DNA from: Peptoanaerobacter stomatis
GTDB taxonomy: Bacteria > Bacillota > Clostridia > Peptostreptococcales > Filifactoraceae
NCBI RefSeq assembly: GCF_000238095.2
Contig: NZ_JH815225.1
Coordinates: forward strand, 584,724-648,723
Length of the DNA: 64,000 nt
Reading direction: 5' to 3'
Positions within the stretch are counted from its first letter, which is position 1. Each line of letters opens with the position of its first letter. This document shows, piece after piece, positions 1 to 64,000 of the stretch. The notes below the pieces were generated by a model. The model searched no databases. It was not told the DNA's origin and worked only from the letters and a program-made list of their open reading frames with translations. The position numbers were made by a program, and so were the translations under genes.

Positions 1-2
1 AC

Positions 3-1508
3 ATACATATCGAATCATCATATTTATCACCAAGTGAGCTTGGCAGATTGTTGGTGCCACACGGTACTACCACAATAATTGCTGATCCTCATGAAATAGT
101 TAATGTATGCGGAATCACAGGTCTTGATTATATGATGGAATCTGCAAAAGGAACAGCCCTCGATATAAAATTTGCATTGCCGTCTTGCGTACCGGCAACT
201 CCTTTTGAACACGCCGGTGCAATATTAGACTCTGAAAAAATGAAAGAACCTATAAAAAGAGAAAACATAATAGGTCTTGGAGAATTTATGAATTTTATAG
301 GAGTTATAAATGCTGATGATGAGGTACTTAACAAACTCATAGTTGCAAAAAATGAAGGAAAAATAATAGACGGACATAGTCCTCAAGTATATGATAAAGA
401 TTTGAATGCATACTCGGCAGCAAGAATATTGGCTGACCATGAATGTGCAGATGTAAAAGAAATGCAAGACCGAATACAACGAGGTATGTATGTACTGCTC
501 AGACAAGGCTCAGCTTGCCACGACCTTCGTACTTTATTAAAAGGTGTCAATGAAAAAAACAGCAGAAGATGTTTATTATGCTCAGATGACAGACAACCCA
601 AGACTATTTTTGAAGAAGGTCATATAGACGGCCACTTGAAAATTTGTGTAGAAGAAGGTCTTGATGCAATCACAGCGATACAGATGGCTACACTTAATGC
701 AAGCGAGTGTTTCAGATTATATGACAGAGGAGCAATAGCTCCAGGTTATCGTGCAGACATAGTATTATTTGAAGATTTAAAAGATTTTAAAGTTAAAAGC
801 GTATTTATAAAAGGCGAATTAGTTGCACAAAACGAAAATTATCTTAAAGAAACAAAATACTATGATATTTCCTCTGTAAAAGGAAGTGTAAAAGTAAAAG
901 ACTTTTCATTAGACAAATTAAAGACAAAACTTAAATCAAATAAAATAAACGTAATAGAATTATCAAAGGGCAGTGTAGTTACAAAAAAAGTAGTAGAAAC
1001 TGTAGATATTGATGAAAATGGAGAATTTATAAGAAATCAAAACAAAGACATTGTAAAAATGGTAGTTGTTGAAAGACACAATAACACCGGTAATGTAGCT
1101 TGCGCTTTCATAAAAGGCTACGGTATAAAATCAGGAGCAGTAGCTTTATCCATAGCACACGACTCTCATAACATAATAGCAGTCGGTGTAAGTGATGAAG
1201 AAATCTATTTTGCAGTAAAAAGTCTAATCGAACAGGAAGGGGGAATAGTCCTTACAAAAGATAATAAAATAATAGAAAGTATGCCTATGCCTATAGCAGG
1301 GCTTATGAGCGATAAAAACGGAGAATGGGTAAACGAAAAATTACAGTCAATACACGAAAAGGCACACGAGCATTTAGGTATATCCGGTGATGTAGAGCCC
1401 GTTATGACGCTTTGCTTTATGTCGCTTCCTGTAATACCTGAACTAAAACTCACAGACATGGGACTATTTGATGTAAAAAACTCAAAATTTATAAATATAG
1501 AAGCATAG
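3..1508 (+). CDS. ade: Adenine deaminase (5' end outside window)
   Basis: Converts adenine to hypoxanthine and ammonia in purine salvage. The frame is open from the first bases of the window, so the true start lies upstream. The visible N-terminus has IHIES, the second half of the HxHIES metal-binding motif of the amidohydrolase fold, followed by VPHGTTTIIADPHEI, typical of the Ade family. Further on are DGHSP and CSDDRQP in the active-site region, and a C-terminal adenine-deaminase domain with AFIKGYGIKSGAVA and MPMPIAGLMS. About 500 residues are visible, so only some 60-80 N-terminal residues are missing for this family. It is the only plus-strand gene before 9.7 kb and ends at an inverted repeat. 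Family assignment is secure. Confidence 0.95.
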   Translation: MHIESSYLSPSELGRLLVPHGTTTIIADPHEIVNVCGITGLDYMMESAKGTALDIKFALPSCVPATPFEHAGAILDSEKMKEPIKRENIIGLGEFMNFIGVINADDEVLNKLIVAKNEGKIIDGHSPQVYDKDLNAYSAARILADHECADVKEMQDRIQRGMYVLLRQGSACHDLRTLLKGVNEKNSRRCLLCSDDRQPKTIFEEGHIDGHLKICVEEGLDAITAIQMATLNASECFRLYDRGAIAPGYRADIVLFEDLKDFKVKSVFIKGELVAQNENYLKETKYYDISSVKGSVKVKDFSLDKLKTKLKSNKINVIELSKGSVVTKKVVETVDIDENGEFIRNQNKDIVKMVVVERHNNTGNVACAFIKGYGIKSGAVALSIAHDSHNIIAVGVSDEEIYFAVKSLIEQEGGIVLTKDNKIIESMPMPIAGLMSDKNGEWVNEKLQSIHEKAHEHLGISGDVEPVMTLCFMSLPVIPELKLTDMGLFDVKNSKFINIEA

Positions 1509-1523
1509 ATTTTTTTAATATAA

Positions 1524-1561
1524 TGCTCAAATATGTTTTGCTCATAACACATATTTGAGCA
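1524..1561 (+). terminator. Inverted repeat after ade, terminator-like; member of dispersed TGCTCAAA repeat
   Basis: TGCTCAAATATGT is mirrored by ACATATTTGAGCA with a 12-base loop, 15 bases after the ade stop. It lacks a strong T tract on the plus strand. The left arm resembles the 16-base element found at 16424, 38099 and 57929, so it may be a copy of that family serving as a 3' hairpin. Confidence 0.6.
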
Positions 1562-1620
1562 TATCTTATACTAATATTCGTTTGATTAATGGATACATTT
1601 ATATATGTTGTTTATTTTAA

Positions 1621-1697
1621 ATATACTTAATTTTAATTAGCTGACGAATTCTTAAAAATCAAAATATCCATTATTCTATTAACTTTTAGTATTAACT
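1621..1697 (+). repeat. Intergenic repeat, copy A of a ~70-bp family
   Basis: This AT-rich segment aligns with 38901-38967 in the same orientation and with 49224-49292 in reverse complement. Shared cores include TATACTTAATTTT, TTCTTAAAAAT and TTCTATTAACTTTTA. By eye, identity is roughly three quarters. It lies in the gap between ade and nrdB, where no gene is seen. Confidence 0.55.
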
Positions 1698-1797
1698 TAA
1701 ATAAGTTTTATTATAGACAAACAATATATAAAAAATTTAATAAATTAAAGTGAAATTTTACCAGAGTTTACACAAAATTATTTTTACTCCCAATTTT

Positions 1798-2841
1798 TTA
1801 TAAATCATCCTCTATCACTGTTGATTTTGCGTATGCTGATACTTTTGCTTCAAAAAAATCTGTCTTTATGGAATTAGGATCTGAATATTCTTTTACCCAT
1901 TTCATAGATTCTATTTCTTCTTCATATCCTTCATATATAGGTTCAAATCCGAGACCTTTACATCTCAAATTGCCTATATATTTTATATAGTCTTCCACCA
2001 TATTCATAGTAAGTCCTTTTATTGAATCACCTATCGCATATCTCGCCCACTTTATTTCTTCCTCAGCACCTTGTTTTATCATTTCTCTGAAATAGTCTAT
2101 ATTTTCTTTGGTAAATATCTCTGGTTCTTCTTTTTTAAGCTCTAAAATTATTGATCGAAATAACCATAAATGTGTGTTTTCATCTCTGTTTATATATCTT
2201 ATTTCTTGCATTGTACCAGGCATTTTCCCTATTCTACCCAATGAATAGAAAAACATAAATCCTGAATAAAAATAAATCCCTTCCAAAATATAATTAGCTA
2301 TTGCTGTTTTTACCAAATTATATTTTGTTCTGTTGTTGTAAAAATCATTATATTGATCTCCTATGAATTTATTTCTTGCAAGCAAAAGAGGATCATCTTT
2401 CCATTGATATAATATCTTTGTTCTTTCTTCAGGCGAACATATTGTATCTAATATATATCCGTAACTCTGTGAGTGTATAGCCTCTTGATATGCCTGTATA
2501 GTCAAGCATAAATTTACTTCGTTTGCTGTTATATACTCTCCTATATTAGGAAGATTAGCTGTCTGCAACGAATCCAAAAACACCAAGAAAGATAGTATTT
2601 TATCGTATGCAGTCTTTTCCTCTACTGAAAGGTTTTTATAGTCTTTAATATCTTGTGATAAGTTGATTTCTTCCGGTATCCAAAAATTATTCATCGCTTG
2701 TCTGTACCAATCACTTACCCAAGTGTATTTCATATTGTTAAAATCATTGAGATTTGTTGTATTTCCGTTAATCATTCTTCTTTTTCCAAGCTCTATATCT
2801 CCATTTTCATTAAAAAGAGCTTTTCTCTTCAATTCTTCCAT
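1798..2841 (-). CDS. nrdB: Class I ribonucleotide reductase, beta (radical) subunit
   Basis: Holds the dimetal-tyrosyl radical cofactor used by the alpha subunit to reduce ribonucleotides to deoxyribonucleotides. The 347-residue protein carries the ferritin-like ligand set: D90, E120 and H123 with Y127 four residues after the histidine (EAIHSQSY), then E187 and E221/H224 (RDENTH). The radical tyrosine is therefore present, arguing for the classic tyrosyl class rather than Ic. A good ribosome site (TAGGAG) precedes the ATG. It is the last gene of a minus-strand run with dnaE, 65 bp after the 424-residue gene. The catalytic partner nrdA is not adjacent on either side, which is unusual for this family. 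Confidence 0.93.
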   Translation of the reverse strand: MEELKRKALFNENGDIELGKRRMINGNTTNLNDFNNMKYTWVSDWYRQAMNNFWIPEEINLSQDIKDYKNLSVEEKTAYDKILSFLVFLDSLQTANLPNIGEYITANEVNLCLTIQAYQEAIHSQSYGYILDTICSPEERTKILYQWKDDPLLLARNKFIGDQYNDFYNNRTKYNLVKTAIANYILEGIYFYSGFMFFYSLGRIGKMPGTMQEIRYINRDENTHLWLFRSIILELKKEEPEIFTKENIDYFREMIKQGAEEEIKWARYAIGDSIKGLTMNMVEDYIKYIGNLRCKGLGFEPIYEGYEEEIESMKWVKEYSDPNSIKTDFFEAKVSAYAKSTVIEDDL

Positions 2842-2906
2842 AAAATTCTCCTAAGTTTAGAATGTATATTAATATTTGTTTTAAAGATAATATTATAAAA
2901 AATCAA

Positions 2907-4181
2907 TTATCTCGACTCATAGAAAAAATTATCCTTTACTGATATGATTTTTTTTGCCTGTATTTCTATTTTTCCTGTTTGCATATCTATGAGTTTGAGA
3001 TATTTTTTGCTTGGCATATTCGGATTTACTTCCATTATAAGATATCTATTTTGAATAAAATTTAAAAATTCTTCAGTTTTTTCCAATTTTTCATAAGCAT
3101 ATTCCTGTATGCCTGTTAATATATCTATTATTTTTACGTTTTTATCATCTTCTGTAATTTTATATAATATGTTATTTTCAAAAGAAAATGTTGAACCGAT
3201 ATCTAAATTGGTTATTTTTTCTGATGTCATATTATTTTTATTTATAGCATATATTTCTTCTTTTCCAAGCATTATTCTATCATTAAACTCTTTACTGTGT
3301 TCCAAAAATTTCTGATGTTTAGTTTTTTTATAGTAGATATATTCTTTTGTACTGCCTATTACTCGTATTATACCGTCTTCTTTTATAGAATCTATATCTT
3401 TCATATCTATGTGATTATTTGAATTGATACATTCTTCTTTGAATTTTTCAAAGTCCATACATTTAACTGCATTGTTAAAAATATCGAGTCTATTTTCTAC
3501 AAGATCGTCATCGTCTACCTCATACATATTGGTTGTAAGTATGGATACTTCATCTTCTTCGTCCATATATATCTCTTCACAATATATATATTTATTGTTT
3601 TGAGATAATTGAAAAATTCCCAATGAATATTTTATTGATACGTCTTGTATTTCAATCATTTGTTTTGTATATATATCAAATATAAATAGCTTGTCATATT
3701 CTTTTAATGTATCATTGATTGAATTTACCAAGTCTATTGCTATATATCTTTCAGATAACATTCTAAATCCCATGTAATAAAACTCTCTTTGAGAATATTT
3801 TATGGCAAATATTCTTATTTGTTCATGTGTATTTATATCTATGGCGTACAATATTATCTGTGCCAAGTTTTCATCAGATGAATCTGTTACTATACTGAAA
3901 AATATATAGTTCATATCCTCATAAATTTGTACATCCTCATCATCGCTTGGCACAAATATGTCAAATTTATATGGATGTAGTGTATGTGTCCCTTCATCTA
4001 TTCTTACATTTTTATTTTCTTCTATATAATAACAGTATATGCCATCCACCCAATATTCGTTTTTTGAGTTTTGGATAGCTTTTACAAAATAAACTCTGTC
4101 TTTTAACACTTTTATAGGTTTCAGATCTATTGTAGGTACTTCTTGAAATTCTTTTACAACACTTAAATCTATTTTCCTCAA
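2907..4181 (-). CDS. Uncharacterised 424-residue protein, WD/propeller-like repeats
   Basis: I do not recognise a named family. The protein has no signal peptide or membrane segment and is rich in short beta-type segments of the form 'yiffsiv...ilyaidinthe', 'lfifdiytkqm' and 'lklidmqtgki', which recur at intervals of about 45-60 residues. That pattern resembles a beta-propeller, but this is inference. The middle (about 215-260) is acidic. The start is TTG at 4181, with AAGGAAA about eight bases upstream and no nearby ATG alternative. It begins 19 bp after the GDPD gene and ends 65 bp before nrdB, so it is likely cotranscribed with both. Confidence 0.8.
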   Translation of the reverse strand: MRKIDLSVVKEFQEVPTIDLKPIKVLKDRVYFVKAIQNSKNEYWVDGIYCYYIEENKNVRIDEGTHTLHPYKFDIFVPSDDEDVQIYEDMNYIFFSIVTDSSDENLAQIILYAIDINTHEQIRIFAIKYSQREFYYMGFRMLSERYIAIDLVNSINDTLKEYDKLFIFDIYTKQMIEIQDVSIKYSLGIFQLSQNNKYIYCEEIYMDEEDEVSILTTNMYEVDDDDLVENRLDIFNNAVKCMDFEKFKEECINSNNHIDMKDIDSIKEDGIIRVIGSTKEYIYYKKTKHQKFLEHSKEFNDRIMLGKEEIYAINKNNMTSEKITNLDIGSTFSFENNILYKITEDDKNVKIIDILTGIQEYAYEKLEKTEEFLNFIQNRYLIMEVNPNMPSKKYLKLIDMQTGKIEIQAKKIISVKDNFFYESR

Positions 4182-4200
4182 TTTTATTTTCCTTATCTTT

Positions 4201-5862
4201 TTAACTATTTAATTCTACTGCACTTAATATATCATCTGAATAGATGCCGTACGCTTTTTGTCCGTTTATATATGCTTTTGCCTTTGTTTTGTCATTCTCT
4301 GTGTGTATATACACCCTTATTCCGTTATTAGTAAGCAATTCAGGTAAAGTTGTATAAACTCTGTATAAATTATCCATAGTTACAGCGAACAAATCATTGC
4401 ATTTTGCAAATTCCAAAACTCCATACGGACTTTGTTCTGTCCTATAAAGTGTATATATTATATTTTTATAGCCCAAATCTTTTATTTTTTGATACTGAAC
4501 TGTATCATATATCTGCGGTATAAATCTTGACTGTATTTCTTTTGAACTGTTGGCAAATTCTGTCAAAGCTTTTATGTTTCCATTTTCCATATTATCTTCT
4601 TTTACATCTGTCACTATATATGCATCCGTATTATTTTTAAGCCATTCCAATGTGTCGTCTATGGACATCTGTTTTAGAGAATTTATCATTTTTTTATTTT
4701 TAAACTCTTCATATTTCATATAGTAATTATTTGAAAATACATCTCCCGTCAACTTTTTAAAACTTGCCCAATCATGTAATTGTACTATTTTGCCGTCAGT
4801 AGTCCAATCAAAATCTATTTCCAATATTCTGTTTCCTCTTGAATATGAACTGTTCATAGCTTGAAGGGTATTTGTTCCTACTATTCCAAGTACTTTACCT
4901 CCTGCATGAGCTATAAATCTGTCATTTTGTATTGCAGGTCTTATATAGTTGTTGGATTTTACGGCTTGAGGTATAGCTATAGGCAAATTTACTATGTCTT
5001 CTATTGAATATATATATCCGTCAAATTTGCTCTCATTTTTATTTGTAAGTGTAGGCTTATTTATCTCATACACTCTTCTTTTTGCTTTTTTTATCTCTTC
5101 CATTTCTTTTTGATTAGGACTTGTATTTTGATATACAAACATTATATTTTTATCTTTGTTGTTTACTGCAAAGCTGTATATATTGTTTTCGCCTTTTAAA
5201 TCTACAAGAGCAACATTGTCGAAAGTTTTATAATTTCCTAAAATATCCGTTGTTTCTATTATAAGTTTGTCTTTATTTTTAAAAGATTTGTTGTTTAAAA
5301 TGTCAAATATATTTTTTTCCGTATCTAAGCTTTTCACAAAAAATCTTGCATCCGGATAATTATTTAAAAACACATTTATATCGCCTATACTCATTTGAGT
5401 TTCACCATTTTTCATTTTATATGAAAAATATTCGTCTATTGTAGGTCTTTGTATATACGCTTCATAATATCTGTAAAAATACTCACTGAAATTATCTGCA
5501 AGAACTATTTGATTGTCCAAAGTGGCTGATACGGTTATTTCAAAAACTCTAAATCCCCTGTCATAAAGACTTTGCAATTCCTGTTTGCTTTGAGTACGTA
5601 ACCTCACAACATACTGTGAATTGGGTATGTTTTTAAATACGTCCACTATTTTTGTCTGAGTTTCTTTGGGTTTATTTTCTAACGCTTCTAAATCTTCAAC
5701 TTTTTGTTCTTTTTCTGTGCTTTCTGTTTTAGGCTTTTCTATTTGGCTTGCTTCATTTGATTTTACAGAATTATTTATATCATTTATATTAATTTCTGCA
5801 TATATCGTATTTGTTGTTAATAGTGCTGTAAGCATTAATAAAGGTAAAATTTTTCTTTTCAA
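4201..5862 (-). CDS. Exported glycerophosphodiester phosphodiesterase-family protein with degenerate tandem domain
   Basis: GDPD enzymes hydrolyse glycerophosphodiesters to glycerol-3-phosphate and an alcohol. A signal peptide (MKRKILPLLMLTALL...IYAE) and a Glu/Lys-rich linker precede two related halves. The second half (from about residue 316) has the GDPD signature HAGG, then ILEIDFDWTTDGKIVQLHD with acidic metal ligands and the HD catalytic pair. The first half (about 85-300) repeats the layout (GFRVFEITVSATLDNQIVLAD; MSIGDINVFLNNYPDARFF versus MSIDDTLEWLKNNTDAYIV) but lacks HAGG and the HD pair, so it is probably a non-catalytic duplicate. The start is TTG with GAAAGG upstream at a rather long spacing. 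It lies 25 bp after dnaE. It probably acts at the cell surface on lipid or teichoic-acid breakdown products. Confidence 0.85.
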   Translation of the reverse strand: MKRKILPLLMLTALLTTNTIYAEININDINNSVKSNEASQIEKPKTESTEKEQKVEDLEALENKPKETQTKIVDVFKNIPNSQYVVRLRTQSKQELQSLYDRGFRVFEITVSATLDNQIVLADNFSEYFYRYYEAYIQRPTIDEYFSYKMKNGETQMSIGDINVFLNNYPDARFFVKSLDTEKNIFDILNNKSFKNKDKLIIETTDILGNYKTFDNVALVDLKGENNIYSFAVNNKDKNIMFVYQNTSPNQKEMEEIKKAKRRVYEINKPTLTNKNESKFDGYIYSIEDIVNLPIAIPQAVKSNNYIRPAIQNDRFIAHAGGKVLGIVGTNTLQAMNSSYSRGNRILEIDFDWTTDGKIVQLHDWASFKKLTGDVFSNNYYMKYEEFKNKKMINSLKQMSIDDTLEWLKNNTDAYIVTDVKEDNMENGNIKALTEFANSSKEIQSRFIPQIYDTVQYQKIKDLGYKNIIYTLYRTEQSPYGVLEFAKCNDLFAVTMDNLYRVYTTLPELLTNNGIRVYIHTENDKTKAKAYINGQKAYGIYSDDILSAVELNS

Positions 5863-5887
5863 AATATCTATATTCCTTTCTAAAAAT

Positions 5888-8800
5888 TTATATTATTTTT
5901 ACATTGTCATCTCCGACAAGTGCTTTTATCCTGCTTATGATTTCATCGCTATAATCTATATTCATATTATCTTTTACCATAACTTTTTTTGTCTTTTCAT
6001 CATAAAAATATAGTTTCGCATTTCCATACGGCTTTGTCAAGTTTTCTACGAGATGAACTTTGGGTGAATTTTTAAAATCATCTATTTTCACATATACTTT
6101 TTTTATTTCTTCCAAATCATCTATTGATTGTATGCTCTCAGCTATAACTCTGTTGTCTTCATCTTCTTCCAATGATAACCTTCCTTTTACAAATATGACG
6201 CTGTCTTTTATTAAATAGGCAGATATTTGAGCATATATTTTAGGAAAAACTATTACTTCAACACTTGAATATAAATCTTCTATTGTCAAAAATGCCATAA
6301 GCTCATTATTTTTTTTAGTGGAATTTATCTTTATCTTATTTATAATTCCTACTATGCCTATTTTCAGATTTTCTATATCCGATATTGACGTATTTTCCTC
6401 GTTTATCTCTTTTATTTGGACTGAATTGATATTAACATTGCTGTCTATTATTTTTTTATACTTGTCAAGCGGATTTCCACTTAAATAAAATCCCAATATA
6501 TCTTTTTCCATAGACAACAATATCTCATGTGAAAACTCATTTATCTTGACAATACTGTCCTGCCTATAATTTTTTATGCTTTCATTGTTAAAAAAGCTTA
6601 TCTGTCCTTGAATATTGTTCTTTTTTCTCAGTTGTATTGAATTTATTATGCTTTCATAATTTGACATTATGCTTGCTCTGTTCGGTATAAGAGAATCTAT
6701 TGCACCTGATTTTATCAGAGATTCCACTACTTTTTTATTTATATTTTTACTTTCCAATCTTTCTACTATATCTTCAAAACTTGTGTAATCTCCGTTTTTT
6801 TCTCTTTCAAATGCTATGTTGTCAGCGACTGCAAATCCTATACCTTTTAGCGCCGAAAGCGGAAATCTTATAGCATCATTTTCTACATGAAAATCTGAAT
6901 AAGAGTAATTTATATCCGGTGGAAGTATCTTTACATCATTTTCTTCACAATCTATCTTGTATTCTATAATCTTATCTATATTGCCTATAACTGAACTCAT
7001 AAGTGCCGCCATAAACTCAACTTTATAATGTGTTTTCAAATATGCCGTCTGATATGATATAACTGCATAAGCAGCCGCATGCGATTTATTGAAAGCATAA
7101 TTTGCAAAATCTATCATATCGTCAAATATTTTATTTGCACTTTCTTCATCTACACCATTTTTTATACAGCCTATTATATTTTCTTCTTCATTTCCATATA
7201 CAAAATTTTTTCGCTCCTGCTCCATTACGTCCATTTTCTTCTTGGACATCGCTCTTCTCACCAAATCTGCCCTACCGTATGAATATCCTGCCAAATCTCT
7301 TACGGCTTGCATAACTTGCTCTTGGTATATCATTATACCGTTTGTTACAGAAAGTATTGGTTTTAATTTTTCGTGTATATATTTTATATTGGAATTATTT
7401 TCTTTATTTTTTATATACATAGGTATGGAGTCCATGGGACCGGGTCTATATAGTGATATTCCGGCTATTATATCTTCCAAATGCTCCGGTTTGAGTTCCT
7501 TCATAAACTTTCTCATACCACCGCTTTCAATCTGGAATATACCCAAAGTTTTTCCCGATGAAATTAATTCATATACTTTTTTATCATTGTAATCAAGAGT
7601 TTCCAAATCTATCTCTATATTTTTATTCTTTTTTATATTTTCAATAGTTTTTTGAATTACAGTGAGAGTTCTTAGCCCTAAGAAATCCATCTTCAAAAGA
7701 CCGAGTTCCTCCAAAGTTGTCATAGTAAATTGCGTAGTTATATTGTCATCTTGCACATATAAAGGCACATAATTGTCAACCGGATTTTTAGATATAACCA
7801 CTCCTGCTGCATGTGTTGATGCGTGCCTTGGCAAATTCTCTATACCTTTTGCCACATCTATTAAGTTGTGTACAGTTTCATCATTATCGTATAGCTTTTT
7901 CAAATCCGGATTTATATTAAGTGCAATTTCTATGCTTATTTTGAGTGCGTGTGGTATCATCTTTGCAACTCTATCTGCAAGCGCATAGCTTATACCCATA
8001 ACTCTCGCAGAATCTCTTACAGCCAATCTCGCCTTAAACGTTCCGAAAGTTATTATCTGAGAAACGTGGTCTTTGCCATATTTTTCCTTGACATAATCTA
8101 TTACTTTATCTCTTTTTTCATAGCAAAAGTCTATATCTATATCCGGCATAGAAACTCTTTCAGGATTTAAAAATCTCTCAAAGAGTAAGCCGAATTTTAT
8201 CGGATCTATATCTGTAATTTTAAGTGCATAAGATACTATAGAGCCGGCAGCTGAACCACGTCCCGGCCCAACCATTATATTGTTTATTTTTGCATAATTG
8301 ATGAAATCCCATACTATCAAAAAATACTCCACATACCCCATTTGATTTATTACATTCAATTCAAAATCAAGTCTGTTTTTTATATCATCTGATACTATTT
8401 CATACCTTTGTTTTATACCTTCATCGCATAGCTTTTTCAAATATTCAAATGCAGTATAATTTGACGGCACAGAATATTTAGGCAAATGATAGGAATTAAA
8501 ATCAAACTCTACATTACACATATCAGCAATTTTTTGAGTATTTGCAAGCGCCTCTTCATCTCCTGAAAATATATCATACATCTCTTCTTGAGATTTAAAA
8601 TAGAATTCGTTAGTTTGAAATTCCATTTTCTGCTCATCGGCAAGTGTCTTACCTGTCTGTATGCAAAGCAATATTTCGTGAGATTTATAATCTTTTTTGT
8701 CAACATAATGGACATCATTGGTAACTACAAGCGGTATCTTGGTGTCAATAGACAATTTTCTTAAATATATATTTACTCTTTTTTGCTCAGCTATATTATG

Positions 8801-9331
8801 ATCTTGCATTTCAAGATAAAAATTACCTTTTCCATATATGTTTTCCAACCTCAATGCAATCTCTTTGGCTTTTTCATAATTTCCTGCAAGTATCTGTTGT
8901 TGAACATCCCCAGCCAAACAAGCTGACAAACATATTATCCCCTCGCTGTATTTTTCAAGCAGTTCATAATCAACTCTCGGCTTGTAATAAAATCCGTCTA
9001 CAAATCCTATTGATACCAATTTTATAAGATTTTTATAGCCTTCGTTATTCTTTGCCAAAAGTATTATATGTCCTGATTTTTTATCTACTGTTTCTTTATC
9101 TTTATGAGTTCTTGCACTTGTATAAAGTTCACAGCCTATTATCGGTTTTATCCCGTTCTTCTTTGCTGTTTTATAAAAATCAACCACACCGAACATAACG
9201 CCGTGATCCGTTATAGCAACTGAATCCATGCCGAGATTTTTCGCTTTTTCAATAACTTCATTTATCTTGGAGAATCCGTCAAGTAATGAATACGGAGTAT
9301 GTAAATGCAGATGAACAAATTTTTTATCCAT
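5888..9331 (-). CDS. dnaE: DNA polymerase III alpha subunit, DnaE type
   Basis: Replicative polymerase of the C family. The N-terminal PHP domain (FVHLHLHTPYSLLDG) covers roughly residues 1-270. The palm carries the catalytic motif PDIDIDF at about 396-402 (D397, D399, D401), and the fingers contain GPGRGSAAGS and LYRPGPMDS. Helix-hairpin-helix (about 780-850) and OB-fold (about 960-1060) segments follow. At 1147 residues it fits DnaE1/DnaE3 enzymes and has no internal exonuclease domain as PolC would. It is the first gene of the minus-strand run to nrdB. Linking a replicase to a dNTP-making enzyme would be sensible if the run is one transcript. Confidence 0.96.
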   Translation of the reverse strand: MDKKFVHLHLHTPYSLLDGFSKINEVIEKAKNLGMDSVAITDHGVMFGVVDFYKTAKKNGIKPIIGCELYTSARTHKDKETVDKKSGHIILLAKNNEGYKNLIKLVSIGFVDGFYYKPRVDYELLEKYSEGIICLSACLAGDVQQQILAGNYEKAKEIALRLENIYGKGNFYLEMQDHNIAEQKRVNIYLRKLSIDTKIPLVVTNDVHYVDKKDYKSHEILLCIQTGKTLADEQKMEFQTNEFYFKSQEEMYDIFSGDEEALANTQKIADMCNVEFDFNSYHLPKYSVPSNYTAFEYLKKLCDEGIKQRYEIVSDDIKNRLDFELNVINQMGYVEYFLIVWDFINYAKINNIMVGPGRGSAAGSIVSYALKITDIDPIKFGLLFERFLNPERVSMPDIDIDFCYEKRDKVIDYVKEKYGKDHVSQIITFGTFKARLAVRDSARVMGISYALADRVAKMIPHALKISIEIALNINPDLKKLYDNDETVHNLIDVAKGIENLPRHASTHAAGVVISKNPVDNYVPLYVQDDNITTQFTMTTLEELGLLKMDFLGLRTLTVIQKTIENIKKNKNIEIDLETLDYNDKKVYELISSGKTLGIFQIESGGMRKFMKELKPEHLEDIIAGISLYRPGPMDSIPMYIKNKENNSNIKYIHEKLKPILSVTNGIMIYQEQVMQAVRDLAGYSYGRADLVRRAMSKKKMDVMEQERKNFVYGNEEENIIGCIKNGVDEESANKIFDDMIDFANYAFNKSHAAAYAVISYQTAYLKTHYKVEFMAALMSSVIGNIDKIIEYKIDCEENDVKILPPDINYSYSDFHVENDAIRFPLSALKGIGFAVADNIAFEREKNGDYTSFEDIVERLESKNINKKVVESLIKSGAIDSLIPNRASIMSNYESIINSIQLRKKNNIQGQISFFNNESIKNYRQDSIVKINEFSHEILLSMEKDILGFYLSGNPLDKYKKIIDSNVNINSVQIKEINEENTSISDIENLKIGIVGIINKIKINSTKKNNELMAFLTIEDLYSSVEVIVFPKIYAQISAYLIKDSVIFVKGRLSLEEDEDNRVIAESIQSIDDLEEIKKVYVKIDDFKNSPKVHLVENLTKPYGNAKLYFYDEKTKKVMVKDNMNIDYSDEIISRIKALVGDDNVKII

Positions 9332-9373
9332 AGTTTATTACCTTTTTTAATTTTTCAAAAATATTTAACATTT

Positions 9374-9382
9374 ATTATATCA
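9374..9382 (-). promoter_or_regulatory. Candidate extended -10 for dnaE
   Basis: On the minus strand TGATATAAT lies about 45 bases upstream of the dnaE ATG. It is a TATAAT with a TG extension; no good -35 box is seen at 17 bases. In sequence this AT-rich, such matches arise by chance. Confidence 0.35.
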
Positions 9383-9697
9383 TAAATAAATATATTAAAA
9401 AATTAATAATTTTTACATTTTGATAACTATGTATTTTTTAATTCAAAAATTGAATTACCTCTACTACAATAATTTTAATTTTATCTAAAAAATAATCTCA
9501 TGCTTTATTCAATTATCTTTTGAGCTATGCTACAATACATTTATTGCAAAATAAGTAAAAAAGAATGTTTATTCATATAATAATATTGGTAATAAGTTTA
9601 TAGATAATGCCTATTTTTATATCTTTATCAAAACTATTGTTAAAAAAGCTTGTATTAAAGTCGTTTTAAAATATTAAACTGTTAGAAGGAGATACAT
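9383..9697. other. Intergenic, no gene seen
   Basis: The divergent gap between dnaE and the macro-domain gene is very AT-rich and has stop codons in all frames. I see no convincing RNA or repeat. A strong ribosome site (AGAAGGAGA, 9684-9692) serves the downstream gene. Confidence 0.6.
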
Positions 9698-10819
9698 ATG
9701 CCATTAGAAATTATTAGAGCTGATATAACTAAGTTGGAAGTAGATGCCATAGTAAATGCTGCTAATTCTTCTCTGCTCGGTGGTGGCGGAGTAGACGGGG
9801 CTATACATAAAGCTGCCGGAAAAGAATTGTTGGAAGAATGTAGAAAATTAAATGGCTGTAATACAGGTATGGCAAAAATAACTAAAGGATATAATTTACC
9901 TGCAAAATACATAATACATACAGTAGGACCAATATATAGAGGTGGAAATAATAATGAGAAACAAGAGCTTACTAATTGTTACAAAAACTCACTAAAACTT
10001 GCTAAAGAACATAAAATAAACAGCATTGCGTTTCCGATAATATCATCAGGTGCATATGGATACCCTAAAGATAAAGCTATCGAAGTGGCAACTTTTGCTA
10101 TAAGTAGTTTTTTAGAAGAAAATGATATGATGATATATCTTGTAGTATACGACACGCTGTCATTTAAAATTTCTGAAGACTTATTTAAAGATATAAAAGC
10201 GTATATAGATGATAATTATGTAGATAGCAACTCTAATTTTAATATAAACAGAGGTTTTGGTCTTATTGGCGGGGCAGGAGCAGGTATTGCTCCAGGATTT
10301 TCCACCAGAATTTTTATCGGTACTCCTAATAATAAACCAGATAGAAGAATACCTAAAGAAGATGGTATTATGGAAATGCAATTACCATCAGAAAAAGAAG
10401 CCCTCCAAAAAGAACCGGCACTGAAATCAATAAGAACATCATCTAAATCAACTTCTCTTGAAGATAGAATAGAAAACCTTGAAGATACTTTTTCACAAAG
10501 GTTATTAAAACTGATTGATGAAAAAGGAAAAACAGACGTTGAGATATATAAAAAAGCTAATATAGATAGAAAACTGTTTTCTAAAATTCGTAGCGATATA
10601 CACTATAAGCCGAAAAAGATAACCGCACTTGCTTTCGCATTAGCTCTGGAATTATCCATAGATGAAACAAAAGATTTTTTACAAACTTGCGGATATGCTC
10701 TATCAAGAAGCAGTAAGTTTGATGTGATAGTAGAATATTTCATTAAAAAAAATAACTACGATGTATTTGAAATAAACAACGCTCTATTTAAGTTTGAAGA
10801 ACAAACAATAGGAGCATAG
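9698..10819 (+). CDS. Macro domain protein with C-terminal HTH-like domain
   Basis: Macro domains bind or hydrolyse ADP-ribose, O-acetyl-ADP-ribose or ADP-ribosyl adducts. Residues 1-165 form a MacroD-type domain, with VNAANSSLLGGGGVDGAIH, NLPAKYIIHTVGP and ISSGAYGYP matching the ligand-binding loops. A Gly/Ala-rich, low-complexity linker follows (about 185-265). The C-terminal part (about 270-373; RLLKLIDEKGKTDVEIYKKANIDRK at its start) reads as an all-helical, XRE-like helix-turn-helix. The same tail accompanies macro domains in other gut and oral Firmicutes, as I recall. The ribosome site is strong. It is followed on the same strand by a vWA protein and a PPP phosphatase, suggesting an ADP-ribose or phospho-signalling role. 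Target unknown. Confidence 0.87.
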   Translation: MPLEIIRADITKLEVDAIVNAANSSLLGGGGVDGAIHKAAGKELLEECRKLNGCNTGMAKITKGYNLPAKYIIHTVGPIYRGGNNNEKQELTNCYKNSLKLAKEHKINSIAFPIISSGAYGYPKDKAIEVATFAISSFLEENDMMIYLVVYDTLSFKISEDLFKDIKAYIDDNYVDSNSNFNINRGFGLIGGAGAGIAPGFSTRIFIGTPNNKPDRRIPKEDGIMEMQLPSEKEALQKEPALKSIRTSSKSTSLEDRIENLEDTFSQRLLKLIDEKGKTDVEIYKKANIDRKLFSKIRSDIHYKPKKITALAFALALELSIDETKDFLQTCGYALSRSSKFDVIVEYFIKKNNYDVFEINNALFKFEEQTIGA

Positions 10820-10824
10820 AATTT

Positions 10825-10841
10825 GTCGCTTGCTATGCGAC
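10825..10841. other. Small GC-rich hairpin after macro gene
   Basis: GTCGC and GCGAC are separated by seven bases, six bases past the stop codon. There is no T tract, so it is a weak terminator candidate at best. It stands out only because the surrounding gap is so AT-rich. Confidence 0.35.
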
Positions 10842-11078
10842 CACTTATAATATAAATAATGATATACTTCATATATAAACTTAAATAATAACTGTGCAAA
10901 AATATTAAATTAAAACTGTATTTATACAGGCAAATTACTTATTTAATAAAAATATATAGTTTACGCTTAATTATTATGCAATATTTTTCTTAAAGTTATA
11001 TCTTTTTTATTAAATATTGGTATTAAATAAGTTTTATATATTTGCACAAAAATTTAATTCTTTATATTGGAGGTAATC

Positions 11079-11732
11079 ATGATGAAAAATAATATTACTG
11101 AGATAGTTTTTATATTGGATAGAAGCGGTTCAATGCAAGGACTTGAGCTTGATACAATAGGCGGATATAACGGTATGATAGAAAAACAAAAAAAAGAAGA
11201 CGGAAAAGCAATAATAACAACTGTACTTTTTGACGATGAATATGAATTGCTCCATGACAGATTTGATATAAACGATATAAAACCTTTAACAGAAAATGAA
11301 TATTATGTGCGTGGTTGCACAGCTCTATTAGATGCAGTCGGTAAAAGTATAACAAAGATAGCAAATGTCCAAAAAAATATATCACAAAAAGCAGACAAAG
11401 TATTATTTATCATAACTACAGACGGATATGAAAATGCAAGTAAAGAATATACCTACGATAAAATTAAATCCATGATAAACGAACAAAAAGAAAAATATGG
11501 TTGGGAATTCATATTTATGGGAGCCAACATTGATGCAGTCAAAGAGGCAGGAAAATTTGGAATAGACAAAAACAACGCAGTCAATTATCACTCAGATAGA
11601 GTAGGAACAGGTTTATGTTATGGTGTTATGAGCGAAGTCATCTCACAAGTAAGACGTAATAAAAAACTCTCATCCGATTGGAAAGATAGCATAGACAAAG
11701 ATTATAACAGCAGAAATAAATCAAAAAGATAA
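11079..11732 (+). CDS. von Willebrand factor A (TerY-like) protein
   Basis: A cytosolic, single-domain vWA protein of about 218 residues. The MIDAS metal site is complete: DRSGS near the N-terminus (DxSxS), the threonine in RGCTALLDAVG and the aspartate in IITTDG. Such TerY-like proteins act as metal-dependent protein-binding scaffolds in stress systems. The frame is open from a TTG at 11067, but that codon overlaps the ribosome site GGAGG (11069-11073). The real start is ATG at 11079 or 11082. It sits 259 bp after the macro-HTH gene and 154 bp before a PPP phosphatase. The tail (about 190-218) is basic. Partner unknown. Confidence 0.85.
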   Translation: MMKNNITEIVFILDRSGSMQGLELDTIGGYNGMIEKQKKEDGKAIITTVLFDDEYELLHDRFDINDIKPLTENEYYVRGCTALLDAVGKSITKIANVQKNISQKADKVLFIITTDGYENASKEYTYDKIKSMINEQKEKYGWEFIFMGANIDAVKEAGKFGIDKNNAVNYHSDRVGTGLCYGVMSEVISQVRRNKKLSSDWKDSIDKDYNSRNKSKR

Positions 11733-11886
11733 ATATAATAAAAATATTTTTAATCATACCAGAAATACTCAAAATAACAAAAATTAAATTTTAAATTACA
11801 ATATGTTTTAAAAAGATATAACACAGTTATAGCTAAAAATTTATGTTTTGCAAATCTTTATATCATATCCAAGATGAGGTGATTTT

Positions 11887-12588
11887 TTGTCAACATATGT
11901 TGTATCAGATATACATGGCAAGTATGACAAATTCATAGAAGTGCTTGATAAAATTAATCTTAAAGAAGAAGATACTCTCTATGTACTCGGAGATATTCTT
12001 GATAGAGGAAAGCATCCTATAAAAGTAATGCTGAAGCTTATGGAGATGAAGAACGTTATATGTATTGTCGGTAATCATGAGCTTATGGCAATCAGATGTA
12101 TGGATTTTATTATTCAAAAAATAACAGAGACTTCAACAGATAAATTTGACAAATATAAGAATTTTTCTATATGGTATCGAAACGGAGCAAAAAACACAAT
12201 AGACGAATTCATAAAATTAGACAGTAAAATGAAATTTAAGATAATAGATTATATGAAAAATTTTATAACCTATAAAAAGTTATACATTAATGGAAAAAAC
12301 TTTCTATTAGTTCACGGCGGTTTAGGGGACTTTCATCCGGATAAAAAAATAGAAGAATATACCTTAGATGAATTAGTATGGGATAGAGTAGATTATGATA
12401 TGAAATATTTTGACGATATATATTTAATAACAGGGCATACCCCTACAATGCTAATAGAATCAAACACAAAACCCGGATATATATACAAAGCTAACAATCA
12501 TATAGCAATAGACTGTGGCGCCTGCTTTAATGGAGGAAGATTAGGAGTTATATGTCTTGATACCGGAGAAGAGTTTTATTCATCATAA
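11887..12588 (+). CDS. PPP-family metallophosphatase (calcineurin-like)
   Basis: The 233-residue protein has the PPP metal-binding motifs in order: SDIHGKYD (GDxHG variant), GDILDRG, GNHEL, then LLVHGGL and ITGHTP. This is the layout of bacterial Ser/Thr phosphatases of the PrpA/PP2A-like type, and also of Ap4A hydrolase relatives, so phosphoprotein and nucleotide substrates both remain possible. The start is TTG at 11887, supported by GAGGTG (11876-11881) five bases upstream and by the motif falling at residue 8, as in the family. With the upstream vWA and macro-HTH genes it forms a same-strand trio unrelated to the flanking housekeeping genes. Confidence 0.87.
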   Translation: MSTYVVSDIHGKYDKFIEVLDKINLKEEDTLYVLGDILDRGKHPIKVMLKLMEMKNVICIVGNHELMAIRCMDFIIQKITETSTDKFDKYKNFSIWYRNGAKNTIDEFIKLDSKMKFKIIDYMKNFITYKKLYINGKNFLLVHGGLGDFHPDKKIEEYTLDELVWDRVDYDMKYFDDIYLITGHTPTMLIESNTKPGYIYKANNHIAIDCGACFNGGRLGVICLDTGEEFYSS

Positions 12589-12760
12589 TAAAATTTATAC
12601 TATTTTTTAATAATATTTAATGCTAATGACTAATTCTATTGAATATTAAGTTTCTCAATATTTTATATTCTTTATATTATTATATACTATTTATGTTAGA
12701 CTTTTTTGCATATATAATTTATTCAATTATTTTTTCTTACTATAAATTTTTTTCAAAAAA

Positions 12761-12769
12761 TGTTATAAT
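12761..12769 (+). promoter_or_regulatory. Candidate extended -10 promoter of murC
   Basis: TGTTATAAT (TG-N-TATAAT) lies about 103 bases upstream of the murC ATG. No clear -35 hexamer is seen, as is common with extended -10 promoters. The rest of the 280-bp gap after the phosphatase gene is AT-rich and shows no gene. Confidence 0.45.
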
Positions 12770-12871
12770 ATGTTTTCAAAAAGCTATATTGCTGTTTAAA
12801 ATACCAATATGTTTAAAAATTACAGTTTTTATAAATCTATTTTAATTTAATTCACTTATGAGAGGTTATAT

Positions 12872-14221
12872 ATGAAAATATTTTTTATAGGAATCGGTGG
12901 AATATCTATGAGTGCACTTGCTGTAATATGCAAAAATTTAGGATATGACGTATACGGTTCAGATAGAGAAAGTTCAGAAATAACAAAAAAATTAGAAAAA
13001 TCCGGCATAAAAATATATATAGGACATAACAAAGACAACATCACAGAAGATTTTGATATGGTTGTATATACTGCTGCAATTGCTAAAGATAACGAAGAAC
13101 TTGTAAAATCATATGATTTAGGTCTAAACACTATGGAGCGTGCTAATTTTTTAGGACATCTTATGGAAAAATATGAAAACTCAATAGCAATATCAGGTAC
13201 GCATGGAAAAACTACAACTACATCTATACTTACACTTATATTCAATAAAGCAGATACAAGCCCTACTGCATTAATCGGAGGAGTATTTGCAAATATAGGT
13301 GGTAATATAGAAATAGGCTCATCAGATATATTCATAACTGAAGCTTGCGAATATGTAGACAGTTTCTTGCAATTTTTCCCTAAAATTGCAATCATCACCA
13401 ACATAGAAGCTGATCATTTGGACTATTTTAAAGATTTGGAAAGCATAAAAAAATCTTTCTTAAAATTCTCTAATCAGGTCAAGTCAAATGGTTTTGTAAT
13501 TGCAAACGGAGATGATGAAAATGTGAAAAGCACTCTCAAAAATTCAAACTCTAAAATATATTATTGTGGATTTGACGAAACAAATGATTTTGTATGTAAA
13601 AATGTAAAATCTGATGATGAAGGCTATCCAAATTTTGATTTATTTTTTAAAAATGAACTTATTGATAATTTTTCACTCAAAGTATACGGAAAACACAACA
13701 TATATAATGCAATCTGCTCAATAGCAGCCGCCTATCTATGTAAAATAAATAGCTCTGTTATAAAAAGTGCATTGTTGGAATTTACAGGCGTTGGAAGAAG
13801 GTTTGAATATATAGGTGAAAAAAATGGCGTAAAAGTATATGACGATTATGCACACCATCCGACAGAGATAAAAGCAACTTTAAATGCTGCAAAATCAATC
13901 AAAAAAAATAGGCTCATTTCAATATTTCAGCCACATACCTACAGCAGAACAAAGTCATTATTTAAAGATTTCAACACTTGTTTTGATGATACCGACATAA
14001 TAATATTTGCAGACATATATCCTGCAAGAGAGCCGTTTGATTCTACTATAAGCTCCAAAATGCTGTGTGAAGAAGTAAAAAATAGAGGAATTGAAGCCTA
14101 TCACTTTGACAGTTTTGAAAAAATAACAGATTTTTTACAAAAAACAGCAAAAGAGAATGATATAATTTTTACCATAGGAGCCGGAGATGTATATAAAATA
14201 GGTAAATTATATTTAAACTAA
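12872..14221 (+). CDS. murC: UDP-N-acetylmuramate--L-alanine ligase
   Basis: Adds L-alanine to UDP-MurNAc, the first peptide step of peptidoglycan synthesis, in the cytosol. Three Mur-ligase domains are visible. The first is an N-terminal nucleotide-sugar-binding fold (FFIGIGGISMSALA). The second is the ATP-binding centre with GTHGKTTTTS (about residue 110) and a downstream EADHLD. The third is the C-terminal domain with DDYAHHPTEI and FQPHTYSRT, typical of MurC. At 449 residues it has the usual length. GAGAGG gives a good ribosome site. It stands alone between the phosphatase and a repeat-bearing gap. Confidence 0.96.
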   Translation: MKIFFIGIGGISMSALAVICKNLGYDVYGSDRESSEITKKLEKSGIKIYIGHNKDNITEDFDMVVYTAAIAKDNEELVKSYDLGLNTMERANFLGHLMEKYENSIAISGTHGKTTTTSILTLIFNKADTSPTALIGGVFANIGGNIEIGSSDIFITEACEYVDSFLQFFPKIAIITNIEADHLDYFKDLESIKKSFLKFSNQVKSNGFVIANGDDENVKSTLKNSNSKIYYCGFDETNDFVCKNVKSDDEGYPNFDLFFKNELIDNFSLKVYGKHNIYNAICSIAAAYLCKINSSVIKSALLEFTGVGRRFEYIGEKNGVKVYDDYAHHPTEIKATLNAAKSIKKNRLISIFQPHTYSRTKSLFKDFNTCFDDTDIIIFADIYPAREPFDSTISSKMLCEEVKNRGIEAYHFDSFEKITDFLQKTAKENDIIFTIGAGDVYKIGKLYLN

Positions 14222-14252
14222 ATAACAATGCTATATTTTATTTTTCAAGCAT

Positions 14253-14378
14253 TAGACTTGTTCGATAAAGTTAAAAAAACACAAATAAAAAATATTATAA
14301 TTTAATTAAGAAAAATTACTTTATTTATTCAATTATATATATTTACAACTAAATACTATGAATAATCGAACAAGTCTA
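14253..14378. mobile_element. MITE-like element with perfect 14-bp terminal inverted repeats
   Basis: TAGACTTGTTCGAT (14253-14266) is mirrored exactly by ATCGAACAAGTCTA (14365-14378), enclosing 98 bp of AT-rich non-coding sequence. If the outer TA is target-site duplication, the layout matches small Tc1/mariner/IS630-type elements. It is the main feature of the 545-bp murC-DUF438 gap. I see no second copy in the window, and the TA rule is inferred. Confidence 0.45.
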
Positions 14379-14766
14379 CTATAAATACGTTGCTAATCCT
14401 ACTTTAAAACTCAATTTATCTTTTATATATATAAAATAATTATTTTTAAAATTATGAATGTAGTGTTATAAATTGGGTATACTTTCATATGAATAATAAT
14501 ATCAGTTATTAAAAATATTTATTTTTATCTGTTTTTTATTCACTTAACATTAAGAATGGTATCTGTAATGATTGTTAATATACCCTATTCTACATTTTTA
14601 ATTTTATACAAACATTTTTTAACAAGTATAATAGTATGTTGGTATGAGTTTAATTAAGATGTATTTAGTATACTTTTATAAAATTCATTATTAAGATATC
14701 AATTCTATATATGTAAACAACATTATAATTTATTTTATAATACATTATAGGAAGGAGTATATCTCA

Positions 14767-16290
14767 ATGGAAAAAAGAGGTTTTGACAAATTGGATCATG
14801 CAAAGTTGGACAAGTTAATCACAATAAAGGTTAGCTATCTTAAAGGTGAAATATCAAAAGAAGAAGCAAGAAAACAAATAATGGCTAATTATAAGTCCAT
14901 AACTGCGGATGAGTTTGCATACACTGAGCAAAAAATCAAAGATTTAGGCTTTTCTGATGAAACTGTTCACAAGCATATGGACGAATTATTGAATTTATTG
15001 GAAGGTATATTGGAAAAATCAAGTCTGTCATTACCGATAGGTCATCCTTTACAGACATATATAAACGAAAATACTGCAATAAAAAGTCTCTTATCCGAGA
15101 TGAAAGAATTTGAAAACAATCCATTTGATAAAGATAAATGGACTGAGTTTTATAATAAATTATATCAATTTAATACACATCTCTCAAGAAAACAAAATCA
15201 GTTATTTTCAAAATTGGAAGAAAAAGGCTTTGATAGACCTTCAAAAATAATGTGGAGTTTTGATAATAACGTTAAAAAACTTATAAGCACAGCCAAAACT
15301 CTTTTAGAAGAAGATAAATATGATGAATTTTTAAAATTACAACCTGAAGTGCATGAAAGTATATTAGACTTGATAGATAAAGAAGAATCTATACTATATC
15401 CTACTTCCTTCAAACTTATAAGCGAAGAAGAATTTATAAAGATGAGAAAAGGTGATGACGAAATAGGATATTGTCTTATAGAAAATCCTCCTATTTTTGG
15501 TGATATTCTTGAAAATAAAGAAATTCCAAACGAATTTATGTCTGAGCTTAGTCAATTATTGGCAAAATATTCTTCTCTAACCGGTCAAAATGAAATACTT
15601 GATGTAAAACAGGGAAAATTGACTTTGGAGCAAATAAATTTAATATTTCAACATTTATCAGTAGATTTATCATATGTTGATGAAAATGAATTAGTACGTT
15701 TTTATTCAGATACAAAACACAGAGTATTTCCAAGAAGTCCCGGAGTAATCGGAAGAAATGTTATGAATTGCCATCCGAGAGAAAGTGTGGATACTGTCAA
15801 TAGAATAATCGAAGCATTTAGAAACGGCGAAAAGGATATGGCTGAGTTTTGGTTGCAAATGGGTGGAAAATTCATATACATCACATATACAGCCGTAAGA
15901 GATGAAAATGGAAAATTCAGAGGTGTCCTCGAAATGATGCAAGATGCTACTCATATACGTTCACTCGAAGGTAGCAAAAAACTACTATCTTGGGATGACG
16001 AGTATAAACAAGAAGATAAAAATACATCTCCCAAGAATTCTAACAATTCAAACCCATATGGCATTACAAAAGATAGCGTAATAGCAGATATAATAAACAA
16101 ATACCCATATATAAGAGAATTTATGCCAACACTATCTCCAAAATACAACAAAATTTTAAATCCGATAGCTTTTAATACTATAGGAAAAGTAGCAAATCTT
16201 GAAATGATAGCTCAACGCGGAAATATAAATATAGATGTTTTAATCTCAAAAATATGTGATGAAATAAAAAATCACGAAAATAATAAATAA
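14767..16290 (+). CDS. DUF438-hemerythrin-PAS-DUF1858 sensor protein
   Basis: The 507-residue protein has four recognisable parts. Residues 10-90 are DUF438 (KGEISKEEARKQI...FAYTEQKI). About 95-220 is a hemerythrin/HHE helical domain with histidine/glutamate positions in GHPLQTYINENTAIK, NTHLSRKQNQLF and HESILDLIDKEESILYP, expected to bind a di-iron centre. About 300-400 is PAS-like (IGRNVMNCHPRESVDTVNRII). About 440-505 is DUF1858 (VIADIINKYPYIREFM). Proteins with this layout are thought to sense or scavenge oxygen or NO, or to act in Fe-S repair like ScdA/RIC. No kinase or DNA-binding domain is attached, so any output would be by protein contact. It is monocistronic. Confidence 0.9.
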   Translation: MEKRGFDKLDHAKLDKLITIKVSYLKGEISKEEARKQIMANYKSITADEFAYTEQKIKDLGFSDETVHKHMDELLNLLEGILEKSSLSLPIGHPLQTYINENTAIKSLLSEMKEFENNPFDKDKWTEFYNKLYQFNTHLSRKQNQLFSKLEEKGFDRPSKIMWSFDNNVKKLISTAKTLLEEDKYDEFLKLQPEVHESILDLIDKEESILYPTSFKLISEEEFIKMRKGDDEIGYCLIENPPIFGDILENKEIPNEFMSELSQLLAKYSSLTGQNEILDVKQGKLTLEQINLIFQHLSVDLSYVDENELVRFYSDTKHRVFPRSPGVIGRNVMNCHPRESVDTVNRIIEAFRNGEKDMAEFWLQMGGKFIYITYTAVRDENGKFRGVLEMMQDATHIRSLEGSKKLLSWDDEYKQEDKNTSPKNSNNSNPYGITKDSVIADIINKYPYIREFMPTLSPKYNKILNPIAFNTIGKVANLEMIAQRGNINIDVLISKICDEIKNHENNK

Positions 16291-16423
16291 TTTAGTAATA
16301 ATACTACTAAAAATCATTAAATCAAGATATAAAATTAATATAGAGCTCTATAAACATATAATTTGTAAATATCTAATTTTCATAGTTATTAGTACAATAC
16401 TAAACCTTATTTCAATTAAGACA

Positions 16424-16459
16424 TGCTCAAATTGTTTTGCCTTCAAAATAGTTTGAGCA
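16424..16459. repeat. TGCTCAAATTGTTTTG inverted repeat, copy b
   Basis: TGCTCAAATTGTTTTG (16424-16439) is followed after a short loop by an imperfect mirror ending TTTGAGCA. The 16-base left arm recurs exactly at 57929-57944 and, inverted, at 38099-38114. It lies in the gap after the DUF438 gene. Confidence 0.6.
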
Positions 16460-16494
16460 TTATTAAAAATATATATTTAATTTTATAATATTAT

Positions 16495-16530
16495 TATAAA
16501 AGCCTCTTGGATAATAAGTGGCTTTTTATA
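16495..16530 (+). terminator. Terminator downstream of the DUF438 gene
   Basis: AAAAGCC-T-CTT pairs with AAG-T-GGCTTTTT around a seven-base loop and ends in a T run. It lies 200 bp after the stop codon. From here to 16880, the rest of the gap shows no gene. Confidence 0.6.
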
Positions 16531-16880
16531 TTGCAAAAAAATATAATCTATACTATACTACCAATAGTAAATTAATAAATACATCCATTATAACTGATTC
16601 TAATAATCGCTTTATTCTTTTCTTGTATATACATAATCTTATAAAAATATATAATACTTCCAATCTATAAAAAAGTCAGACAAAATCAACCTATTTTTCT
16701 ATAAAATATACAGCCCTTAAAAAATATGACAATTACTTTTTTAAACAGATTTTAGTATTATTAAAATTTTTACGGACTTACAATATAAATTGACATCTAA
16801 TAGCCAATAAAAAAGCTGTACTTACAAATTATGACTAAATGCGACTTATATGCCGTTATAATGATGCAAAAGGAGGAGAA

Positions 16881-18410
16881 ATGAAAAAATTTAAACTATT
16901 ACTAATTTTAGCAACTGTAATCATATCTTGCAGTATGCTGTCTGCTTGTCAAAAAAATGATACAACTCAAACAGACGACAAAAAAGCTCAAACTCAAACA
17001 GCTGATGACACACCTGTAATCATAGGACAGACTTGGGTATTAGGAGATACAGATCCTACAAACTCAGGCACACCTTGGGGACTCACTTCTCAGGGAATAA
17101 GCGAAACTGTGTTTAAATTGGACAAAGATGGTAAATTGACTTCAAGATTTATAGAAAGTTTTAAAAGAGTCGACCCTCTTACTTGGACTGCCGTTATAAA
17201 AAATACGGCAAAATTTTCAAACGGAGATGTAGTTGACGCCAAAGCACTTGCCGATTGCCTAAACATAATACAGGAAAAAAACGCACTTTCTAATGCAACT
17301 GCCGGAAAGGTGACATTTACGGCAAAAGATGACAACACTTTGGAGATAAAAACAGAAAGAGAATTACAGCTTTTAGATTCTTTCTTGACTGAATGGGCAA
17401 ATATAGTGTTCAAAGAACTTCCTGACAATACTTATGTATTTACAGGACCATATGTAATAGAAAGCTTCAAACCTGAGATAGAGTTTAATCTCAAACCTAA
17501 TCCTAATTACGAAGGAGCAGACAACAGACCTGATGTAAAGATACTTGCATTCAAAGACGCATCTGCAATGAAACTTGCCTTTGACTCAGGCGAAATAGAC
17601 ATGGCTTTTACAGTTACTCCTGAAGTAGCAAAGATGATTAAAGATTCAGGTAAAAACGTTAAAACTATAGATGCAGGATACCAATATTTTGGCATCTTCA
17701 ACTTGAACAGTGATATATTAAAGGACGAAAAAGTAAGACAAGCTATAAGTCTTGGCATAAATCGTGATGAATATGTAAAATCTTTGATGGGTGGAAGAGT
17801 TGCTACAGGATTTTTTGCACAGTATTTCGACTTTGCCGGAGATGTAAAACTTTCTCAAGATATTGAAAAAGCGAAAACACTCCTTGATGAAGCTGGATAT
17901 GTTATGAAAGATAATGTAAGAGTAAAAGACGACAAGACTTTGGACATCACTCTTACTACTTATCCAAGCAGACCTGATTTACCGATAATAATGCAAATAA
18001 TGGCATCACAACTCAAGGAACTCGGATTTAATGTTAATACTCAGATAGTTGACGGCATAGACAACGTAGGAAAATCAGGAGAATTTGATTTGATATTATA
18101 TGCTCAACATACTGCACCTACAGGAGATCCTGCATTCTCACTAAATCAGTTCTTCAGAGCAGATCAACCTAAGAATTTTTCAAAATACAAATCTGATGAA
18201 ATGGATAAAATCTTAGATGAACTTGGAAAAGAAGAAGACAATGCAAAAAGAGTTGAGCTTGCTAAGAAAGCACAGGCATTAGTAGCAAAAAATTTACCTG
18301 TACTTTATCTTATAGATCCTCAATGGAATATTGCTGTGTCTGATAGGCTTTCAGATTATCAACCGTACAATGGAGACTATTATATAGTAAATGACCAATT
18401 GAAAAAATAA
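16881..18410 (+). CDS. ABC transporter substrate-binding lipoprotein, nickel/peptide type (SBP family 5)
   Basis: Extracytoplasmic receptor for the importer encoded by the next four genes. A lipoprotein signal (MKKFKLLLILATVIISCSML) leads to lipobox LSAC and an acidic Thr/Gln-rich tether. The body has family-5 marks such as VFKLDKDGKL, WTAVIKNTAKFSNGD, FTGPYVIESFKP, VRQAISLGINRDEY and TAPTGDPAFSLNQFF. The last motif resembles NikA/CntA-type metal or metallophore receptors more than OppA, so nickel, cobalt or a metal chelate is the best guess. An in-frame extension to 16839 is unlikely because AGGAGGAG sits just before the ATG at 16881. A terminator separates it from the permease genes, so the receptor may be made in excess. 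Confidence 0.85.
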   Translation: MKKFKLLLILATVIISCSMLSACQKNDTTQTDDKKAQTQTADDTPVIIGQTWVLGDTDPTNSGTPWGLTSQGISETVFKLDKDGKLTSRFIESFKRVDPLTWTAVIKNTAKFSNGDVVDAKALADCLNIIQEKNALSNATAGKVTFTAKDDNTLEIKTERELQLLDSFLTEWANIVFKELPDNTYVFTGPYVIESFKPEIEFNLKPNPNYEGADNRPDVKILAFKDASAMKLAFDSGEIDMAFTVTPEVAKMIKDSGKNVKTIDAGYQYFGIFNLNSDILKDEKVRQAISLGINRDEYVKSLMGGRVATGFFAQYFDFAGDVKLSQDIEKAKTLLDEAGYVMKDNVRVKDDKTLDITLTTYPSRPDLPIIMQIMASQLKELGFNVNTQIVDGIDNVGKSGEFDLILYAQHTAPTGDPAFSLNQFFRADQPKNFSKYKSDEMDKILDELGKEEDNAKRVELAKKAQALVAKNLPVLYLIDPQWNIAVSDRLSDYQPYNGDYYIVNDQLKK

Positions 18411-18438
18411 AAAATAAAATAATTTTAAAAAATACTAA

Positions 18439-18464
18439 AACAGCACCGTTTGGTGCTGTTTTTC
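18439..18464 (+). terminator. Rho-independent terminator after the binding-protein gene
   Basis: AACAGCACC and GGTGCTGTT form a stem around a short loop, followed by TTTT, 28 bp after the stop. It separates the receptor gene from the permease genes, whose 320-bp leader holds no other gene. Confidence 0.85.
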
Positions 18465-18730
18465 AAAAATATACAGAAAATTTTAAAATTTATATTATAA
18501 TCAAATATAAAATATGGTTCTTTGTTTTATACTAATACCTATTTAAAACATATGCGAGACTATAAGATAGCTATTTATTATACATTAGTTGAAATACTGA
18601 TTATAAATAAATTATAATTATAAACTTAAAAATTTATGTTTTTTAAAACAATAAATTATATAAAATTTATATATTTTTTAATTCGTAATAGAGTTTAGTA
18701 TTATTTAGGTAATTGATATTGAGGAAAGAT

Positions 18731-19645
18731 ATGAAATATATACAAACAGTGTTTAAATACATATTATTGCTTTTTTTCATGTCTGTATTTTTGTTCATAC
18801 TTACAAGGAGTATACCAATTGATCCTGTAAAGATGCTTTTGCAACAGTATCAGATTCCGCAGACAGAGCAAAACATACAGGCAATACGAGAACAATGGGG
18901 ACTTAATCAGTCTTACACTGTTCAATATATAAGATGGATGTCAGCATTTTTGCGTGGAGACTGGGGAGTGTCGCTCATAAGCAAGCAAGACATCCGAAAA
19001 GAGATTTTTAGAGGTATTCCTTATTCTATGACTCTCGGCATAGGTGCTATACTAATATCATCTGTTATAGGTTTTTTTCTCGGGTATCTTGCATCACTGA
19101 AAAAAGACGGTTTTTTTGACAGATTGACAGCTTTTTTATCCATATTGACACAGACTGTACCCTTATTTATGTTTTGTGTGGTGGTAATATATTATGTAGG
19201 AGTAAAATACAAATTGGCAAAGATTTTTACAGGAGACATCTATGTAAAGATGACTCTTGCAATACTTTTGACAGCATTTGCATCTGTAGGAAGTATTGCG
19301 AGGATAATGAAAAAACACTTTTTAAAAATACAAAAACAATCATATATAAAGGCGGAGATGGCAAGAGGTTTTTTGCTCAATGAAGCTCTGCTAACAGCCG
19401 GACTCAAACCTGCACTTATAGGTCTTTGTTCTGCAATTATCAGTAAGTTTGCATGGGTTATCGGTGGCAGTAGCGTAGTGGAATTTATATTTTCAATCCA
19501 TGGAGTCAGTTTCTTTTTAATATCAGGAATCATGCAAAGGGATTATAACATCATCCAGTCTTATATGTTTTTCATAGTTATTTGGATGATGGTAGTTCAC
19601 CTTGTATTTGAAATTTTCATAAAATTTTTAGGAGAGAGGGAATGA
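18731..19645 (+). CDS. ABC transporter permease, NikB/DppB type
   Basis: First of two membrane subunits of the nickel/peptide-type importer. The 304-residue protein starts with a hydrophobic segment (YILLLFFMSVFLFILTRSIP), then the usual periplasmic region with WGLNQSYTVQYIRW and GDWGVS. At least five further membrane spans follow. The cytoplasmic coupling helix EAA-like segment is AEMARGFLLNEALLTAGLKPAL. The frame is open from a TTG at 18713, but GAGGAAAG (18721-18728) supports ATG at 18731. Its stop overlaps the next gene's start by four bases, implying coupled translation. Confidence 0.88.
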   Translation: MKYIQTVFKYILLLFFMSVFLFILTRSIPIDPVKMLLQQYQIPQTEQNIQAIREQWGLNQSYTVQYIRWMSAFLRGDWGVSLISKQDIRKEIFRGIPYSMTLGIGAILISSVIGFFLGYLASLKKDGFFDRLTAFLSILTQTVPLFMFCVVVIYYVGVKYKLAKIFTGDIYVKMTLAILLTAFASVGSIARIMKKHFLKIQKQSYIKAEMARGFLLNEALLTAGLKPALIGLCSAIISKFAWVIGGSSVVEFIFSIHGVSFFLISGIMQRDYNIIQSYMFFIVIWMMVVHLVFEIFIKFLGERE

Positions 19646-20415
19646 AAAAGAGATATTTATTGTATATATTGATTGCTCTTACTATCATAATAATGATAAT
19701 TACAGGTTATAAGGACTCTGTAAAAACCAATCTTTCAGATACTTTTGCCCCCATTTCTCTTAATCATTATTTCGGCACTGATCACCTTGGCAGAGATATA
19801 TTTTCCCTTATAGTAGATGGAGCTGTTCGTACATTTGCCACTGTTTTTATAGCATCGACAATATCAGTTTTCTTCGGTCTTATATTAGGTATGATGGGCG
19901 GATATTTCGGTAAGACTTTGGAAACTATCATAGTATTTTTTACAGATATGCTTATGATAGTGCCGTCATTTATAATGGCTTTAATTATCTCGGCAATATT
20001 CGGACTTAATCCCGTAACTGCAGGTATGACACTTGGTATCACAGGTATCTGTACATATACAAACCAATCAATGATACTTACAAGACAAGTAAAAAGCAGA
20101 GGATTTATACTAAGTGAGAAGGCTCTCGGCATACCGCCTTTTTTCATAATGACAAGACATATACTTCCCAATATCATCACTCCAATACTTGCAGCTCTTG
20201 GAAGCATGGTAAGTGCCATTGCTTTGCAATATGCCTCACTTTCTTTTATAGGCTTAGGGGCAGATATTACAAAACCGGATTGGGGAGCTTTATTGTATCA
20301 GTATAGAGTGTATATTATTGATAAACCTATGTTGCTGTTTTTTCCGTGTATGGCGATTTTTTCTCTTGCATATGCAAGTTACATGATTTTTGATAACAAG
20401 GAGATAGCGGAGTAG
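19642..20415 (+). CDS. ABC transporter permease, NikC/DppC type
   Basis: Second membrane subunit, 257 residues. It begins with a short N-terminal membrane anchor and the family motif FGTDHLGRDIFS, characteristic of the DppC/NikC branch. Several transmembrane segments and an EAA-type loop near SEKALGIPPFFIMTRHILPNII follow. The GAGAGAGGG ribosome site lies inside the end of the upstream permease gene, and the two frames overlap at ATGA. Three bases separate its stop from the ATPase gene start. Confidence 0.9.
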   Translation: MKKRYLLYILIALTIIIMIITGYKDSVKTNLSDTFAPISLNHYFGTDHLGRDIFSLIVDGAVRTFATVFIASTISVFFGLILGMMGGYFGKTLETIIVFFTDMLMIVPSFIMALIISAIFGLNPVTAGMTLGITGICTYTNQSMILTRQVKSRGFILSEKALGIPPFFIMTRHILPNIITPILAALGSMVSAIALQYASLSFIGLGADITKPDWGALLYQYRVYIIDKPMLLFFPCMAIFSLAYASYMIFDNKEIAE

Positions 20416-20418
20416 AAT

Positions 20419-21192
20419 ATGGACAAGATTTTGCAAATAAAGAATTTGAGCGTTGAAATTGGCAAAAAGATACTTGACAATATAAATTTGGAAGTAAAAG
20501 ACGGTGAAAGACTTGGAATATTTGGGAGTAGTGGCTGCGGTAAGACTATGACCATAAATGCTATAATGGATATTTTGCCATCTGATGCAATAGTACAAGG
20601 TGAGATATTTCTTTGTGGAAAAGATATATTAAAAATGGAAAAAAAACAAAGACGAAGATATATCGGACAAAACATATCTATGATAATGCAAGACTCCATA
20701 AATGCACTTTCCCCATACGAAAAGATATGCTCTCAAATGAGGAGAGTAATACAAAGCCATTACAAAATATCAAAAAATGAAACATATAATTTTGCCTTAA
20801 AACAGCTTGAAGAAATAGGATTGGATTCCAAAAAAGTTATACAATGCTATCCACATCAATTAAGCGGCGGTATGAGGCAAAGAGTATTTATAGCTATGTC
20901 GCTGTGTACACCTACTTCACTTATTATAGCTGATGAGCCTACTACCAGCTTAGATGCCATATCACAGATGAGATTTATTGAGCTGATTAACAACATATCT
21001 TCCAAAAAAAATCTTCCTCTTATATTTATAAGTCACAATATAGGTGTGATAGCAAGCCTATGTGAAAACGTGACAGTTATAGATAAAGGAAAGATAATAG
21101 AAGAAGGAAAAACAAAAGATATATTGCAAAATCAAAAAAGTGATATAGCAAGACAGATAATACAAGATACGAAAAAACTCTACGAGGTGTAA
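20419..21192 (+). CDS. ABC transporter ATPase, NikD/OppD type
   Basis: First of two ATPases energising the importer. Walker A GSSGCGKT (about residues 35-42), the Q-loop in NISMIMQDSINALSPYEKI, the signature LSGGMRQR and Walker B LIIADEPTTSLD are all intact, with the switch histidine in FISHNIGVI. At 257 residues it is shorter than OppD and matches NikD in lacking the long C-terminal oligopeptide extension. This supports a metal or metal-chelate substrate rather than peptides. Two bases separate it from the next gene. Confidence 0.9.
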   Translation: MDKILQIKNLSVEIGKKILDNINLEVKDGERLGIFGSSGCGKTMTINAIMDILPSDAIVQGEIFLCGKDILKMEKKQRRRYIGQNISMIMQDSINALSPYEKICSQMRRVIQSHYKISKNETYNFALKQLEEIGLDSKKVIQCYPHQLSGGMRQRVFIAMSLCTPTSLIIADEPTTSLDAISQMRFIELINNISSKKNLPLIFISHNIGVIASLCENVTVIDKGKIIEEGKTKDILQNQKSDIARQIIQDTKKLYEV

Positions 21193-21193
21193 A

Positions 21194-21961
21194 ATGAAAG
21201 AGATATTTCGCATAGAAAATCTTACCAAAGAATACATTTATAACAAAAAGAAAAGAACTTTAGCGATAGATAATATAAGTTTTACCATATATAACAGAAG
21301 CACTACTGCTATAGTAGGTGAATCAGGATGTGGAAAAACCACATTATCTCTAATACTTGCTGGATTTGAAGAAGACTACAATGGTAATGTGTACTATGAT
21401 GGCAATAACATAATCAAAAAAAAGAAAGACAAGGACTATAAAAAAGAAGTACAAATAATTTTTCAAAACCCGTTTGATTGTTTCAATCCTATGTGGAATA
21501 TCAAAGACCATTTGATAGAACCTGTGAGATATCATAAAATAGTACCAAAAAATCTGGAAATAGAATATATAAAATCTATAATAAGTTCATGCGAACTAAA
21601 TGATGAAGTACTCAGAAAAAGACCTACTCAACTGAGCGGAGGACAATTACAAAGACTTGCTATTGCAAGAGTGTTGTCATTAAAACCGAAAGTTATAATT
21701 GCAGACGAAATATTGACTGCTTTAGATGTGAGTGTACAGTCAAAAATAATTCAACTTCTGAAAAATTTACACAAAACCAATGATTTTACATTGATATTCA
21801 TATCTCACGACCTAAATACAGTAAGAAAAATTTCCGATAGAATAATAGTGATGAAAAACGGCGCAATAGTCGAAGACAATGACACAAAGAGCATTTTCAC
21901 AAATCCTAAAAGTGAATATACAAAGACGCTTATTGACGCAATACCTAAGTTTGATATATAA
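21194..21961 (+). CDS. ABC transporter ATPase, NikE/OppF type
   Basis: Second ATPase, 255 residues. It has Walker A GESGCGKTT, Q-loop IIFQNPFDCFNPMW, signature LSGGQLQRLAIARVL, Walker B VIIADEILTALD and switch HD in FISHDLNTV. The Walker B follow-up reads EILTALD instead of the usual EPTSALD, a mild departure. It lacks the C-terminal zinc/oligopeptide motif of long OppF proteins. It closes the importer operon; two hairpin terminators follow at 22058 and 22091. Confidence 0.9.
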   Translation: MKEIFRIENLTKEYIYNKKKRTLAIDNISFTIYNRSTTAIVGESGCGKTTLSLILAGFEEDYNGNVYYDGNNIIKKKKDKDYKKEVQIIFQNPFDCFNPMWNIKDHLIEPVRYHKIVPKNLEIEYIKSIISSCELNDEVLRKRPTQLSGGQLQRLAIARVLSLKPKVIIADEILTALDVSVQSKIIQLLKNLHKTNDFTLIFISHDLNTVRKISDRIIVMKNGAIVEDNDTKSIFTNPKSEYTKTLIDAIPKFDI

Positions 21962-22057
21962 AATATCTTACACCTATATACAAATATTTAGATTACATCT
22001 TTGCTACAATTTTAAACTTATGATTACATAAATATTATAGCATAATTGAATAAATAT

Positions 22058-22080
22058 CCACCAGCATAGCTGGTGGTTTT
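22058..22080 (+). terminator. Terminator of the ABC importer operon
   Basis: CCACCAGC and GCTGGTGG form a perfect eight-base-pair stem with loop ATA, followed by TTTT. It lies about 100 bp after the last ATPase gene. Confidence 0.88.
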
Positions 22081-22090
22081 CTTTACACAA

Positions 22091-22119
22091 AAAAGCACGC
22101 AGGAAACTGCATGCTTTTT
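22091..22119. terminator. Bidirectional terminator between importer operon and gntR gene
   Basis: AAAAGCA and TGCTTTTT flank an inner GCAG-GAAA-CTGC hairpin, so T runs follow the stem on both strands. It probably ends the minus-strand regulator transcript and backs up the terminator at 22058. Confidence 0.75.
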
Positions 22120-22216
22120 CTTGTATAATGTAATTATGAGAAAACAAATATCACCTATACTGTATTAATCTTGCATATGAAATAACTACTTTAAATTAAT
22201 AAGCATTTTATTTCAA

Positions 22217-22939
22217 CTATTTTTGCATAAGCTCTCTTATTTTTTTGAAATGTCTTTCCATAAATACAAGTGCCACTGACGGATCTCTATCTTTTATTGC
22301 ATCTGTTATAGGAATGTGATAACTTATTATATCTTCATTATTTTCCCCCTTTGAATATATCAAATCATTTGTACTTTTAATACAATTATCGAAAAAACTT
22401 CTCATAGCTTTAAAAATCTCTAAAATAAGAGTATTATGTGTCATATTCGCTATTTGTTCATGAAAAAGCAAATCTACACGTTCCAATTCTTTAGATGTAT
22501 TAACAATTTTCATCTTTTCAAGTATTTTTTCGAGTTTCCTTATCTCCGCGTCGGTTGCATTAGTTGCCGCCAATTTCACAGCCGCATATTCAAACATTTC
22601 TCTGAACTGCACAACCTCTTCATTAGAAATATCATTTGTATTGTATATTATATCAAAAGAATTCAATATTATTTTTTCAGTATTATTCCTGACATATGTT
22701 CCGCTCCCTTGTAATGTTTCAACAAGTCCCAGATTTTCAAGACTTCTTATCGCCTCCCTTATCGAAGGTCTCCCAACATTATATCTTTGAGCAAGCTCCC
22801 TCTCTGTAGGAAGTTTATCCCCTATTTTTATACTGCCCGAAAATATTTTTTGCTTTATTTTATCAGCTACACGAAGATATTGCGGTCTGCTATCTATGCT
22901 TATACTGTTTTTCGGATGTGAAATTATCCGTCTGCTCAT
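22217..22939 (-). CDS. GntR-family transcriptional regulator, FadR/FCD subfamily
   Basis: The 240-residue protein has an N-terminal winged helix-turn-helix with the GntR signature (LPTERELAQRYNVGRPSIREAIRSLENLGLVE, about 40-72). An all-helical FCD ligand domain follows, with metal/ligand-type positions such as DLLFHEQIA and the late histidines in SYHIPITDAIKD and MERHFKKI. Such regulators usually bind an organic or amino acid. GGGAGGA gives a good ribosome site. It is divergent from the etf-had operon across a 650-bp gap that holds TNGTNNNACNA-type matches, the operator consensus of this family. It is probably the local regulator of the operon and of itself; whether it represses or activates is not shown. 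Confidence 0.9.
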   Translation of the reverse strand: MSRRIISHPKNSISIDSRPQYLRVADKIKQKIFSGSIKIGDKLPTERELAQRYNVGRPSIREAIRSLENLGLVETLQGSGTYVRNNTEKIILNSFDIIYNTNDISNEEVVQFREMFEYAAVKLAATNATDAEIRKLEKILEKMKIVNTSKELERVDLLFHEQIANMTHNTLILEIFKAMRSFFDNCIKSTNDLIYSKGENNEDIISYHIPITDAIKDRDPSVALVFMERHFKKIRELMQK

Positions 22940-23023
22940 ATAGTCACTATCCTCCCATAAAAGTTTTTATCAATATATACTCATATTGTATAAAATTCTT
23001 GCTTACTTATTCTAACTATTTAT

Positions 23024-23034
23024 TAGTTATACCA
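23024..23034. promoter_or_regulatory. Candidate FadR-family operator upstream of gntR gene
   Basis: TAGTTATACCA fits the FadR-subfamily consensus TNGTNNNACNA and lies about 85 bp upstream of the regulator's start, where it could mediate autoregulation. The consensus is short, so a chance match is possible. Confidence 0.4.
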
Positions 23035-23186
23035 CAATTTTTAAAAAATATCTCTAAATAAAATACAATTTTAAAATTATTTTTGATAATTATTTAATAA
23101 ACATAAATTCTATTACACTATTGAAAATTTGCTGTGAATAAATAATGAAAAAATAAACAGAATACTAAAAAGCATAAAATTAATCA

Positions 23187-23215
23187 TTGACAAATTTTAA
23201 AAAATCTGCTAAAGT
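23187..23215 (+). promoter_or_regulatory. Candidate promoter of the etf-had operon
   Basis: TTGACA (23187-23192) and TAAAGT (23210-23215) are 17 bases apart. This predicts a start near 23222, immediately before two operator-like sites, and an untranslated leader of about 370 bases. The -10 matches at only four of six positions. Confidence 0.5.
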
Positions 23216-23227
23216 TTACTTGTAAAT

Positions 23228-23261
23228 TGGTAGGACAAATATAATATATTTTGGTAATACC
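23228..23261. promoter_or_regulatory. Pair of FadR-family operator-like sites
   Basis: TGGTAGGACAA (23228-23238) matches TNGTNNNACNA fully. TTGGTAATACC (23251-23261) is nearly palindromic and recurs as a perfect 13-base palindrome at 26729. They are 23 bp apart, about two helical turns, and lie just downstream of the predicted transcription start. That placement suits repression by the divergent GntR protein. Confidence 0.5.
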
Positions 23262-23591
23262 TTTTTATAAAAGCGTTTATGTATATTACTTATTTTTCAG
23301 TATTAATTCAGTATAAAATTATTTTATTAAATTAATATGTTAAAAATAAAATAATTAAAAGCATTTAAAAAAGTATTTTTCATCATAATTATTAATGTTG
23401 AAATTGCAATAATTAATATACTTTTTTTATTTTATTCTTTAGAAAACGATAACATGACAGGTAATACAAATATAATTGCTATTTAATTATATTTTAGGCT
23501 TTTATACATATTTTAATAAAGTTTTTTATCTTTGGTCGTTCATGTTATTGTTACTTTATTTTATAAATTTTTATTTTTTTAAGGAGGTATT

Positions 23592-24380
23592 ATGAAAATA
23601 GTTGTTTGTATGAAACAAGTACCTGATACAACTGAAGTGAGATTAGACCCTAAAACCAACACGCTTATAAGGGAGGGAGTTCCAAGTATTATAAATCCTG
23701 ATGATAAAGCCGGATTAGAAATAGCTTTGAAACTGAAAGACGAATTGGATGCTGAAGTTACAGTATTGTCTATGGGACCTCCTCAAGCAGAGTCTGCATT
23801 GAGAGAAGCTCTCGCTATGGGAGCAGATGAAGCCGTATTATTAACAGACAGAGCATTCGGTGGTGCAGATACATGGGCTACATCTTCTACAATATCGGCA
23901 GCATTAAAGTGTTTAGATTATGATTTAATAATAACAGGCAGACAGGCAATAGACGGAGATACTGCACAAGTAGGTCCTCAAATAGCGGAACATTTGGGCA
24001 TCCCTCAAATAACCTATGCACAAGAAGTAAAATTTGAAAATAACAAATTATCGGTAAAAAGACAATTTGAAGACAGATATCATATCATAGAAGTAAATAT
24101 GCCTTGCGTGATCACAGCTCTGTCAGAATCTACAAAGCCGAGATATATGACAATAAGCGGTATATTTGATGCTTATCAAAAAGAAATAAAAATTTGGAAT
24201 TTGGAAACTATAAAAGACAAAATAGATATTGCAAATATAGGTCTAAAAGGTTCACCTACAAAAGTAAAGAAATCTTATCCTAAACAAGGAAAAGCCGCAG
24301 GAGTTTTATTAAAGGATTTAACTGCTGATGAGGCGGCTCAAGCTATAGTTTCAAAACTTAAAGAAAAATATATTATATAA
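23592..24380 (+). CDS. etfB: Electron transfer flavoprotein, beta subunit
   Basis: Half of the EtfAB complex that exchanges electrons with the acyl-CoA dehydrogenase encoded downstream. The 262-residue protein has the usual start MKIVVCMKQVPDT, the segment ALAMGADEAVLLTD and GRQAIDGDTAQVGPQIAE, the conserved EtfB region that contacts AMP or second FAD. In anaerobes, EtfAB paired with such a dehydrogenase can bifurcate electrons from NADH to ferredoxin; that applies here by family knowledge only. AAGGAGGT is a strong ribosome site. It is the first gene of the operon, 15 bp before etfA. Confidence 0.95.
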   Translation: MKIVVCMKQVPDTTEVRLDPKTNTLIREGVPSIINPDDKAGLEIALKLKDELDAEVTVLSMGPPQAESALREALAMGADEAVLLTDRAFGGADTWATSSTISAALKCLDYDLIITGRQAIDGDTAQVGPQIAEHLGIPQITYAQEVKFENNKLSVKRQFEDRYHIIEVNMPCVITALSESTKPRYMTISGIFDAYQKEIKIWNLETIKDKIDIANIGLKGSPTKVKKSYPKQGKAAGVLLKDLTADEAAQAIVSKLKEKYII

Positions 24381-24395
24381 GAAAGGACTGATAAA

Positions 24396-25403
24396 ATGAG
24401 CAAAGACGTATTTGTATTTATTGAGCAAAGAGACTCCGAATTACAAAAAGTAGGTATAGAGTTGCTTGGAGAAGCAAGGAAATTAGCTGATTCATTAAAC
24501 CAGGATGTAGTTGCAATGTTGTTAGGATACAATATAAAATCAAAAGCTGAAATGCTTATACATCACGGAGCGAATAAGGTAATCGTAGTAGATGATGAAA
24601 TATTAAATGAATATGTAACAGAACCATATGCAAAAGCTGTTTGTGCAATAATAAAAAAATATGATCCTGAAATAGTTTTGTATGGAGCAAGTTCAATCGG
24701 AAGAGATTTAGCACCGAGATTGGCATCAAGAATTCATACAGGACTTACAGCCGATTGTACAGCACTTGAAATAGATGAAGAAAGCAAAAATCTGCTTATG
24801 ACAAGACCGGCTTTCGGCGGAAATCTGATGGCAACCATCTTATGTGAAAATCACAGACCTCAAATGGCTACTGTCAGACCCGGAGTTATGCAGGCATTAA
24901 AAAATAATCCCGACTTAAAGGGAGAAATAGTTGAAGAAAAAATACCTTTTGATAAATCTGATATGAACGTCGTTATAAAAGAAGTTGTAAAAGTAGAAAG
25001 CAAGAAAAAAGATATAACAGAGGCGGATGTGCTTGTATCAGGCGGTAGAGGAATCGGAGCGCCGGACGCATTTAATATGTTGGGTGAATTAGCCGATTTA
25101 TTAGGTGCAGAAGTATCAGCATCAAGAGCAACTGTTGACGCAGGTTGGATAGAAAAAGACAGACAAGTAGGACAAACAGGTAAGACAGTTAGACCTAACC
25201 TATATTTTGCACTTGGTATTTCAGGAGCAATACAACACCTTGCAGGTATGGAAGAATCAGAACTTATAATAGCTATCAACAAGAACGAAGAAGCCGGAAT
25301 ATTCGGCGTATCAGATTTAGGTATTGTAGGAGATGTTCATGCCATAGTTCCTAAACTTATAGAGCTTATAAAAAAAGAGAAAAAAGCAAAGAGTGAATTA
25401 TAA
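24396..25403 (+). CDS. etfA: Electron transfer flavoprotein, alpha subunit
   Basis: Partner of EtfB, 335 residues. The N-terminal half is the EtfA domain I (VFIEQRDSELQKVGIELLGEA). The C-terminal FAD-binding domain has SGGRGIGAP, the SRATVDAGW segment, VGQTGKTVRPNLYFALGISGA and a late DLGIVGD. These bind FAD as in all EtfA proteins. It has no N-terminal ferredoxin domain, unlike some clostridial EtfA proteins. A 66-bp gap separates it from the CoA-transferase gene. Confidence 0.95.
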   Translation: MSKDVFVFIEQRDSELQKVGIELLGEARKLADSLNQDVVAMLLGYNIKSKAEMLIHHGANKVIVVDDEILNEYVTEPYAKAVCAIIKKYDPEIVLYGASSIGRDLAPRLASRIHTGLTADCTALEIDEESKNLLMTRPAFGGNLMATILCENHRPQMATVRPGVMQALKNNPDLKGEIVEEKIPFDKSDMNVVIKEVVKVESKKKDITEADVLVSGGRGIGAPDAFNMLGELADLLGAEVSASRATVDAGWIEKDRQVGQTGKTVRPNLYFALGISGAIQHLAGMEESELIIAINKNEEAGIFGVSDLGIVGDVHAIVPKLIELIKKEKKAKSEL

Positions 25404-25469
25404 AAAACAATATTTAACAACATTAAAATTATTTTTATAAAACAGATTTGTTTTGAAAGGAGAATAAAA

Positions 25470-26687
25470 ATGAGCGAAAAACAAAATATGCTTGAAGGAT
25501 TAAGAGTAATAGAATTTGCAAATTTCGTAGCCGGTCCATGCTGCGGACGTCTTTTGGCGGACTGGGGTGCAGACGTAATAAAAATAGAACCTTCATTTGG
25601 AGATACTATGAGAGTTGTAGGTATGCAATGGTGTTCACCTATAGATGAAGATGAAAACCCACTTTTTGAAAATGAAAATGCCGGAAAAAAAGGTATGGTT
25701 ATAGATGCAAATACTCCTGAAGGTCAAAAAATAATATATGATTTGGTAAAAGGTGCAGACGTATTTTTGACTAACACAAGACAAAAGGCATTGGTAAAAT
25801 CAAAACTTGATTATGCCACATTAAAAGAAATCAACCCTAAGATAGTATACGGACACTTGTTAGGTTATGGAGAAAAAGGTCCTGCAAAAGATACTCCTGC
25901 ATTTGACTATACTGCATATTTTGCAAGAGGCGGTGTAGCACTCGGACTTATGGAAAAAGGAACATCCCCTTGTAACACAGCCGCTGCATTCGGTGATCAC
26001 TATGCGGGTATGAGTTTGGCTGCAGGTATATTGGCTGCAATACATAGAAGAGACAAAATAGGTAAAGGTGAAAAAGTAAATGTAGCATTATTCCATACAG
26101 CGGTTTTCGGTATGGGATTGCCTGTAGTAAGCTCTCAATACGGATATGAAATGCCTATAACAAGACGTAGACCACCAAATCCTATAAACACTACATTTAA
26201 AACTCAAGATGGAGAATGGATACAAGTAGCATTCTTTCAATATGAAAAATGGTTCCCTAACTTCTGCAACATAGTTATAGAAAGACCTGATTTAATAGGC
26301 GGAAAATTCTCTACTTTAAAAGGCGGAGTGGCAAACTTGGACGAATTCATTCCTATTCTTGAAGACATATTCATTCAAAAACCTTCTCAAGAATGGATAA
26401 AAAGACTGTCAGAAGCCGGTATTCCTTTCGAAAAATTACAAACACCGGGAGAAGTATTAAATGATGAACAATGCTGGGCTAATGATTATCTTTTCAAACA
26501 CACATATGAAAATGGACATGAAGGTGTACTTTACAACACACCTGTTCTATTTGAAGAAAACGGAATAAAAGAATTTGTAAGAGCTCCAAAATTAGGAGAA
26601 CATACAGATGAAACTTTAAAACAAATAGGATATACAAAAGAACAAATAGACGAGCTTAAAGCTAAAAAAGTAATATTACAAAAATAA
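25470..26687 (+). CDS. hadA: Family III CoA-transferase, HadA/FldA type
   Basis: Moves CoA from the pathway's acyl-CoA product to the 2-hydroxyacid, making the hydroxyacyl-CoA for the dehydratase. The 405-residue CaiB/BaiF fold is shown by LRVIEFANFVAGPCCGRLLADWGADVIKIE and DYTAYFARGG. The expected catalytic aspartate is D176 in AFGDHYAG. Its position between etfA and the dehydratase genes matches Stickland reductive operons of clostridia. The substrate (2-hydroxyisocaproate, phenyllactate or another hydroxyacid) cannot be read from the sequence. Confidence 0.9.
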   Translation: MSEKQNMLEGLRVIEFANFVAGPCCGRLLADWGADVIKIEPSFGDTMRVVGMQWCSPIDEDENPLFENENAGKKGMVIDANTPEGQKIIYDLVKGADVFLTNTRQKALVKSKLDYATLKEINPKIVYGHLLGYGEKGPAKDTPAFDYTAYFARGGVALGLMEKGTSPCNTAAAFGDHYAGMSLAAGILAAIHRRDKIGKGEKVNVALFHTAVFGMGLPVVSSQYGYEMPITRRRPPNPINTTFKTQDGEWIQVAFFQYEKWFPNFCNIVIERPDLIGGKFSTLKGGVANLDEFIPILEDIFIQKPSQEWIKRLSEAGIPFEKLQTPGEVLNDEQCWANDYLFKHTYENGHEGVLYNTPVLFEENGIKEFVRAPKLGEHTDETLKQIGYTKEQIDELKAKKVILQK

Positions 26688-26697
26688 TAAGGATTTT

Positions 26698-26741
26698 TAT
26701 TACCAAGATAGAATTTTTTCAAACTATCTTGGTAATACCAA
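26698..26741. promoter_or_regulatory. Intraoperonic inverted repeat overlapping a perfect TTGGTAATACCAA palindrome
   Basis: TATTACCAAGATAG (26698-26711) is mirrored exactly by CTATCTTGGTAATA (26724-26737). The right arm runs into TTGGTAATACCAA (26729-26741), a perfect 13-base palindrome matching the FadR-family consensus and the operator-like site at 23251. It lies in the 126-bp gap between hadA and hadB. It could be an internal operator, or an RNA hairpin that tunes expression of the dehydratase genes. Confidence 0.5.
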
Positions 26742-26813
26742 AATCGTTAATTATTTATTTAATCTTTTATTAATAAAAATATAAATAAATTTATATCAAT
26801 GAGGTGATTTGAA

Positions 26814-28040
26814 ATGGCAGAAGCTACTGAGAAAAAAAGTGCAACGAAGATAATAAACGGACTATTGGCTCAATCATATAAAGAAGCTTGGGAGGCTAAA
26901 GAAAAAGGCATACCTGTTGGTTGGTCAACATCAGTATTTCCACAGGAATTGGTTGAATGTTTTGGCTTACCGCTATGTTATCCGGAGAATCAAGCTGCCG
27001 GACTTGCCGCAAAAAGAGAATCTCTAAGATTGCAAGAATCAGCAGAATCTCTCGGATACTCAATAGATCTTTGTGCATATGCAAGAACAAACTTCGGATT
27101 TTTGGAAGAAGGTGGTAATACTGAGGTTTTAAGAATGCCGAAACCTGATTTTGTATGTTGCTGTAATAATATATGCAACATGGTTGTAAAATGGTACGAA
27201 AATTTAGCAAAAGAATTGAACATCCCTTTAATAATGATAGACGTTCCGTACAATGATGAATATGAAATATCTCCAAGAAGAATAAAATATTTCAGAAAAC
27301 AATTTGAATACGGAATTAAACAATTAGAAGAAATATCCGGCAAAAAATTTGACCCTAAAAAATTATCGGAAGTAATGGAAATATCAGCTGAAAACGGAAA
27401 ATTATGGAAAGAATCTATGCAGCTTTCAAAAGATAATTATCCTTCTCCTATGAACGGCTTCGACTTATTTACTTATATGGCGATTATAGTTTGCTATAGA
27501 GGAAAAAAAGAAACAACAGACGCTTTCAAATATTTGATAGAAGAATTGAAAGAAAATGCTAAAGAAGGTAAATCAAGTTTCAGAGGTGAAGAAAAATACA
27601 GAATAATGATGGAAGGTATACCTTGTTGGCCATACATAGGATACAAAATGAAAACTTTAGCAAAATACGGAATAAATATGACAGGTAGTGTTTATCCTTA
27701 CGCATGGGCACTTGAATATGAAAAAGATGACCTTGACGGATTGGCAAAAGCGTACAGCTCAATGTTTAACAGCGTAAACATAGAAAAAATGTCAGAATAT
27801 AGAAATCAAGCATTAGATGACGGTAACTGCGTCGGAGTACTATATCATATGAATAGAAGTTGCAAACTTATGAGTTTCGTTCAATATGAAATGGCAAGAC
27901 AAGTAGCAAAGCACAGCCATTTACCATATTCAAGCTTTGACGGAGATCAGGCGGATCCGAGAGGTTTCTCCGAAGCACAGTTTGAGACGAGAGTTCAAGG
28001 ACTTGTAGAAATTATGGATCAACATAAGGAGGCGAAATAA
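26814..28040 (+). CDS. hadB: 2-hydroxyacyl-CoA dehydratase, alpha subunit (HadB type)
   Basis: With HadC it eliminates water from a 2-hydroxyacyl-CoA through a ketyl-radical mechanism, after one-electron activation by HadI. The 408-residue protein keeps the cysteines expected to bind the alpha-subunit [4Fe-4S] cluster: C87 (DLCAY), a Cys group at 115-117 with C121 nearby (FVCCCNNIC), and C350 in HMNRSCKLMSF. The family marker SFDGDQADPR is near the C-terminus. The start is preceded by GAGGTG. Its stop is one base from the hadC ATG. Closest in feel to isocaproyl/phenyllactyl-type dehydratases rather than hydroxyglutaryl-CoA dehydratase. Confidence 0.93.
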   Translation: MAEATEKKSATKIINGLLAQSYKEAWEAKEKGIPVGWSTSVFPQELVECFGLPLCYPENQAAGLAAKRESLRLQESAESLGYSIDLCAYARTNFGFLEEGGNTEVLRMPKPDFVCCCNNICNMVVKWYENLAKELNIPLIMIDVPYNDEYEISPRRIKYFRKQFEYGIKQLEEISGKKFDPKKLSEVMEISAENGKLWKESMQLSKDNYPSPMNGFDLFTYMAIIVCYRGKKETTDAFKYLIEELKENAKEGKSSFRGEEKYRIMMEGIPCWPYIGYKMKTLAKYGINMTGSVYPYAWALEYEKDDLDGLAKAYSSMFNSVNIEKMSEYRNQALDDGNCVGVLYHMNRSCKLMSFVQYEMARQVAKHSHLPYSSFDGDQADPRGFSEAQFETRVQGLVEIMDQHKEAK

Positions 28041-28041
28041 A

Positions 28042-29169
28042 ATGCTTAAACAACTTTTAGAGAAATGTGAAGATATAGCTTTAAATCCTAAAAAATATGT
28101 TTGTGACTATATTGAAAAAAGCGGCAAAAAAGCAATAGGTATGATTCCTGTTTTTGGACCTGAAGAATTGGTTGATGCTGCAGGTATGTTTCCTGTAGGT
28201 CTTTGGGGCGGATACAATGTTAAACTTGACCTTTCAAAACAATATTTTCCTGCGTTTTGCGCATCTATAGTTCATGCAATTATAGAATTAGGTTTAAACG
28301 GTACTTATAATATGTTAAGCGGTGTCGTAATGCCGGGAATGAGCGATACACTTATATCTCTAAGTCAAAACTGGAGATCAGGCGTAAAAAATATACCTTC
28401 AATATTCATAGTATATCCTCAAAACAGAAAATTGGACTGCGGGGTTGAATATTTAGTAGAAGAATTGGAATTTGTAAAAGATAAGTTGGAAGCTATATGT
28501 GGACACGAAATTAAAGATGAAGAAATACAAGAAAGCATAAAACTGTATAATGAGCATAGAGCACTTATGAGAGAGTTTTCAATGTTAGCATCATCTCATC
28601 CTAATACAATAAAGAACAGAGACAGAAGTTTTGTATTCAAGAGTGCATATTTCATTCCTAAAAAAGATCATACTGAAATGGTAAAGCAAATAAACGAGGA
28701 ATTAAAAAAATTACCTGAAGAAAAATATGACGGTAAAAAAATAGTTGTTGCAGGACTTATATTCGATGATCTTAATATACTTGACATATTAGAGCAAAAC
28801 AAGATAAGAATAGTTGGAGATTATTTGGCACATGAATCTGTACAATATAATACAGATGTTCCTGAAGTTGGAAAAAACGCTTTGGAAAGATTGGCTAACC
28901 AATGGAAAAACATAGAAGGATTTTCAGCAGCTTATGAACCTAACAAATTAGTAGGCGAATTATCAATAGAATTGATGAAAAAGACAAAAGCTGACGGAGC
29001 TATGTTTGCACAAACCAAGTTTTCAGATTTAGACGAATATGATATGCCTCTTTTTGTAAAAGATATGAGAGATGCTCATCTTCCTGTTCTTGCAATAGAA
29101 GTGGATCAACAAGATGCAAACAGTGAACAAATAAGAACAAAAATCCAAACTTTCGCTGAAATGCTGTAA
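28042..29169 (+). CDS. hadC: 2-hydroxyacyl-CoA dehydratase, beta subunit (HadC type) with altered cluster positions
   Basis: Partner of HadB, 375 residues, recognised from GPEELVDAAGMFPVGLWGG, SGVVMPGMSDTLISLSQNW and the ending IEVDQQDANSEQIRTKIQTF. In HadC proteins as I recall them, the beta-subunit cluster is held by cysteines in ACSI, GMCDTL and KFCD. Here those places read FCASI (C73, A74), GMSDTL (S101) and KFSD (S328). If the recalled alignment is right, this subunit cannot bind its [4Fe-4S] cluster in the usual way. The reading frame is otherwise intact and well conserved, so this is not simple decay. GGAGG inside the end of hadB is the ribosome site. Confidence 0.9.
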   Translation: MLKQLLEKCEDIALNPKKYVCDYIEKSGKKAIGMIPVFGPEELVDAAGMFPVGLWGGYNVKLDLSKQYFPAFCASIVHAIIELGLNGTYNMLSGVVMPGMSDTLISLSQNWRSGVKNIPSIFIVYPQNRKLDCGVEYLVEELEFVKDKLEAICGHEIKDEEIQESIKLYNEHRALMREFSMLASSHPNTIKNRDRSFVFKSAYFIPKKDHTEMVKQINEELKKLPEEKYDGKKIVVAGLIFDDLNILDILEQNKIRIVGDYLAHESVQYNTDVPEVGKNALERLANQWKNIEGFSAAYEPNKLVGELSIELMKKTKADGAMFAQTKFSDLDEYDMPLFVKDMRDAHLPVLAIEVDQQDANSEQIRTKIQTFAEML

Positions 29170-29251
29170 ATATTACAATCAATTTTTTTGATAAATTTTT
29201 ATTGCAAAACGAATCACAATCGTTTCAAACAATAAATATAGGAGGGAAATA

Positions 29252-30385
29252 ATGAAATTTACAAAAGAACAAGAGTTGTTAAGACAAAATGTAAGAGAAT
29301 TTGTAAAAAATGAATTAGCAACTTATCCTGACCATGTAGATGAAACCGGCGAAATACCTAAAGATGTTATGGATAAATTGGCAAAATATCAATTTATAGG
29401 ACCTATAATACCCAGAAAATACGGTGGCGCAGGCGCAGACTATGTGTCATACGCAATAATAATGGAAGAAATATCAAGAAGATGTGCATCCACAAGCACA
29501 TATATAACTGCCGGAGCTTCACTGGCAGCATTACCTTTACTTAATTTCGGAACTGAAGAACAAAAAATGAAATACTTAAAACCTCTTGCACTTGGAGAAA
29601 AAATAGGTTGTTTCGGACTTACAGAACCCGGTGCAGGTTCAGATGCCGGAGCTACAGCTACAACTGCCAAATTGGAGGGAGATTATTATATATTAAACGG
29701 TAGAAAATGTTTCATAACAAATGCTCCTATGGCAGATTTTACAATAATATCAGCTGTTACAGACAAAACAAAAGGTGCAAAAGGTATATCAACTTTCATA
29801 GTAGAATCAAGTTATGAAGGCTGGTCTGTAGGAGCACATGAAAATAAAATGGGTATAAGAGGAACTCAAACATCAGATATAGTTTTAGACAATGTAAAAG
29901 TGCCTAAAGAAAACTTATTGGGTGGAGAAGGAAACGGATTTAAAATAATGCTCAACACACTTGACTCCGGAAGAATAGGTGTTGCGGCTCAAGCTCTTGG
30001 AATTGCACAAGGTGCATTGGATGAAGCTACAAAATATGTAAAAGAAAGAGTACAATTCGGAAGAACTCTTTCCAAATTCCAAAACACTCAATTCACATTA
30101 GCACAAATGGCAACAAAAGTTCAAGCTGCAAGACTGCTTGTATACGATGCAGCAAAGACTAAAGACTTGGGAGAAAAACCCGGCTTACAATCTTCGATGG
30201 CAAAATACTATGCTGCAGAAGTTGCAAATGAAGTAGCATATACAGCTTTACAATTACATGGCGGATATGGTTACATCAAAGATTACCCTATTGAAAGAAT
30301 ATACAGAGATGCCAGAATAACATCCATATATGAAGGAACTTCTCAAGTTCAACAAATGGTAATCGCAGGTTATGTTCTAAAATAA
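29252..30385 (+). CDS. acdB: Acyl-CoA dehydrogenase (AcdB/enoyl-CoA reductase type)
   Basis: FAD enzyme that reduces the 2-enoyl-CoA made by HadBC to the saturated acyl-CoA, using electrons from EtfAB. At 377 residues it has standard family length. CFGLTEPGAGSDAG and FITNAPMADF lie in the flavin/substrate region, GRIGVAAQALGIAQGALDEA and QLHGGYGY follow, and the C-terminal YEGTSQVQQMV carries the glutamate that is the catalytic base in butyryl-CoA-type dehydrogenases. AGGAGGG precedes the start. It is followed by a strong hairpin at 30397 before hadI. Confidence 0.93.
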   Translation: MKFTKEQELLRQNVREFVKNELATYPDHVDETGEIPKDVMDKLAKYQFIGPIIPRKYGGAGADYVSYAIIMEEISRRCASTSTYITAGASLAALPLLNFGTEEQKMKYLKPLALGEKIGCFGLTEPGAGSDAGATATTAKLEGDYYILNGRKCFITNAPMADFTIISAVTDKTKGAKGISTFIVESSYEGWSVGAHENKMGIRGTQTSDIVLDNVKVPKENLLGGEGNGFKIMLNTLDSGRIGVAAQALGIAQGALDEATKYVKERVQFGRTLSKFQNTQFTLAQMATKVQAARLLVYDAAKTKDLGEKPGLQSSMAKYYAAEVANEVAYTALQLHGGYGYIKDYPIERIYRDARITSIYEGTSQVQQMVIAGYVLK

Positions 30386-30396
30386 CAGATTTTAAC

Positions 30397-30442
30397 TATA
30401 GTAAATCGGCTTTAAAAAATATTTTTAAGCTGATTTACTATA
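30397..30442 (+). terminator. Long intraoperonic hairpin between acdB and hadI
   Basis: TATAGTAAATCGGCTT pairs with AAGCTGATTTACTATA through 16 positions (one G-U) around a 14-base A/T loop. It starts 12 bases after the acdB stop. There is no T run after the stem, so it may be an RNA-processing or mRNA-stabilising hairpin, or a leaky terminator, rather than a full stop. Confidence 0.55.
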
Positions 30443-30597
30443 CACCAAAAATATTTTAAATAAATCATATTTAGATTTTTGCTAATTTAATATGTTAAAA
30501 TTTAAATTATATCAGAATTTAAATTATTTAAAGATAAATTTTTATTCAAACAAATGAAAAATTATTTATAAACATTTGTATATGTAGGTGATTTATT

Positions 30598-31383
30598 ATG
30601 AGCAAGATATATACACTTGGTGTTGATATAGGCTCTACAGCATCTAAGTGTATTATGTTGGAAGACGGAAAAAACATAATTGCCTCTTCCAAAGTAGATG
30701 TAGGAGCCGGCACATCAGGACCGATAAGAGCAATAAATGAAATCTTGGAAAAAACCGATATGAAAAGAGAAGATATAAGCTATATAATGGCTACAGGTTA
30801 TGGTAGAAACTCTCTTGAAGAAGCCGATTCTCAAATGTCCGAGCTTTCATGCCATGCAAAAGGTGCATATTTTCTGTTTCCAAATGTAAGAACTATAATA
30901 GATATAGGCGGACAAGATTCAAAAGCTTTAAAAATAGATGAAAACGGTATGTTGGAAAATTTTGTTATGAATGACAAATGTGCTGCCGGAACAGGAAGAT
31001 TCTTGGATGTAATTGCCAATGTATTGGAAGTCGACATAGAAGATCTGGAAAAATTGGATGAACAGTCTACTCAAGATGTTCCTATAAGTTCCACTTGTAC
31101 AGTTTTTGCAGAGTCTGAGGTTATATCTCAACTGTCGAGAGGTACAAAGATACAAGATATAGTAAAGGGAATACATACCGCAATAGCAAGTCGCGTAGGT
31201 GCTCTTGCTAAAAGAGTCGGTATGAAAGATGATGTTGTTATGACCGGAGGTGTAGCATTAAATAAAGGAATGGTAAGAGCATTGGAAAAAAATACAGGTT
31301 TTAAATTGCATACAAGCGAATATTGTCAGTTGAACGGCGCATTAGGTGCCGCATTATTTGCATATCAAAAAGCAAACAAGTAA
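30598..31383 (+). CDS. hadI: 2-hydroxyacyl-CoA dehydratase activator (HadI/HgdC type)
   Basis: Homodimeric [4Fe-4S] ATPase that injects one high-energy electron into HadBC. The ASKHA fold is seen in GVDIGSTASK, IIDIGGQDSK and MTGGVALNKG. The cluster cysteines shared between the two subunits are C128 in NDKCAAGTGRF and C167 in STCTVFAESEV, at the same places as in HgdC. At 261 residues it has the usual length. Here the activator follows the dehydratase and dehydrogenase genes rather than preceding hadBC as I recall for C. difficile. GTAGGTG is the likely ribosome site. Confidence 0.95.
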   Translation: MSKIYTLGVDIGSTASKCIMLEDGKNIIASSKVDVGAGTSGPIRAINEILEKTDMKREDISYIMATGYGRNSLEEADSQMSELSCHAKGAYFLFPNVRTIIDIGGQDSKALKIDENGMLENFVMNDKCAAGTGRFLDVIANVLEVDIEDLEKLDEQSTQDVPISSTCTVFAESEVISQLSRGTKIQDIVKGIHTAIASRVGALAKRVGMKDDVVMTGGVALNKGMVRALEKNTGFKLHTSEYCQLNGALGAALFAYQKANK

Positions 31384-31425
31384 TCATTTTTTATTAAAAA
31401 TAAAATTTAGAAAGGTTGTGTATTT

Positions 31426-32532
31426 ATGAATAATGAAAATACTAATGTTGTTCCACTAAGTACAGTTTTTGGAGTTGCGTCTGTATGGTTCGGCGCACAC
31501 GTCGGTGGAGGTTTTGCAACAGGAAATCAAACAAGAACGTTTTTCGTAAAATTCGGTTATCCGTCCATATTCTTACCGTTTATAATAGTCGCATTGATAG
31601 GATTTGTATTTTATGAAGGTATATTATTTGCAAGAAATAACAATGAATACAACTATCACAACTGGATAGAAAAGCTTTGTGCACCTTACGGTAAAATAAT
31701 GGGATACATATTCGATATAGCATATTTGCTACTTACAATAGTTGCAGTAGGTGCATCAATAGCAGGAAGTGCGGCACTTTTAGAAAATTTATTTAATTTA
31801 CAATATATAATAGGTGTGGCTATAACAGGTGTAATATTCTTTGTACTTACTATCTTCGGCGCCGATCTTGTAAGAAAAGCGTCAACAGCTATCACTTTAT
31901 TGATACTTATATTCCTTACTATAGTTACAGTATCAGGATTAAAAGCAAATATAGGTAATCTTAATATAATAATGGAAACAAAAGAAACTGCCGCTCCTAT
32001 GAGTACAGTTTTATATAACGGTCTTAAATATGCAGGTTTCCAATCTTTGGTATTAGCTATAATGCTAGGTGCGTCAAAACCTCTTACTACCAAAAAATCT
32101 GTAAAACAATTCGCAATACTCGGTGTTATATTGAACGGTGTAATGATAACTATGTCATGTTTAATGATGTTAGCACACTTATCACTTATAAAAGACGAAA
32201 CATTACCTATACTTACAATAATTAAACAATTAAACAGTACACCTCTTCTATACGCTTATTCCATAACATTGTTCCTGGCATTTGTATCTACAGGAGTTGG
32301 CTGTATATTCGGTATAGTTGCAAGATATGAAAATTCATTTGAACAAATAGGTGATATAACAAAGAGAAGAATGTTAATATCATTAGTTTCTATGATAATC
32401 TCCATGTTCATATCATTAGTCGGACTTAACACATTGGTTGTAAAAGGCTACGGATATCTTGGAATACTTTCTATATTCTTCTTGATAATACCTACAATAG
32501 TTTTAGGTATAATTAAAAACAGAAAATATTAA
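31426..32532 (+). CDS. YkvI-family membrane transporter
   Basis: A 368-residue membrane protein with ten or so hydrophobic spans and the motif WFGAHVGGGFATGNQT near the N-terminus, typical of COG3949/YkvI. These are distant relatives of amino-acid carriers of the APC superfamily, and no substrate is established to my knowledge. Its position at the end of the had operon, 42 bp after hadI, suggests uptake of the fermented amino acid or exchange for a product. AGAAAGG is the ribosome site. The operon's strong terminator lies at 32671. Confidence 0.85.
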   Translation: MNNENTNVVPLSTVFGVASVWFGAHVGGGFATGNQTRTFFVKFGYPSIFLPFIIVALIGFVFYEGILFARNNNEYNYHNWIEKLCAPYGKIMGYIFDIAYLLLTIVAVGASIAGSAALLENLFNLQYIIGVAITGVIFFVLTIFGADLVRKASTAITLLILIFLTIVTVSGLKANIGNLNIIMETKETAAPMSTVLYNGLKYAGFQSLVLAIMLGASKPLTTKKSVKQFAILGVILNGVMITMSCLMMLAHLSLIKDETLPILTIIKQLNSTPLLYAYSITLFLAFVSTGVGCIFGIVARYENSFEQIGDITKRRMLISLVSMIISMFISLVGLNTLVVKGYGYLGILSIFFLIIPTIVLGIIKNRKY

Positions 32533-32670
32533 AACTTCCGTTTTACAGAAATAAGTGTACTATACTAATTAAATTATCTTAAGTATAAATTAAATCTGTA
32601 AAATGTAGCTTAACTATTGTTAGTGATATTAACTCAAGTCCTTAATAATATTTATATAATATTTTATTTA

Positions 32671-32716
32671 TAATCAAAAAATAAGCACTTTTTTAAAGGT
32701 GCTTATTTTTTGATTA
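32671..32716. terminator. Bidirectional terminator, perfect 18-bp stem
   Basis: TAATCAAAAAATAAGCAC (32671-32688) is mirrored exactly by 32699-32716 around a ten-base loop, with A and T runs inside the stem on both sides. It ends the had operon and probably the minus-strand oxidoreductase transcript. Confidence 0.88.
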
Positions 32717-32734
32717 TATTATTATCAGTTCTAT

Positions 32735-32771
32735 AATATCTGTTGTGGACACTCTAACAGATATTTTTTAT
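32735..32771 (+). terminator. Second hairpin with T run
   Basis: AATATCTGTT and AACAGATATT form a ten-base-pair stem followed by TTTTT on the plus strand. It overlaps the 3' end of the minus-strand oxidoreductase gene and may be a backup terminator for the had operon. Confidence 0.6.
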
Positions 32772-34276
32772 TTAAAATCCATATATTTAGTCCATATACT
32801 AACTTCTGATAAAGACGGATGTGCAACCATTGTCTTATTCGTAAGCTCTATAGTATTAGGATTCAGATTACGTTTATAATTTTCTTTTCTTAATCTTTTT
32901 GTAAGCTGTGAACCTATTTCTTCATTTATAGGTTGTATTATCTTTTCTCCCGCATTCATAAGCTCTACATATGGCTGTAATAATATTGATGCCTCATCAC
33001 CTATTATATGAACTCCTAATATTTTTTTACTGTCTTTTTCTATTATTATTTTTACAAATCCGTCACTTTCTTCTCCCTCATTATATCCGAGTGCAAAGCC
33101 TTTAGCAGTCTGATAATAATAATGCAACGCCACTTGTATTTTATATCCTTTTTTTCTTGCTTCTTTTTCTGTAAGACCTACATGAGCAACCTGTGGATAT
33201 ATATATGTTACCGCTGGCACAGCATCATAACTTGCAAACTCATAATCATTATCCTTAGCATAAAATAAATTATGTGACAATATCTCCGCTTCATAATTAG
33301 CTTTGTGTCTGAATTGATATTTCCCGTTTATATCTCCAATCGCATAAACTCCGTCAACCGTAGTTTCTAAAAATTCATTTGTCTTTATATATCCTTTTTC
33401 CAACTCTATAGATGTATTTTGTATATCAAGTGTATCGGCATTACTCATAACACCGGGGGCTACTATTATTTCATCTGATTTTACACTGTATAATCTTCCG
33501 TTTGATATATTTTTAAATTCAAGCACTTTTTTTCCGTCTTGCATATAAGTTCTTATTGTGTCTTTATTTGTATATACATCTATACCATATTTTGAGAGTA
33601 TTTCAGGTATAGCAACTGAAACATCTTCTTCTTCTTTGGGTAATAAATACATATTATGTTGTACTATATTTACTTTTGAACCAAGTGCAGACAATATATG
33701 TGCAAATTCCACGCCTATATATCCACCGCCTATGACTGTAACACTTTCATATGGTTTTTTAGGGAATTTATCTCCAAAAAAACTTTCTGAAGTTAAATAC
33801 CCTACTTCTTCAAGACCTTCTATCTTAGGAACTTTTGTTCTGGCGCCTGCTCCTATTACTATCTTATCAGCAGTTATAATCTCATCTTGCTTTGCACTAT
33901 CATTAAAAACTACTTTTATTTCTTTATCTGATATAAATTTTGCAGTACCTTCATATACAGTCAAATTTTCTTTACTTTTGTAATATTGGTATACGTCTTT
34001 ACTTTCATCTATCTTTTGCCATACTCTTTTTGAAACTTTGTCGAAATCTACGGATATATCCTTTATATTTATCCCTATTTTAGACGCTTTTTGTGCCTGT
34101 CTTATAAAATCTGCTACCGTTACCATTACTTTTGTAGGTATACAACCTCTTGTAAGACAAGTACCGCCAAATTTTCCGTTTTCTATCATTGCACATTTCA
34201 AGCCTTTTTCCAAAGCTTCATCTACAACTATATTAGCGCTTCCGCTACCTATAACTATAATATCAAATCTTTTCAT
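32768..34276 (-). CDS. Class I pyridine nucleotide-disulfide oxidoreductase (dihydrolipoamide dehydrogenase/mycothione reductase-like)
   Basis: FAD- and NAD(P)-dependent dithiol enzyme of 502 residues. The N-terminus has the FAD fingerprint IIVIGSGSANIVVDEA, then the redox disulfide GGTCLTRGCIPTK (CxxxxC, about residues 40-45). An NAD(P) fingerprint VTVIGGGYIGVEFA (about 182-195) and the second FAD motif TTVDGVYAIGDI follow. The dimerisation domain ends in AHPSLSE, a variant of HPTxxE. An unusually long segment of about 30 residues (INEEIGSQLTKRLRKENYKR...) precedes that motif. No lipoyl enzyme complex is encoded nearby, so a lipoamide role is not supported; a low-molecular-weight disulfide or metal ion is possible. 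Confidence 0.87.
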   Translation of the reverse strand: MKRFDIIVIGSGSANIVVDEALEKGLKCAMIENGKFGGTCLTRGCIPTKVMVTVADFIRQAQKASKIGINIKDISVDFDKVSKRVWQKIDESKDVYQYYKSKENLTVYEGTAKFISDKEIKVVFNDSAKQDEIITADKIVIGAGARTKVPKIEGLEEVGYLTSESFFGDKFPKKPYESVTVIGGGYIGVEFAHILSALGSKVNIVQHNMYLLPKEEEDVSVAIPEILSKYGIDVYTNKDTIRTYMQDGKKVLEFKNISNGRLYSVKSDEIIVAPGVMSNADTLDIQNTSIELEKGYIKTNEFLETTVDGVYAIGDINGKYQFRHKANYEAEILSHNLFYAKDNDYEFASYDAVPAVTYIYPQVAHVGLTEKEARKKGYKIQVALHYYYQTAKGFALGYNEGEESDGFVKIIIEKDSKKILGVHIIGDEASILLQPYVELMNAGEKIIQPINEEIGSQLTKRLRKENYKRNLNPNTIELTNKTMVAHPSLSEVSIWTKYMDFK

Positions 34277-34283
34277 CTTATCC

Positions 34284-34664
34284 CTACTTCTGTTTATTAT
34301 AATTTTTCATATATTCATTTTCTTCAAATATTTCTTTTAAAAGCTCTTTCAATGTCCATTTTTCATTACTTTCAGTCCTTGACGAAGTTATCGGCCTTTC
34401 AACTAAATTGGACTTGAAAGAAAATAAAAGCTCTCTGATATCCTCGTCTGTATCAAACCCTTGTATGAGCATAAATTCATTATCAAAAATGCTGTCATTA
34501 TCAGGTTCATATGACACATTTTTTTCCGTATCGTTAAAAATATCTCCTACAACCTCATTTAACATATTTTTATCGATAAATTTAACTGTAATATCTTCCT
34601 TTAATATCTTTGAAATCCTATCTTTCCTATCTTCACTCAACTGATATAAAATTATTTTTTTCAA
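34284..34664 (-). CDS. DUF3783-containing protein
   Basis: A small acidic protein of about 126 residues. The C-terminal region (FMLIQGFDTDEDIRELLF...TLKELLKEI) matches DUF3783, a domain of unknown function found in Firmicutes. The frame is open from a TTG at 34670, but the AAAGGA ribosome site is only two bases from it and eight bases from the TTG at 34664, which gives the more typical start MKKIILYQL. It ends seven bases before the oxidoreductase gene, so the two are probably translated from one mRNA. That hints at a shared function. Confidence 0.78.
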   Translation of the reverse strand: MKKIILYQLSEDRKDRISKILKEDITVKFIDKNMLNEVVGDIFNDTEKNVSYEPDNDSIFDNEFMLIQGFDTDEDIRELLFSFKSNLVERPITSSRTESNEKWTLKELLKEIFEENEYMKNYNKQK

Positions 34665-34740
34665 GTACAAGTTCCTTTCTGATTTAAAAAATTAATTTAT
34701 AGTATATATATTCCCATTTTTTCTTTAACAATACATTTTT

Positions 34741-35679
34741 TTATATAAATTTCAAAAAATCCAATGTAAATACCCATAAAAATATTGTAAAACATGATAT
34801 AACCGTTGTAAATATTATTATCTGTGCAGCAAGTTCGTAATCGCATCCCATTTGCTCAGCCATAAGTGCAGAACTGACCGCTGTAGGTGCACAGTACATA
34901 GCTATGAGAGCCACTATTTTTTCACTACTGAATCCAAGTGCTATAGCTATTGTTAAAAATATAAGAGGCACTAATATAAGTCTGCCTAAAACTCCGATAA
35001 ATATATTTCTTATATTTGAAGATATTTTTTTAAAATCAAGCATACTCCCAAGCATAATCATAGGAAGTACACTGCCGATTTTTGCCAAATCCAATATTAT
35101 TTTGTCCACGAATTGAGGCACTTTCACATTTAATAAAGAAAGGATTATTGCAAGTATGGATGCAATTATAAGAGGATTTCTGATAATTTCTTTCAATACG
35201 TTTTTCAAATCTGTATTTCTTCCGCTATGAGTTGCAAGCACAATTACAGCCAACATATTATACATAGGTATGACAACCATTATGAGTATTGATGCAACAA
35301 ATGCACCTGCATTGCCTGCAATATGATTAGTCAGAGGTATTCCCAATATAACAAAATTACTTCTGTATATACCTTGTATAAGTGCCCCTTGTTTTTTTGA
35401 ATCAGGCTCAATAAACGGCACTATCATACTTAATGCCACAACCATGGCGATTATGCTTATAAACACATATATATAAAGTTTAATATCAAATATTTCTCTC
35501 ACATTTGTATGCAGTATATTACTGAATGTAAGTACAGGTAAAAATATGTTAAAACATAATTTGTTCAAATTGGATATGGTTTCTTTTGCAAGATATTTTT
35601 TCTCTTTTAAGTAATATCCGAAAATTACCAAAAATGATATCGGGGCAACAGCATTAAATGCTATATAAAAACTTTCCAT
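34741..35679 (-). CDS. AEC-family transporter (auxin efflux carrier type)
   Basis: A 312-residue membrane protein with about ten hydrophobic segments in two halves. AEC hallmarks include VAPISFLVIFGYYLKEKKYL near the N-terminus, NLNKLCFNIFLPVLTFSNI and a second-half ILDLAKIGSVLPMIMLGSMLD. Related bacterial proteins carry malate, malonate or other organic acids, but no substrate can be assigned here. It has its own well-formed promoter at 35706-35734. The downstream DUF3783 gene is 76 bp away. Confidence 0.9.
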   Translation of the reverse strand: MESFYIAFNAVAPISFLVIFGYYLKEKKYLAKETISNLNKLCFNIFLPVLTFSNILHTNVREIFDIKLYIYVFISIIAMVVALSMIVPFIEPDSKKQGALIQGIYRSNFVILGIPLTNHIAGNAGAFVASILIMVVIPMYNMLAVIVLATHSGRNTDLKNVLKEIIRNPLIIASILAIILSLLNVKVPQFVDKIILDLAKIGSVLPMIMLGSMLDFKKISSNIRNIFIGVLGRLILVPLIFLTIAIALGFSSEKIVALIAMYCAPTAVSSALMAEQMGCDYELAAQIIIFTTVISCFTIFLWVFTLDFLKFI

Positions 35680-35705
35680 CTTATATCCTTTACTATATTA
35701 TAAAT

Positions 35706-35734
35706 ATTGTAAAATTATCATTTGCATTTGTTAA
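35706..35734 (-). promoter_or_regulatory. Sigma-A promoter of AEC transporter gene
   Basis: On the minus strand TTAACA and TACAAT are exactly 17 bases apart, with the -10 about 27 bases upstream of the ATG. Confidence 0.6.
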
Positions 35735-35990
35735 AAATTATATAAAAACCTTATTGTAAATATCATTGTACTTTGAAGTTTTTATATTCTACATTTCTGT
35801 ATTCTTTAAAATCATATCATAAATTTATAATATAAACAACTGAATGTTTCTTTGCATTTTTATGTTTATTGCTTAATTTTTATACATAATATATTATCAA
35901 ATGATAGTTAAAGAAAATATACTTAAATATTAATTTATTATGAAAAAACGTATATCTTTAAACTAAATTTAAAAACCGAATAAATATTAT
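35735..35990. other. Divergent intergenic region, nothing further seen
   Basis: The AT-rich spacer between the AEC and Na/Pi promoters contains stop codons in every frame. I saw no hairpin or repeat worth reporting. Confidence 0.5.
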
Positions 35991-36019
35991 TTGAAATAAT
36001 ATCAAGTTCATATTATAAT
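35991..36019 (+). promoter_or_regulatory. Sigma-A promoter of Na/Pi cotransporter gene
   Basis: TTGAAA (35991-35996) and TATAAT (36014-36019) are 17 bases apart, about 50 bases upstream of the TTG start. Confidence 0.6.
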
Positions 36020-36069
36020 ATATAAGGATTATTTTATGAATCGTCTTAAAATTGATTGGAGGAAATATT

Positions 36070-37842
36070 TTGACTTTTTTTGATTTTTTATCTCTCATAG
36101 GAGGACTTGCTTTATTCTTATATGGAATGGAAGTTCTTGGAGAAGGACTTTCTAAAGTGGCAGGCGGAAAACTTGAAAAAATACTGGAAAAGCTTACAAG
36201 CAATCCTATAAAAGCTGTACTTCTTGGTGCAGGTGTAACCGCAATAGTCCAAAGCTCATCAGCTACTACGGTTATGGTCATAGGTCTGGTAAACTCTAAT
36301 ATGATAAAACTTCAACAGGCTGTTGGAGTAATAATGGGAGCAAACATAGGTACTACAATAACATCATGGATTTTGAGCTTAACAGGAATAAAAAGTGATA
36401 ACTTTTTTATCACAATGTTAAAACCGACAAGCTTTTCTCCTATAATAGCACTTATAGGTGTATGTCTTGTGATGTTCTCTTCAAAGGAAAGAAAAAAAAG
36501 CATAGGTTCAATATTAATAGGCTTTGCAATATTGATGTACGGTATGGATGCGATGAGCAGTTCTGTTGAACCATTATCAGAAATACCTGAATTCAAAAAC
36601 TTGTTTATAATGTTCCAAAATCCTATATTAGGTATGATTGTCGGTGTGGTATTGACATCAATAATACAATCATCTTCTGCATCTGTAGGTATATTGCAGG
36701 CACTATGTATGACAGGTCTTGTACCATACGCATCAGCTGTACCTATTATAATGGGACAAAATATAGGTACTTGTGTAACTGCACTGTTATCATCAATAGG
36801 TACAGGTAAAAACGGAAGAAGAGCGGCATTAATACATCTGTATTTCAATCTTATCGGTACAATACTTTTTATGGTTGCATTTTACTCTATAAACTCTATT
36901 GTACATTTCAGCTTTATGCAAGAATCTGCTACCGCTGTAGGAATAGCTGTTATTCACTCTGCGTTTAACCTTACTGCTACAATAATTTTATTACCGTTTT
37001 CAAACATACTGTTAAAACTTGCTACTACTACAATACCTGAAACAGAAGACGAAGAAAATATTGAAGCCGGTAAATTACAAGAAAGCCTTAGACTGCTTGA
37101 TGACTTATTTTTGGAAACTCCAATTTTTGCTCTGGATCAGTGTAAAATAGTTGTAAACTCTATGTCTGAGCTAACAAAAAAATGTTTATTCAAAGCAATA
37201 GACAGCATAGGAGATTGCACAGAAAGTAAATATGAAAAAGTAAAGCAACTGGAAAAAGACAGCGACACTTATGATGACGCTATAAGTGCATATCTAATAA
37301 AACTAAGCACAAAAGATTTACCTGATGAGGATAGAAAATATATAAACACGCTATTCCATATAATAGGAAATTTTGAAAGAATATCAGACCATGCATACAA
37401 TATAGTTCAATCCGCAAAATCTATGCAAGACAAAGGTCTTTATTTATCAGATATAGCAAAACAGGAGTTAGATGTTTATACAAAAGCAATCAGAGATATA
37501 ATTGAAAAAACATTTTTGTATTGCAAAAATACTGACTATGAAAAATCAAGAGAAATAGAGCCTTTAGAAGAAGTTATAGACGTATTGTCAGAAGAGTTAA
37601 AAAACAGACATATACAAAGACTTATAGATAATAAATGCTCTGTTGAAGTCGGATTTGTATGGTCAGATTTAATAACAGACTTTGAAAGAATAGCGGACCA
37701 TTGCAGTAATATAGCCATAACAATTGTAGAAGTAGGCGAAAATGACTTGCTTGCTCACACATTTAAAAAAGAAAAAGACGAAAAATTTATGAGCAGATTC
37801 AATGCTTACAAGCAAGAATATATATTACCTGAAGAAGCATAA
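36070..37842 (+). CDS. Na+/phosphate cotransporter with PhoU-like C-terminus
   Basis: SLC34-like symporter expected to bring in phosphate with sodium. The membrane half (about 1-330) has two PNaS repeats, each with the QSSS signature: VQSSSATTVMV and IQSSSASVGIL. A cytoplasmic PhoU-like helical domain (about 345-560) carries paired motifs such as FERISDHAYNI and FERIADHCSNI. At about 591 residues it matches the bacterial NptA-PhoU fusion. The frame is open from TTG 36052, but that codon sits in the ribosome site; GGAGGA (36058-36063) points to TTG at 36070. It is monocistronic, with a terminator at 37886. Confidence 0.92.
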   Translation: MTFFDFLSLIGGLALFLYGMEVLGEGLSKVAGGKLEKILEKLTSNPIKAVLLGAGVTAIVQSSSATTVMVIGLVNSNMIKLQQAVGVIMGANIGTTITSWILSLTGIKSDNFFITMLKPTSFSPIIALIGVCLVMFSSKERKKSIGSILIGFAILMYGMDAMSSSVEPLSEIPEFKNLFIMFQNPILGMIVGVVLTSIIQSSSASVGILQALCMTGLVPYASAVPIIMGQNIGTCVTALLSSIGTGKNGRRAALIHLYFNLIGTILFMVAFYSINSIVHFSFMQESATAVGIAVIHSAFNLTATIILLPFSNILLKLATTTIPETEDEENIEAGKLQESLRLLDDLFLETPIFALDQCKIVVNSMSELTKKCLFKAIDSIGDCTESKYEKVKQLEKDSDTYDDAISAYLIKLSTKDLPDEDRKYINTLFHIIGNFERISDHAYNIVQSAKSMQDKGLYLSDIAKQELDVYTKAIRDIIEKTFLYCKNTDYEKSREIEPLEEVIDVLSEELKNRHIQRLIDNKCSVEVGFVWSDLITDFERIADHCSNIAITIVEVGENDLLAHTFKKEKDEKFMSRFNAYKQEYILPEEA

Positions 37843-37885
37843 AATAAATATTTGAAATCAGATAAAGCTTATAATTTAGTAAATT

Positions 37886-37918
37886 AAAAACCTCTTTTTA
37901 AAAAATTGAGGTTTTTTT
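37886..37918 (+). terminator. Terminator of the Na/Pi cotransporter gene
   Basis: AAAAACCTC and GAGGTTTTT form a stem followed by more T residues, 44 bp after the stop. Confidence 0.8.
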
Positions 37919-38027
37919 GAATTAATTTTTTAAAATTATTCATTATATACATTTTATATAGTAATGCACATTCTTATATGATATAATATTATTTGATATT
38001 AGCATATTTTTATACTGAACAAACGTT

Positions 38028-38114
38028 CAAATATGTTTTGTTCCATATAGTTTTTTATAATACAGATTATTTGTAATAATCTTTAGCAACTCAACTTGCA
38101 AAACAATTTGAGCA
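38028..38114. repeat. TGCTCAAA inverted repeat, copy c
   Basis: The right arm CAAAACAATTTGAGCA (38099-38114) is the exact reverse complement of the 16-base element at 16424 and 57929. The left end contains TCAAATATGTTTTG, shared exactly with the copy after ade (1527-1540). It lies just upstream of the first DUF1275 gene, in an otherwise gene-free 323-bp gap. Confidence 0.55.
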
Positions 38115-38165
38115 TTATATAAAAAATATCTGTATTCAATTGAATTTATAAAGGTGCGCATAATT

Positions 38166-38849
38166 ATGTATACAAAAAAATTGAACTTGAAAATTGTATT
38201 TTGGCTTATGTTTCTTACATTCACCTCAGGATACACAAATTGTATTGCCCTACTCTATTGCAGCATACCTCTTTCACATCACACTGGTAATGTAAGCAAT
38301 CTTGCTATTGCTATTATGAACGGTAATTTGGAATCAGTCTGTCTTTTTACAAGTGCAATCTTATCGTTTTTTATAGGAGGAGTTTTTTCGGGCTTTACAT
38401 TTTACAAAAAACATGTCGGCTTTAGCCGAATGTTCGGTATAACTGTGATAATATACGGGGTCTTATACATAATTTTAAATGCTTTTATACATTCAACTTT
38501 TATACTTATAATCTCAACGGCATTCGTTGCAGGCTCACAAAACGGTTTGCTTACAAGATATAAAGGAATTACAACAAGAACAACTCATCTAAGCGGCTAT
38601 TTGACAGACTGTTCAGTTAATCTCGGAAGAACTCTTAGAGGTGATAAAAAATCTTTTAAATATTTTTTATTTTTCTTTGTAAACATATTATCCTTTTTTA
38701 TAGGCACTATAAGCGGCACAATAGCTATAAGCAGTATGAAAGTCGATTCTTTCTTATTAGTCGGCATACTTAGAATATCATCCGGTTTATTCTATCTTAA
38801 ATTTATAAACAAAAAAGATATACATCAATCCATATTGACTAACGGTTAA
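38166..38849 (+). CDS. DUF1275 (YoaK-family) membrane protein, paralogue 1
   Basis: About 227 residues with five to six hydrophobic spans. It has DUF1275 landmarks: TSGYTNCIALLYCSIPLSHHTGN near the N-terminus and GSQNGLLTRYKGITTRTTHLSGYLTD in the middle, where the family has (Q/N)N and a T(T)TH(L/V)TG-type motif. Function is unknown for the family. The frame is open from a GTG at 38154, but AAAGGTG (38150-38156) supports ATG 38166. It converges on a second, more typical DUF1275 gene with a repeat between them. Confidence 0.82.
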   Translation: MYTKKLNLKIVFWLMFLTFTSGYTNCIALLYCSIPLSHHTGNVSNLAIAIMNGNLESVCLFTSAILSFFIGGVFSGFTFYKKHVGFSRMFGITVIIYGVLYIILNAFIHSTFILIISTAFVAGSQNGLLTRYKGITTRTTHLSGYLTDCSVNLGRTLRGDKKSFKYFLFFFVNILSFFIGTISGTIAISSMKVDSFLLVGILRISSGLFYLKFINKKDIHQSILTNG

Positions 38850-38900
38850 TACTGATATTTATTTAATTGATGATAAAATGTATACAATTTTTTACTTTGA

Positions 38901-38967
38901 GTATACTTAATTTTGTTCAGATAATAAATTCTTAAAAATATAAATATTCGTACTCTATTGACTTTTA
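38901..38967 (+). repeat. Intergenic repeat, copy B of the ~70-bp family
   Basis: It aligns without a gap over most of its length to copy A (1621-1697), sharing TATACTTAATTTT, AATTCTTAAAAAT and TCTATT-ACTTTTA. It fills the space between the two convergent DUF1275 genes and ends at the second gene's stop codon. Confidence 0.55.
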
Positions 38968-39651
38968 TTATAAGTCTATGATACTTTCACGCTCCTCCTT
39001 GAACATCATAAAAAAGGATATAAATAAAAATAAAACGCACACTATCATAGATTTTTCATTCATTATATTTATAAATATATTTCCAAGTATCGCACCTATG
39101 ACAAAACATATTATTACAAAATAATACAATATTGATTTTCTTAGAAAAATATTATTTTTATTTTTTAAAAAGCCGTACATATTTTCAGTTGCACTCCTAA
39201 GATTACCGATACACATTGTCGTTGCAATACCATTTCCGTGCATTTTTCTAAAACTTTCCACTTGTATTCCGCAAGCCATAGATGTTATATTATTCGCAAG
39301 TAAGTTGTGCTTTTGTGATATAAAACATACACTTAATAATAAAAGCATTTCTATTACTATGCCTATTTGTCGCCAATGCAAAATTTTTTTATCATTATTT
39401 TCTATTTTTTCAACTATATGCCTTATTATCTCCGCCAAAAATATACCTGTTGAAAATGCCACAACCGGCATACCGTATCGGATTGCATCGTTTATCTTCC
39501 CCTCTGACAGCTTTACTCCAAACAACAAAATATTACCTGTCTGTGCATTTGCAAAAACCTTACCCCTGCATATATAAGAATATGCATCCATAAAACCGCC
39601 TGCAAGAGCCAAAAATATACCGAGCTCTATCGTTTCAGATGTCTGTTTCAT
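38968..39651 (-). CDS. DUF1275 (YoaK-family) membrane protein, paralogue 2
   Basis: A 227-residue membrane protein with the canonical DUF1275 start (LALAGGFMDAYSYICRGKVFANAQTGN). MACGIQVESFRKMHGNGIATTMCIGNLR follows in the central region. Six membrane spans are likely. It converges with a diverged paralogue about 120 bp away. Family function is unknown; the two copies differ enough that recent duplication is unlikely. AGGAGATG is the ribosome site. Confidence 0.88.
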   Translation of the reverse strand: MKQTSETIELGIFLALAGGFMDAYSYICRGKVFANAQTGNILLFGVKLSEGKINDAIRYGMPVVAFSTGIFLAEIIRHIVEKIENNDKKILHWRQIGIVIEMLLLLSVCFISQKHNLLANNITSMACGIQVESFRKMHGNGIATTMCIGNLRSATENMYGFLKNKNNIFLRKSILYYFVIICFVIGAILGNIFINIMNEKSMIVCVLFLFISFFMMFKEERESIIDL

Positions 39652-39845
39652 ATTTCATCTCCTAATACTAATCCAAAATAATCATAAATAATTTTGTAAA
39701 ATTTTTTAATTTACTGTAAATAAATCTCATCAAACATCATTTTATACTATTATATATTTCTAATAATATGCAATACTCAATATAACGATAAAAAATTATA
39801 TTATATTATCTATATAATTATCTATTAAAGATTAGTATAAAATAT

Positions 39846-40301
39846 CTATAATAACTTTTCAAAAATAACCCTTTGCTCATTCATTTTCAACGATTCATAT
39901 AAATTTATAGCATTTTTATTAAAAGACCATACCATTAAATCTATTCTTTTTACTTCTAATTCTCTTGCTCTTTTTTCAACTTCATTCATAAGTTTTTTAG
40001 CTATACCGTTATTTCTATATTCTTCTCTTACCACAACAGCATCTATATACATTGTTTTCATGTCAAGCATACCGCTTTTATATTTCACACTTGCAAAGCA
40101 AATCCCTATAACAACACCTTTCTCCTCATATGCTATTGATATTACATCTTTATCTGACAACATTTCCAAAAACGTATTTCTATCATATACACTGTCAACA
40201 TCCATATACATATCAGGTCTTGCATCCACATGAAGTTTATGTAATGAGTTCATCAATTCTGTTATACAGTCATAATCTTCTACTATCATATCTCTTATCA
40301 T
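39846..40301 (-). CDS. GNAT-family N-acetyltransferase
   Basis: A single acetyltransferase domain of about 151 residues. The acetyl-CoA loop is seen in AVVVREEYRNNGIAKKLMNEVEKRA (R/Q-x-x-G-x-A pattern, about 100-125). DLMVWSFNKNAINLYESLKM matches the C-terminal strand-helix of the family. Substrate unknown. The frame is open to 40343, but the GAAAGGAG ribosome site (40313-40320) is eleven bases from the ATG at 40301, so MIRDMIVEDYD is the likely start. It is flanked by gaps on both sides. Confidence 0.82.
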   Translation of the reverse strand: MIRDMIVEDYDCITELMNSLHKLHVDARPDMYMDVDSVYDRNTFLEMLSDKDVISIAYEEKGVVIGICFASVKYKSGMLDMKTMYIDAVVVREEYRNNGIAKKLMNEVEKRARELEVKRIDLMVWSFNKNAINLYESLKMNEQRVIFEKLL

Positions 40302-40600
40302 ATTGTTATACTCTCCTTTCAAATCATCTTTAATGGCAAGCACTAATTAAAATTATATTATAATTTCATATATAAAAAATCATATTTCCCATAAATAGTA
40401 AACATACAAAAAGTAGAGATTTTATATTATGTAATGATATTTAGCATAAACATTTTATTGTTATCCATACAAAAATGCTTTTTTAATTTTCTAATTTAGC
40501 TGAATTTCTTATAATTTTTATTTTTTAAAAATATATTTTCTGGTTCTTGTTAAAATTATAGTAAATTATATTATAATTTGCAAATATTTTTATTTTATGC

Positions 40601-40645
40601 TTGACTTTTATATAAGTATATAATAATATTATTATATACTTATAT
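40601..40645 (+). promoter_or_regulatory. ArsR promoter overlapped by a 36-bp perfect palindrome
   Basis: TTGACT (40601-40606) and TAATAT (40624-40629) are 17 bases apart. Overlaying them is a perfect palindrome, 40610-40645, whose left arm is ATATAAGTATATAATAAT. ArsR/SmtB repressors bind AT-rich dyads at core promoters, so this is a strong candidate autoregulatory operator. The other ~300 bp of this gap show no gene. Confidence 0.65.
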
Positions 40646-40666
40646 TTTTATATTGGAGGGTGTTAT

Positions 40667-40948
40667 ATGATACTAAATCCTGAATTAACAATGGAAAAAG
40701 CTGAGTTGCTTAAACTTTTATCCAATCCGTTAAGATTATGTATTGCACATCAGCTTACACAATATGGTGAATGTAATGTAAGTCATTTTGTAAACTGTAT
40801 GGACGCATCACAACCTGCAATATCACAATCTTTGTCAAAGCTGAAATCTGCAGGAATAGTAAAAATAGACAAAAGAGGCAACGAAGTATTTTATTCTCTC
40901 ACAAATGAGGAAGTAAGAAATATTATAAATTTATTATTTAATGAATAA
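40667..40948 (+). CDS. ArsR/SmtB-family regulator
   Basis: A 93-residue winged helix repressor, with LLSNPLRLCIAHQL in the first helices and the recognition helix in SQPAISQSLSKLKSAGIV. Cysteines C25, C36 and C44 lie before the recognition helix. They do not form the ELCVCDL arsenic motif, so a thiol-redox or persulfide sensor is more likely than a metalloid sensor, especially given the downstream gene; this is inference. A 36-bp palindrome covers its promoter. GGAGGG gives a strong ribosome site. It is 30 bp upstream of the CoA-disulfide reductase fusion gene. Confidence 0.9.
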   Translation: MILNPELTMEKAELLKLLSNPLRLCIAHQLTQYGECNVSHFVNCMDASQPAISQSLSKLKSAGIVKIDKRGNEVFYSLTNEEVRNIINLLFNE

Positions 40949-40978
40949 TTTTAATTTAAGAAAGGACATTTTTATATT

Positions 40979-43456
40979 ATGAAGATTGTAATCATTGGCG
41001 GTGTAGCCGGAGGTGCTACTGCTGCAGCAAGACTTAGAAGACTTGACGAAAAAGCTGAAATCATACTTTTTGAAAAAGGTGCATATGTTTCTTTTGCAAA
41101 TTGCGGACTACCCTATTATATAGGTGGAGAAATAATGTCGAGAGATGCATTATTTGTATCTACAAAGGAAACCATAACTGCAAAATACAATGTAGATATA
41201 AGAGATAAAACCGAAGTTATAAAAATAGATAAAGATAATAAAAAAGTTCTTGCAAAAGATATAGAGACAGGTAAAACATATGAAGAAAACTACGATAAAT
41301 TAATCATATCTACCGGCTCGTCCCCTTTTGTACCTGATTTTGAGGGCAAAGATTTTGACAATGTGTTCACGCTATGGACTATTCCTGATACTGATAGAAT
41401 ATATAATTTTATCAAAAATAATGCTCCTAAAAAAGCTGTGGTTGTAGGCGGAGGATTTATAGGACTCGAAATGGTGGAAAATCTATCAAGAAGAGGAATA
41501 GAAGTTACACTTGTAGAAAAAATGAATCAGGTAATGCCACCACTTGATAAAGATATGGCAAAACTTGCTGAAAATCACTTGGTAGCCAAAAATGTAAATC
41601 TTATGCTTGAAAAAGGTCTTGCAAAAATAACATCGAACGGTAGAAATGTTGTTCTTGATGACGACTCTACAATAGAAACTGATATGGTTATATTGTCAAT
41701 AGGTGTACGTCCTAACTCATCGCTTGCAAAAGATTCAGGACTTAAGTTAAATCAAAGAGGCGGTATAATAGTAGACGAATTCGGACAAACATCTGACAGC
41801 GATATATATGCTGTAGGTGATGTAATAGAAGTGGAAAATTATTTGACAAGAGACAAAACCATGATTCCTCTTGCCGGACCTGCCAACAAACAAGGTAGAG
41901 CTGTATGCGCAAATGTACTTGATTCATATAATAAAGAAGCTTATAAAGGCACAATGGGTACAAGTATTGCTAAAATATTCGACATAACTGTTGCAAGCAC
42001 AGGTTTAAATGAAAAAATGCTAAATGCCAATGGAAAAATATATAAAAAAGATTATTTCATATCATTGGTACACCCAATGAGCCAAGCCGGATATTATCCC
42101 GGAGGTCTTCCAATGACAATAAAACTTATATTTGCAAGCAATAAAAAAATATTAGGTGCACAAATAGTTGGATATACAGGCGTTGACAAGAGAATAGATA
42201 CCATAGCCACTTCAATACATTATGGAGGAGATATATATGATTTAAGTCAGTTAGAGTTGGCATACGCTCCACCATACTCATCTGCAAAAGACCCTGTAAA
42301 TTTTGCCGGATTTGCTGCTTGCAATATATATGAAGGTTTATCATCACCAATGAGATACGAAGAATATCTGAAAAATACAGATAAATACGTTTTGATAGAT
42401 GTAAGAGAAAAAATGGAAATTATGGCAGGAAAAATAGAAGGCTCAATAAATATGCCACTTACCACACTTAGAGAAACCATAAATACTCTTGATAAAAATA
42501 AAGAATATGTCTTACAATGTGCGGTTGGACTAAGAGGATATATAGCAGAAAGAATATTCAAACAAAACGGTTTTACAGCATTTAATCTACTTGGAGGATA
42601 TAGAACATATTGCGATATAACTATGCCTACAAACCTATCATCTAACAGCAATCCTTGTTATTGTTCTACATCTAATGACACAAATCAAGATAAATTTGAA
42701 AGCGAAAAAACTGAAGATGCTCCCACGAAAATAGAAATCTTAAATGTTTGCGGACTTAGCTGTCCGGGACCTATAATGCAAGTTTCTAAATATATAGATA
42801 CTATAAAAGATGGTGAATACGTCAAAGTATTATCAACAGATCCCGGATTTGCAAGGGACATAAAAAGTTGGTGCAACAATACAGGCAATACACTTATATC
42901 ACAAGATATGCAAGAAAATAAATTCATCGCAACAATAAAAAAAGGTAAAGATATTAAACAAAATCAAAATGTTATCACTTCAAACAAAAAAGAAAAGACC
43001 ATGATAATATTTTCAGGTGATTTGGATAAAGCCATTGCGTCTTTCATAATCGCAAACGGTGCCGCATCAATGGGTAACAAAGTAAATATGTTCTTCACTT
43101 TTTGGGGACTTAACATACTCAGAAAAAATGAACATGTGCTTACAAAAAAAGATTTTATAAGCACAATATTCTCATCTATGATGCCGCAGGGCAGTCAAAA
43201 ACTCGGACTTTCAAAAATGAATTTTCTTGGCATGGGTGCAAAGATGATAAGAGGTATAATGAATAAACACAATGTTCCATCATTAGAAGAGCTTATACAA
43301 CAAGCCAAAGAAAACAATATAAAAATATCAGCTTGCCAAATGAGCATGGATCTGATGGGAATAAAATTGGAAGAATTAATCGATGGAGTTGAAGTTGCAG
43401 GTGTAGCATCAATGCTTGATGATAATGACAACAGTAATATGAATTTATTTATTTAA
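40979..43456 (+). CDS. CoA-disulfide/persulfide reductase fused to rhodanese, TusA and DsrE-like domains
   Basis: An 825-residue sulfur-handling fusion. Residues 1-445 are an FAD/NAD(P)H reductase of the CoA-disulfide reductase type, with IIGGVAGGATAAARLRR and active cysteine C42 in SFANCGLPYY. About 455-550 is a rhodanese domain with C514 (QCAVGLRGY). About 585-655 is a TusA domain with C591-GLS-C595-P. About 670-825 is a DsrE/DsrF/DrsH-like domain with C786 (ISACQMSM). All four putative sulfur-carrying cysteines are present, so the protein could pass persulfide sulfur along one chain while reducing CoA persulfide or polysulfide. It is cotranscribed with the ArsR gene, and a bidirectional terminator follows. 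Confidence 0.92.
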   Translation: MKIVIIGGVAGGATAAARLRRLDEKAEIILFEKGAYVSFANCGLPYYIGGEIMSRDALFVSTKETITAKYNVDIRDKTEVIKIDKDNKKVLAKDIETGKTYEENYDKLIISTGSSPFVPDFEGKDFDNVFTLWTIPDTDRIYNFIKNNAPKKAVVVGGGFIGLEMVENLSRRGIEVTLVEKMNQVMPPLDKDMAKLAENHLVAKNVNLMLEKGLAKITSNGRNVVLDDDSTIETDMVILSIGVRPNSSLAKDSGLKLNQRGGIIVDEFGQTSDSDIYAVGDVIEVENYLTRDKTMIPLAGPANKQGRAVCANVLDSYNKEAYKGTMGTSIAKIFDITVASTGLNEKMLNANGKIYKKDYFISLVHPMSQAGYYPGGLPMTIKLIFASNKKILGAQIVGYTGVDKRIDTIATSIHYGGDIYDLSQLELAYAPPYSSAKDPVNFAGFAACNIYEGLSSPMRYEEYLKNTDKYVLIDVREKMEIMAGKIEGSINMPLTTLRETINTLDKNKEYVLQCAVGLRGYIAERIFKQNGFTAFNLLGGYRTYCDITMPTNLSSNSNPCYCSTSNDTNQDKFESEKTEDAPTKIEILNVCGLSCPGPIMQVSKYIDTIKDGEYVKVLSTDPGFARDIKSWCNNTGNTLISQDMQENKFIATIKKGKDIKQNQNVITSNKKEKTMIIFSGDLDKAIASFIIANGAASMGNKVNMFFTFWGLNILRKNEHVLTKKDFISTIFSSMMPQGSQKLGLSKMNFLGMGAKMIRGIMNKHNVPSLEELIQQAKENNIKISACQMSMDLMGIKLEELIDGVEVAGVASMLDDNDNSNMNLFI

Positions 43457-43622
43457 GGTTAATACTATTTTCAAGTAAAATCGTGAATAACTTATATAAC
43501 TATATAACATTAATATAAAATAGTTTATTGGAAAAATTAATTATTATAATTTTCTGTTATTCTATAAGATTTTAATATAATACTAAAATACAATATATTA
43601 AAAAAATTTTACTACAAAATAG

Positions 43623-43670
43623 AAAAAAGTTCCTAAACCATAGTAAACACTATTTTTTAGGAACTTTTTT
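43623..43670. terminator. Bidirectional terminator between the reductase fusion gene and ileS
   Basis: AAAAAAGTTCCTAAA and TTTAGGAACTTTTTT form a long stem with T runs on both strands, suited to two convergent transcripts. Confidence 0.88.
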
Positions 43671-43736
43671 ATTTTATATTCAATCATTTTTAAATATCAT
43701 AGTAGCATTATGCTAAAACATATTTCAATTAATTCA

Positions 43737-46700
43737 CTATGCTTTTTCTATAAATATTTTTGCATTATGACCGTTTAAAACTTCTTCTTTTGCATCAGCA
43801 TTTTCTTTGAACTCTACTATATTAGCCAAGGTTTCGTCTTTTATAAACTCTGTATATGCAGTTATTGCATCTTTTACTTCTTCATCTGATGTATAGCTTA
43901 TAAGTATTTTATCCATCATTTCATAACCGTTATTTTTTCTCATCTGTTGTATCTTTGAGATAAACTCTCTTGCAAAACCTTCTTGTACAAGATCTTTTGT
44001 AAGATTGGTATCCAAAACTATGAATAAATCTCCTTCAGCACCTACATCATAACCTTCTTTAGCTTTTACATTTATCAATAAGTCTTCTTTTGTAAGCACA
44101 GTGTCTTCTCCATTTAAGTTAAAAGTTATCTGTCCTTCTTTTTCTACTGTATCTACTATATTTTTATGATCTGCTGTTTGCAGAACTTGTCCTAACGGTT
44201 TAAGTTTTGCACCCAATTTTTTACCCAATGTTGCAAAATTCGGTTTTATATCATAATTCATAAAGCTTGTTATGTCTTGTGCAAATTCTACATCTTTAAC
44301 GTTCAATTCTTCTTTTATAAGTTCTGTAAGCTCTCCTATAACTTCTTTTATATTCTTATCTATAACTACTTTTGATATAGGCTGTCTTACTTTTATCTTA
44401 GCTTCTTCTCTTGATGCACGTCCTAATTTAACTAAATTTTTAACCATATCCATTTTATTTTCCAAAGCTAAATCTACTTTACTTTGATCAAATACAGGAT
44501 AATATGATATATGCACTGATTTTTCGCCTGTTAGTTTAGTATATATCTCATCTGATATGAATGGTGCAAGTGGTGCTATAAGCTGTGATATACCTTTTAA
44601 TACTTCGTAAGTTGTAAGATATACAGATTTTTTGTCAACTGTCATCTCACTGCCCCAAAATCTTCTTCTGCTTCTTCTTATATACCAATTTGAGAATACG
44701 TCATTGACAAAATCTTGTATTTCTCGTGCAACTTTTGTCATATCATATACATCGAATTGTTTTGTTACATAGTCTACCAAATTGTTGTATTTTGATAATA
44801 ACCATCTATCAAGCTCACTTCTTTGCTCATAAGGAACATCAAATGATTTTATATCTATATCATCAGTATTTGCATATAATATAAAGAAATTGTATATATT
44901 TTTTATAGTGCTGAAAAATTTACTTTGAACTTCTTTTAATCCGTCTATGTCAAATCTTGTAGGTGACCACGCAGGTGATACATATAATAAATACCATCTT
45001 AATGCGTCTGCGCCGTATTGTTCAAACAATTCAAACGGATCTACCGTATTACCTCTTGACTTACTCATTTTTTTGCCGTCTTTATCTAATATGAGGTCAT
45101 TTACGAGCACGTTTTTATAAGGAGAGACTCCTTCTACATATGTCGATATTGCTATCAATGAGTAAAACCAACCTCTTGTTTGGTCTATCCCTTCACATAT
45201 AAAGTCTGCAGGGAAATTTTCTTTAAATGTTTCTTTATTTTCAAACGGATAGTGTAATTGTGCATATGGCATTGAACCTGAATCAAACCAGCAGTCTATT
45301 ACGTCTTTTACTCTCTTCATAGGCTTTTTACAATGAGGACACTCTATTGTAACATCATCTACATAAGGTCTGTGAAGCTCTATGTTATCATCTATATCTT
45401 CGATTGCTTTTTGTGCCAATTCAGCTCTTGAACCTATGGATTCTTTATGCCCACATTCATCGCACACCCATATATTAAGTGGTGTTCCCCAATATCTTGA
45501 ACGTGATATTGCCCAGTCATTCAGATTTTCAAGCCAGTTTCCGAATCTTTTTTCTCCTACAAATTGTGGAAACCAATTTACTGAATTGTTGTTTTCTATC
45601 AATTTTTCTTTGAATTTTGTAACTTCTATATAATAGCTCGGTTTTGCATAATATATAAGCGGAGTTTGGCATCTCCAACAATGCGGATAATTATGCTCCA
45701 TTTTTTCTTTTGCATATATTTTATTTTCTTTTGCAAGATATTTTATTATATCCACTTGCAAATCATCATCTGTAACATGTCTGCCTTTCCATATCGTATC
45801 TGTATATTTCCCGTCATCTCCTACAGGATTTAAAACAGGCATATTGTATTGCTTGCTTACTTTGTAGTCATCTTCACCGAATGCAGGTGCAGTATGAACT
45901 ATACCTGTACCGTCTTCTGTAGTTACGAAATCTCCAAGCATTACGAAAAAAGCTTTGTCTTTTGTATGAACAAAAGGCATTAACTGCTCGTACTCTTGAT
46001 ATTCCAAATCTTTTCCTGTTATTTCTTCAAGCACTTCATAATTTTCTTTTAATACTTTTGGTGCAAGAGTTTTTGACAGGTAATATATTTCATCATCTTG
46101 TTTTGCTTTGATATATGTTTCTGTAGGAGAAACAGTAAGACCTACGTTAGCAGCTAATGTCCACGGAGTTGTTGTCCATGCTAAAAAATATTCGTTATCT
46201 GTTCCTTTTTTCTTGAACTTCGCTATCAATGTATTTGTCTTTACCATTTTATAGCCTTGTGCAACTTCGTGTGATGCAAGCCCTGTTCCACATCTTGGAC
46301 AATACGGTAATATCTTATGTCCTTCATATATCAAACCGTCTTTGAACATTTTATCCAATATCCACCACTCTGATTCTATATAATCATTGTTAAGTGTTAT
46401 ATATGGATTGTCCAAATCTATGAGATATCCCATCCTTGTAGTCATTTTTCTCCAAAGGCTCTCATATTCAAAAACAGACTCTTTACAGGATTCATTGAAT
46501 TTTTGTATACCGTATTTTTCTATATCTTGTTTTGATGAAAGATTTAATTTTTTTTCTACTTCTATTTCAACAGGAAGACCGTGTGTATCCCAACCTGCCT
46601 TTCTTTTTACCTGATAACCTTTCATCGTTTTATATCTGCATACAGAATCTTTTAATGTTCTTGCTATAACGTGGTGTATACCGGGTTTGCCGTTTGCTGT

Positions 46701-46844
46701 CGGTGGACCTTCATAGAATATAAATTTTTCTTTACCCTCTCTATCCTTGATACTCAAATCTAAGAGATCTATCTCTTCCCATTTTTGTATTATCTTATCT
46801 TCATTATTACTTACACTTTTGTCATAAAGACTTTCAAACTTCAA
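43737..46844 (-). CDS. ileS: Isoleucyl-tRNA synthetase, type 2 (IleS2-like)
   Basis: Charges tRNA-Ile. The 1035-residue class I enzyme has the HIGH-region motif as GKPGIHHV (about 50-57) and KMSKS at about 592-596. An editing domain (WTTTPWTLAANVGLT) lies in between. Cys pairs occur in CPRCG, CDECG and CPHCKKP, and the tail lacks the bacterial IleS1 zinc knuckle. FYEGPPTANGKPGIHHV and RKAGWDTHGLPVEIEVE point to the IleS2 lineage, which includes mupirocin-tolerant enzymes; the drug phenotype is not shown. It is preceded by a T-box leader, so expression should respond to uncharged tRNA-Ile. CCTCCTT gives the ribosome site in antisense. Confidence 0.95.
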   Translation of the reverse strand: MKFESLYDKSVSNNEDKIIQKWEEIDLLDLSIKDREGKEKFIFYEGPPTANGKPGIHHVIARTLKDSVCRYKTMKGYQVKRKAGWDTHGLPVEIEVEKKLNLSSKQDIEKYGIQKFNESCKESVFEYESLWRKMTTRMGYLIDLDNPYITLNNDYIESEWWILDKMFKDGLIYEGHKILPYCPRCGTGLASHEVAQGYKMVKTNTLIAKFKKKGTDNEYFLAWTTTPWTLAANVGLTVSPTETYIKAKQDDEIYYLSKTLAPKVLKENYEVLEEITGKDLEYQEYEQLMPFVHTKDKAFFVMLGDFVTTEDGTGIVHTAPAFGEDDYKVSKQYNMPVLNPVGDDGKYTDTIWKGRHVTDDDLQVDIIKYLAKENKIYAKEKMEHNYPHCWRCQTPLIYYAKPSYYIEVTKFKEKLIENNNSVNWFPQFVGEKRFGNWLENLNDWAISRSRYWGTPLNIWVCDECGHKESIGSRAELAQKAIEDIDDNIELHRPYVDDVTIECPHCKKPMKRVKDVIDCWFDSGSMPYAQLHYPFENKETFKENFPADFICEGIDQTRGWFYSLIAISTYVEGVSPYKNVLVNDLILDKDGKKMSKSRGNTVDPFELFEQYGADALRWYLLYVSPAWSPTRFDIDGLKEVQSKFFSTIKNIYNFFILYANTDDIDIKSFDVPYEQRSELDRWLLSKYNNLVDYVTKQFDVYDMTKVAREIQDFVNDVFSNWYIRRSRRRFWGSEMTVDKKSVYLTTYEVLKGISQLIAPLAPFISDEIYTKLTGEKSVHISYYPVFDQSKVDLALENKMDMVKNLVKLGRASREEAKIKVRQPISKVVIDKNIKEVIGELTELIKEELNVKDVEFAQDITSFMNYDIKPNFATLGKKLGAKLKPLGQVLQTADHKNIVDTVEKEGQITFNLNGEDTVLTKEDLLINVKAKEGYDVGAEGDLFIVLDTNLTKDLVQEGFAREFISKIQQMRKNNGYEMMDKILISYTSDEEVKDAITAYTEFIKDETLANIVEFKENADAKEEVLNGHNAKIFIEKA

Positions 46845-47010
46845 ATTATTCTCCTCCTTAAAATTATATTTTTATATAAAATATTTTTTATTTACTGTTG
46901 CAGTATCTCACTTAGTTGACTTACAAATTTAAGTTTATATTATACTATCATATACAATATTGATGAATAAATATCCCCGTTCTAAAAACTGTTAAATCTC
47001 ATTATACACA

Positions 47011-47392
47011 AAAAAAGTCCTGCTCTAATGCAGGACGAATAATCGCTATACCACCTACTGATAGGTATATTACTTGCCATATAATCTATTCAAAAGCAAG
47101 CATCTGTTCACTTAACGTAGCGAAAACGGAAAAATCTAATCATTTGAATACAATTTATCAAAATCAATAAAAAAACACATCATTTTAAAAGTTCATCAAA
47201 ATTAACATACGCTTTGATTAAACAAGATGTAGTAAAATACTCTTATAAAAATTTATATTCAAATTTTCAAAATTTCTGCAAAAAGGTGATTTTCTATAAT
47301 ATTGTACTGTCCCGTTTTTCAGCTTGTAACAGGCTCTCTGTGCAGCTTAATATTTATATACTCTTCCTTTTTATAGCATTTATATCAATATA
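47011..47392 (-). ncRNA. T-box riboswitch leader of ileS
   Basis: Read on the minus strand, Stem I features come first: CAGAGAG, then GCTGAAAAACGGG near 47310-47340, and GAGTA in the 3' strand. A plausible isoleucine specifier ATC lies at 47228-47226 in CTACATCTTG. The T-box proper reads AGTAGGTGGTATAGCGA (complement of 47043-47059), close to the AGGGTGGNACCGCG consensus. It is followed by an intrinsic terminator stem, GTCCTGC/GCAGGAC (47017-47036), with a run of T residues. Uncharged tRNA-Ile should pair with the T-box and prevent termination. The specifier is inferred from the downstream gene; other elements are seen directly. Confidence 0.9.
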
Positions 47393-47399
47393 TTTTTAT

Positions 47400-47428
47400 A
47401 TTGTACACTACTAAATATAAAAAGTCAA
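47400..47428 (-). promoter_or_regulatory. Sigma-A promoter of the T-box/ileS transcript
   Basis: On the minus strand TTGACT and TACAAT are exactly 17 bases apart. This places the start near 47392, upstream of the first recognisable Stem I sequence. Confidence 0.75.
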
Positions 47429-47588
47429 TATTGTATACAATATTTTCATTTGAAAGATTTTCTATCAACTTACTTCATATAAAAATATGTATTTAACAAT
47501 GTTTTATAGAATAAATTGTATACAATATTATAAACATTTAAAGCAAATATATAAATTAATTTTTTTGCATAAAATTTTATAAATTATA

Positions 47589-47617
47589 TTTACAAATAAA
47601 AAAAATAATGTTATAAT
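47589..47617 (+). promoter_or_regulatory. Sigma-A promoter of the uracil permease gene
   Basis: TTTACA (47589-47594) and TATAAT (47612-47617) are 17 bases apart, predicting a start near 47624 and a leader of about 200 bases. Confidence 0.75.
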
Positions 47618-47625
47618 TCAAAAAA

Positions 47626-47665
47626 TTTAGGTTTAAAATATTTTTTAGATAAACCTATTTTTTTA
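47626..47665 (+). promoter_or_regulatory. 5'-terminal terminator-like hairpin in uracil permease leader
   Basis: TAGGTTTA (47628-47635) pairs with TAAACCTA (47650-47657), followed directly by TTTTTTT. If transcription starts near 47624, the hairpin forms the extreme 5' end of the mRNA. It may be an attenuator, a 5' stabilising stem, or chance. Confidence 0.5.
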
Positions 47666-47826
47666 TGTAATTTGCTAAAGTTAATACCTTTTATTCATAT
47701 TCAAAAAGTTCATAATATTTTAAAAACATATTTGTAATTTTTGCTTTATTGAATATAAACTTTTAAATAGGGAATTTTATTATTTAAGCATATTACATGA
47801 ATATAAACAATTTAGGAGGATTAATT

Positions 47827-49065
47827 ATGTCTGAAAATAATAGTGTCACTTTGTCTTCTGATTCGTTATTTTCTAAAATGTCTTTTAAAAGGTTAGTATT
47901 AGCTCTACAACACCTGATTGCAATGTTTGGTGCTACGGTATTAGTTCCGGTTCTTACAGGTTTTGATACTTCAATCGCTCTTGTAAGCGCAGGTATTGGT
48001 ACTTTAATTTTTCATATGTGTACAAAGAAAAAAGTTCCCGTTTTTTTAGGTTCAAGTTTTGCATTTATTCCGGTTATTATTACTGTTTCTAAATCTTACG
48101 GAGATTTAAGATACGCTCAAGGCGGCATAGTAGTAGCCGGATTTCTTTATGTCTTAATTTCATTTTTGGTTTTAAAAGTTGGGGTTGATAAAATTAAACA
48201 ATTTTTCCCTCCACAAGTTATAGGTCCAATGATAATTGTTATAGGACTCAATTTAATACCTACCGCTTTTAATATGGCAAGTTCAAATTTTTTAATATCT
48301 GCTGTTACTCTTGCAACCGCACTTGGAATAAATTTTTTTGCAAAAGGTTTTATTAAACAGCTATCTATATTAATAGGTGTTTTTGTAGGCTACGCAGTAT
48401 CTCTTTCTATGAACATAGTGGATGTTGCTACAATATCAAGTGCAAAATTTATAGCTGTACCTCATTTTACTTTGCCTAAATTTGATATTGGCGCTGTTGC
48501 GATAATTGCTCCTGTGGTACTTGCAGTTTTTATGGAACATGTAGGAGATATTACTACAAACGGTACAGTAGTAGGTCAAAATTTTCTAAAAGATCCAGGC
48601 CTTAACAGAACTCTTTTAGGTGACGGACTTGCAACATTATTTGCCGGATTTATAGGTGGCCCTGCAAACACTACTTACGGAGAAAATACAGGTGTACTCG
48701 CAATAACTAAGAATTACGATCCATCCATAATAAGAATAACTGCCGTGCTTGCAATTATACTTGGATTTATAGGAAAAATAGGCGGATTTATGCAAAGTAT
48801 ACCCACTGCTGTAATGGGTGGAATATCTTTAATGCTTTTCAGTATGATTTCATTGATAGGTGTAAGAACTCTAAAAGACAGTAATATAAAATTTGACATA
48901 AAAAATATAATAATAATTGCCATAATATTAATAATAGGTCTTGGAAATATCATAGGCTTAAACATAGCAATACCGATAACTTCCAATGTAAGCCTTTCAG
49001 GTTTGAGCTTGGCGGCAATAATAGGTGTGATTATAAACAAAGTTCTATATTTAGGAAAAAAATAA
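47827..49065 (+). CDS. uraA: Uracil/xanthine permease (NCS2 family, UraA type)
   Basis: A membrane carrier of about 412 residues importing uracil with protons. NCS2 marks include LALQHLIAMFGATVLVPVLTGFDTSIAL near the N-terminus, VFLGSSFAFIPVI in the third span, and the substrate/proton-site region FMEHVGDITTNGTVVG with later GGPANTTYGENTGVLAITK, typical of UraA rather than xanthine carriers. About twelve to fourteen membrane spans are likely. The frame is open from ATG 47797, but AGGAGG (47814-47819) supports ATG 47827. No PyrR-binding sequence was recognised with confidence, and no other pyrimidine gene is nearby. Confidence 0.92.
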   Translation: MSENNSVTLSSDSLFSKMSFKRLVLALQHLIAMFGATVLVPVLTGFDTSIALVSAGIGTLIFHMCTKKKVPVFLGSSFAFIPVIITVSKSYGDLRYAQGGIVVAGFLYVLISFLVLKVGVDKIKQFFPPQVIGPMIIVIGLNLIPTAFNMASSNFLISAVTLATALGINFFAKGFIKQLSILIGVFVGYAVSLSMNIVDVATISSAKFIAVPHFTLPKFDIGAVAIIAPVVLAVFMEHVGDITTNGTVVGQNFLKDPGLNRTLLGDGLATLFAGFIGGPANTTYGENTGVLAITKNYDPSIIRITAVLAIILGFIGKIGGFMQSIPTAVMGGISLMLFSMISLIGVRTLKDSNIKFDIKNIIIIAIILIIGLGNIIGLNIAIPITSNVSLSGLSLAAIIGVIINKVLYLGKK

Positions 49066-49128
49066 ATATAAGAAAAGTTAATTTATATTAATACACTAAA
49101 ATTAGATTTAAAATAGACATATAAACGT

Positions 49129-49199
49129 TTGAATGTATTTGATTAATGCTACCTCTAACATCTGTGTAGACAAAAGCATCATTATTCAAATACATTCAA
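49129..49199. repeat. 20-bp inverted repeat after uraA
   Basis: TTGAATGTATTTGATTAATG (49129-49148) is mirrored by 49180-49199 with one mismatch around a 31-base loop. It resembles the TGCTCAAA family in layout but differs in sequence. It may serve as the uraA terminator, though it lacks a T run, and it abuts repeat copy C. Confidence 0.6.
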
Positions 49200-49223
49200 T
49201 TTAACATTTTTATTATATATCTA

Positions 49224-49292
49224 TGTATATTAAAAGTTAATAGAATAATAGATATTCTCATTTTTAAAAACTTATTGCTAATTAAAAAAATA
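49224..49292 (-). repeat. Intergenic repeat, copy C of the ~70-bp family
   Basis: Its reverse complement aligns with copy A (1621-1697), sharing TTTAATTAGC, TTTTAAAAAT and an unbroken ATTATTCTATTAACTTTTA. It fills most of the gap between uraA and the downstream minus-strand gene. Confidence 0.6.
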
Positions 49293-49374
49293 TATTTCAA
49301 ATCATAAGCGTATTATAGATAATAATATATTATATATAAACTACAAAGCAAATATACAATATACATCACTATTA

Positions 49375-49950
49375 TTAATCTATATCTTCTTTAAATTCTA
49401 TCATTATTCTTAGCTTTTCTCTAAGAGATACGAGTTTATCCTTATCTACTTCAAAAATCTCTTTTGAAGACATATCTACTATTTTTTGAGCCTCTTTTTT
49501 TGTCCTTGAATTTTGGACTAACAGCTCGACATCTTTTCTCTGCTTGTCTATATCTTTAGCCTTTAACAGCATATTAGGATAATATTTTTTCATCAAACGC
49601 ATATCTTCTTCACTTACTACACTACCTGATGCAATTTTTTTATATACTGATTGAGCCTTTAGTTTTTTGAGTTCCATTTCCCTTAACTTATTTTGACGCT
49701 CTATTTCCTCAAGCAGTTTTTTTGACAATGATTTTACACCTACTAATTTTTTTGTATAAGAGTTTTTTGCAATCTCTTCATCAGACATCTCATAAGTTTT
49801 TTTATCTTTTTCTTCTTCTTTTGAATCATTTTTCAGTTCTCTTAGTAGAGATGATGTTTTATCATCAAGAGTATTTTCTTTTTTAGGTAAATTATCCTTG
49901 CTGTTGTACAGTCCCTTGAATATAGTGTTATCAATCATTGATATTTTCAA
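49375..49950 (-). CDS. Hypothetical 191-residue charged coiled-coil protein
   Basis: I do not recognise a family. The protein has no signal peptide or membrane span. It is strongly Lys/Glu-rich, with a probable coiled coil at about 70-105 (KLLEEIERQNKLREMELKKLKAQ) and further helix at about 125-185. The start is TTG at 49950: AAGGAGGTG lies eight bases upstream on the minus strand, ideal spacing, whereas the next ATG four codons later is farther away. It has its own gap on either side, so it is probably monocistronic. The clean frame and ribosome site argue for a real gene. Confidence 0.75.
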   Translation of the reverse strand: MKISMIDNTIFKGLYNSKDNLPKKENTLDDKTSSLLRELKNDSKEEEKDKKTYEMSDEEIAKNSYTKKLVGVKSLSKKLLEEIERQNKLREMELKKLKAQSVYKKIASGSVVSEEDMRLMKKYYPNMLLKAKDIDKQRKDVELLVQNSRTKKEAQKIVDMSSKEIFEVDKDKLVSLREKLRIMIEFKEDID

Positions 49951-50458
49951 TAGTATTCACCTCCTTGTGAATAAATATATTGCATCATTATAAAGTAAAA
50001 TTTATCGTACATCATTCATTTTTTTAATATGTCAGTGTGGTCTATCTGTTCTTTAAGCTGGTATAGCTTACCTAATTGCATCTTCTTAAATCAGTATTTT
50101 TAATATATGTGCTTGTAATCTTGATGTAGTTATTTGGTTATTTCGTTATTTGAATATTTAACTATCATATATAATTCTGCTGTTTATCTAAAAAACTATA
50201 ATATTTATAATATAAATCATAATATCATTAAAATTATAAAAACTGTATTTTTAGTCAATAAATTTTTGAATCTTTTTAAAGATATCGGTTTTTTGTATTT
50301 TATCTTTAGAAAATTACTGTTAATATATGAAGCAAATAGAAAGTATTAATATTATCATAAATTTATATATGAAATATTGGGACATTCCCTCCATCCGCAT
50401 AGCAAATGGGTTATTGTTTTGTAAAATCTTTGCATTTACAAAACAAGCTTAAGCCTAT
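49951..50458. other. Gene-poor gap with a GC-rich patch
   Basis: Mostly AT-rich with no credible coding frame. A stretch at about 50381-50413 (GGGACATTCCCTCCATCCGC at its start) is clearly richer in G and C than its surroundings. A small stem, TTTTGTAAA with TTTACAAAA, follows at about 50417-50443. The patch could be an RNA or a gene remnant; nothing identifies it. Confidence 0.4.
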
Positions 50459-50499
50459 AAAAAAAGCAGTTAAGCTCTAAAATCCTAACTGCCTTTTTA
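50459..50499. terminator. Terminator of the lytic transglycosylase gene
   Basis: AAAAAGCAGTTA and TAACTGCCTTTTT form a stem with a T run when read on the minus strand, 15 bp past the lytic transglycosylase stop. The opposite strand also has a T run. Confidence 0.75.
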
Positions 50500-50513
50500 T
50501 AAAAATCATTCTT

Positions 50514-51221
50514 CTATTTTACTTTTGACTCTATATTTGTTTTTCTTTTTAATACGCTGTTTGCATATTTTGTATTATATGTCCCTCTCTTAACATTTCC
50601 GGAACCCCAGTTATATGCACTTAATGCTGTAGTATAATTTCCAAACATACTTATATTACCGGATATTTCTTTAACGCCTGCTTTTATGTTTTTATCTATA
50701 TCATATACTTCATCCATTTTTATACCTAAATAAGGCAATGTTGTATAATATAGTTGCATAAGACCATATGCACCTTGATAGCTTGTATTCGGATTAAACC
50801 TGCTTTCTTGCTCCATTATAGCAAAAACCAGATATGGATCTGTACCATAAGTTGAAGAGTGTTTGATTACAGAGTTATATATCTTTTGAGCATTTTCTTT
50901 AGACAAGCCTGAATTTTTTGACATCATATAGCTTACCATCTTACCGCCTTCTTTACTAAACTCCTGTTTATTATCTGATTTTTTTTGATTTTGTTCCTGT
51001 TTTTGTACCTTTTCTTCTTTTTCTTCTTCAATAACGCCTACCTTGAAAATCTGTATTGCCAAATCTATAGATTCAAGTTCATTGCTATCTTCAAAAATCA
51101 TAAAATCTCCATCACTCTTACCGCCAAGATCTTGCGCATCATCTTCAGCAAAAACACTCATCGGCATACACAGAATTGATATAAATGCCCCTAAAAATAA
51201 AAATTTTTTTATATTAAACAT
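50514..51221 (-). CDS. Exported lytic transglycosylase (SLT domain)
   Basis: Cleaves the MurNAc-GlcNAc bond of peptidoglycan outside the membrane. The 235-residue protein has a signal peptide (MFNIKKFLFLGAFISILCMP...VFAED), then an acidic segment and a Lys/Gln-rich linker (about 65-90). The SLT domain has FAIMEQESRFNP with catalytic E139, GAYGLMQL, and ALSAYNWGSG as the closing motif. No LysM or other wall-binding domain is present. It is alone, between gaps, with a terminator just downstream. Possible roles are wall growth, spore or secretion-apparatus insertion. Confidence 0.92.
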   Translation of the reverse strand: MFNIKKFLFLGAFISILCMPMSVFAEDDAQDLGGKSDGDFMIFEDSNELESIDLAIQIFKVGVIEEEKEEKVQKQEQNQKKSDNKQEFSKEGGKMVSYMMSKNSGLSKENAQKIYNSVIKHSSTYGTDPYLVFAIMEQESRFNPNTSYQGAYGLMQLYYTTLPYLGIKMDEVYDIDKNIKAGVKEISGNISMFGNYTTALSAYNWGSGNVKRGTYNTKYANSVLKRKTNIESKVK

Positions 51222-51657
51222 ATTAAAACTCCTTTTTCATTTGTTACAATTTGTAATTTATTATACTACAATTTTTTACAAAAAGCAAGTTTTTTATAAA
51301 ACTATTATTAACATTCTGTTTATAAATATTATAATACATCATTGTAATCCGGCACAAAAATATTGAAATTTCAATATTTTTTACAAAATATTCTTATATA
51401 GCTTTTATACTATAAAAATATTTATTTTACATTTTAAAACTTATTAATCTTAACTATTTTTATAAAAATGTAATATTTTGTTGTAATAAAATTTTAGTAT
51501 TAAAATCTGCTAAAAATCAATAAACTTTAAAAATAAAACCATATATTTGAAAAAAATAATATAAAACTAAACCATATTAAAAAAATATCTATTTTTAATT
51601 GGATATTAGTATAAATTATATTTCAAAAATATATAAAAATATTTTTTTCATATAGTA
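51222..51657. other. AT-rich intergenic region, nothing seen
   Basis: The divergent region between the lytic transglycosylase gene and the clpB promoter is almost entirely A and T, with no gene, hairpin or repeat that I can support. Confidence 0.55.
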
Positions 51658-51685
51658 TTGACAATTATAAAAATAAGACTATAAT
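51658..51685 (+). promoter_or_regulatory. Sigma-A promoter of clpB
   Basis: TTGACA (51658-51663) and TATAAT (51680-51685) are 16 bases apart, and the predicted start falls at the edge of the CIRCE element. Confidence 0.75.
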
Positions 51686-51692
51686 ATAATTA

Positions 51693-51719
51693 TTAGCACT
51701 CATATATAACGAGTGCTAA
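51693..51719. promoter_or_regulatory. CIRCE element (HrcA operator)
   Basis: TTAGCACTC-N9-GAGTGCTAA is a perfect match to the CIRCE consensus. It lies at the predicted transcription start of clpB, so HrcA should repress the gene until heat or misfolding stress. The leader from here to the start codon is about 200 bases. Confidence 0.97.
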
Positions 51720-51916
51720 TAAAAAGAATTTTATTAAGATATCAACATTTTATTAAAAAGAAAATATCATTATTAATTTTATTTGTAAAATATTATTCTA
51801 TTTATAAATAAATTTTGACATTTTTTATTTTAATATATAGATTAAATTTTAACTTGAAAAAATAATTAAATTATATGAGATTTACTAAAAAATCTTTAAT
51901 AATAGGAGGTTTTGTT

Positions 51917-54505
51917 ATGAACTTGGAAAAACTTACTCAAAAGTCACAAGAAGCTGTATTACAAGCACAAAATACTGCATTAAATAATTCTAACCAAGAG
52001 ATAGACAGTATACATTTATTAAAAGCATTATTGGAACAAGATAACGGTATTATTCCTAAAATATTAAGTCTTATGAATATAAATGTAAGTTCATTAATAT
52101 CAGATGTTGATGATATGGTAAATAAATTGCCAAAAGTTTCAGGAAGCAGTATAAGTAATGTCTACGCATCAAGAAAATTGAGCGAATTATTATCAAACGC
52201 TCAAAATGAAAGTAAGAATTTTGGAGATGAATATGTATCTGTAGAGCATCTATTCCTTGCTATGTTTAAGGAAAAAGGAACAATAATAAGCGATATATTT
52301 TCAAAATTCGGCATAAAACGTCAAGATTTTATGCAAAGACTGGAAAAAATCAGAGGAAATCAAAGAGTTACAAATGAAAATCCTGAAGATACCTACAACG
52401 TTTTGGAAAAATACGGACGTGATTTAGTTGATATGGCAAGAAATGGAAAATTAGATCCGGTAATAGGCAGAGAAGATGAGATAAGACGTGCAATAAGAAT
52501 ATTATCAAGACGTACTAAAAATAATCCTGTGCTTATCGGTGAACCGGGCGTAGGAAAAACTGCCGTTGTTGAAGGTTTGGCACAAAGGATACTGAAAAAT
52601 GATGTGCCTGATTCATTGAAAGATAAAACAATATTTGCTCTTGATATGGGTTCATTAATAGCAGGCGCAAAATATAGAGGCGAATTTGAGGAAAGACTAA
52701 AAGCAATATTAAAAGAAATAGAAAAATCTGATGGACGTATAATAATGTTCATAGATGAGATACACACAATAATAGGTGCAGGAAAAACAGAAGGTTCTAT
52801 GGATGCCGGAAACTTGTTAAAACCAATGCTCGCAAGAGGAGAATTACACTGCATAGGCGCTACAACAATAGATGAATACAGAAAGTATATAGAAAAAGAT
52901 GCTGCACTTGAAAGAAGATTTCAGCCCATTATGGTAGATCAACCAACTGTTGAAGATACAATTTCAATCCTAAGAGGTATTAAAGAAAAATTTGAAATAC
53001 ACCATGGTGTTAGGATTTCAGATTCAGCCATAATAGCATCCGCCGTACTTTCCAATAAATATATAAACGACAGATTCTTACCTGATAAAGCAATAGACCT
53101 TATGGACGAAGCTGCTGCAATGATAAGAACACAAATAGATTCAATGCCTACTGACTTAGACGATATGAGCAGAAAAATAATGCAGTTTGAAATAGAACAA
53201 CAAGCATTAAAAAAAGAAACTGATGAGCAATCTAAAAAACGTCTCGTAGTTTTAGAAGAAGAACTAAGCAAATTAAAAGATGACTATAAAAATAAAAAAG
53301 CAACATGGGATGTAGAAAGACAAAGCATAGGAAAAGTAAAGGAACTACAAGAAGAAATAGAAAATATAAAACACCAAATGGATATTGCACAACGCAATTA
53401 TGATTTGGAAACTCTATCAAGATTGAAATACGGTAAATTGGTAGAATTGGAAAAACAATTACAAGAGCAGATAAAATTACAAGATGAAAAAAAGACCAAC
53501 TCACTATTAAAAGAAGAAGTTACAGAAGAAGAAATCGCACAAATAGTATCACAGTGGACTAACATTCCTGTTTCAAAATTGGTAGAAACAGAAAGAGATA
53601 AATTATTAAGTTTGGAATCTATATTACACAAAAGAGTAATAGGACAAGATGAAGCTGTAACTTCTGTTGCAAACAGTATATTAAGAGCAAGATCCGGCTT
53701 AAAAGATCCAAGAAAACCTATTGGTTCATTTATATTTTTAGGTCCTACGGGTGTAGGTAAAACAGAACTTGCAAAAGCACTTTCGCAAGCTTTATTCGAT
53801 AGCGAAGACAATATTATAAGAATCGATATGTCAGAGTATCAAGAAAAACATACTGTTGCAAGATTGATTGGAGCTCCTCCGGGATATGTTGGATACGAAG
53901 AAGGCGGACAGCTTACAGAAGCAGTTAGAAGAAAACCGTACAGCATAATATTATTTGATGAAATAGAGAAAGCACATCCTGAAGTATTCAATATTTTATT
54001 GCAATTGTTAGATGACGGAAGACTTACAGATTCAAAAGGAAAAACAGTAAACTTCAAAGACACTGTTGTAATAATGACTTCAAATATAGGCTCACAAATA
54101 TTACTTGACAGTGTGAAAGAAAGCGGAAAAGTAACAGATAAAGCAAAAACAGAAGTGGAAGATATGCTTAAATATTCATTTAAACCGGAATTTTTAAACA
54201 GAATAGATGACATAATTATGTTCAATCCGTTAGAGAAAAGTCAAATACTTCAAATAGTAGACCTTTGCTTAAAAGATATACAAAAACGTCTCGAGGACAG
54301 AGAAATAGTATTAAATATAACAGACAAAGCAAAAGAACTTATTGCAAACGAAGCTTATACTCCTGAACTTGGTGCAAGACCTGTAAAAAGATACTTGCAA
54401 AGAAATGTTGAAACACTTTTAGGTAAAGAAATAATAAAAGGTACAGTAACTGAAGGTTCAAAAGTAACTATTGATGTCGATGGAGATGATATAGTTATAA
54501 GATAA
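51917..54505 (+). CDS. clpB: ATP-dependent chaperone ClpB (disaggregase)
   Basis: Hexameric AAA+ machine that pulls proteins out of aggregates with DnaK. The 862-residue protein has an N-domain (about 1-150), first AAA module with GEPGVGKTAVVEG near 209 and an M-domain coiled coil (about 405-525). The second AAA module has GPTGVGKTELAKA near 610. The M-domain marks it as ClpB rather than ClpC or ClpA. The frame is open to 51875, but AGGAGG (51904-51909) supports ATG 51917 and the standard start MNLEKLTQKSQEA. It is controlled by CIRCE, not linked to dnaK or groE here. Confidence 0.97.
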   Translation: MNLEKLTQKSQEAVLQAQNTALNNSNQEIDSIHLLKALLEQDNGIIPKILSLMNINVSSLISDVDDMVNKLPKVSGSSISNVYASRKLSELLSNAQNESKNFGDEYVSVEHLFLAMFKEKGTIISDIFSKFGIKRQDFMQRLEKIRGNQRVTNENPEDTYNVLEKYGRDLVDMARNGKLDPVIGREDEIRRAIRILSRRTKNNPVLIGEPGVGKTAVVEGLAQRILKNDVPDSLKDKTIFALDMGSLIAGAKYRGEFEERLKAILKEIEKSDGRIIMFIDEIHTIIGAGKTEGSMDAGNLLKPMLARGELHCIGATTIDEYRKYIEKDAALERRFQPIMVDQPTVEDTISILRGIKEKFEIHHGVRISDSAIIASAVLSNKYINDRFLPDKAIDLMDEAAAMIRTQIDSMPTDLDDMSRKIMQFEIEQQALKKETDEQSKKRLVVLEEELSKLKDDYKNKKATWDVERQSIGKVKELQEEIENIKHQMDIAQRNYDLETLSRLKYGKLVELEKQLQEQIKLQDEKKTNSLLKEEVTEEEIAQIVSQWTNIPVSKLVETERDKLLSLESILHKRVIGQDEAVTSVANSILRARSGLKDPRKPIGSFIFLGPTGVGKTELAKALSQALFDSEDNIIRIDMSEYQEKHTVARLIGAPPGYVGYEEGGQLTEAVRRKPYSIILFDEIEKAHPEVFNILLQLLDDGRLTDSKGKTVNFKDTVVIMTSNIGSQILLDSVKESGKVTDKAKTEVEDMLKYSFKPEFLNRIDDIIMFNPLEKSQILQIVDLCLKDIQKRLEDREIVLNITDKAKELIANEAYTPELGARPVKRYLQRNVETLLGKEIIKGTVTEGSKVTIDVDGDDIVIR

Positions 54506-54516
54506 GATAAAAAAAT

Positions 54517-54566
54517 AATGGGCTGTTGCAAAATGATAAAAAATCATAGCAACAACCCATTAATTT
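54517..54566. terminator. Terminator between convergent clpB and rpoD
   Basis: AATGGG-C-TGTTGC pairs with GCAACA-A-CCCATT around a 19-base loop, followed by TTTTT on the plus strand, immediately before the rpoD stop. Confidence 0.75.
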
Positions 54567-56045
54567 TTAGTCTAAGTAATCTTTAAGTTTATTTGATTTT
54601 TTTGGTCCTCTTAATTTTCTTAGCGCTTTGGCCTCGATTTGTCTTATTCTTTCTCTTGTAACATCAAACTCTTTTCCAACTTCTTCAAGAGTTCTTGCTC
54701 TTCCGTCATCTAATCCGAATCTCAGTTTAAGCACTTTTTTCTCTCTATCAGTAAGAGTTTCAAGCACTTCTTCAATTTGCTCTTTAAGCAACGAATAAGC
54801 TGCAGCCTCTGACGGTGCCAATGCATCATCGTCAGGAATAAAATCTCCAAGATGTGAATCTTCTTCTTCTCCTATAGGAGTTTCCAAAGATACAGGTTCT
54901 TGTGCAATTTTCATTATTTCCATTATTTTTTCTTGAGGCATATTCATTTGTTCCGCTATTTCATCAGGACGAGGATCTCTTCCAAGCTCTTGTACTAATT
55001 GACGGTTTACTCTTATAAGTTTATTTATTGTTTCAACCATATGAACAGGTATTCTTATAGTTCTTGCCTGGTCGGCTATAGCTCTTGTTATCGCTTGTCT
55101 TATCCACCAAGTAGCATAAGTAGAAAACTTAAATCCTTTTGTATAGTCAAATTTTTCAACTGCCTTTATAAGACCTAAATTCCCTTCTTGTATTAAGTCA
55201 AGAAATAACATACCTCTTCCAACATATCTCTTTGCTATTGATACAACCAATCTCAAATTTGCTTCTACTATTTTCATTTTGGCATATTCATCGCCTTTGA
55301 CCATTCTTTGAGACAGTTCTACTTCTTCATCCGGATTTAGCAAGGCTATTTTCCCAATCTCTTTTAAATACATTCTGACAGGGTCATCCATATTGCTCTT
55401 TGCAATAGACATCTCCAAGTTTTTTAAGTCTAAATCCAAATCATCTTCTTTTTCAGACTCCACTTGCAATTTTATATCACTTTCTGTAGGCTCTTTTTCA
55501 ATATCATCTACTATATCTATATTATAGTTTGCAAATGTATCATACATATCTTCTATTTTTTCTTTGCCTATATCGTAACTATCAAATGTATCCATTATAG
55601 TGTCATATTCTATATATCCGTCTTTTTTTCCACGTTCTATCAATCTTTGGATTGCTCTCTCATAGTCTTGTGCAGCAATTAATCCGTCTTTATCTCCATA
55701 ATCATCATCACTTACATCTTTTTGAAGTGCTTCCATAAGTTTTTCTTCTGTCAAATCTTCTACCGAAGGCTCTATATCTTCTTCATCTACATCATCAAAA
55801 ATATCTTCCTCTTCGTTTACAGTTTCTTCCAATACTTCATTTTCTTCTTCTATAACTTCTTTTTTTGTTTTTTTATCTCTCTTTTTAATCGTTTTTTCTT
55901 CATCCTTTGAATCTGATTGTTTAGCTTTTGGTTTTTTTTCAGTATTACTTGTCAATTTTTCTTCCTTATTCACATTTTTTTTATTTTCTTTTATTTCTTT
56001 ATTTTTCAACTTTAATTCCTCATTCTTAGGGTTTTTGGTTTTCAT
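54567..56045 (-). CDS. rpoD: Primary sigma factor RpoD/SigA with long charged N-terminal extension
   Basis: Housekeeping sigma factor. Residues about 210-492 hold regions 1.2 ([14 protein letters not shown]), 2 ([31 protein letters not shown]), 3 and 4.2 ([18 protein letters not shown]). Region 1.1-like sequence covers about 110-190. The first ~105 residues are a Lys/Glu-rich, low-complexity tract, basic then acidic, absent from the ~370-residue sigma-A of Bacillus. The ATG overlaps the dnaG stop (TAATG), implying coupled translation in the classic dnaG-rpoD order. Shorter internal starts lack a comparable ribosome site, so the extension is probably real. Confidence 0.95.
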
Positions 56046-57769
56046 TATATCAGCCCCTTAATATCTTCTTTAAGATTGGATATAAGTTTTATAATTTTTA
56101 TTTTTTCTTCCATCATAAAACTTATTTCTTCTACGTCCATATTTTGAGATTGCTCTAACTTTTTTAATTTTTTTTGTAATATATCTATTTTGGTAAACAA
56201 TGCCAACTTCCTAAGTATTTTATATTCTTCATTTTTCGGCTCTAAGTCTGCACCGTTACTACCTAAAAACTGAGAATAATACTCCCTAAAACTGTCATCT
56301 GTTATATCATCCATATTAAGTATATCCATTATATAGCGTATGCAATCAGGTTTTTTTGATATAATATCAATTAATTTTTTTTCATTTGTCTGAGTATCGC
56401 TATTTTCTATATGTGGAAAAACTTTTTTTACTATTTTTTCATCTGATTTTTGATTTAATTGAAACTGTTTTGGTGAAAAATATTGACCATATACTTTGAC
56501 ACCTATTGATTTTACAGACATATTCGTAATTTCAGAAAGCCTTTTTGTCTGATATTCCATTTCTATTGCATCATTACTTGATTTTATAAGCTCACTGGCT
56601 TTGTCTATAAACTCCAATTTTTGAGAATATATGTTTATATTATACTCAGATTTTATATTATCTATCAAAAAACTTAGTGGAGATACCGCATTTTCAATTT
56701 TTGCCATAAAATCCGATGTTTTATTTTTATTAAAAAATTCATCAGGATCTTTATATCCTTCAAGTGATATTATATATGGCTTTATGTTTGAGCTTTGTAA
56801 TATATCTATGGCTCTAACAGTTGCAACTCTTCCTGCTTTATCGGAATCATAGCATATATATACTTTTTTATTTTGTTTTTTTATTATTTCGCTTTGTTCT
56901 TTTGTGAGAGATGTACCGAGAGACGCAACTGCTCCTACTATACCTTTTTGGTTTAGGCGTATAACGTCCATATAACCTTCTACCAAAATTATCCTCTTTG
57001 CATTATATTTTCTTACCAAATTCAATCCATAGAGTTGTTCTTTCTTTTTAAATATTATGCTCTCAGGGGAATTGAGATATTTAGGCTCACCACTTCCGGT
57101 TATTCTTCCACCAAAGGCTACAACTCTATTCCTGTAATCAAATATGGGGTACATAACTCTCGAAAAAAATATTGAGTACAGCTCATCATTTTTCTGTCTG
57201 AAAATCATACTGTCCAATAGCTCTTGTTTGGTATAACCATGATTATATAAATATTCTATTGCAGATGACTTTCTTACTTCATATCCAAGTCCGAACTTTC
57301 TTACAGTTTTTTCATCAATCCCTCTATTTTTCAAATAATCCATAGAGTTCTCAATATTTTTTTGCATATTATCGAAATAATATCTTGCTAATTCTATATG
57401 TAAATCATACATTCTTTGTTTTTTCTCGTAGTTTTTTAGGTTTTCTTCACTGCTTATATTATTTACAGGAAGTTCAATCCTCGCATTTTCACAAAGAAGT
57501 TTTATTGCTTCAAAAAAGCTTATGTTTTCTTTTTTCATGAGAAAAGTTATTACATTTCCACCTTCACCGCAACCGAAGCATTTAAAAATCTGCTTATTTT
57601 CACTTACCATAAATGACGGTGTCTTTTCATTGTGGAATGGGCAAAGTCCTTTATAACTGTCTCCTGTTCTTTTTAAATCAACATATTTTGATATTATCTC
57701 CACTATATCATTGGCATTTTTGACTTCCTCTATAAATCTGTCATCAAAATGAGTGTTATGATTTTCCAA
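56045..57769 (-). CDS. dnaG: DNA primase
   Basis: Makes RNA primers for replication. The zinc-binding domain has [11 protein letters not shown] and CFGCGEGGN. The central catalytic region includes the DnaG motif [16 protein letters not shown], then TOPRIM with LVEGYMDVI and CYDSDKAG. The C-terminal helicase-binding region is about 430-574. The frame is open to 57814, but the only good ribosome site, GAGGGGG, is five bases before a TTG at 57769, giving [16 protein letters not shown] and a protein of about 574 residues. Its last base overlaps the rpoD ATG. Confidence 0.95.
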
Positions 57770-57920
57770 GCCAACCCCCTCACTTACAAAAAAAGTCAAA
57801 CAATTAATTATCATAAATTTACCATATTGTCTGATATAACTTTTTTATTTTGTTTTAGTATTTTAGATACTACCCATTTATCAAATATTTAAAACAGTTG
57901 TATAATTATGATATTTATAA

Positions 57921-58022
57921 TTGAGATATGCTCAAATTGTTTTGAGAGCAAAATTGCTAATGCTTTTATAAATATATGCTTTTCAGATATTTATAAAAAA
58001 GTGTATTAGAGCATTATCTCAA
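57921..58022. repeat. TGCTCAAATTGTTTTG repeat, copy d, within a long hairpin
   Basis: TGCTCAAATTGTTTTG (57929-57944) is identical to 16424-16439. The whole segment is bounded by TTGAGATATGCTC and GAGCATTATCTCAA, which mirror each other with one indel across about 75 bases. It lies between the cobA-hemD 3' end and dnaG. Confidence 0.55.
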
Positions 58023-58062
58023 AAAATATCTATGTTTAATCAGACAATGTAATTAAAATACA

Positions 58063-59634
58063 TCAAGCATAGTATTTTTCTATACATCTTATAAGCTCCT
58101 CTATTGTTGCATTGTCTGACATAACGGTATTAAATCCATATTGTTCAGCTATTTTTTTTGTTTGCTTTCCAATACAAAATGCAAGTCTCCCTCTAAAATG
58201 CTCTTTTTCATATGAATTTACCAAACCTGTTACAGAACTTGAACTTGTAAATACATATATATCATTTGTTTTTTCACGATATATTTTAACTTTTTTTGAT
58301 TTTTTTTCATATATGTTTATTCGCACACAATCTATATTATTTTCTAAAAGCTGTGTATATAAATCGCTTTGGATATTATGAGGCAATATACAAATAACCT
58401 TTTTTGCTCTTTGATTTATTAATTCCTCCGCTAATGATTTTGCATCATATATATTCGGCATGATATCGGACATTATACCGTAAGACTTGAGTTTGTCTGA
58501 TGTTGCACTTCCTACTACGCATATCTTATAGCCGAATAATTGTCTTATATCTATGCTGTTTTCTTTTAATATGTCAAAAAATATATCCACAGCGTAAGCA
58601 CTTGTAAAACATATATATCCATTATTTATATTTTTCAATTTTTTTAACAATTTATTGGAATTTTTCTCATTGACTTCTTTTATAATTTCTTCTTGCAAAA
58701 TCTTTAGTTGTCTTTCATAGTTGTTGTCAAAAAAATTTAATATTTCTTTTCTATCATATTTTTTTTCTAAGCAATTTGTTGATACATTTAATACTTGTGC
58801 ACCTAAATTATAGAGTTTTTTTTGTAATTTATCTCCTTTTTCTTTTGGAACGTTTATTATAATTCGCTTTCCATTTAATAATTTTTTAGATGATGAATTA
58901 AGTTTATCGGAAAGCTTTACAACTTCTCCTACTATCAACATACCGGGTGTATCAAATATACCTGTATCTTCGACTTGAGATAATTCTTCAAGAGTATATT
59001 CATATTTTTGGGCATTTGCTAATGTACCATTGCTTATTATAGCAGCTTTTGTATTTTTGTCCTTACCTGCTGAAATGAGATTTTGAGCAATAATATTGGC
59101 TTTTGCAACAGACATCATAAATACGAGCGTTGTATCTTTTAAGCTTGCAATTCTTTTATAATCATCTTCATTCAAATCAAAATCTCTTTTTTTTCTGCCT
59201 GTAACAACATAAAAACTTGACGCAAATTCTCTATGCGTTAAAGGTATTCCCATACTTTCAGGCACGCTTGTTACAGACGACACTCCCTGCATTATTTCAA
59301 AATCTACATCATTTTTTAAAAGCACTTCTGCTTCTTCTGCTCCCCTGCCAAAAACAAAAGGAGTTCCACCCTTTAGCCTAAGTACAATATCATATTTTTT
59401 TGAAAATTCAATTAACAAATTATTTGTATCTTCTTGTTTTAATTTATGAAAACTTGCTATTTTACCTACATCTACAAGCACAGCCTTTGGTGATGAAAAA
59501 GATAAAATTTCATCTGAAACTAAATTATCATAGAGTATTATATCAGCTTTTTCAATTATATCTTTAACCTTAAGAGTAAGACATCCGACATCTCCTGCTC
59601 CTGCTCCCGCTATATAAACTTTACCTTTCTTCAT
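58063..59634 (-). CDS. cobA-hemD: Uroporphyrin-III C-methyltransferase/uroporphyrinogen-III synthase fusion (CobA-HemD)
   Basis: Closes and then methylates the tetrapyrrole ring on the way to siroheme or cobalamin. Residues 1 to about 245 are the SAM-dependent CobA domain, with VYIAGAGAGDVGCLTLK, ILYDNLVS and LRLKGGTPFVFGRGAEEAEVL. About 255 to the end is a HemD-type synthase (YICFTSAYAVDIFFDIL; DIYVFTSSSSVTGLV). The fusion is common in clostridia. The frame is open to 59652, but CAGGAGA sits just before ATG 59634. No other tetrapyrrole gene is in the window, so it is separated from any hem or cbi cluster. Confidence 0.93.
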   Translation of the reverse strand: MKKGKVYIAGAGAGDVGCLTLKVKDIIEKADIILYDNLVSDEILSFSSPKAVLVDVGKIASFHKLKQEDTNNLLIEFSKKYDIVLRLKGGTPFVFGRGAEEAEVLLKNDVDFEIMQGVSSVTSVPESMGIPLTHREFASSFYVVTGRKKRDFDLNEDDYKRIASLKDTTLVFMMSVAKANIIAQNLISAGKDKNTKAAIISNGTLANAQKYEYTLEELSQVEDTGIFDTPGMLIVGEVVKLSDKLNSSSKKLLNGKRIIINVPKEKGDKLQKKLYNLGAQVLNVSTNCLEKKYDRKEILNFFDNNYERQLKILQEEIIKEVNEKNSNKLLKKLKNINNGYICFTSAYAVDIFFDILKENSIDIRQLFGYKICVVGSATSDKLKSYGIMSDIMPNIYDAKSLAEELINQRAKKVICILPHNIQSDLYTQLLENNIDCVRINIYEKKSKKVKIYREKTNDIYVFTSSSSVTGLVNSYEKEHFRGRLAFCIGKQTKKIAEQYGFNTVMSDNATIEELIRCIEKYYA

Positions 59635-59865
59635 AATTCTCCTGTAAAACATAATAAATTATATTAATCAAAAAGTTGTATTTTTTTAAAACAATAAATA
59701 GTATTAAATTTAGAAATATTATAATTTGTGATAGTATTTATACTAATTTCTAATAAAATAGTAGATAATTTAATTAAATTAAGAAGTCTACAAGCAGTCT
59801 TTTATTTTATTAGATTTGTATAACACCGTTGTATAATTTAAATAATACTCAGTATTGAATTGTCA

Positions 59866-62800
59866 TTATAATAAATCTAAAACTTCTTTTTTGTTTAATT
59901 TTTTGATTTTTTTATATTCAAATCCATCTATACTTTCATCAAATTCACATATATTTTTATAATCGCAATATTCACAAGCCTCTTTCACAGGCAAGGGTTT
60001 TATATTACCTTTTAATATTTCATTTGCAGATATTTTTATAATATTTATAACATAATCTATTATTTTTTTCATATCTTCTTCGCTGACAACGCTTTGGCTT
60101 GTAACTGTACTTTCTCCTGCCTTGTCTGTTTTTATCCTTACATCCAAAAATTTAGATTTACCCTCTATATCATTTTCAAATGATTTTATCATATTTATAT
60201 CATCAGTTATTATTCCAGCCATTTTCATATTTTCTTGTTCTTTTTGTCTTAAATGTTCTTTTTTTATTTGCTCACCATTTTCACTTTGCTCAAAATCTTC
60301 TTCAGATAGAGCTATCTTACTGTCAATCATAGGAAAATACATAGCATAATAAGGAGAGGCATCTTTATAATTTTCATCTTTTTTTGTAAGTGCATATAAA
60401 TAAAATATCATTTGTATATTTATGCCTTGATATACGTCTTTTAATTCAAGTTTTTTAACACTTGATTTGTAATCTACTACTCCTAAATATGTTTTTCCGT
60501 CTTTTACCAATTTATCTACTCTGTCTATTATTCCCCTTAGAATTATATGGTTTGTTTTATCATCTTTATCGTCATTAATGTCTATTTTTATATCTTTAAT
60601 CTTGTATTCCGCACTTTCTGTGATGAAAGATGTGCATTTTTGTTGCTCCATTATAATCTCTGTCGCTTTTTTTGAGATTTTTTTAAGATTTTTTATTATA
60701 TGGAATTGCCTTTTTGAATTTGAAGTCACCATTTTCATATCATTATCTAAAAAATCTTCTTCATCATATATTTTATCTACAAAACTGTTTATTTTCTCTT
60801 TGCTGTCAAGTATAGAAATATTTTTATCTTCCAAGACTTGTTTAGATAAATTATCCATATATTTATGCAATATATTTCCGGAGTTTAGTCTGTCAACTTT
60901 TTGCTTTTGTCTTTTCTGAGGTCTTATGCCATAGTTCATATAATAAGAAAATGGACATTTTACATATGTTTGTATTTGTGAAACAGAAGATTGCAAAGGT
61001 AAATTATACAGCTTTTGAACATAAGTTTCTTTTAGATTCTCTATGTCATTTTTTTTGAATAAAGAATTTTTTAAAGCCTTCGTCTCATCAGAAAATTCTT
61101 CATTTTGTAAAAAATAATCATATAATTTTAAACTGTCTTCGTCAAAATTTCGGTTACTTATCATATCTCTAAGATCTGTCTTCAATTTTGCAAATGCAAC
61201 TTTATGCGTTATGTTGTCAAAATAGCTTGAATTTGTTTTTTTATTTTGTAAAGTTTCACTTGATATATAATATGTTTTTAAATTTGGAAATATATTTTCT
61301 ATTGTATGCAAATATGATGATTTGCCTGCACTTTGCTCATTTACATCACTTATATTGTAAGTTAAATACAGCTTTTCTCTCGTCTTTGATAATATTATAT
61401 AAAGAGCTGTATTTTCTTGTGACAACATATTAGCCGATGTAGACATCATATTTATATCATTTTCAAGTAGAATTTTTTTGTCTTGTTCAGCAAAAATCAC
61501 ATCTTGTTTAAATGTATGCGGTAACAATGTATCATTCATACCTACTGCAAATAAAACTTTATATCCGAGCGATTTGCTGCGTTGTATATCCATTATCATA
61601 ACACCGTCCATAGTTGGAGGTATAAGTGCTATTTTTTGTGTACTCAAACCTTGATAAAGCATTTTTTTATAATCATCTACGCTTATTTCATAGTCATCCA
61701 AAATATTATTTACTTTATCTAATGTAGATAATAAAATATTCCATATCTGAGATATTTCTGATGCTATTTCATAGTTTCCTGTGAGCTTTAACTCTTCTAC
61801 AAGATTTTCCAATTTTTGTTGGCAATTCAATTCTTTAAAAAATCGGTTCAACTCTTGTGAAAATACTTTTACCTTATTTTTTCTGCTTAAAATCTGTTTA
61901 TATTTTGAATATAAATTCATTATATAATCTTTTACATAGCATATTCTTTCTCTGTCATAATCTGATATATCATTAAAATATTTTTCACTGTCAAAAAATT
62001 TTATATTTATAAATTTTTGGCTGTCCATATTCCATCTTATAAGAAAATTTTCAAAGATTTCATAATCTTCTTTTTTTATATCACTCATACCGCTTTTAAA
62101 AAAGCTCATTATATTGGAATGATTAGGCGACTTTACGAACATATCCAAAAACGAAAATAACATATTAACAATATTTTCTTGCGTTATATTTCTCTTGGTA
62201 TCTATGAAATAGGGTATGTCATACATATCAAATATCTCTTTTATAAGAGGTGCATATCCTACACTATCGGTTACTACTACAGCCATATCTTTATATCTGT
62301 ATTTTTTCTCATCACTTTCATTTTGTCTTATAAGCATAGTTATTTTATTTGCTAAATACATTATTTCTGTTCTTGCTTTGTCAAATTTTATCAAACTTAT
62401 ATTTTGAGGTATTTTACTATATTTTTTAAAATCAAATTTCCCGAAATTTTCTTCTAAATGCTTTAAATCTTCTATTTTATTATAAGATTGGTCAAGATGT
62501 ATAATTTCATATTTTGAAAATGCTTTATCAGCAATTTTTATCATGCTTTCAAGTGTTTTTTTTGTTATGTCAAATGAGCTGTCATCTGTATCATAGTAAG
62601 TAAGCGTCATAGTTATATCTATCTCATTTGATAACAAACTTTCTATAACATTTAGCTCCAACTGTGTAAAACTCACAAAATTATCAAAATAAATCTTAAA
62701 TTTCTTATTTTTTGTATATTCAGGTATCTTTTCACATAATAAATTTAATCTTGATTCATTATCAACAAATTTATCTGATATTTTTTCTTCTAATAAATCA

Positions 62801-63273
62801 TAAATTTTAGCAACGTCTTTCAGTTTTTGAGACAATATTTTATCATTTATTTTACTTGATAAAGAAGATAAACTTTTTGAAGATATTTCATATTTTTTTA
62901 GCTCAGTTATAATTTTTATAATATTTTCTAAAAATCCTGATTTATTAATTGAATTTTTATAAAAATTGAGTTCTTCTTTATTTTTAAGCAATATGTTTTC
63001 TGCAAGCATTATTTTTCCTACATCATCTATGTATTCTTTTTTCAAACCTCCTACTCTTGACAACACCTCTGCTGAAAGTCTTTCAAAGCTCATAACTTTG
63101 CATAAAAAAATAGGTTTTTTTATAGTATTTATAATCATCTGCTCAGTTTCCAGCGTGAGTTGCTCAGGTGCCATAAGATAACTCAATGTGTTATCATTTA
63201 TATTTTTCTTTATCTCGTCCATTATATATGTAGTTTTGCCACTATATGCCCTTGCAGTTACTATTTTAAGCAT
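59866..63273 (-). CDS. addB: ATP-dependent helicase/nuclease subunit B
   Basis: Half of the AddAB machine that resects double-strand breaks for RecA. The 1135-residue protein has an N-terminal ATP-binding loop, a degenerate helicase body and a C-terminal RecB-type nuclease with GVVDYKS near 931. The Fe-S staple is intact: one cysteine in YVKCPFSYYM (about 772) and three in CEYCDYKNIC (about 1101-1110). The P-loop reads ARAYSGKT instead of the usual GRxGSGKT, losing the first glycine, which may matter for ATP binding. The usual partner addA does not follow; cobA-hemD does. AAGGAGC precedes the ATG. Confidence 0.93.
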   Translation of the reverse strand: MLKIVTARAYSGKTTYIMDEIKKNINDNTLSYLMAPEQLTLETEQMIINTIKKPIFLCKVMSFERLSAEVLSRVGGLKKEYIDDVGKIMLAENILLKNKEELNFYKNSINKSGFLENIIKIITELKKYEISSKSLSSLSSKINDKILSQKLKDVAKIYDLLEEKISDKFVDNESRLNLLCEKIPEYTKNKKFKIYFDNFVSFTQLELNVIESLLSNEIDITMTLTYYDTDDSSFDITKKTLESMIKIADKAFSKYEIIHLDQSYNKIEDLKHLEENFGKFDFKKYSKIPQNISLIKFDKARTEIMYLANKITMLIRQNESDEKKYRYKDMAVVVTDSVGYAPLIKEIFDMYDIPYFIDTKRNITQENIVNMLFSFLDMFVKSPNHSNIMSFFKSGMSDIKKEDYEIFENFLIRWNMDSQKFINIKFFDSEKYFNDISDYDRERICYVKDYIMNLYSKYKQILSRKNKVKVFSQELNRFFKELNCQQKLENLVEELKLTGNYEIASEISQIWNILLSTLDKVNNILDDYEISVDDYKKMLYQGLSTQKIALIPPTMDGVMIMDIQRSKSLGYKVLFAVGMNDTLLPHTFKQDVIFAEQDKKILLENDINMMSTSANMLSQENTALYIILSKTREKLYLTYNISDVNEQSAGKSSYLHTIENIFPNLKTYYISSETLQNKKTNSSYFDNITHKVAFAKLKTDLRDMISNRNFDEDSLKLYDYFLQNEEFSDETKALKNSLFKKNDIENLKETYVQKLYNLPLQSSVSQIQTYVKCPFSYYMNYGIRPQKRQKQKVDRLNSGNILHKYMDNLSKQVLEDKNISILDSKEKINSFVDKIYDEEDFLDNDMKMVTSNSKRQFHIIKNLKKISKKATEIIMEQQKCTSFITESAEYKIKDIKIDINDDKDDKTNHIILRGIIDRVDKLVKDGKTYLGVVDYKSSVKKLELKDVYQGINIQMIFYLYALTKKDENYKDASPYYAMYFPMIDSKIALSEEDFEQSENGEQIKKEHLRQKEQENMKMAGIITDDINMIKSFENDIEGKSKFLDVRIKTDKAGESTVTSQSVVSEEDMKKIIDYVINIIKISANEILKGNIKPLPVKEACEYCDYKNICEFDESIDGFEYKKIKKLNKKEVLDLL

Positions 63274-63294
63274 TGCTTTGCTCCTTAAACTGAG

Positions 63295-63338
63295 AACGGC
63301 TACTTTTCAACATATAGTTGACAATAGCCGTTTTTTAT
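63295..63338 (+). terminator. Hairpin with T run between addB and pepD genes
   Basis: AACGGCTA pairs with TAGCCGTT around a 22-base loop and is followed by TTTT on the plus strand. On the minus strand, the direction of both neighbouring genes, the T run precedes rather than follows the stem. It is therefore a poor terminator for pepD. Confidence 0.5.
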
Positions 63339-63492
63339 AATTTTTATCCTTACTTAAAATAACTTTTTACAGTTATAACAATATAAACTTATTAGTAAAT
63401 ATTTATAATGTGATGTTTTTAATATATTTATACATCTTCTATTTAATAAAATTTTATATAAATAATTTTTATAGAAAAATATATATAAATCA

Positions 63493-64000
63493 TCAATATT
63501 TTTCTATATTTATCATATTTTCCAAGCCTTTCAAAAGATATTCATATGTTCTTTTTGTAGAGCTTATACTTAAATGTTCATTTGGAGTGTGTATATCATA
63601 CATATTCGGACCAAATGATATTATATCCAAATCAGGCATTTTTTTACTCATTATACCGCATTCAAGTCCTGCGTGTATTGCTTCTAATTTCATATCTTTA
63701 TCATACATTTGTCTGTATGTGTCGGCAAACAGTTTTCTAAGTCTTGAATTTTTATTATATTTCCAACCAGGATATATTGATTCTATAACTATTGTGGCAC
63801 CTGAAAGATTTGCTATTGCTTCATGTTTTTTGATTATATACTGTACTTGTGAGTCAATACTGCTTCTGATAGCACAATTAAATGTAACCAACGCATTTTT
63901 TTCATCTGTAACTATAACTCCCAAATTGTTTGATGTTTCCACAAGATCCTTTATGTCTAAGCTCATTTGAGTAACTCCGCTTGAATATATCATTAACAGG
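63493..64000 (-). CDS. pepD: Aminoacyl-histidine dipeptidase, PepD type (5' end outside window)
   Basis: M20-family metallopeptidase cleaving Xaa-His and related dipeptides. Only the C-terminal ~169 residues are present. The frame stays open to the window edge, so the apparent ATG at 63993 is internal. PepD marks are HAGLECG, where the glutamate-histidine region meets the metal site, and FGPNMYDIHTPNEH with a late metal/substrate histidine. GVTQMSLDIKDLVETSNNLG matches the family's mid-C-terminal segment. It lies 220 bp upstream of addB on the same strand. Confidence 0.9.
   Translation of the reverse strand, partial: LLMIYSSGVTQMSLDIKDLVETSNNLGVIVTDEKNALVTFNCAIRSSIDSQVQYIIKKHEAIANLSGATIVIESIYPGWKYNKNSRLRKLFADTYRQMYDKDMKLEAIHAGLECGIMSKKMPDLDIISFGPNMYDIHTPNEHLSISSTKRTYEYLLKGLENMINIEKY

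What the first reader, a model, noticed from the sequence alone, without database searches (positions are those of the whole stretch)
28042..29169. HadC-type dehydratase subunit without the usual cluster cysteines
The sequence shows FCASI (C73, A74), GMSDTL (S101) and KFSD (S328). Recalled HadC sequences have ACSI, GMCDTL and KFCD, with these cysteines on the beta-subunit [4Fe-4S] cluster. The alpha subunit keeps its cysteines and the activator is complete. This may be a dehydratase with one cluster, or with a different beta-subunit cofactor, as in some hydroxyglutaryl-type enzymes.
Basis: partly seen in the sequence, partly recalled or inferred. Interest (0 to 1): 0.55.

Follow-up and report, generated by a model that had tools for sequence, protein, structure and literature searches.

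The report
Dehydratase subunit lacking its iron-sulfur cluster
A bacterial enzyme that helps ferment amino acids appears to have lost, in one of its two subunits, the cysteines that hold an iron-sulfur cluster thought to relay its electron; the same loss has recurred in related enzymes of other bacteria, which suggests that this cluster is not always needed.

Summary
The window HadC (375 aa) aligns to C. difficile HadC (3o3m_B) end to end, with A74, S101 and S328 where that protein has cysteine. C73 is only the neighbouring residue. HadB keeps its three cluster cysteines and the activator is complete. The loss is specific: of 25 beta-subunit columns conserved in 81 three-cysteine relatives, the window changes five (the three Cys and the Pro-Glu after the third), and none of 71 such HadB columns. 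The HadC of [Eubacterium] yurii, same genus, shows A/S/S too, and dN/dS is low. Comparable beta subunits arose at least five times: window-type HadC, a relative (L042), FldC-type subunits of fldAIBC clusters, HgdB-type subunits (Y/D/N) of Peptoniphilus, Fusobacterium gastrosuis, Treponema vincentii and the window's own genome, and L238. P. asaccharolyticus, in print as a user of the hydroxyglutarate pathway, has no other dehydratase. The window activator is of HgdC type, not HadI type. Best reading: an active one-cluster dehydratase, with the electron passed directly to the HadB cluster. Cluster absence, activity and electron route are inferred. A new variant of a known enzyme family.

The parts
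28042..29169 (+). hadC-type gene, beta subunit of a 2-hydroxyacyl-CoA dehydratase, without the three beta-cluster cysteines
   Evidence: 3o3m_B 421.8 bits over 4-375; PF06050 257 bits; model aligned to 3o3n_B, Z 53.6, rmsd 1.3, 372 residues
28258..28263 (+). codons C73 (TGC) and A74 (GCA): first ligand position is A74; C73 is its neighbour
28342..28344 (+). codon S101 (AGC), second ligand position, opposite BzdN Cys100
29023..29025 (+). codon S328 (TCA), third ligand position, opposite BzdN Cys327
29029..29034 (+). codons L330 and D331, replacing the Pro-Glu that follows the third cysteine in three-cysteine relatives
   Evidence: Pro in 80 of 81 three-cysteine rows, 0 of 18 others
26814..28040 (+). 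hadB, alpha subunit, cluster cysteines C87, C121, C350 kept
   Evidence: NF052455 783.7 bits over cut-off 750; 3o3m_A 657.9 bits
30598..31383 (+). ATP-dependent activator of HgdC type (not HadI type), C128 and C167 present
   Evidence: PF01869, TIGR00241; activator tree; 86% to own HgdC, 57% to E. yurii HadI
25470..26687 (+). family III CoA-transferase, hadA-like
   Evidence: PF02515
29252..30385 (+). acyl-CoA dehydrogenase, acdB-like
   Evidence: best NCBIfam model acryloyl-CoA reductase, 465 bits, below cut-off 640
23592..24380 (+). electron transfer flavoprotein subunit, etfB-like
   Evidence: PF01012
24396..25403 (+). electron transfer flavoprotein subunit, etfA-like
   Evidence: PF01012, PF00766
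22217..22939 (-). GntR/FCD-type regulator, divergent from the operon; whether it regulates the operon was not tested
   Evidence: PF00392, PF07729

Best explanation
The window encodes a functional (R)-2-hydroxyacyl-CoA dehydratase, probably for 2-hydroxyisocaproyl-CoA in the reductive leucine branch, whose HadC subunit no longer binds a [4Fe-4S] cluster. Shown by sequence: loss of all three ligand cysteines, intact HadB ligands, intact activator cysteines, conserved fold, low dN/dS, and at least five separate origins of such subunits. Inferred: HadC serves as scaffold and docking partner, and the ATP-driven activator puts its electron directly on the HadB cluster, which does the ketyl-radical chemistry alone and must also hold the electron between turnovers.
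For: Ligand positions A74, S101, S328. HadB C87, C121, C350 are Cys in 99 of 99 distinct alpha-beta pairs, 81 three-cysteine and 18 not. Of 25 beta columns at least 97% conserved in the 81, the window changes C74A, C101S, C328S, P330L, E331D only; of 71 such alpha columns, none. L007, HadC of E. yurii, is A/S/S at 61% identity. Nei-Gojobori dN/dS 0.18 for HadC window-L007, 0.13 for a three-cysteine control pair, with synonymous sites near saturation. A tree with the trait columns masked needs 5 changes, all forced by starred branches, bootstrap 5-6. P. asaccharolyticus, listed in PMC8473912 as using the 2-hydroxyglutarate pathway (passage), has three PF06050 genes: alpha, Y/D/N beta, and a double-cubane protein. 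F. gastrosuis, Anaerococcus nagyae and Anaerosphaera multitolerans have only the alpha plus Y/D/N beta pair. Published fldAIBC primers for Peptostreptococcus (PMC10968020) match exactly upstream of an A/S/S FldC in L053; that paper's passages report indoleacrylic acid from P. anaerobius and P. russellii with full fldAIBC.
Against: No protein was studied here: iron content, activity and electron route are all unmeasured. The reviews read describe a cluster in each subunit and electron entry through the beta-type cluster (passages), so the direct route contradicts the accepted path. HadC is evolving faster than usual for its HadB (beta identity 0.46-0.53 to the seven three-cysteine relatives listed, at alpha about 0.70, against mean 0.59 and 5th percentile 0.52 for 226 three-cysteine pairs with alpha 0.68-0.80), which could also be relaxed constraint. 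Recurrent Ser at 101 and 328 hints at something beyond simple loss.
Confidence: 0.65

Rival explanations
1. The emptied beta site holds another redox cofactor, such as FMN or riboflavin, that relays the electron in place of the cluster.
For: PMC11574389 (passages) says some dehydratases, naming the 2-hydroxyglutaryl-CoA enzyme, carry a flavin besides Fe-S; the window activator is of the hydroxyglutarate (HgdC) type.
Against: Replacements differ between lineages (A/S/S, Y/D/N, P/S/S), so no common new binding motif is seen; the model keeps the HadC fold within 1.3 A over 372 residues, with no added domain. Flavin binding itself was not tested.
Confidence: 0.12
2. Ser101 and Ser328, with a third ligand, still bind a metal site: an oxygen-ligated Fe-S cluster or a mononuclear metal.
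For: Ser at both places arose in the window lineage, L042, the FldC clade and L238; Ser is written with both codon classes even between sisters (window S101 AGC, L007 TCA), as if Ser itself were kept. PMC11574389 notes rare serine and aspartate ligands to Fe-S clusters (passage).
Against: The first position is Ala, Val, Pro or Tyr in most of these, usually not ligands; the Pro after the third cysteine, next to the site, is lost in 18 of 18 rows of the order survey, though L238 keeps it.
Confidence: 0.12
3. HadC is decaying or has a role without catalysis, and the operon does not make an active dehydratase.
For: HadC diverges faster than HadB.
Against: Open frame, dN/dS 0.18, 20 of 25 conserved beta columns and 71 of 71 alpha columns kept; operon present in both genomes of the genus that have a HadC; related losses sit in pathways reported as active.
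Confidence: 0.06
4. Other HadC cysteines (C9, C21, C73, C133, C153) form a rearranged cluster site.
For: Five cysteines are present.
Against: Window HadC and L007 HadC share only C9; C73 is Ala in L007.
Confidence: 0.03

Closest known systems
(R)-2-hydroxyisocaproyl-CoA dehydratase HadBC with activator HadI, C. difficile (3o3m, 3o3n, 3o3o)
   Same: HadB 657.9 bits and HadC 421.8 bits, full length; same fold (Z 53.6); activator, alpha and beta genes together in both
   Different: Three beta-cluster cysteines replaced by A, S, S; activator of HgdC type; activator gene after the acyl-CoA dehydrogenase rather than before hadB
2-hydroxyglutaryl-CoA dehydratase HgdAB with activator HgdC, Y/D/N type (own genome L206; Peptoniphilus, F. 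gastrosuis, T. vincentii)
   Same: Also lacks the three beta cysteines; its activator group includes the window activator
   Different: Different replacements (Y/D/N), beta only about 36% identical to the window HadC, sits with Na+-pump decarboxylase, CoA-transferase and GltS genes
FldBC of fldAIBC clusters (Peptostreptococcus type, L053, L214)
   Same: Beta subunit A/S/S with GLSDGL and KFSDSD or KFSESD; CoA-transferase, activator, acyl-CoA dehydrogenase and etf genes alongside in L214
   Different: Separate origin on the tree; about 44% identical to the window HadC
BzdNO and the double-cubane protein DCCP (8s02, 6eno)
   Same: Same fold, Z 45.0 and 42.6; third-site motif K-F-C of BzdN aligned
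   Different: BzdN binds an [8Fe-9S] cluster by six cysteines (PMC11971306, passages and section 8); the window has Ser opposite two of them (100, 327), Phe opposite 293, and at best C73 opposite one (phmmer)

Membership tests
HGD-D family (PF06050) | profile match over the curated cut-off | tested here: met
   257.1 bits, cut-off 28.4
HadBC-type two-cluster dehydratase | HadB family and alpha-cluster cysteines | tested here: met
   NF052455 783.7 bits over cut-off 750; C87, C121, C350
HadBC-type two-cluster dehydratase | three beta-cluster cysteines in HadC | tested here: not met
   A74, S101, S328
HadBC-type two-cluster dehydratase | NCBIfam HadC equivalog NF052456 over cut-off | tested here: not met
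   486.4 bits, cut-off 700; a three-cysteine HadC of P. indolicus also fails at 498.6, so this says little
HadBC-type two-cluster dehydratase | HadI-type activator | tested here: not met
   activator groups with HgdC, 100/97 with E. yurii HgdC
HadBC-type two-cluster dehydratase | dehydration of (R)-2-hydroxyisocaproyl-CoA | not testable with these tools
   needs purified enzyme
One-cluster 2-hydroxyacyl-CoA dehydratase | about four Fe per heterodimer | not testable with these tools
   needs iron analysis; about one cluster is recalled, from no call, for C. sporogenes FldBC and A. fermentans HgdAB
Benzoyl-CoA reductase N subunit / double-cubane protein | six cysteines for [8Fe-9S] | tested here: not met
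   Ser opposite Cys100 and Cys327, Phe opposite Cys293; at most C73 opposite one; NF040772 112 bits, cut-off 350

The most novel reading that the evidence does not exclude
The beta cluster of 2-hydroxyacyl-CoA dehydratases is dispensable and has been discarded at least five times. In the window organism and E. yurii neither dehydratase has one. The activator can therefore feed the alpha cluster directly, and the electron-parking role given to the beta cluster is not universal. The loss may pay off in mucosal anaerobes by lowering iron need or oxygen damage.
Probability: 0.55. Interest if true: 0.75.

Novelty: new variant of a known kind. Interest (0 to 1): 0.62.

Why it matters
The accepted mechanism sends the activating electron through the beta-type cluster and stores it there between turnovers (PMC11574389 and PMC8473912, passages). 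Natural enzymes without that cluster would make its role directly testable. Genomes such as G045 and G013 carry a three-cysteine HadC and a cysteine-less FldC in one cell, a built-in comparison. The affected enzymes serve amino-acid fermentation (glutamate by gene context, aromatic amino acids and leucine by homology) in anaerobes of people and animals, indoleacrylic acid formation among their likely roles.

Tried and rejected
C73 as a shifted ligand: rejected, because the neighbouring column is the invariant one in this family and L007 has Ala there. Pairwise phmmer does put BzdN Cys73 opposite C73, but one residue of slack exists there and one cysteine cannot replace three.

Pseudogene or assembly error: rejected on the sister species and conservation.

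Compensating changes in HadB: columns special to the window pair were listed; position 103 is Thr in the window pair and in the Y/D/N partners, and I read nothing from so small an overlap.

G002 is E. yurii ATCC 43714 (same contig places as G770, the genome of L128), and the window genome is in the same genus. The g8 genus is taken as Peptostreptococcus from the primer match in one genome, G045, and from C. difficile-like HadC in the same family; it is named by no record.

Literature: ten searches of an open-licence library showed no paper on cysteine-less beta subunits in their listings; most subscription papers are not held, and I did not see the HadBC structure paper. The beta subunits of A. 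fermentans, F. nucleatum and C. sporogenes were not checked. Docking of the activator near the axis between the two subunits is recalled from the DCCP and Mbd complexes, which I saw only as PDB entries.

Limits of counts: one search gave matches in 96 of 393 genomes; four places were not fetched (G385:C48, G335:C33, G341:C1, G263:C7). One search gave 120 beta ORFs, 116 distinct rows with the window: 98 CCC, 18 not. The tree left out 11 near-identical CCC rows. The pair counts rest on 99 distinct pairs out of 104 in which both genes lay on the fetched stretch. The class search gave matches in 25 of 391 genomes; 30 of 33 places were fetched: 16 CCC, 7 A/S/S, 6 Y/D/N, 1 P/S/S, own and repeated rows included. 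The tree used 74 rows chosen by hand from these sets.

Full report
Observation. The gene at 28042-29169 encodes a 375-residue HadC homologue, matched over its length to the beta subunit of C. difficile 2-hydroxyisocaproyl-CoA dehydratase, 3o3m_B (421.8 bits). At the three places where 3o3m_B has cysteine, in FACSI, GMCDTL and KFCD, the window has A74, S101 and S328. The last two align with Cys100 and Cys327 of BzdN, which PMC11971306 lists among its cluster ligands. C73 sits one residue before the first place. That neighbour is cysteine in 24 of 81 three-cysteine relatives, the ligand column in 81 of 81, so C73 looks like a leftover of an FCCSI-like sequence.

Surroundings. The operon reads etfB, etfA, a family III CoA-transferase, hadB, hadC, an acyl-CoA dehydrogenase and an activator. 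HadB passes the NCBIfam equivalog cut-off (783.7 against 750) and keeps C87, C121 and C350, opposite BzdO Cys95, Cys128 and Cys380. PMC11971306 (section 8) says HadB has the same coordination as BzdO. The activator has C128 and C167; that these are its cluster cysteines is recalled.

Specificity. Among 99 distinct alpha-beta pairs from the order survey, 81 have all three beta cysteines and 18 do not. The three alpha cysteines are present in 99 of 99. Of 25 beta columns conserved to at least 97% in the 81, the window changes five: the three cysteines and the Pro-Glu after the third. Of 71 such alpha columns it changes none. The Pro is present in 80 of 81 and in 0 of 18. HadC of L007, E. yurii (G002 and G770 have the same places), is A/S/S too and shares only C9 with the window HadC. 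Nei-Gojobori dN/dS between them is 0.18, against 0.06 for HadB and 0.13 for a three-cysteine pair, with synonymous sites near saturation. HadC has diverged somewhat faster than usual for its HadB. A model from 33 sequences (mean pLDDT 90.4) fits 3o3n_B over 372 residues at 1.3 A, Z 53.6. So the gene is maintained, and what was lost is the cluster site.

Recurrence. A quick tree of 106 beta subunits needs four changes between three-cysteine and other states. A careful tree of 74 rows, with the trait columns masked, needs five, all forced by starred branches, bootstrap range 5-6. The groups are: window plus E. yurii HadC (A/S/S); L042 (C/S/S); the FldC clade (A/S/S, V/S/S, and partial S/S/C and S/T/C); the HgdB clade (Y/D/N); and L238 (P/S/S). 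The label counts changes; that they are losses rests on the cysteines being shared with BzdN, MbdN and DCCP. Among 80 named loci, all 26 Y/D/N or Y/D/D rows are from Peptoniphilus, Anaerosphaera, Anaerococcus, F. gastrosuis, T. vincentii and E. yurii; C. symbiosum is CCC.

Function of the relatives. The own-genome Y/D/N locus lies with a biotin carrier, a Na+-pump decarboxylase subunit, a CoA-transferase pair, a carboxyltransferase and GltS, the layout of glutamate fermentation through 2-hydroxyglutarate. PMC8473912 lists P. asaccharolyticus among users of this pathway (passage). Its genome has three PF06050 genes: the alpha, the Y/D/N beta, and a protein over the double-cubane cut-off. F. gastrosuis, Anaerococcus nagyae and Anaerosphaera multitolerans have the alpha and Y/D/N beta alone. 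For the FldC clade, both fldAIBC primers printed in PMC10968020 match L053 exactly, in the activator gene upstream of an A/S/S FldC; passages of that paper report more indoleacrylic acid from P. anaerobius and P. russellii with the full cluster than from P. stomatis with an incomplete one. These facts make it likely that cysteine-less beta subunits belong to working enzymes. None of the passages seen measured these proteins.

Activator. The window activator is 86% identical to the HgdC activator of its own genome and 89% to that of E. yurii, but 57% to E. yurii HadI and 56% to C. difficile HadI. On a careful tree it is sister to E. yurii HgdC (100/97) inside the HgdC group. E. yurii keeps a HadI-type activator in its had operon, so cysteine loss most simply came before the activator change. 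The own genome has six PF01869 places.

Mechanism. The accepted route is activator to beta cluster to alpha cluster, the clusters being 12 A apart, with the electron returning to the beta-type cluster after each turnover and at least 1000 turnovers per ATP (passages). With no beta cluster, the most economical route is activator to alpha cluster. The alpha cluster would then also hold the electron, predicting fewer turnovers per ATP or more activator. This route and its consequences are inference. A flavin in the beta site and an oxygen-ligated metal site remain open. The second gains a little from repeated Ser at 101 and 328 and from the use of both Ser codon classes.

Verdict. The enzyme is a HadBC homologue that fails one defining feature of the two-cluster type, tested here. 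One-cluster dehydratases may not be new biochemically (recalled reports of about one cluster for C. sporogenes FldBC and A. fermentans HgdAB, from no call). The recurrent, specific loss of the beta ligands showed in none of the listings of my ten searches of an open-licence library.

Noticed in passing
window 30598-31383: The activator of this had operon is of HgdC type (sister to E. yurii HgdC, 100/97) while E. yurii had and C. difficile had use HadI-type activators: an apparent activator replacement.
   Followed up: yes
L206 8281-11789 (own genome, C1 about 1863280-1866788): The second dehydratase of the same genome also lacks all three beta cysteines (Y/D/N), so neither of its two dehydratases has a beta-cluster site.
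   Followed up: yes
L126 3123-5646, L127 3149-5649: F. gastrosuis and T. vincentii carry alpha and beta subunits 86-94% identical to those of the own hgd locus, far above what their phyla suggest; looks like transfer between bacteria of different phyla.
   Followed up: no
L053, L214 and other g8 loci: FldC of fldAIBC clusters lacks the beta cysteines while HadC of most of the same genomes keeps them.
   Followed up: partly
L238 1498-2628: A lone P/S/S beta subunit in another family of the class, keeping the DPE after the third site; a fifth separate origin.
   Followed up: partly
window HadC position 294: This column, opposite BzdN Cys293 (a published ligand of its double cubane), is Cys in 60 of 81 three-cysteine HadC relatives and Phe in the window and E. 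yurii.
   Followed up: no
L001 1276-2550 (own genome C1:1914632-1915708): A double-cubane protein (NF040772, 492 bits over cut-off 350) with an activator-like gene nearby at C1:1912922.
   Followed up: no
window 31426-32532: A 368-residue protein right after the activator, with only a weak match to a spore-germination permease model (TIGR00912, below cut-off); perhaps an amino-acid carrier.
   Followed up: no
window 32768-34276, minus strand: A disulfide-oxidoreductase-like flavoprotein, best model dihydrolipoyl dehydrogenase but below cut-off.
   Followed up: no

Follow-up and report, generated by a model that had tools for sequence, protein, structure and literature searches.

What does an ArsR-family regulator sense when its gene lies directly ahead of one for a four-domain enzyme, and does it act through the long palindrome that precedes both? 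The question arises from a 64-kb stretch (64,000 nucleotides, hereafter the window) of the Peptoanaerobacter stomatis genome, in which the regulatory part of the locus comprises the following elements:

40601..40606, plus strand: -35-like hexamer TTGACT (predicted; consensus scan)
40610..40645, no strand: proposed operator, a perfect 36-bp palindrome (palindrome search, genome scan, shuffles)
40618..40637, no strand: conserved 20-bp operator core ATATNNNAATATTNNNATAT (comparison with relatives)
40624..40629, plus strand: -10-like hexamer TAATAT, within the palindrome, 17-nt spacer from TTGACT (consensus scan)
40667..40948, plus strand: ArsR-family regulator, 93 aa (ORF, profile matches, predicted fold)
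40739-40741, 40772-40774 and 40796-40798, plus strand: ArsR codons for C25, C36 and C44

The two arms of the palindrome (40610-40627 and 40628-40645) are 18 nt each, 100% complementary and without a loop. The original prediction had them overlying the promoter, and they do cover the spacer and -10 of a candidate promoter upstream of the ArsR gene. We call this promoter plausible, since its hexamer pair has 9 of 12 consensus matches in a stretch with 26 promoter-like sites versus 22.9 in shuffles. The palindrome is the longest gapless one of the window, the runner-up (51356-51381) having a half-length of 13, and allowing up to three mismatches brings no second copy to light in the 2.33-Mb genome. 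Shuffling rules out that it is a chance product of AT-richness: the intergenic region (323 bp, 85% AT), dinucleotide-shuffled 20000 times, never gave a half-length above 15, against the observed 18, and whole-window shuffles (n = 100) gave at most 12. A terminator or attenuator was dropped as well, given the divergent orientation of the ORF on the other side (39846-40343, minus strand), the missing loop and the overlap with the -10.

The regulator is a member of the ArsR/SmtB superfamily by PF01022 (31.6 bits, cut-off 22), NF033788 (77.7 bits, cut-off 55) and its predicted fold. As predicted, it has three cysteines and no arsenic motif; C25 is in helix 2 and C44 at about the end of helix 3. 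The CXC motif of the classical metal/metalloid type (SSN cluster 1 of PMC10509353, where cluster 4 holds the persulfide sensors) is absent from the ArsR protein, the helix-3 region of which reads ECNVSHFVNCMD, and no adjacent cysteine pair of the kind used by RexT-type peroxide sensors (cluster 6) occurs anywhere in its 93 residues.

The predicted fold is nearest to SqrR, HlyU, BigR and YgaV (best VIA rows, Z 15.2-14.6), although VIA rows as far down as CadC (14.3) differ by less than one Z unit and count as ties. These proteins also share sequence proximity and a sulfur-related target with the window regulator, and matches to its subfamily are far stronger for BigR (1.2e-19) and YgaV (1.7e-18) than for RexT (5.3e-8). 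Their cysteines, however, are in helices 2 and 5. The helix-2 position (BigR C42, SqrR C41) is H28 here, with C25 three residues, or one helical turn, earlier, and the second cysteine, C44, follows helix 3; there is no counterpart of the helix-5 cysteine (BigR C108, SqrR C107), as no cysteine follows C44 and the last residue, 93, aligns with BigR 106 and SqrR 105, short of that position. The protein also misses the NCBIfam BigR equivalog cut-off (56.8 vs 155 bits). Judged by alignment, its cysteine positions are unlike those of every persulfide-sensing ArsR protein compared. The solved sequence closest to the subfamily profile is PagR (PDB 2zkz, 1.9e-25), whose aligned stretch lacks both C25 and C44.

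Not all three cysteines carry equal weight. The C25/C44 pair is present in 66 of 67 enzyme-linked regulators, the lone exception (L128) having F at the C25 position, and in none of the 37 lower-scoring ArsR proteins sampled. C36 is kept in 41 of the 67 and missing in 26, which rules it out as a component of a conserved switch and reduces the predicted trio to a pair. In 11 of 15 unlinked subfamily members both cysteines are retained, with no CoADR gene found alongside (2 of these 11 are near contig ends).

The enzyme gene starts 30 nt after the ArsR gene and encodes the following parts:

40979..43456, plus strand: CoADR-rhodanese-TusA-DrsE_2 fusion, 825 aa (ORF, Pfam, solved relatives, alignment)
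40979..42286, plus strand: FAD/NAD-dependent reductase part with dimerisation domain, residues 1-436; C42 codon 41102-41104
42371..42610, plus strand: rhodanese domain, residues 465-544, loop CAVGLR; C514 codon 42518-42520
42737..42943, plus strand: TusA domain, residues 587-655; C595 codon 42761-42763
42989..43450, plus strand: DrsE_2 domain, residues 671-824; C786 codon 43334-43336

Within the reductase part, Pyr_redox_2 covers residues 1-305 and the dimerisation domain 331-436. The predicted cysteine in each of four domains stands, in that C42, C514, C595 and C786 are invariant across 30 aligned homologues, but C591, proposed alongside C595, is variable. The last domain, described beforehand as DsrE-like, is Pfam DrsE_2 (PF13686, 204 bits against a cut-off of 25) and falls below the NCBIfam DsrE2 equivalog NF047629 (84 vs 210 bits); the reductase likewise misses the CoA-disulfide reductase equivalog TIGR03385 (489.5 vs 578.8 bits). 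The model has low-confidence linkers at 552-583 and 659-669, which would fit mobile TusA and DsrE-type domains.

With reductase and rhodanese parts and both C42 and the rhodanese cysteine, the protein has the make-up of CoADR-rhodanese/CoAPR enzymes, its top-ranking solved relatives being CoADR-RHD and CoA-persulfide reductase. The former (B. anthracis, PDB 3icr) is the best of all, over residues 2-547, and covers two of the four parts only. The latter (CoAPR of E. faecalis, PDB 8a56) has C42 and C508 where the window fusion has C42 and C514, but no TusA or DsrE part, and is controlled by CstR, a CsoR-family reactive-sulfur sensor that uses two cysteines (PMC9405070). The four-domain type is itself already known: BF638R_0572 of Bacteroides fragilis combines CoADR, rhodanese, TusA and DsrE-family domains in one chain (PMC6158253, Table 3), with identical domains and order and nearly equal intervals. 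By these comparisons, the fusion most likely disarms reactive sulfur, and the new part of the locus looks to be the regulator, not the enzyme. No description of an ArsR gene beside the four-domain enzyme was found in a search confined to open-licence literature.

The co-occurrence of the two genes, which the original prediction proposed to track, was followed in 196 genomes of the class, with counts made by hand and a full fusion scored where all four domains were reached. An ArsR gene of the high-scoring group adjoins 24 of the 35 full fusions and is not adjacent to the other 11. In other genomes, CsoR-, MarR- or HxlR-family regulators adjoin the fusion.

The operator is conserved along with the linkage. 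The entire 36 bp is ruled out as the conserved unit, as about 20 bp are common to relatives; this core, ATAT-N3-AATATT-N3-ATAT, is the central part of the palindrome. Allowing at most one mismatch, it lies upstream of 36 of 49 enzyme-linked ArsR genes (0.38 expected), a count that is in-sample for the motif, and upstream of the enzyme in 8 of the 9 genomes in which the fusion gene leads (0.07 expected), whose sequences were outside the set used for motif discovery. It is not exclusive to the C25/C44 subfamily, being found by the same measure upstream of 4 of 37 lower-scoring ArsR genes (0.12 expected); the lower-scoring carriers are mostly of the CXC type. Because a few CXC-type genes also have it, the core marks ArsR binding and not the signal. 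The site of SqrR is given as ATTC-N8-GAAT (PMC9774250), a spacing also seen in some relatives here, for example, L101. A scan of the window genome for a wide regulon gave a single exact core, and a reversed control pattern likewise occurs once per strand, so degenerate sites would escape such a scan.

From sequence comparison, then, the ArsR protein very probably controls the adjoining fusion; that it represses it is well supported, and control through the palindrome, resting on conserved linkage and conserved operator, is strongly supported. That persulfide or sulfane sulfur is the release signal we infer from the target enzyme, the CsoR/MarR-family stand-ins beside the same enzyme and the conserved cysteine pair. 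The persulfide-sensing detoxification or delivery unit proposed beforehand is supported in part, more firmly in its control than in its signal, and its fusion was already in print.

We think it reasonably probable that the locus is a self-controlled system dedicated to protection from sulfane sulfur in excess, with the ArsR repressor released by sulfane sulfur at C25/C44. The thiol-form dimer would sit on the palindrome across spacer and -10, a placement that is observed and conserved, and would block transcription of its own gene and the fusion. As persulfides or polysulfides accumulate, C25 in helix 2 and C44 at the helix-3 end, next to the recognition helix, would be modified, most likely by a sulfur bridge, and the dimer would leave the DNA. 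By analogy with CoAPR, sulfane sulfur may be loaded on C786 (DsrE-type), C595 (TusA) and C514 (rhodanese), in no implied order. As in CoAPR and its relatives, C42, next to the FAD, would then receive it in the form of CoA persulfide or polysulfide, and reduction with NAD(P)H would yield H2S and a free thiol.

An unlikely alternative, though one to keep in mind, is a general thiol-redox switch, that is, a plain C25-C44 disulfide formed under oxygen, peroxide or disulfide stress, with a fusion that serves chiefly to hold CoA and protein thiols in the reduced state. Diamide sensitivity did increase when B. fragilis lost its fusion along with bmoR (PMC6158253). Yet three sulfur-transfer domains accompany the reductase, and RexT of Nostoc, whose target is a thioredoxin gene, is the much weaker match and has vicinal cysteines (Cys40-Cys41; PMC8960804) in helix 3, its likeness to the window protein being that of an ArsR-fold thiol switch using helix 3 (proposed, in our case).

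Quite improbable is a metal or metalloid sensor, in which C25, C36 and C44 would coordinate As(III), Sb(III) or Cd(II), with the fusion as a component of metalloid resistance. A CoADR-rhodanese gene does lie in the ars cluster of Fusibacter sp. 3D3, with a proposed arsenic role (PMC5525254, PMC9751042), L006, which has the C25/C44 pair, has an ACR3-like transporter gene 413 nt downstream on the same strand (90.7 bits against an acr3 cut-off of 282.8), and some CXC-type genes share the operator core. Against this, C36 is optional and CXC absent, an ACR3 search of the window genome gave no match, and all 30 homologues have a CX4R rhodanese loop, the shorter loop denoting sulfur or selenium and the longer arsenic or phosphorus according to PMC5525254. 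Sulfur delivery via TusA to thiolated tRNA or cofactors, with ArsR setting the supply, we credit least: DsrE and TusA proteins of Metallosphaera cuprina do transfer sulfur as thiosulfate (PMC4175335) and the fusion is the genome's sole DrsE_2 match and one of two TusA matches, but the fusion has no match at 1e-60 in either of the two other genomes of its genus, which is not what an essential supply route would show, the NAD(P)H-FAD reductase module is the largest part, and the known regulation of homologous enzymes responds to excess.

Returning to sulfane-sulfur defence, we see even chances that the C25/C44 subfamily represents yet another way of sensing sulfane sulfur with an ArsR fold, distinct from the others. 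Its second cysteine lies at the helix 3-4 turn, not in helix 5, and a sulfur bridge there would directly affect the unit that reads the DNA. As part of the same reading, this ArsR would be to Clostridia what CstR is to enterococci and BmoR to Bacteroides, the three being unrelated repressors that converged on a single reductase type. BmoR, the regulator of the operon to which the B. fragilis fusion belongs, represses that fusion (PMC6158253); it is a MarR-family protein encoded after the enzyme gene, for which the passages of that paper describe no cysteine switch, whereas the window regulator is of the ArsR family and its gene comes first. In Caldicellulosiruptor, an operon with TusA and CoA-disulfide reductase is assigned to Rex (PMC8579813). 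The sole PF02583 match of the window genome, sought as a CstR, adjoins a P-type ATPase-like ORF and is read as copper handling. If true, the reading names, with its operator, a sulfane-sulfur sensor of many anaerobic Clostridia and predicts two cysteines for mutation; further, it would clearly illustrate how unrelated repressor families can capture a single type of detoxifying enzyme, and how a single repressor fold has come to position its thiol switch in at least three different ways.

Some minor observations concern other genomes. The ArsR of G006, from the same family as the window, has the same printed sequence as its counterpart in Acetoanaerobium noterae (Filifactoraceae). A further relative of the window regulator is EAL2_RS12505 of Peptoclostridium acidaminophilum DSM 3953. 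Among the 11 fusions without an adjacent high-scoring ArsR, a comparison in trans that was noticed after the fact and has small numbers, those of G085, G207 and G115, where such an ArsR is encoded elsewhere, have cores with 0, 1 and 2 mismatches; G079, also with the ArsR elsewhere but with a CsoR-family gene beside the fusion, has 5, and the remaining seven, in genomes without a high-scoring ArsR, have 3-6. In G085, the contig bearing the ArsR gene starts with a TusA-DsrE end, perhaps of a second fusion.

The regulator and the fusion form a plus-strand unit of two genes, flanked by a divergent and a convergent minus-strand ORF:

39846-40343, minus strand, divergent flanking ORF, acetyltransferase-like by eye
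40610-40645, perfect 36-bp palindrome, spanning the spacer and -10 of a putative promoter (TTGACT-17-TAATAT)
40667-40948, plus strand, ArsR-family regulator of 93 aa
40979-43456, plus strand, fusion of 825 aa, starting 30 nt after the ArsR gene
43737-46844, minus strand, convergent flanking ORF, isoleucyl-tRNA synthetase-like by eye

The original prediction of a perfect 36-bp palindrome over the promoter is confirmed: it spans the -10 and spacer of what is plausibly a promoter. When the intergenic region was shuffled 20000 times, its half-length of 18 was never reached (longest, 15); it is the longest gapless palindrome of the window, and it is single in the window genome when up to three mismatches are allowed. 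Another perfect gapless palindrome, of 26 bp (51356-51381), lies in an AT-rich stretch just 5' of the ORF at 51875. Between the fusion and the convergent ORF lies an imperfect inverted repeat of 43 nt (43602-43691; 74% complementary, 4-nt loop), perhaps a two-way terminator.

Pfam bears out the proposed reductase-rhodanese-TusA-DsrE-like fusion, the last domain being DrsE_2:

residues 1-305, Pyr_redox_2
residues 331-436, dimerisation domain
residues 465-544, rhodanese
residues 587-655, TusA
residues 671-824, DrsE_2

Each domain had been credited with its cysteine, and this holds for C42, C514, C595 and C786, which are invariant among 30 aligned homologues, but not for C591, which is variable; the rhodanese loop is CX4R in 30/30. 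The protein scores under the curated equivalog cut-offs for CoA-disulfide reductase (CoADR; 489.5 vs 578.8) and DsrE2 (84 vs 210). The top solved relative is the Bacillus anthracis CoADR-rhodanese (3icr, 7.3e-168), and the other best ones are the CoA-persulfide reductase (CoAPR) of Enterococcus faecalis (8a56) and the 3nta group; no match extends past residue 547. The structural model has a mean pLDDT of 81.5, with low-confidence linkers at 552-583 and 659-669. By analogy with its relatives, the enzyme would reduce CoA persulfide or polysulfide in an NAD(P)H-dependent manner.

The four-domain architecture is already known from B. fragilis BF638R_0572, for which the available text of PMC6158253 gives an identical domain order and nearly identical intervals. 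In other genomes the parts are separate, as two to three neighbouring genes (L047, L051, L054, L055, L071 and Paenibacillus sp. 37); at L041 (G010:C42), a 651-aa CoADR-rhodanese-TusA ORF accompanies a separate 151-aa DsrE-type ORF. A second CoADR-like match lies directly 3' of the fusion, on the same strand, at G170:C159:4281-5696 and G215:C71:26510-27868. The window genome's other TusA match (L180, G000:C1:1231394-1231597) lies in a 229-aa reading frame with extra sequence past the TusA part.

In a class survey of 196 genomes, 133 had some ArsR match at 1e-12. The scores show a gap between 108 and 92 bits, and 49 matches lie above it (counted by hand); L019 and L022, from a separate relatives search, score 107 and 102 bits. 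We call proteins above 100 bits high-scoring. A fusion match reaching residue 825 was found in 35 genomes (one begins at residue 111), and in 24 of these, by hand from coordinates, a high-scoring ArsR adjoins the fusion. The pair is carried by, among others, Peptoniphilus, Lagierella, Catonella, Erysipelotrichaceae and Peptoclostridium acidaminophilum. At the thresholds used, both genes are missing from the two other genomes of the genus, whereas records of Peptoniphilus give matches of up to 64%, so the distribution of the unit is patchy.

The window ArsR matches the ArsR superfamily models but scores under the cut-off of each named equivalog tried (BigR, 56.8 bits vs 155; PagR, 53.6 vs 170; TsoR, 41.6 vs 115). 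The nearest solved matches to a 25-member profile were PagR (1.9e-25), BigR (1.2e-19), 8qkf (7.2e-19) and YgaV (1.7e-18), with CadC (2.7e-11) and RexT (5.3e-8) weaker. A fold search with its model (mean pLDDT 94.2) placed SqrR, HlyU, BigR and YgaV on top, rows as far as CadC lying within about one Z unit.

A first alignment of ArsR proteins linked to the enzyme shows C25 and C44 in 33/33 rows and C36 in 15/33. The enlarged set, scored against the profile, comprised 82 distinct high-scoring sequences and, as a sample among the matches listed, 37 at 50-92 bits. A CoADR or DsrE-type gene adjoins 67 of the 82 (downstream 57, upstream 10), which is no linkage rate, as many were retrieved for the adjoining enzyme. 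Both cysteines are kept in 66 of these 67 (L128 has F replacing C25) and in 11 of the other 15; C44 is missing from the remaining four, and C25 as well from one of them. The pair occurs in 0/37 lower-scoring proteins, two of which adjoin a CoADR gene, a contrast partly built in because only enzyme-linked sequences went into the profile. At 80% non-redundancy the counts are 54/54 linked, 9/13 other high-scoring and 0/36 lower-scoring.

In the model, C25 is placed in helix 2 (21-33) and C44 just past helix 3 (38-43), at the turn to the next helix (49-61). The SqrR/BigR/HlyU pair is described in helices 2 and 5 (PMC10509353, in part); the BigR C42 position is H28 here, and the window ArsR stops short of that of C108. 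In RexT, both cysteines are neighbours within helix 3 (PMC8960804, in part). L006 (G042:C1) encodes an ArsR with the pair, 5' of a transporter gene weakly matching ACR3 (90.7 bits, cut-off 282.8). At L139 (G145:C1:1601845-1604078), a CoADR-like gene (449 aa matched) adjoins that of a lower-scoring ArsR containing a CVC stretch; this genome also carries a fusion with its own ArsR.

The palindrome centres on a 20-bp core, ATAT-N3-AATATT-N3-ATAT. It precedes 23/49 linked ArsR genes exactly and 36/49 with at most one mismatch (shuffles, 0 and 0.38), an in-sample count, the motif having been drawn by eye from these same genes (50 non-redundant, one set aside for too little upstream sequence). Outside the motif-discovery set, where the fusion comes first and ArsR second, the core at this stringency precedes the fusion in 8/9 genomes (0.07 expected), which represent only four families (f32, f36, f48, f63) and so are not nine independent cases. 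It was found in 5/14 non-redundant unlinked high-scoring genes (0.08 expected), as expected for self-regulation, and, within one mismatch, in 4/37 lower-scoring genes (0.12 expected), these four with a CVC stretch, which speaks against its being specific. Fusions without an adjoining high-scoring ArsR gave 2/20 (0.08 expected), both in genomes (G085, G207) with a high-scoring ArsR elsewhere. The core occurs once in the window genome; a reversed control pattern likewise occurs once per strand. Judged from sequence, the core would point to binding by ArsR proteins in these bacteria rather than to the signal. We strongly infer that ArsR represses its own gene and the fusion.

Some fusions without an adjoining high-scoring ArsR have another regulator beside them: CsoR-family genes downstream (L029, L038) or upstream (L168, L169), MarR-family genes upstream (Dysgonomonas L072, Parabacteroides L164) or a divergent HxlR-family gene (Fusobacterium L167). 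Several others have no recognised regulator beside them. According to the available text of PMC9405070, CoAPR of E. faecalis is under the control of CstR, a sensor of reactive sulfur from the CsoR family; in that of PMC6158253, the B. fragilis fusion has a promoter that BmoR binds and represses. Mainly because CstR, BmoR and the exchanged regulators serve such enzymes, ArsR may by analogy answer to a related signal; release by sulfane sulfur via C25 and C44 is moderately likely. The new part is a regulatory variant on a known enzyme type, apparently undescribed in the literature searched; it provides an operator and a dithiol open to testing, and can be compared directly with CstR, BmoR and SqrR. 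At L029 (G058:C48), the four-domain fusion has a glutaredoxin-like gene upstream and the CsoR-family gene downstream, all on the same strand.
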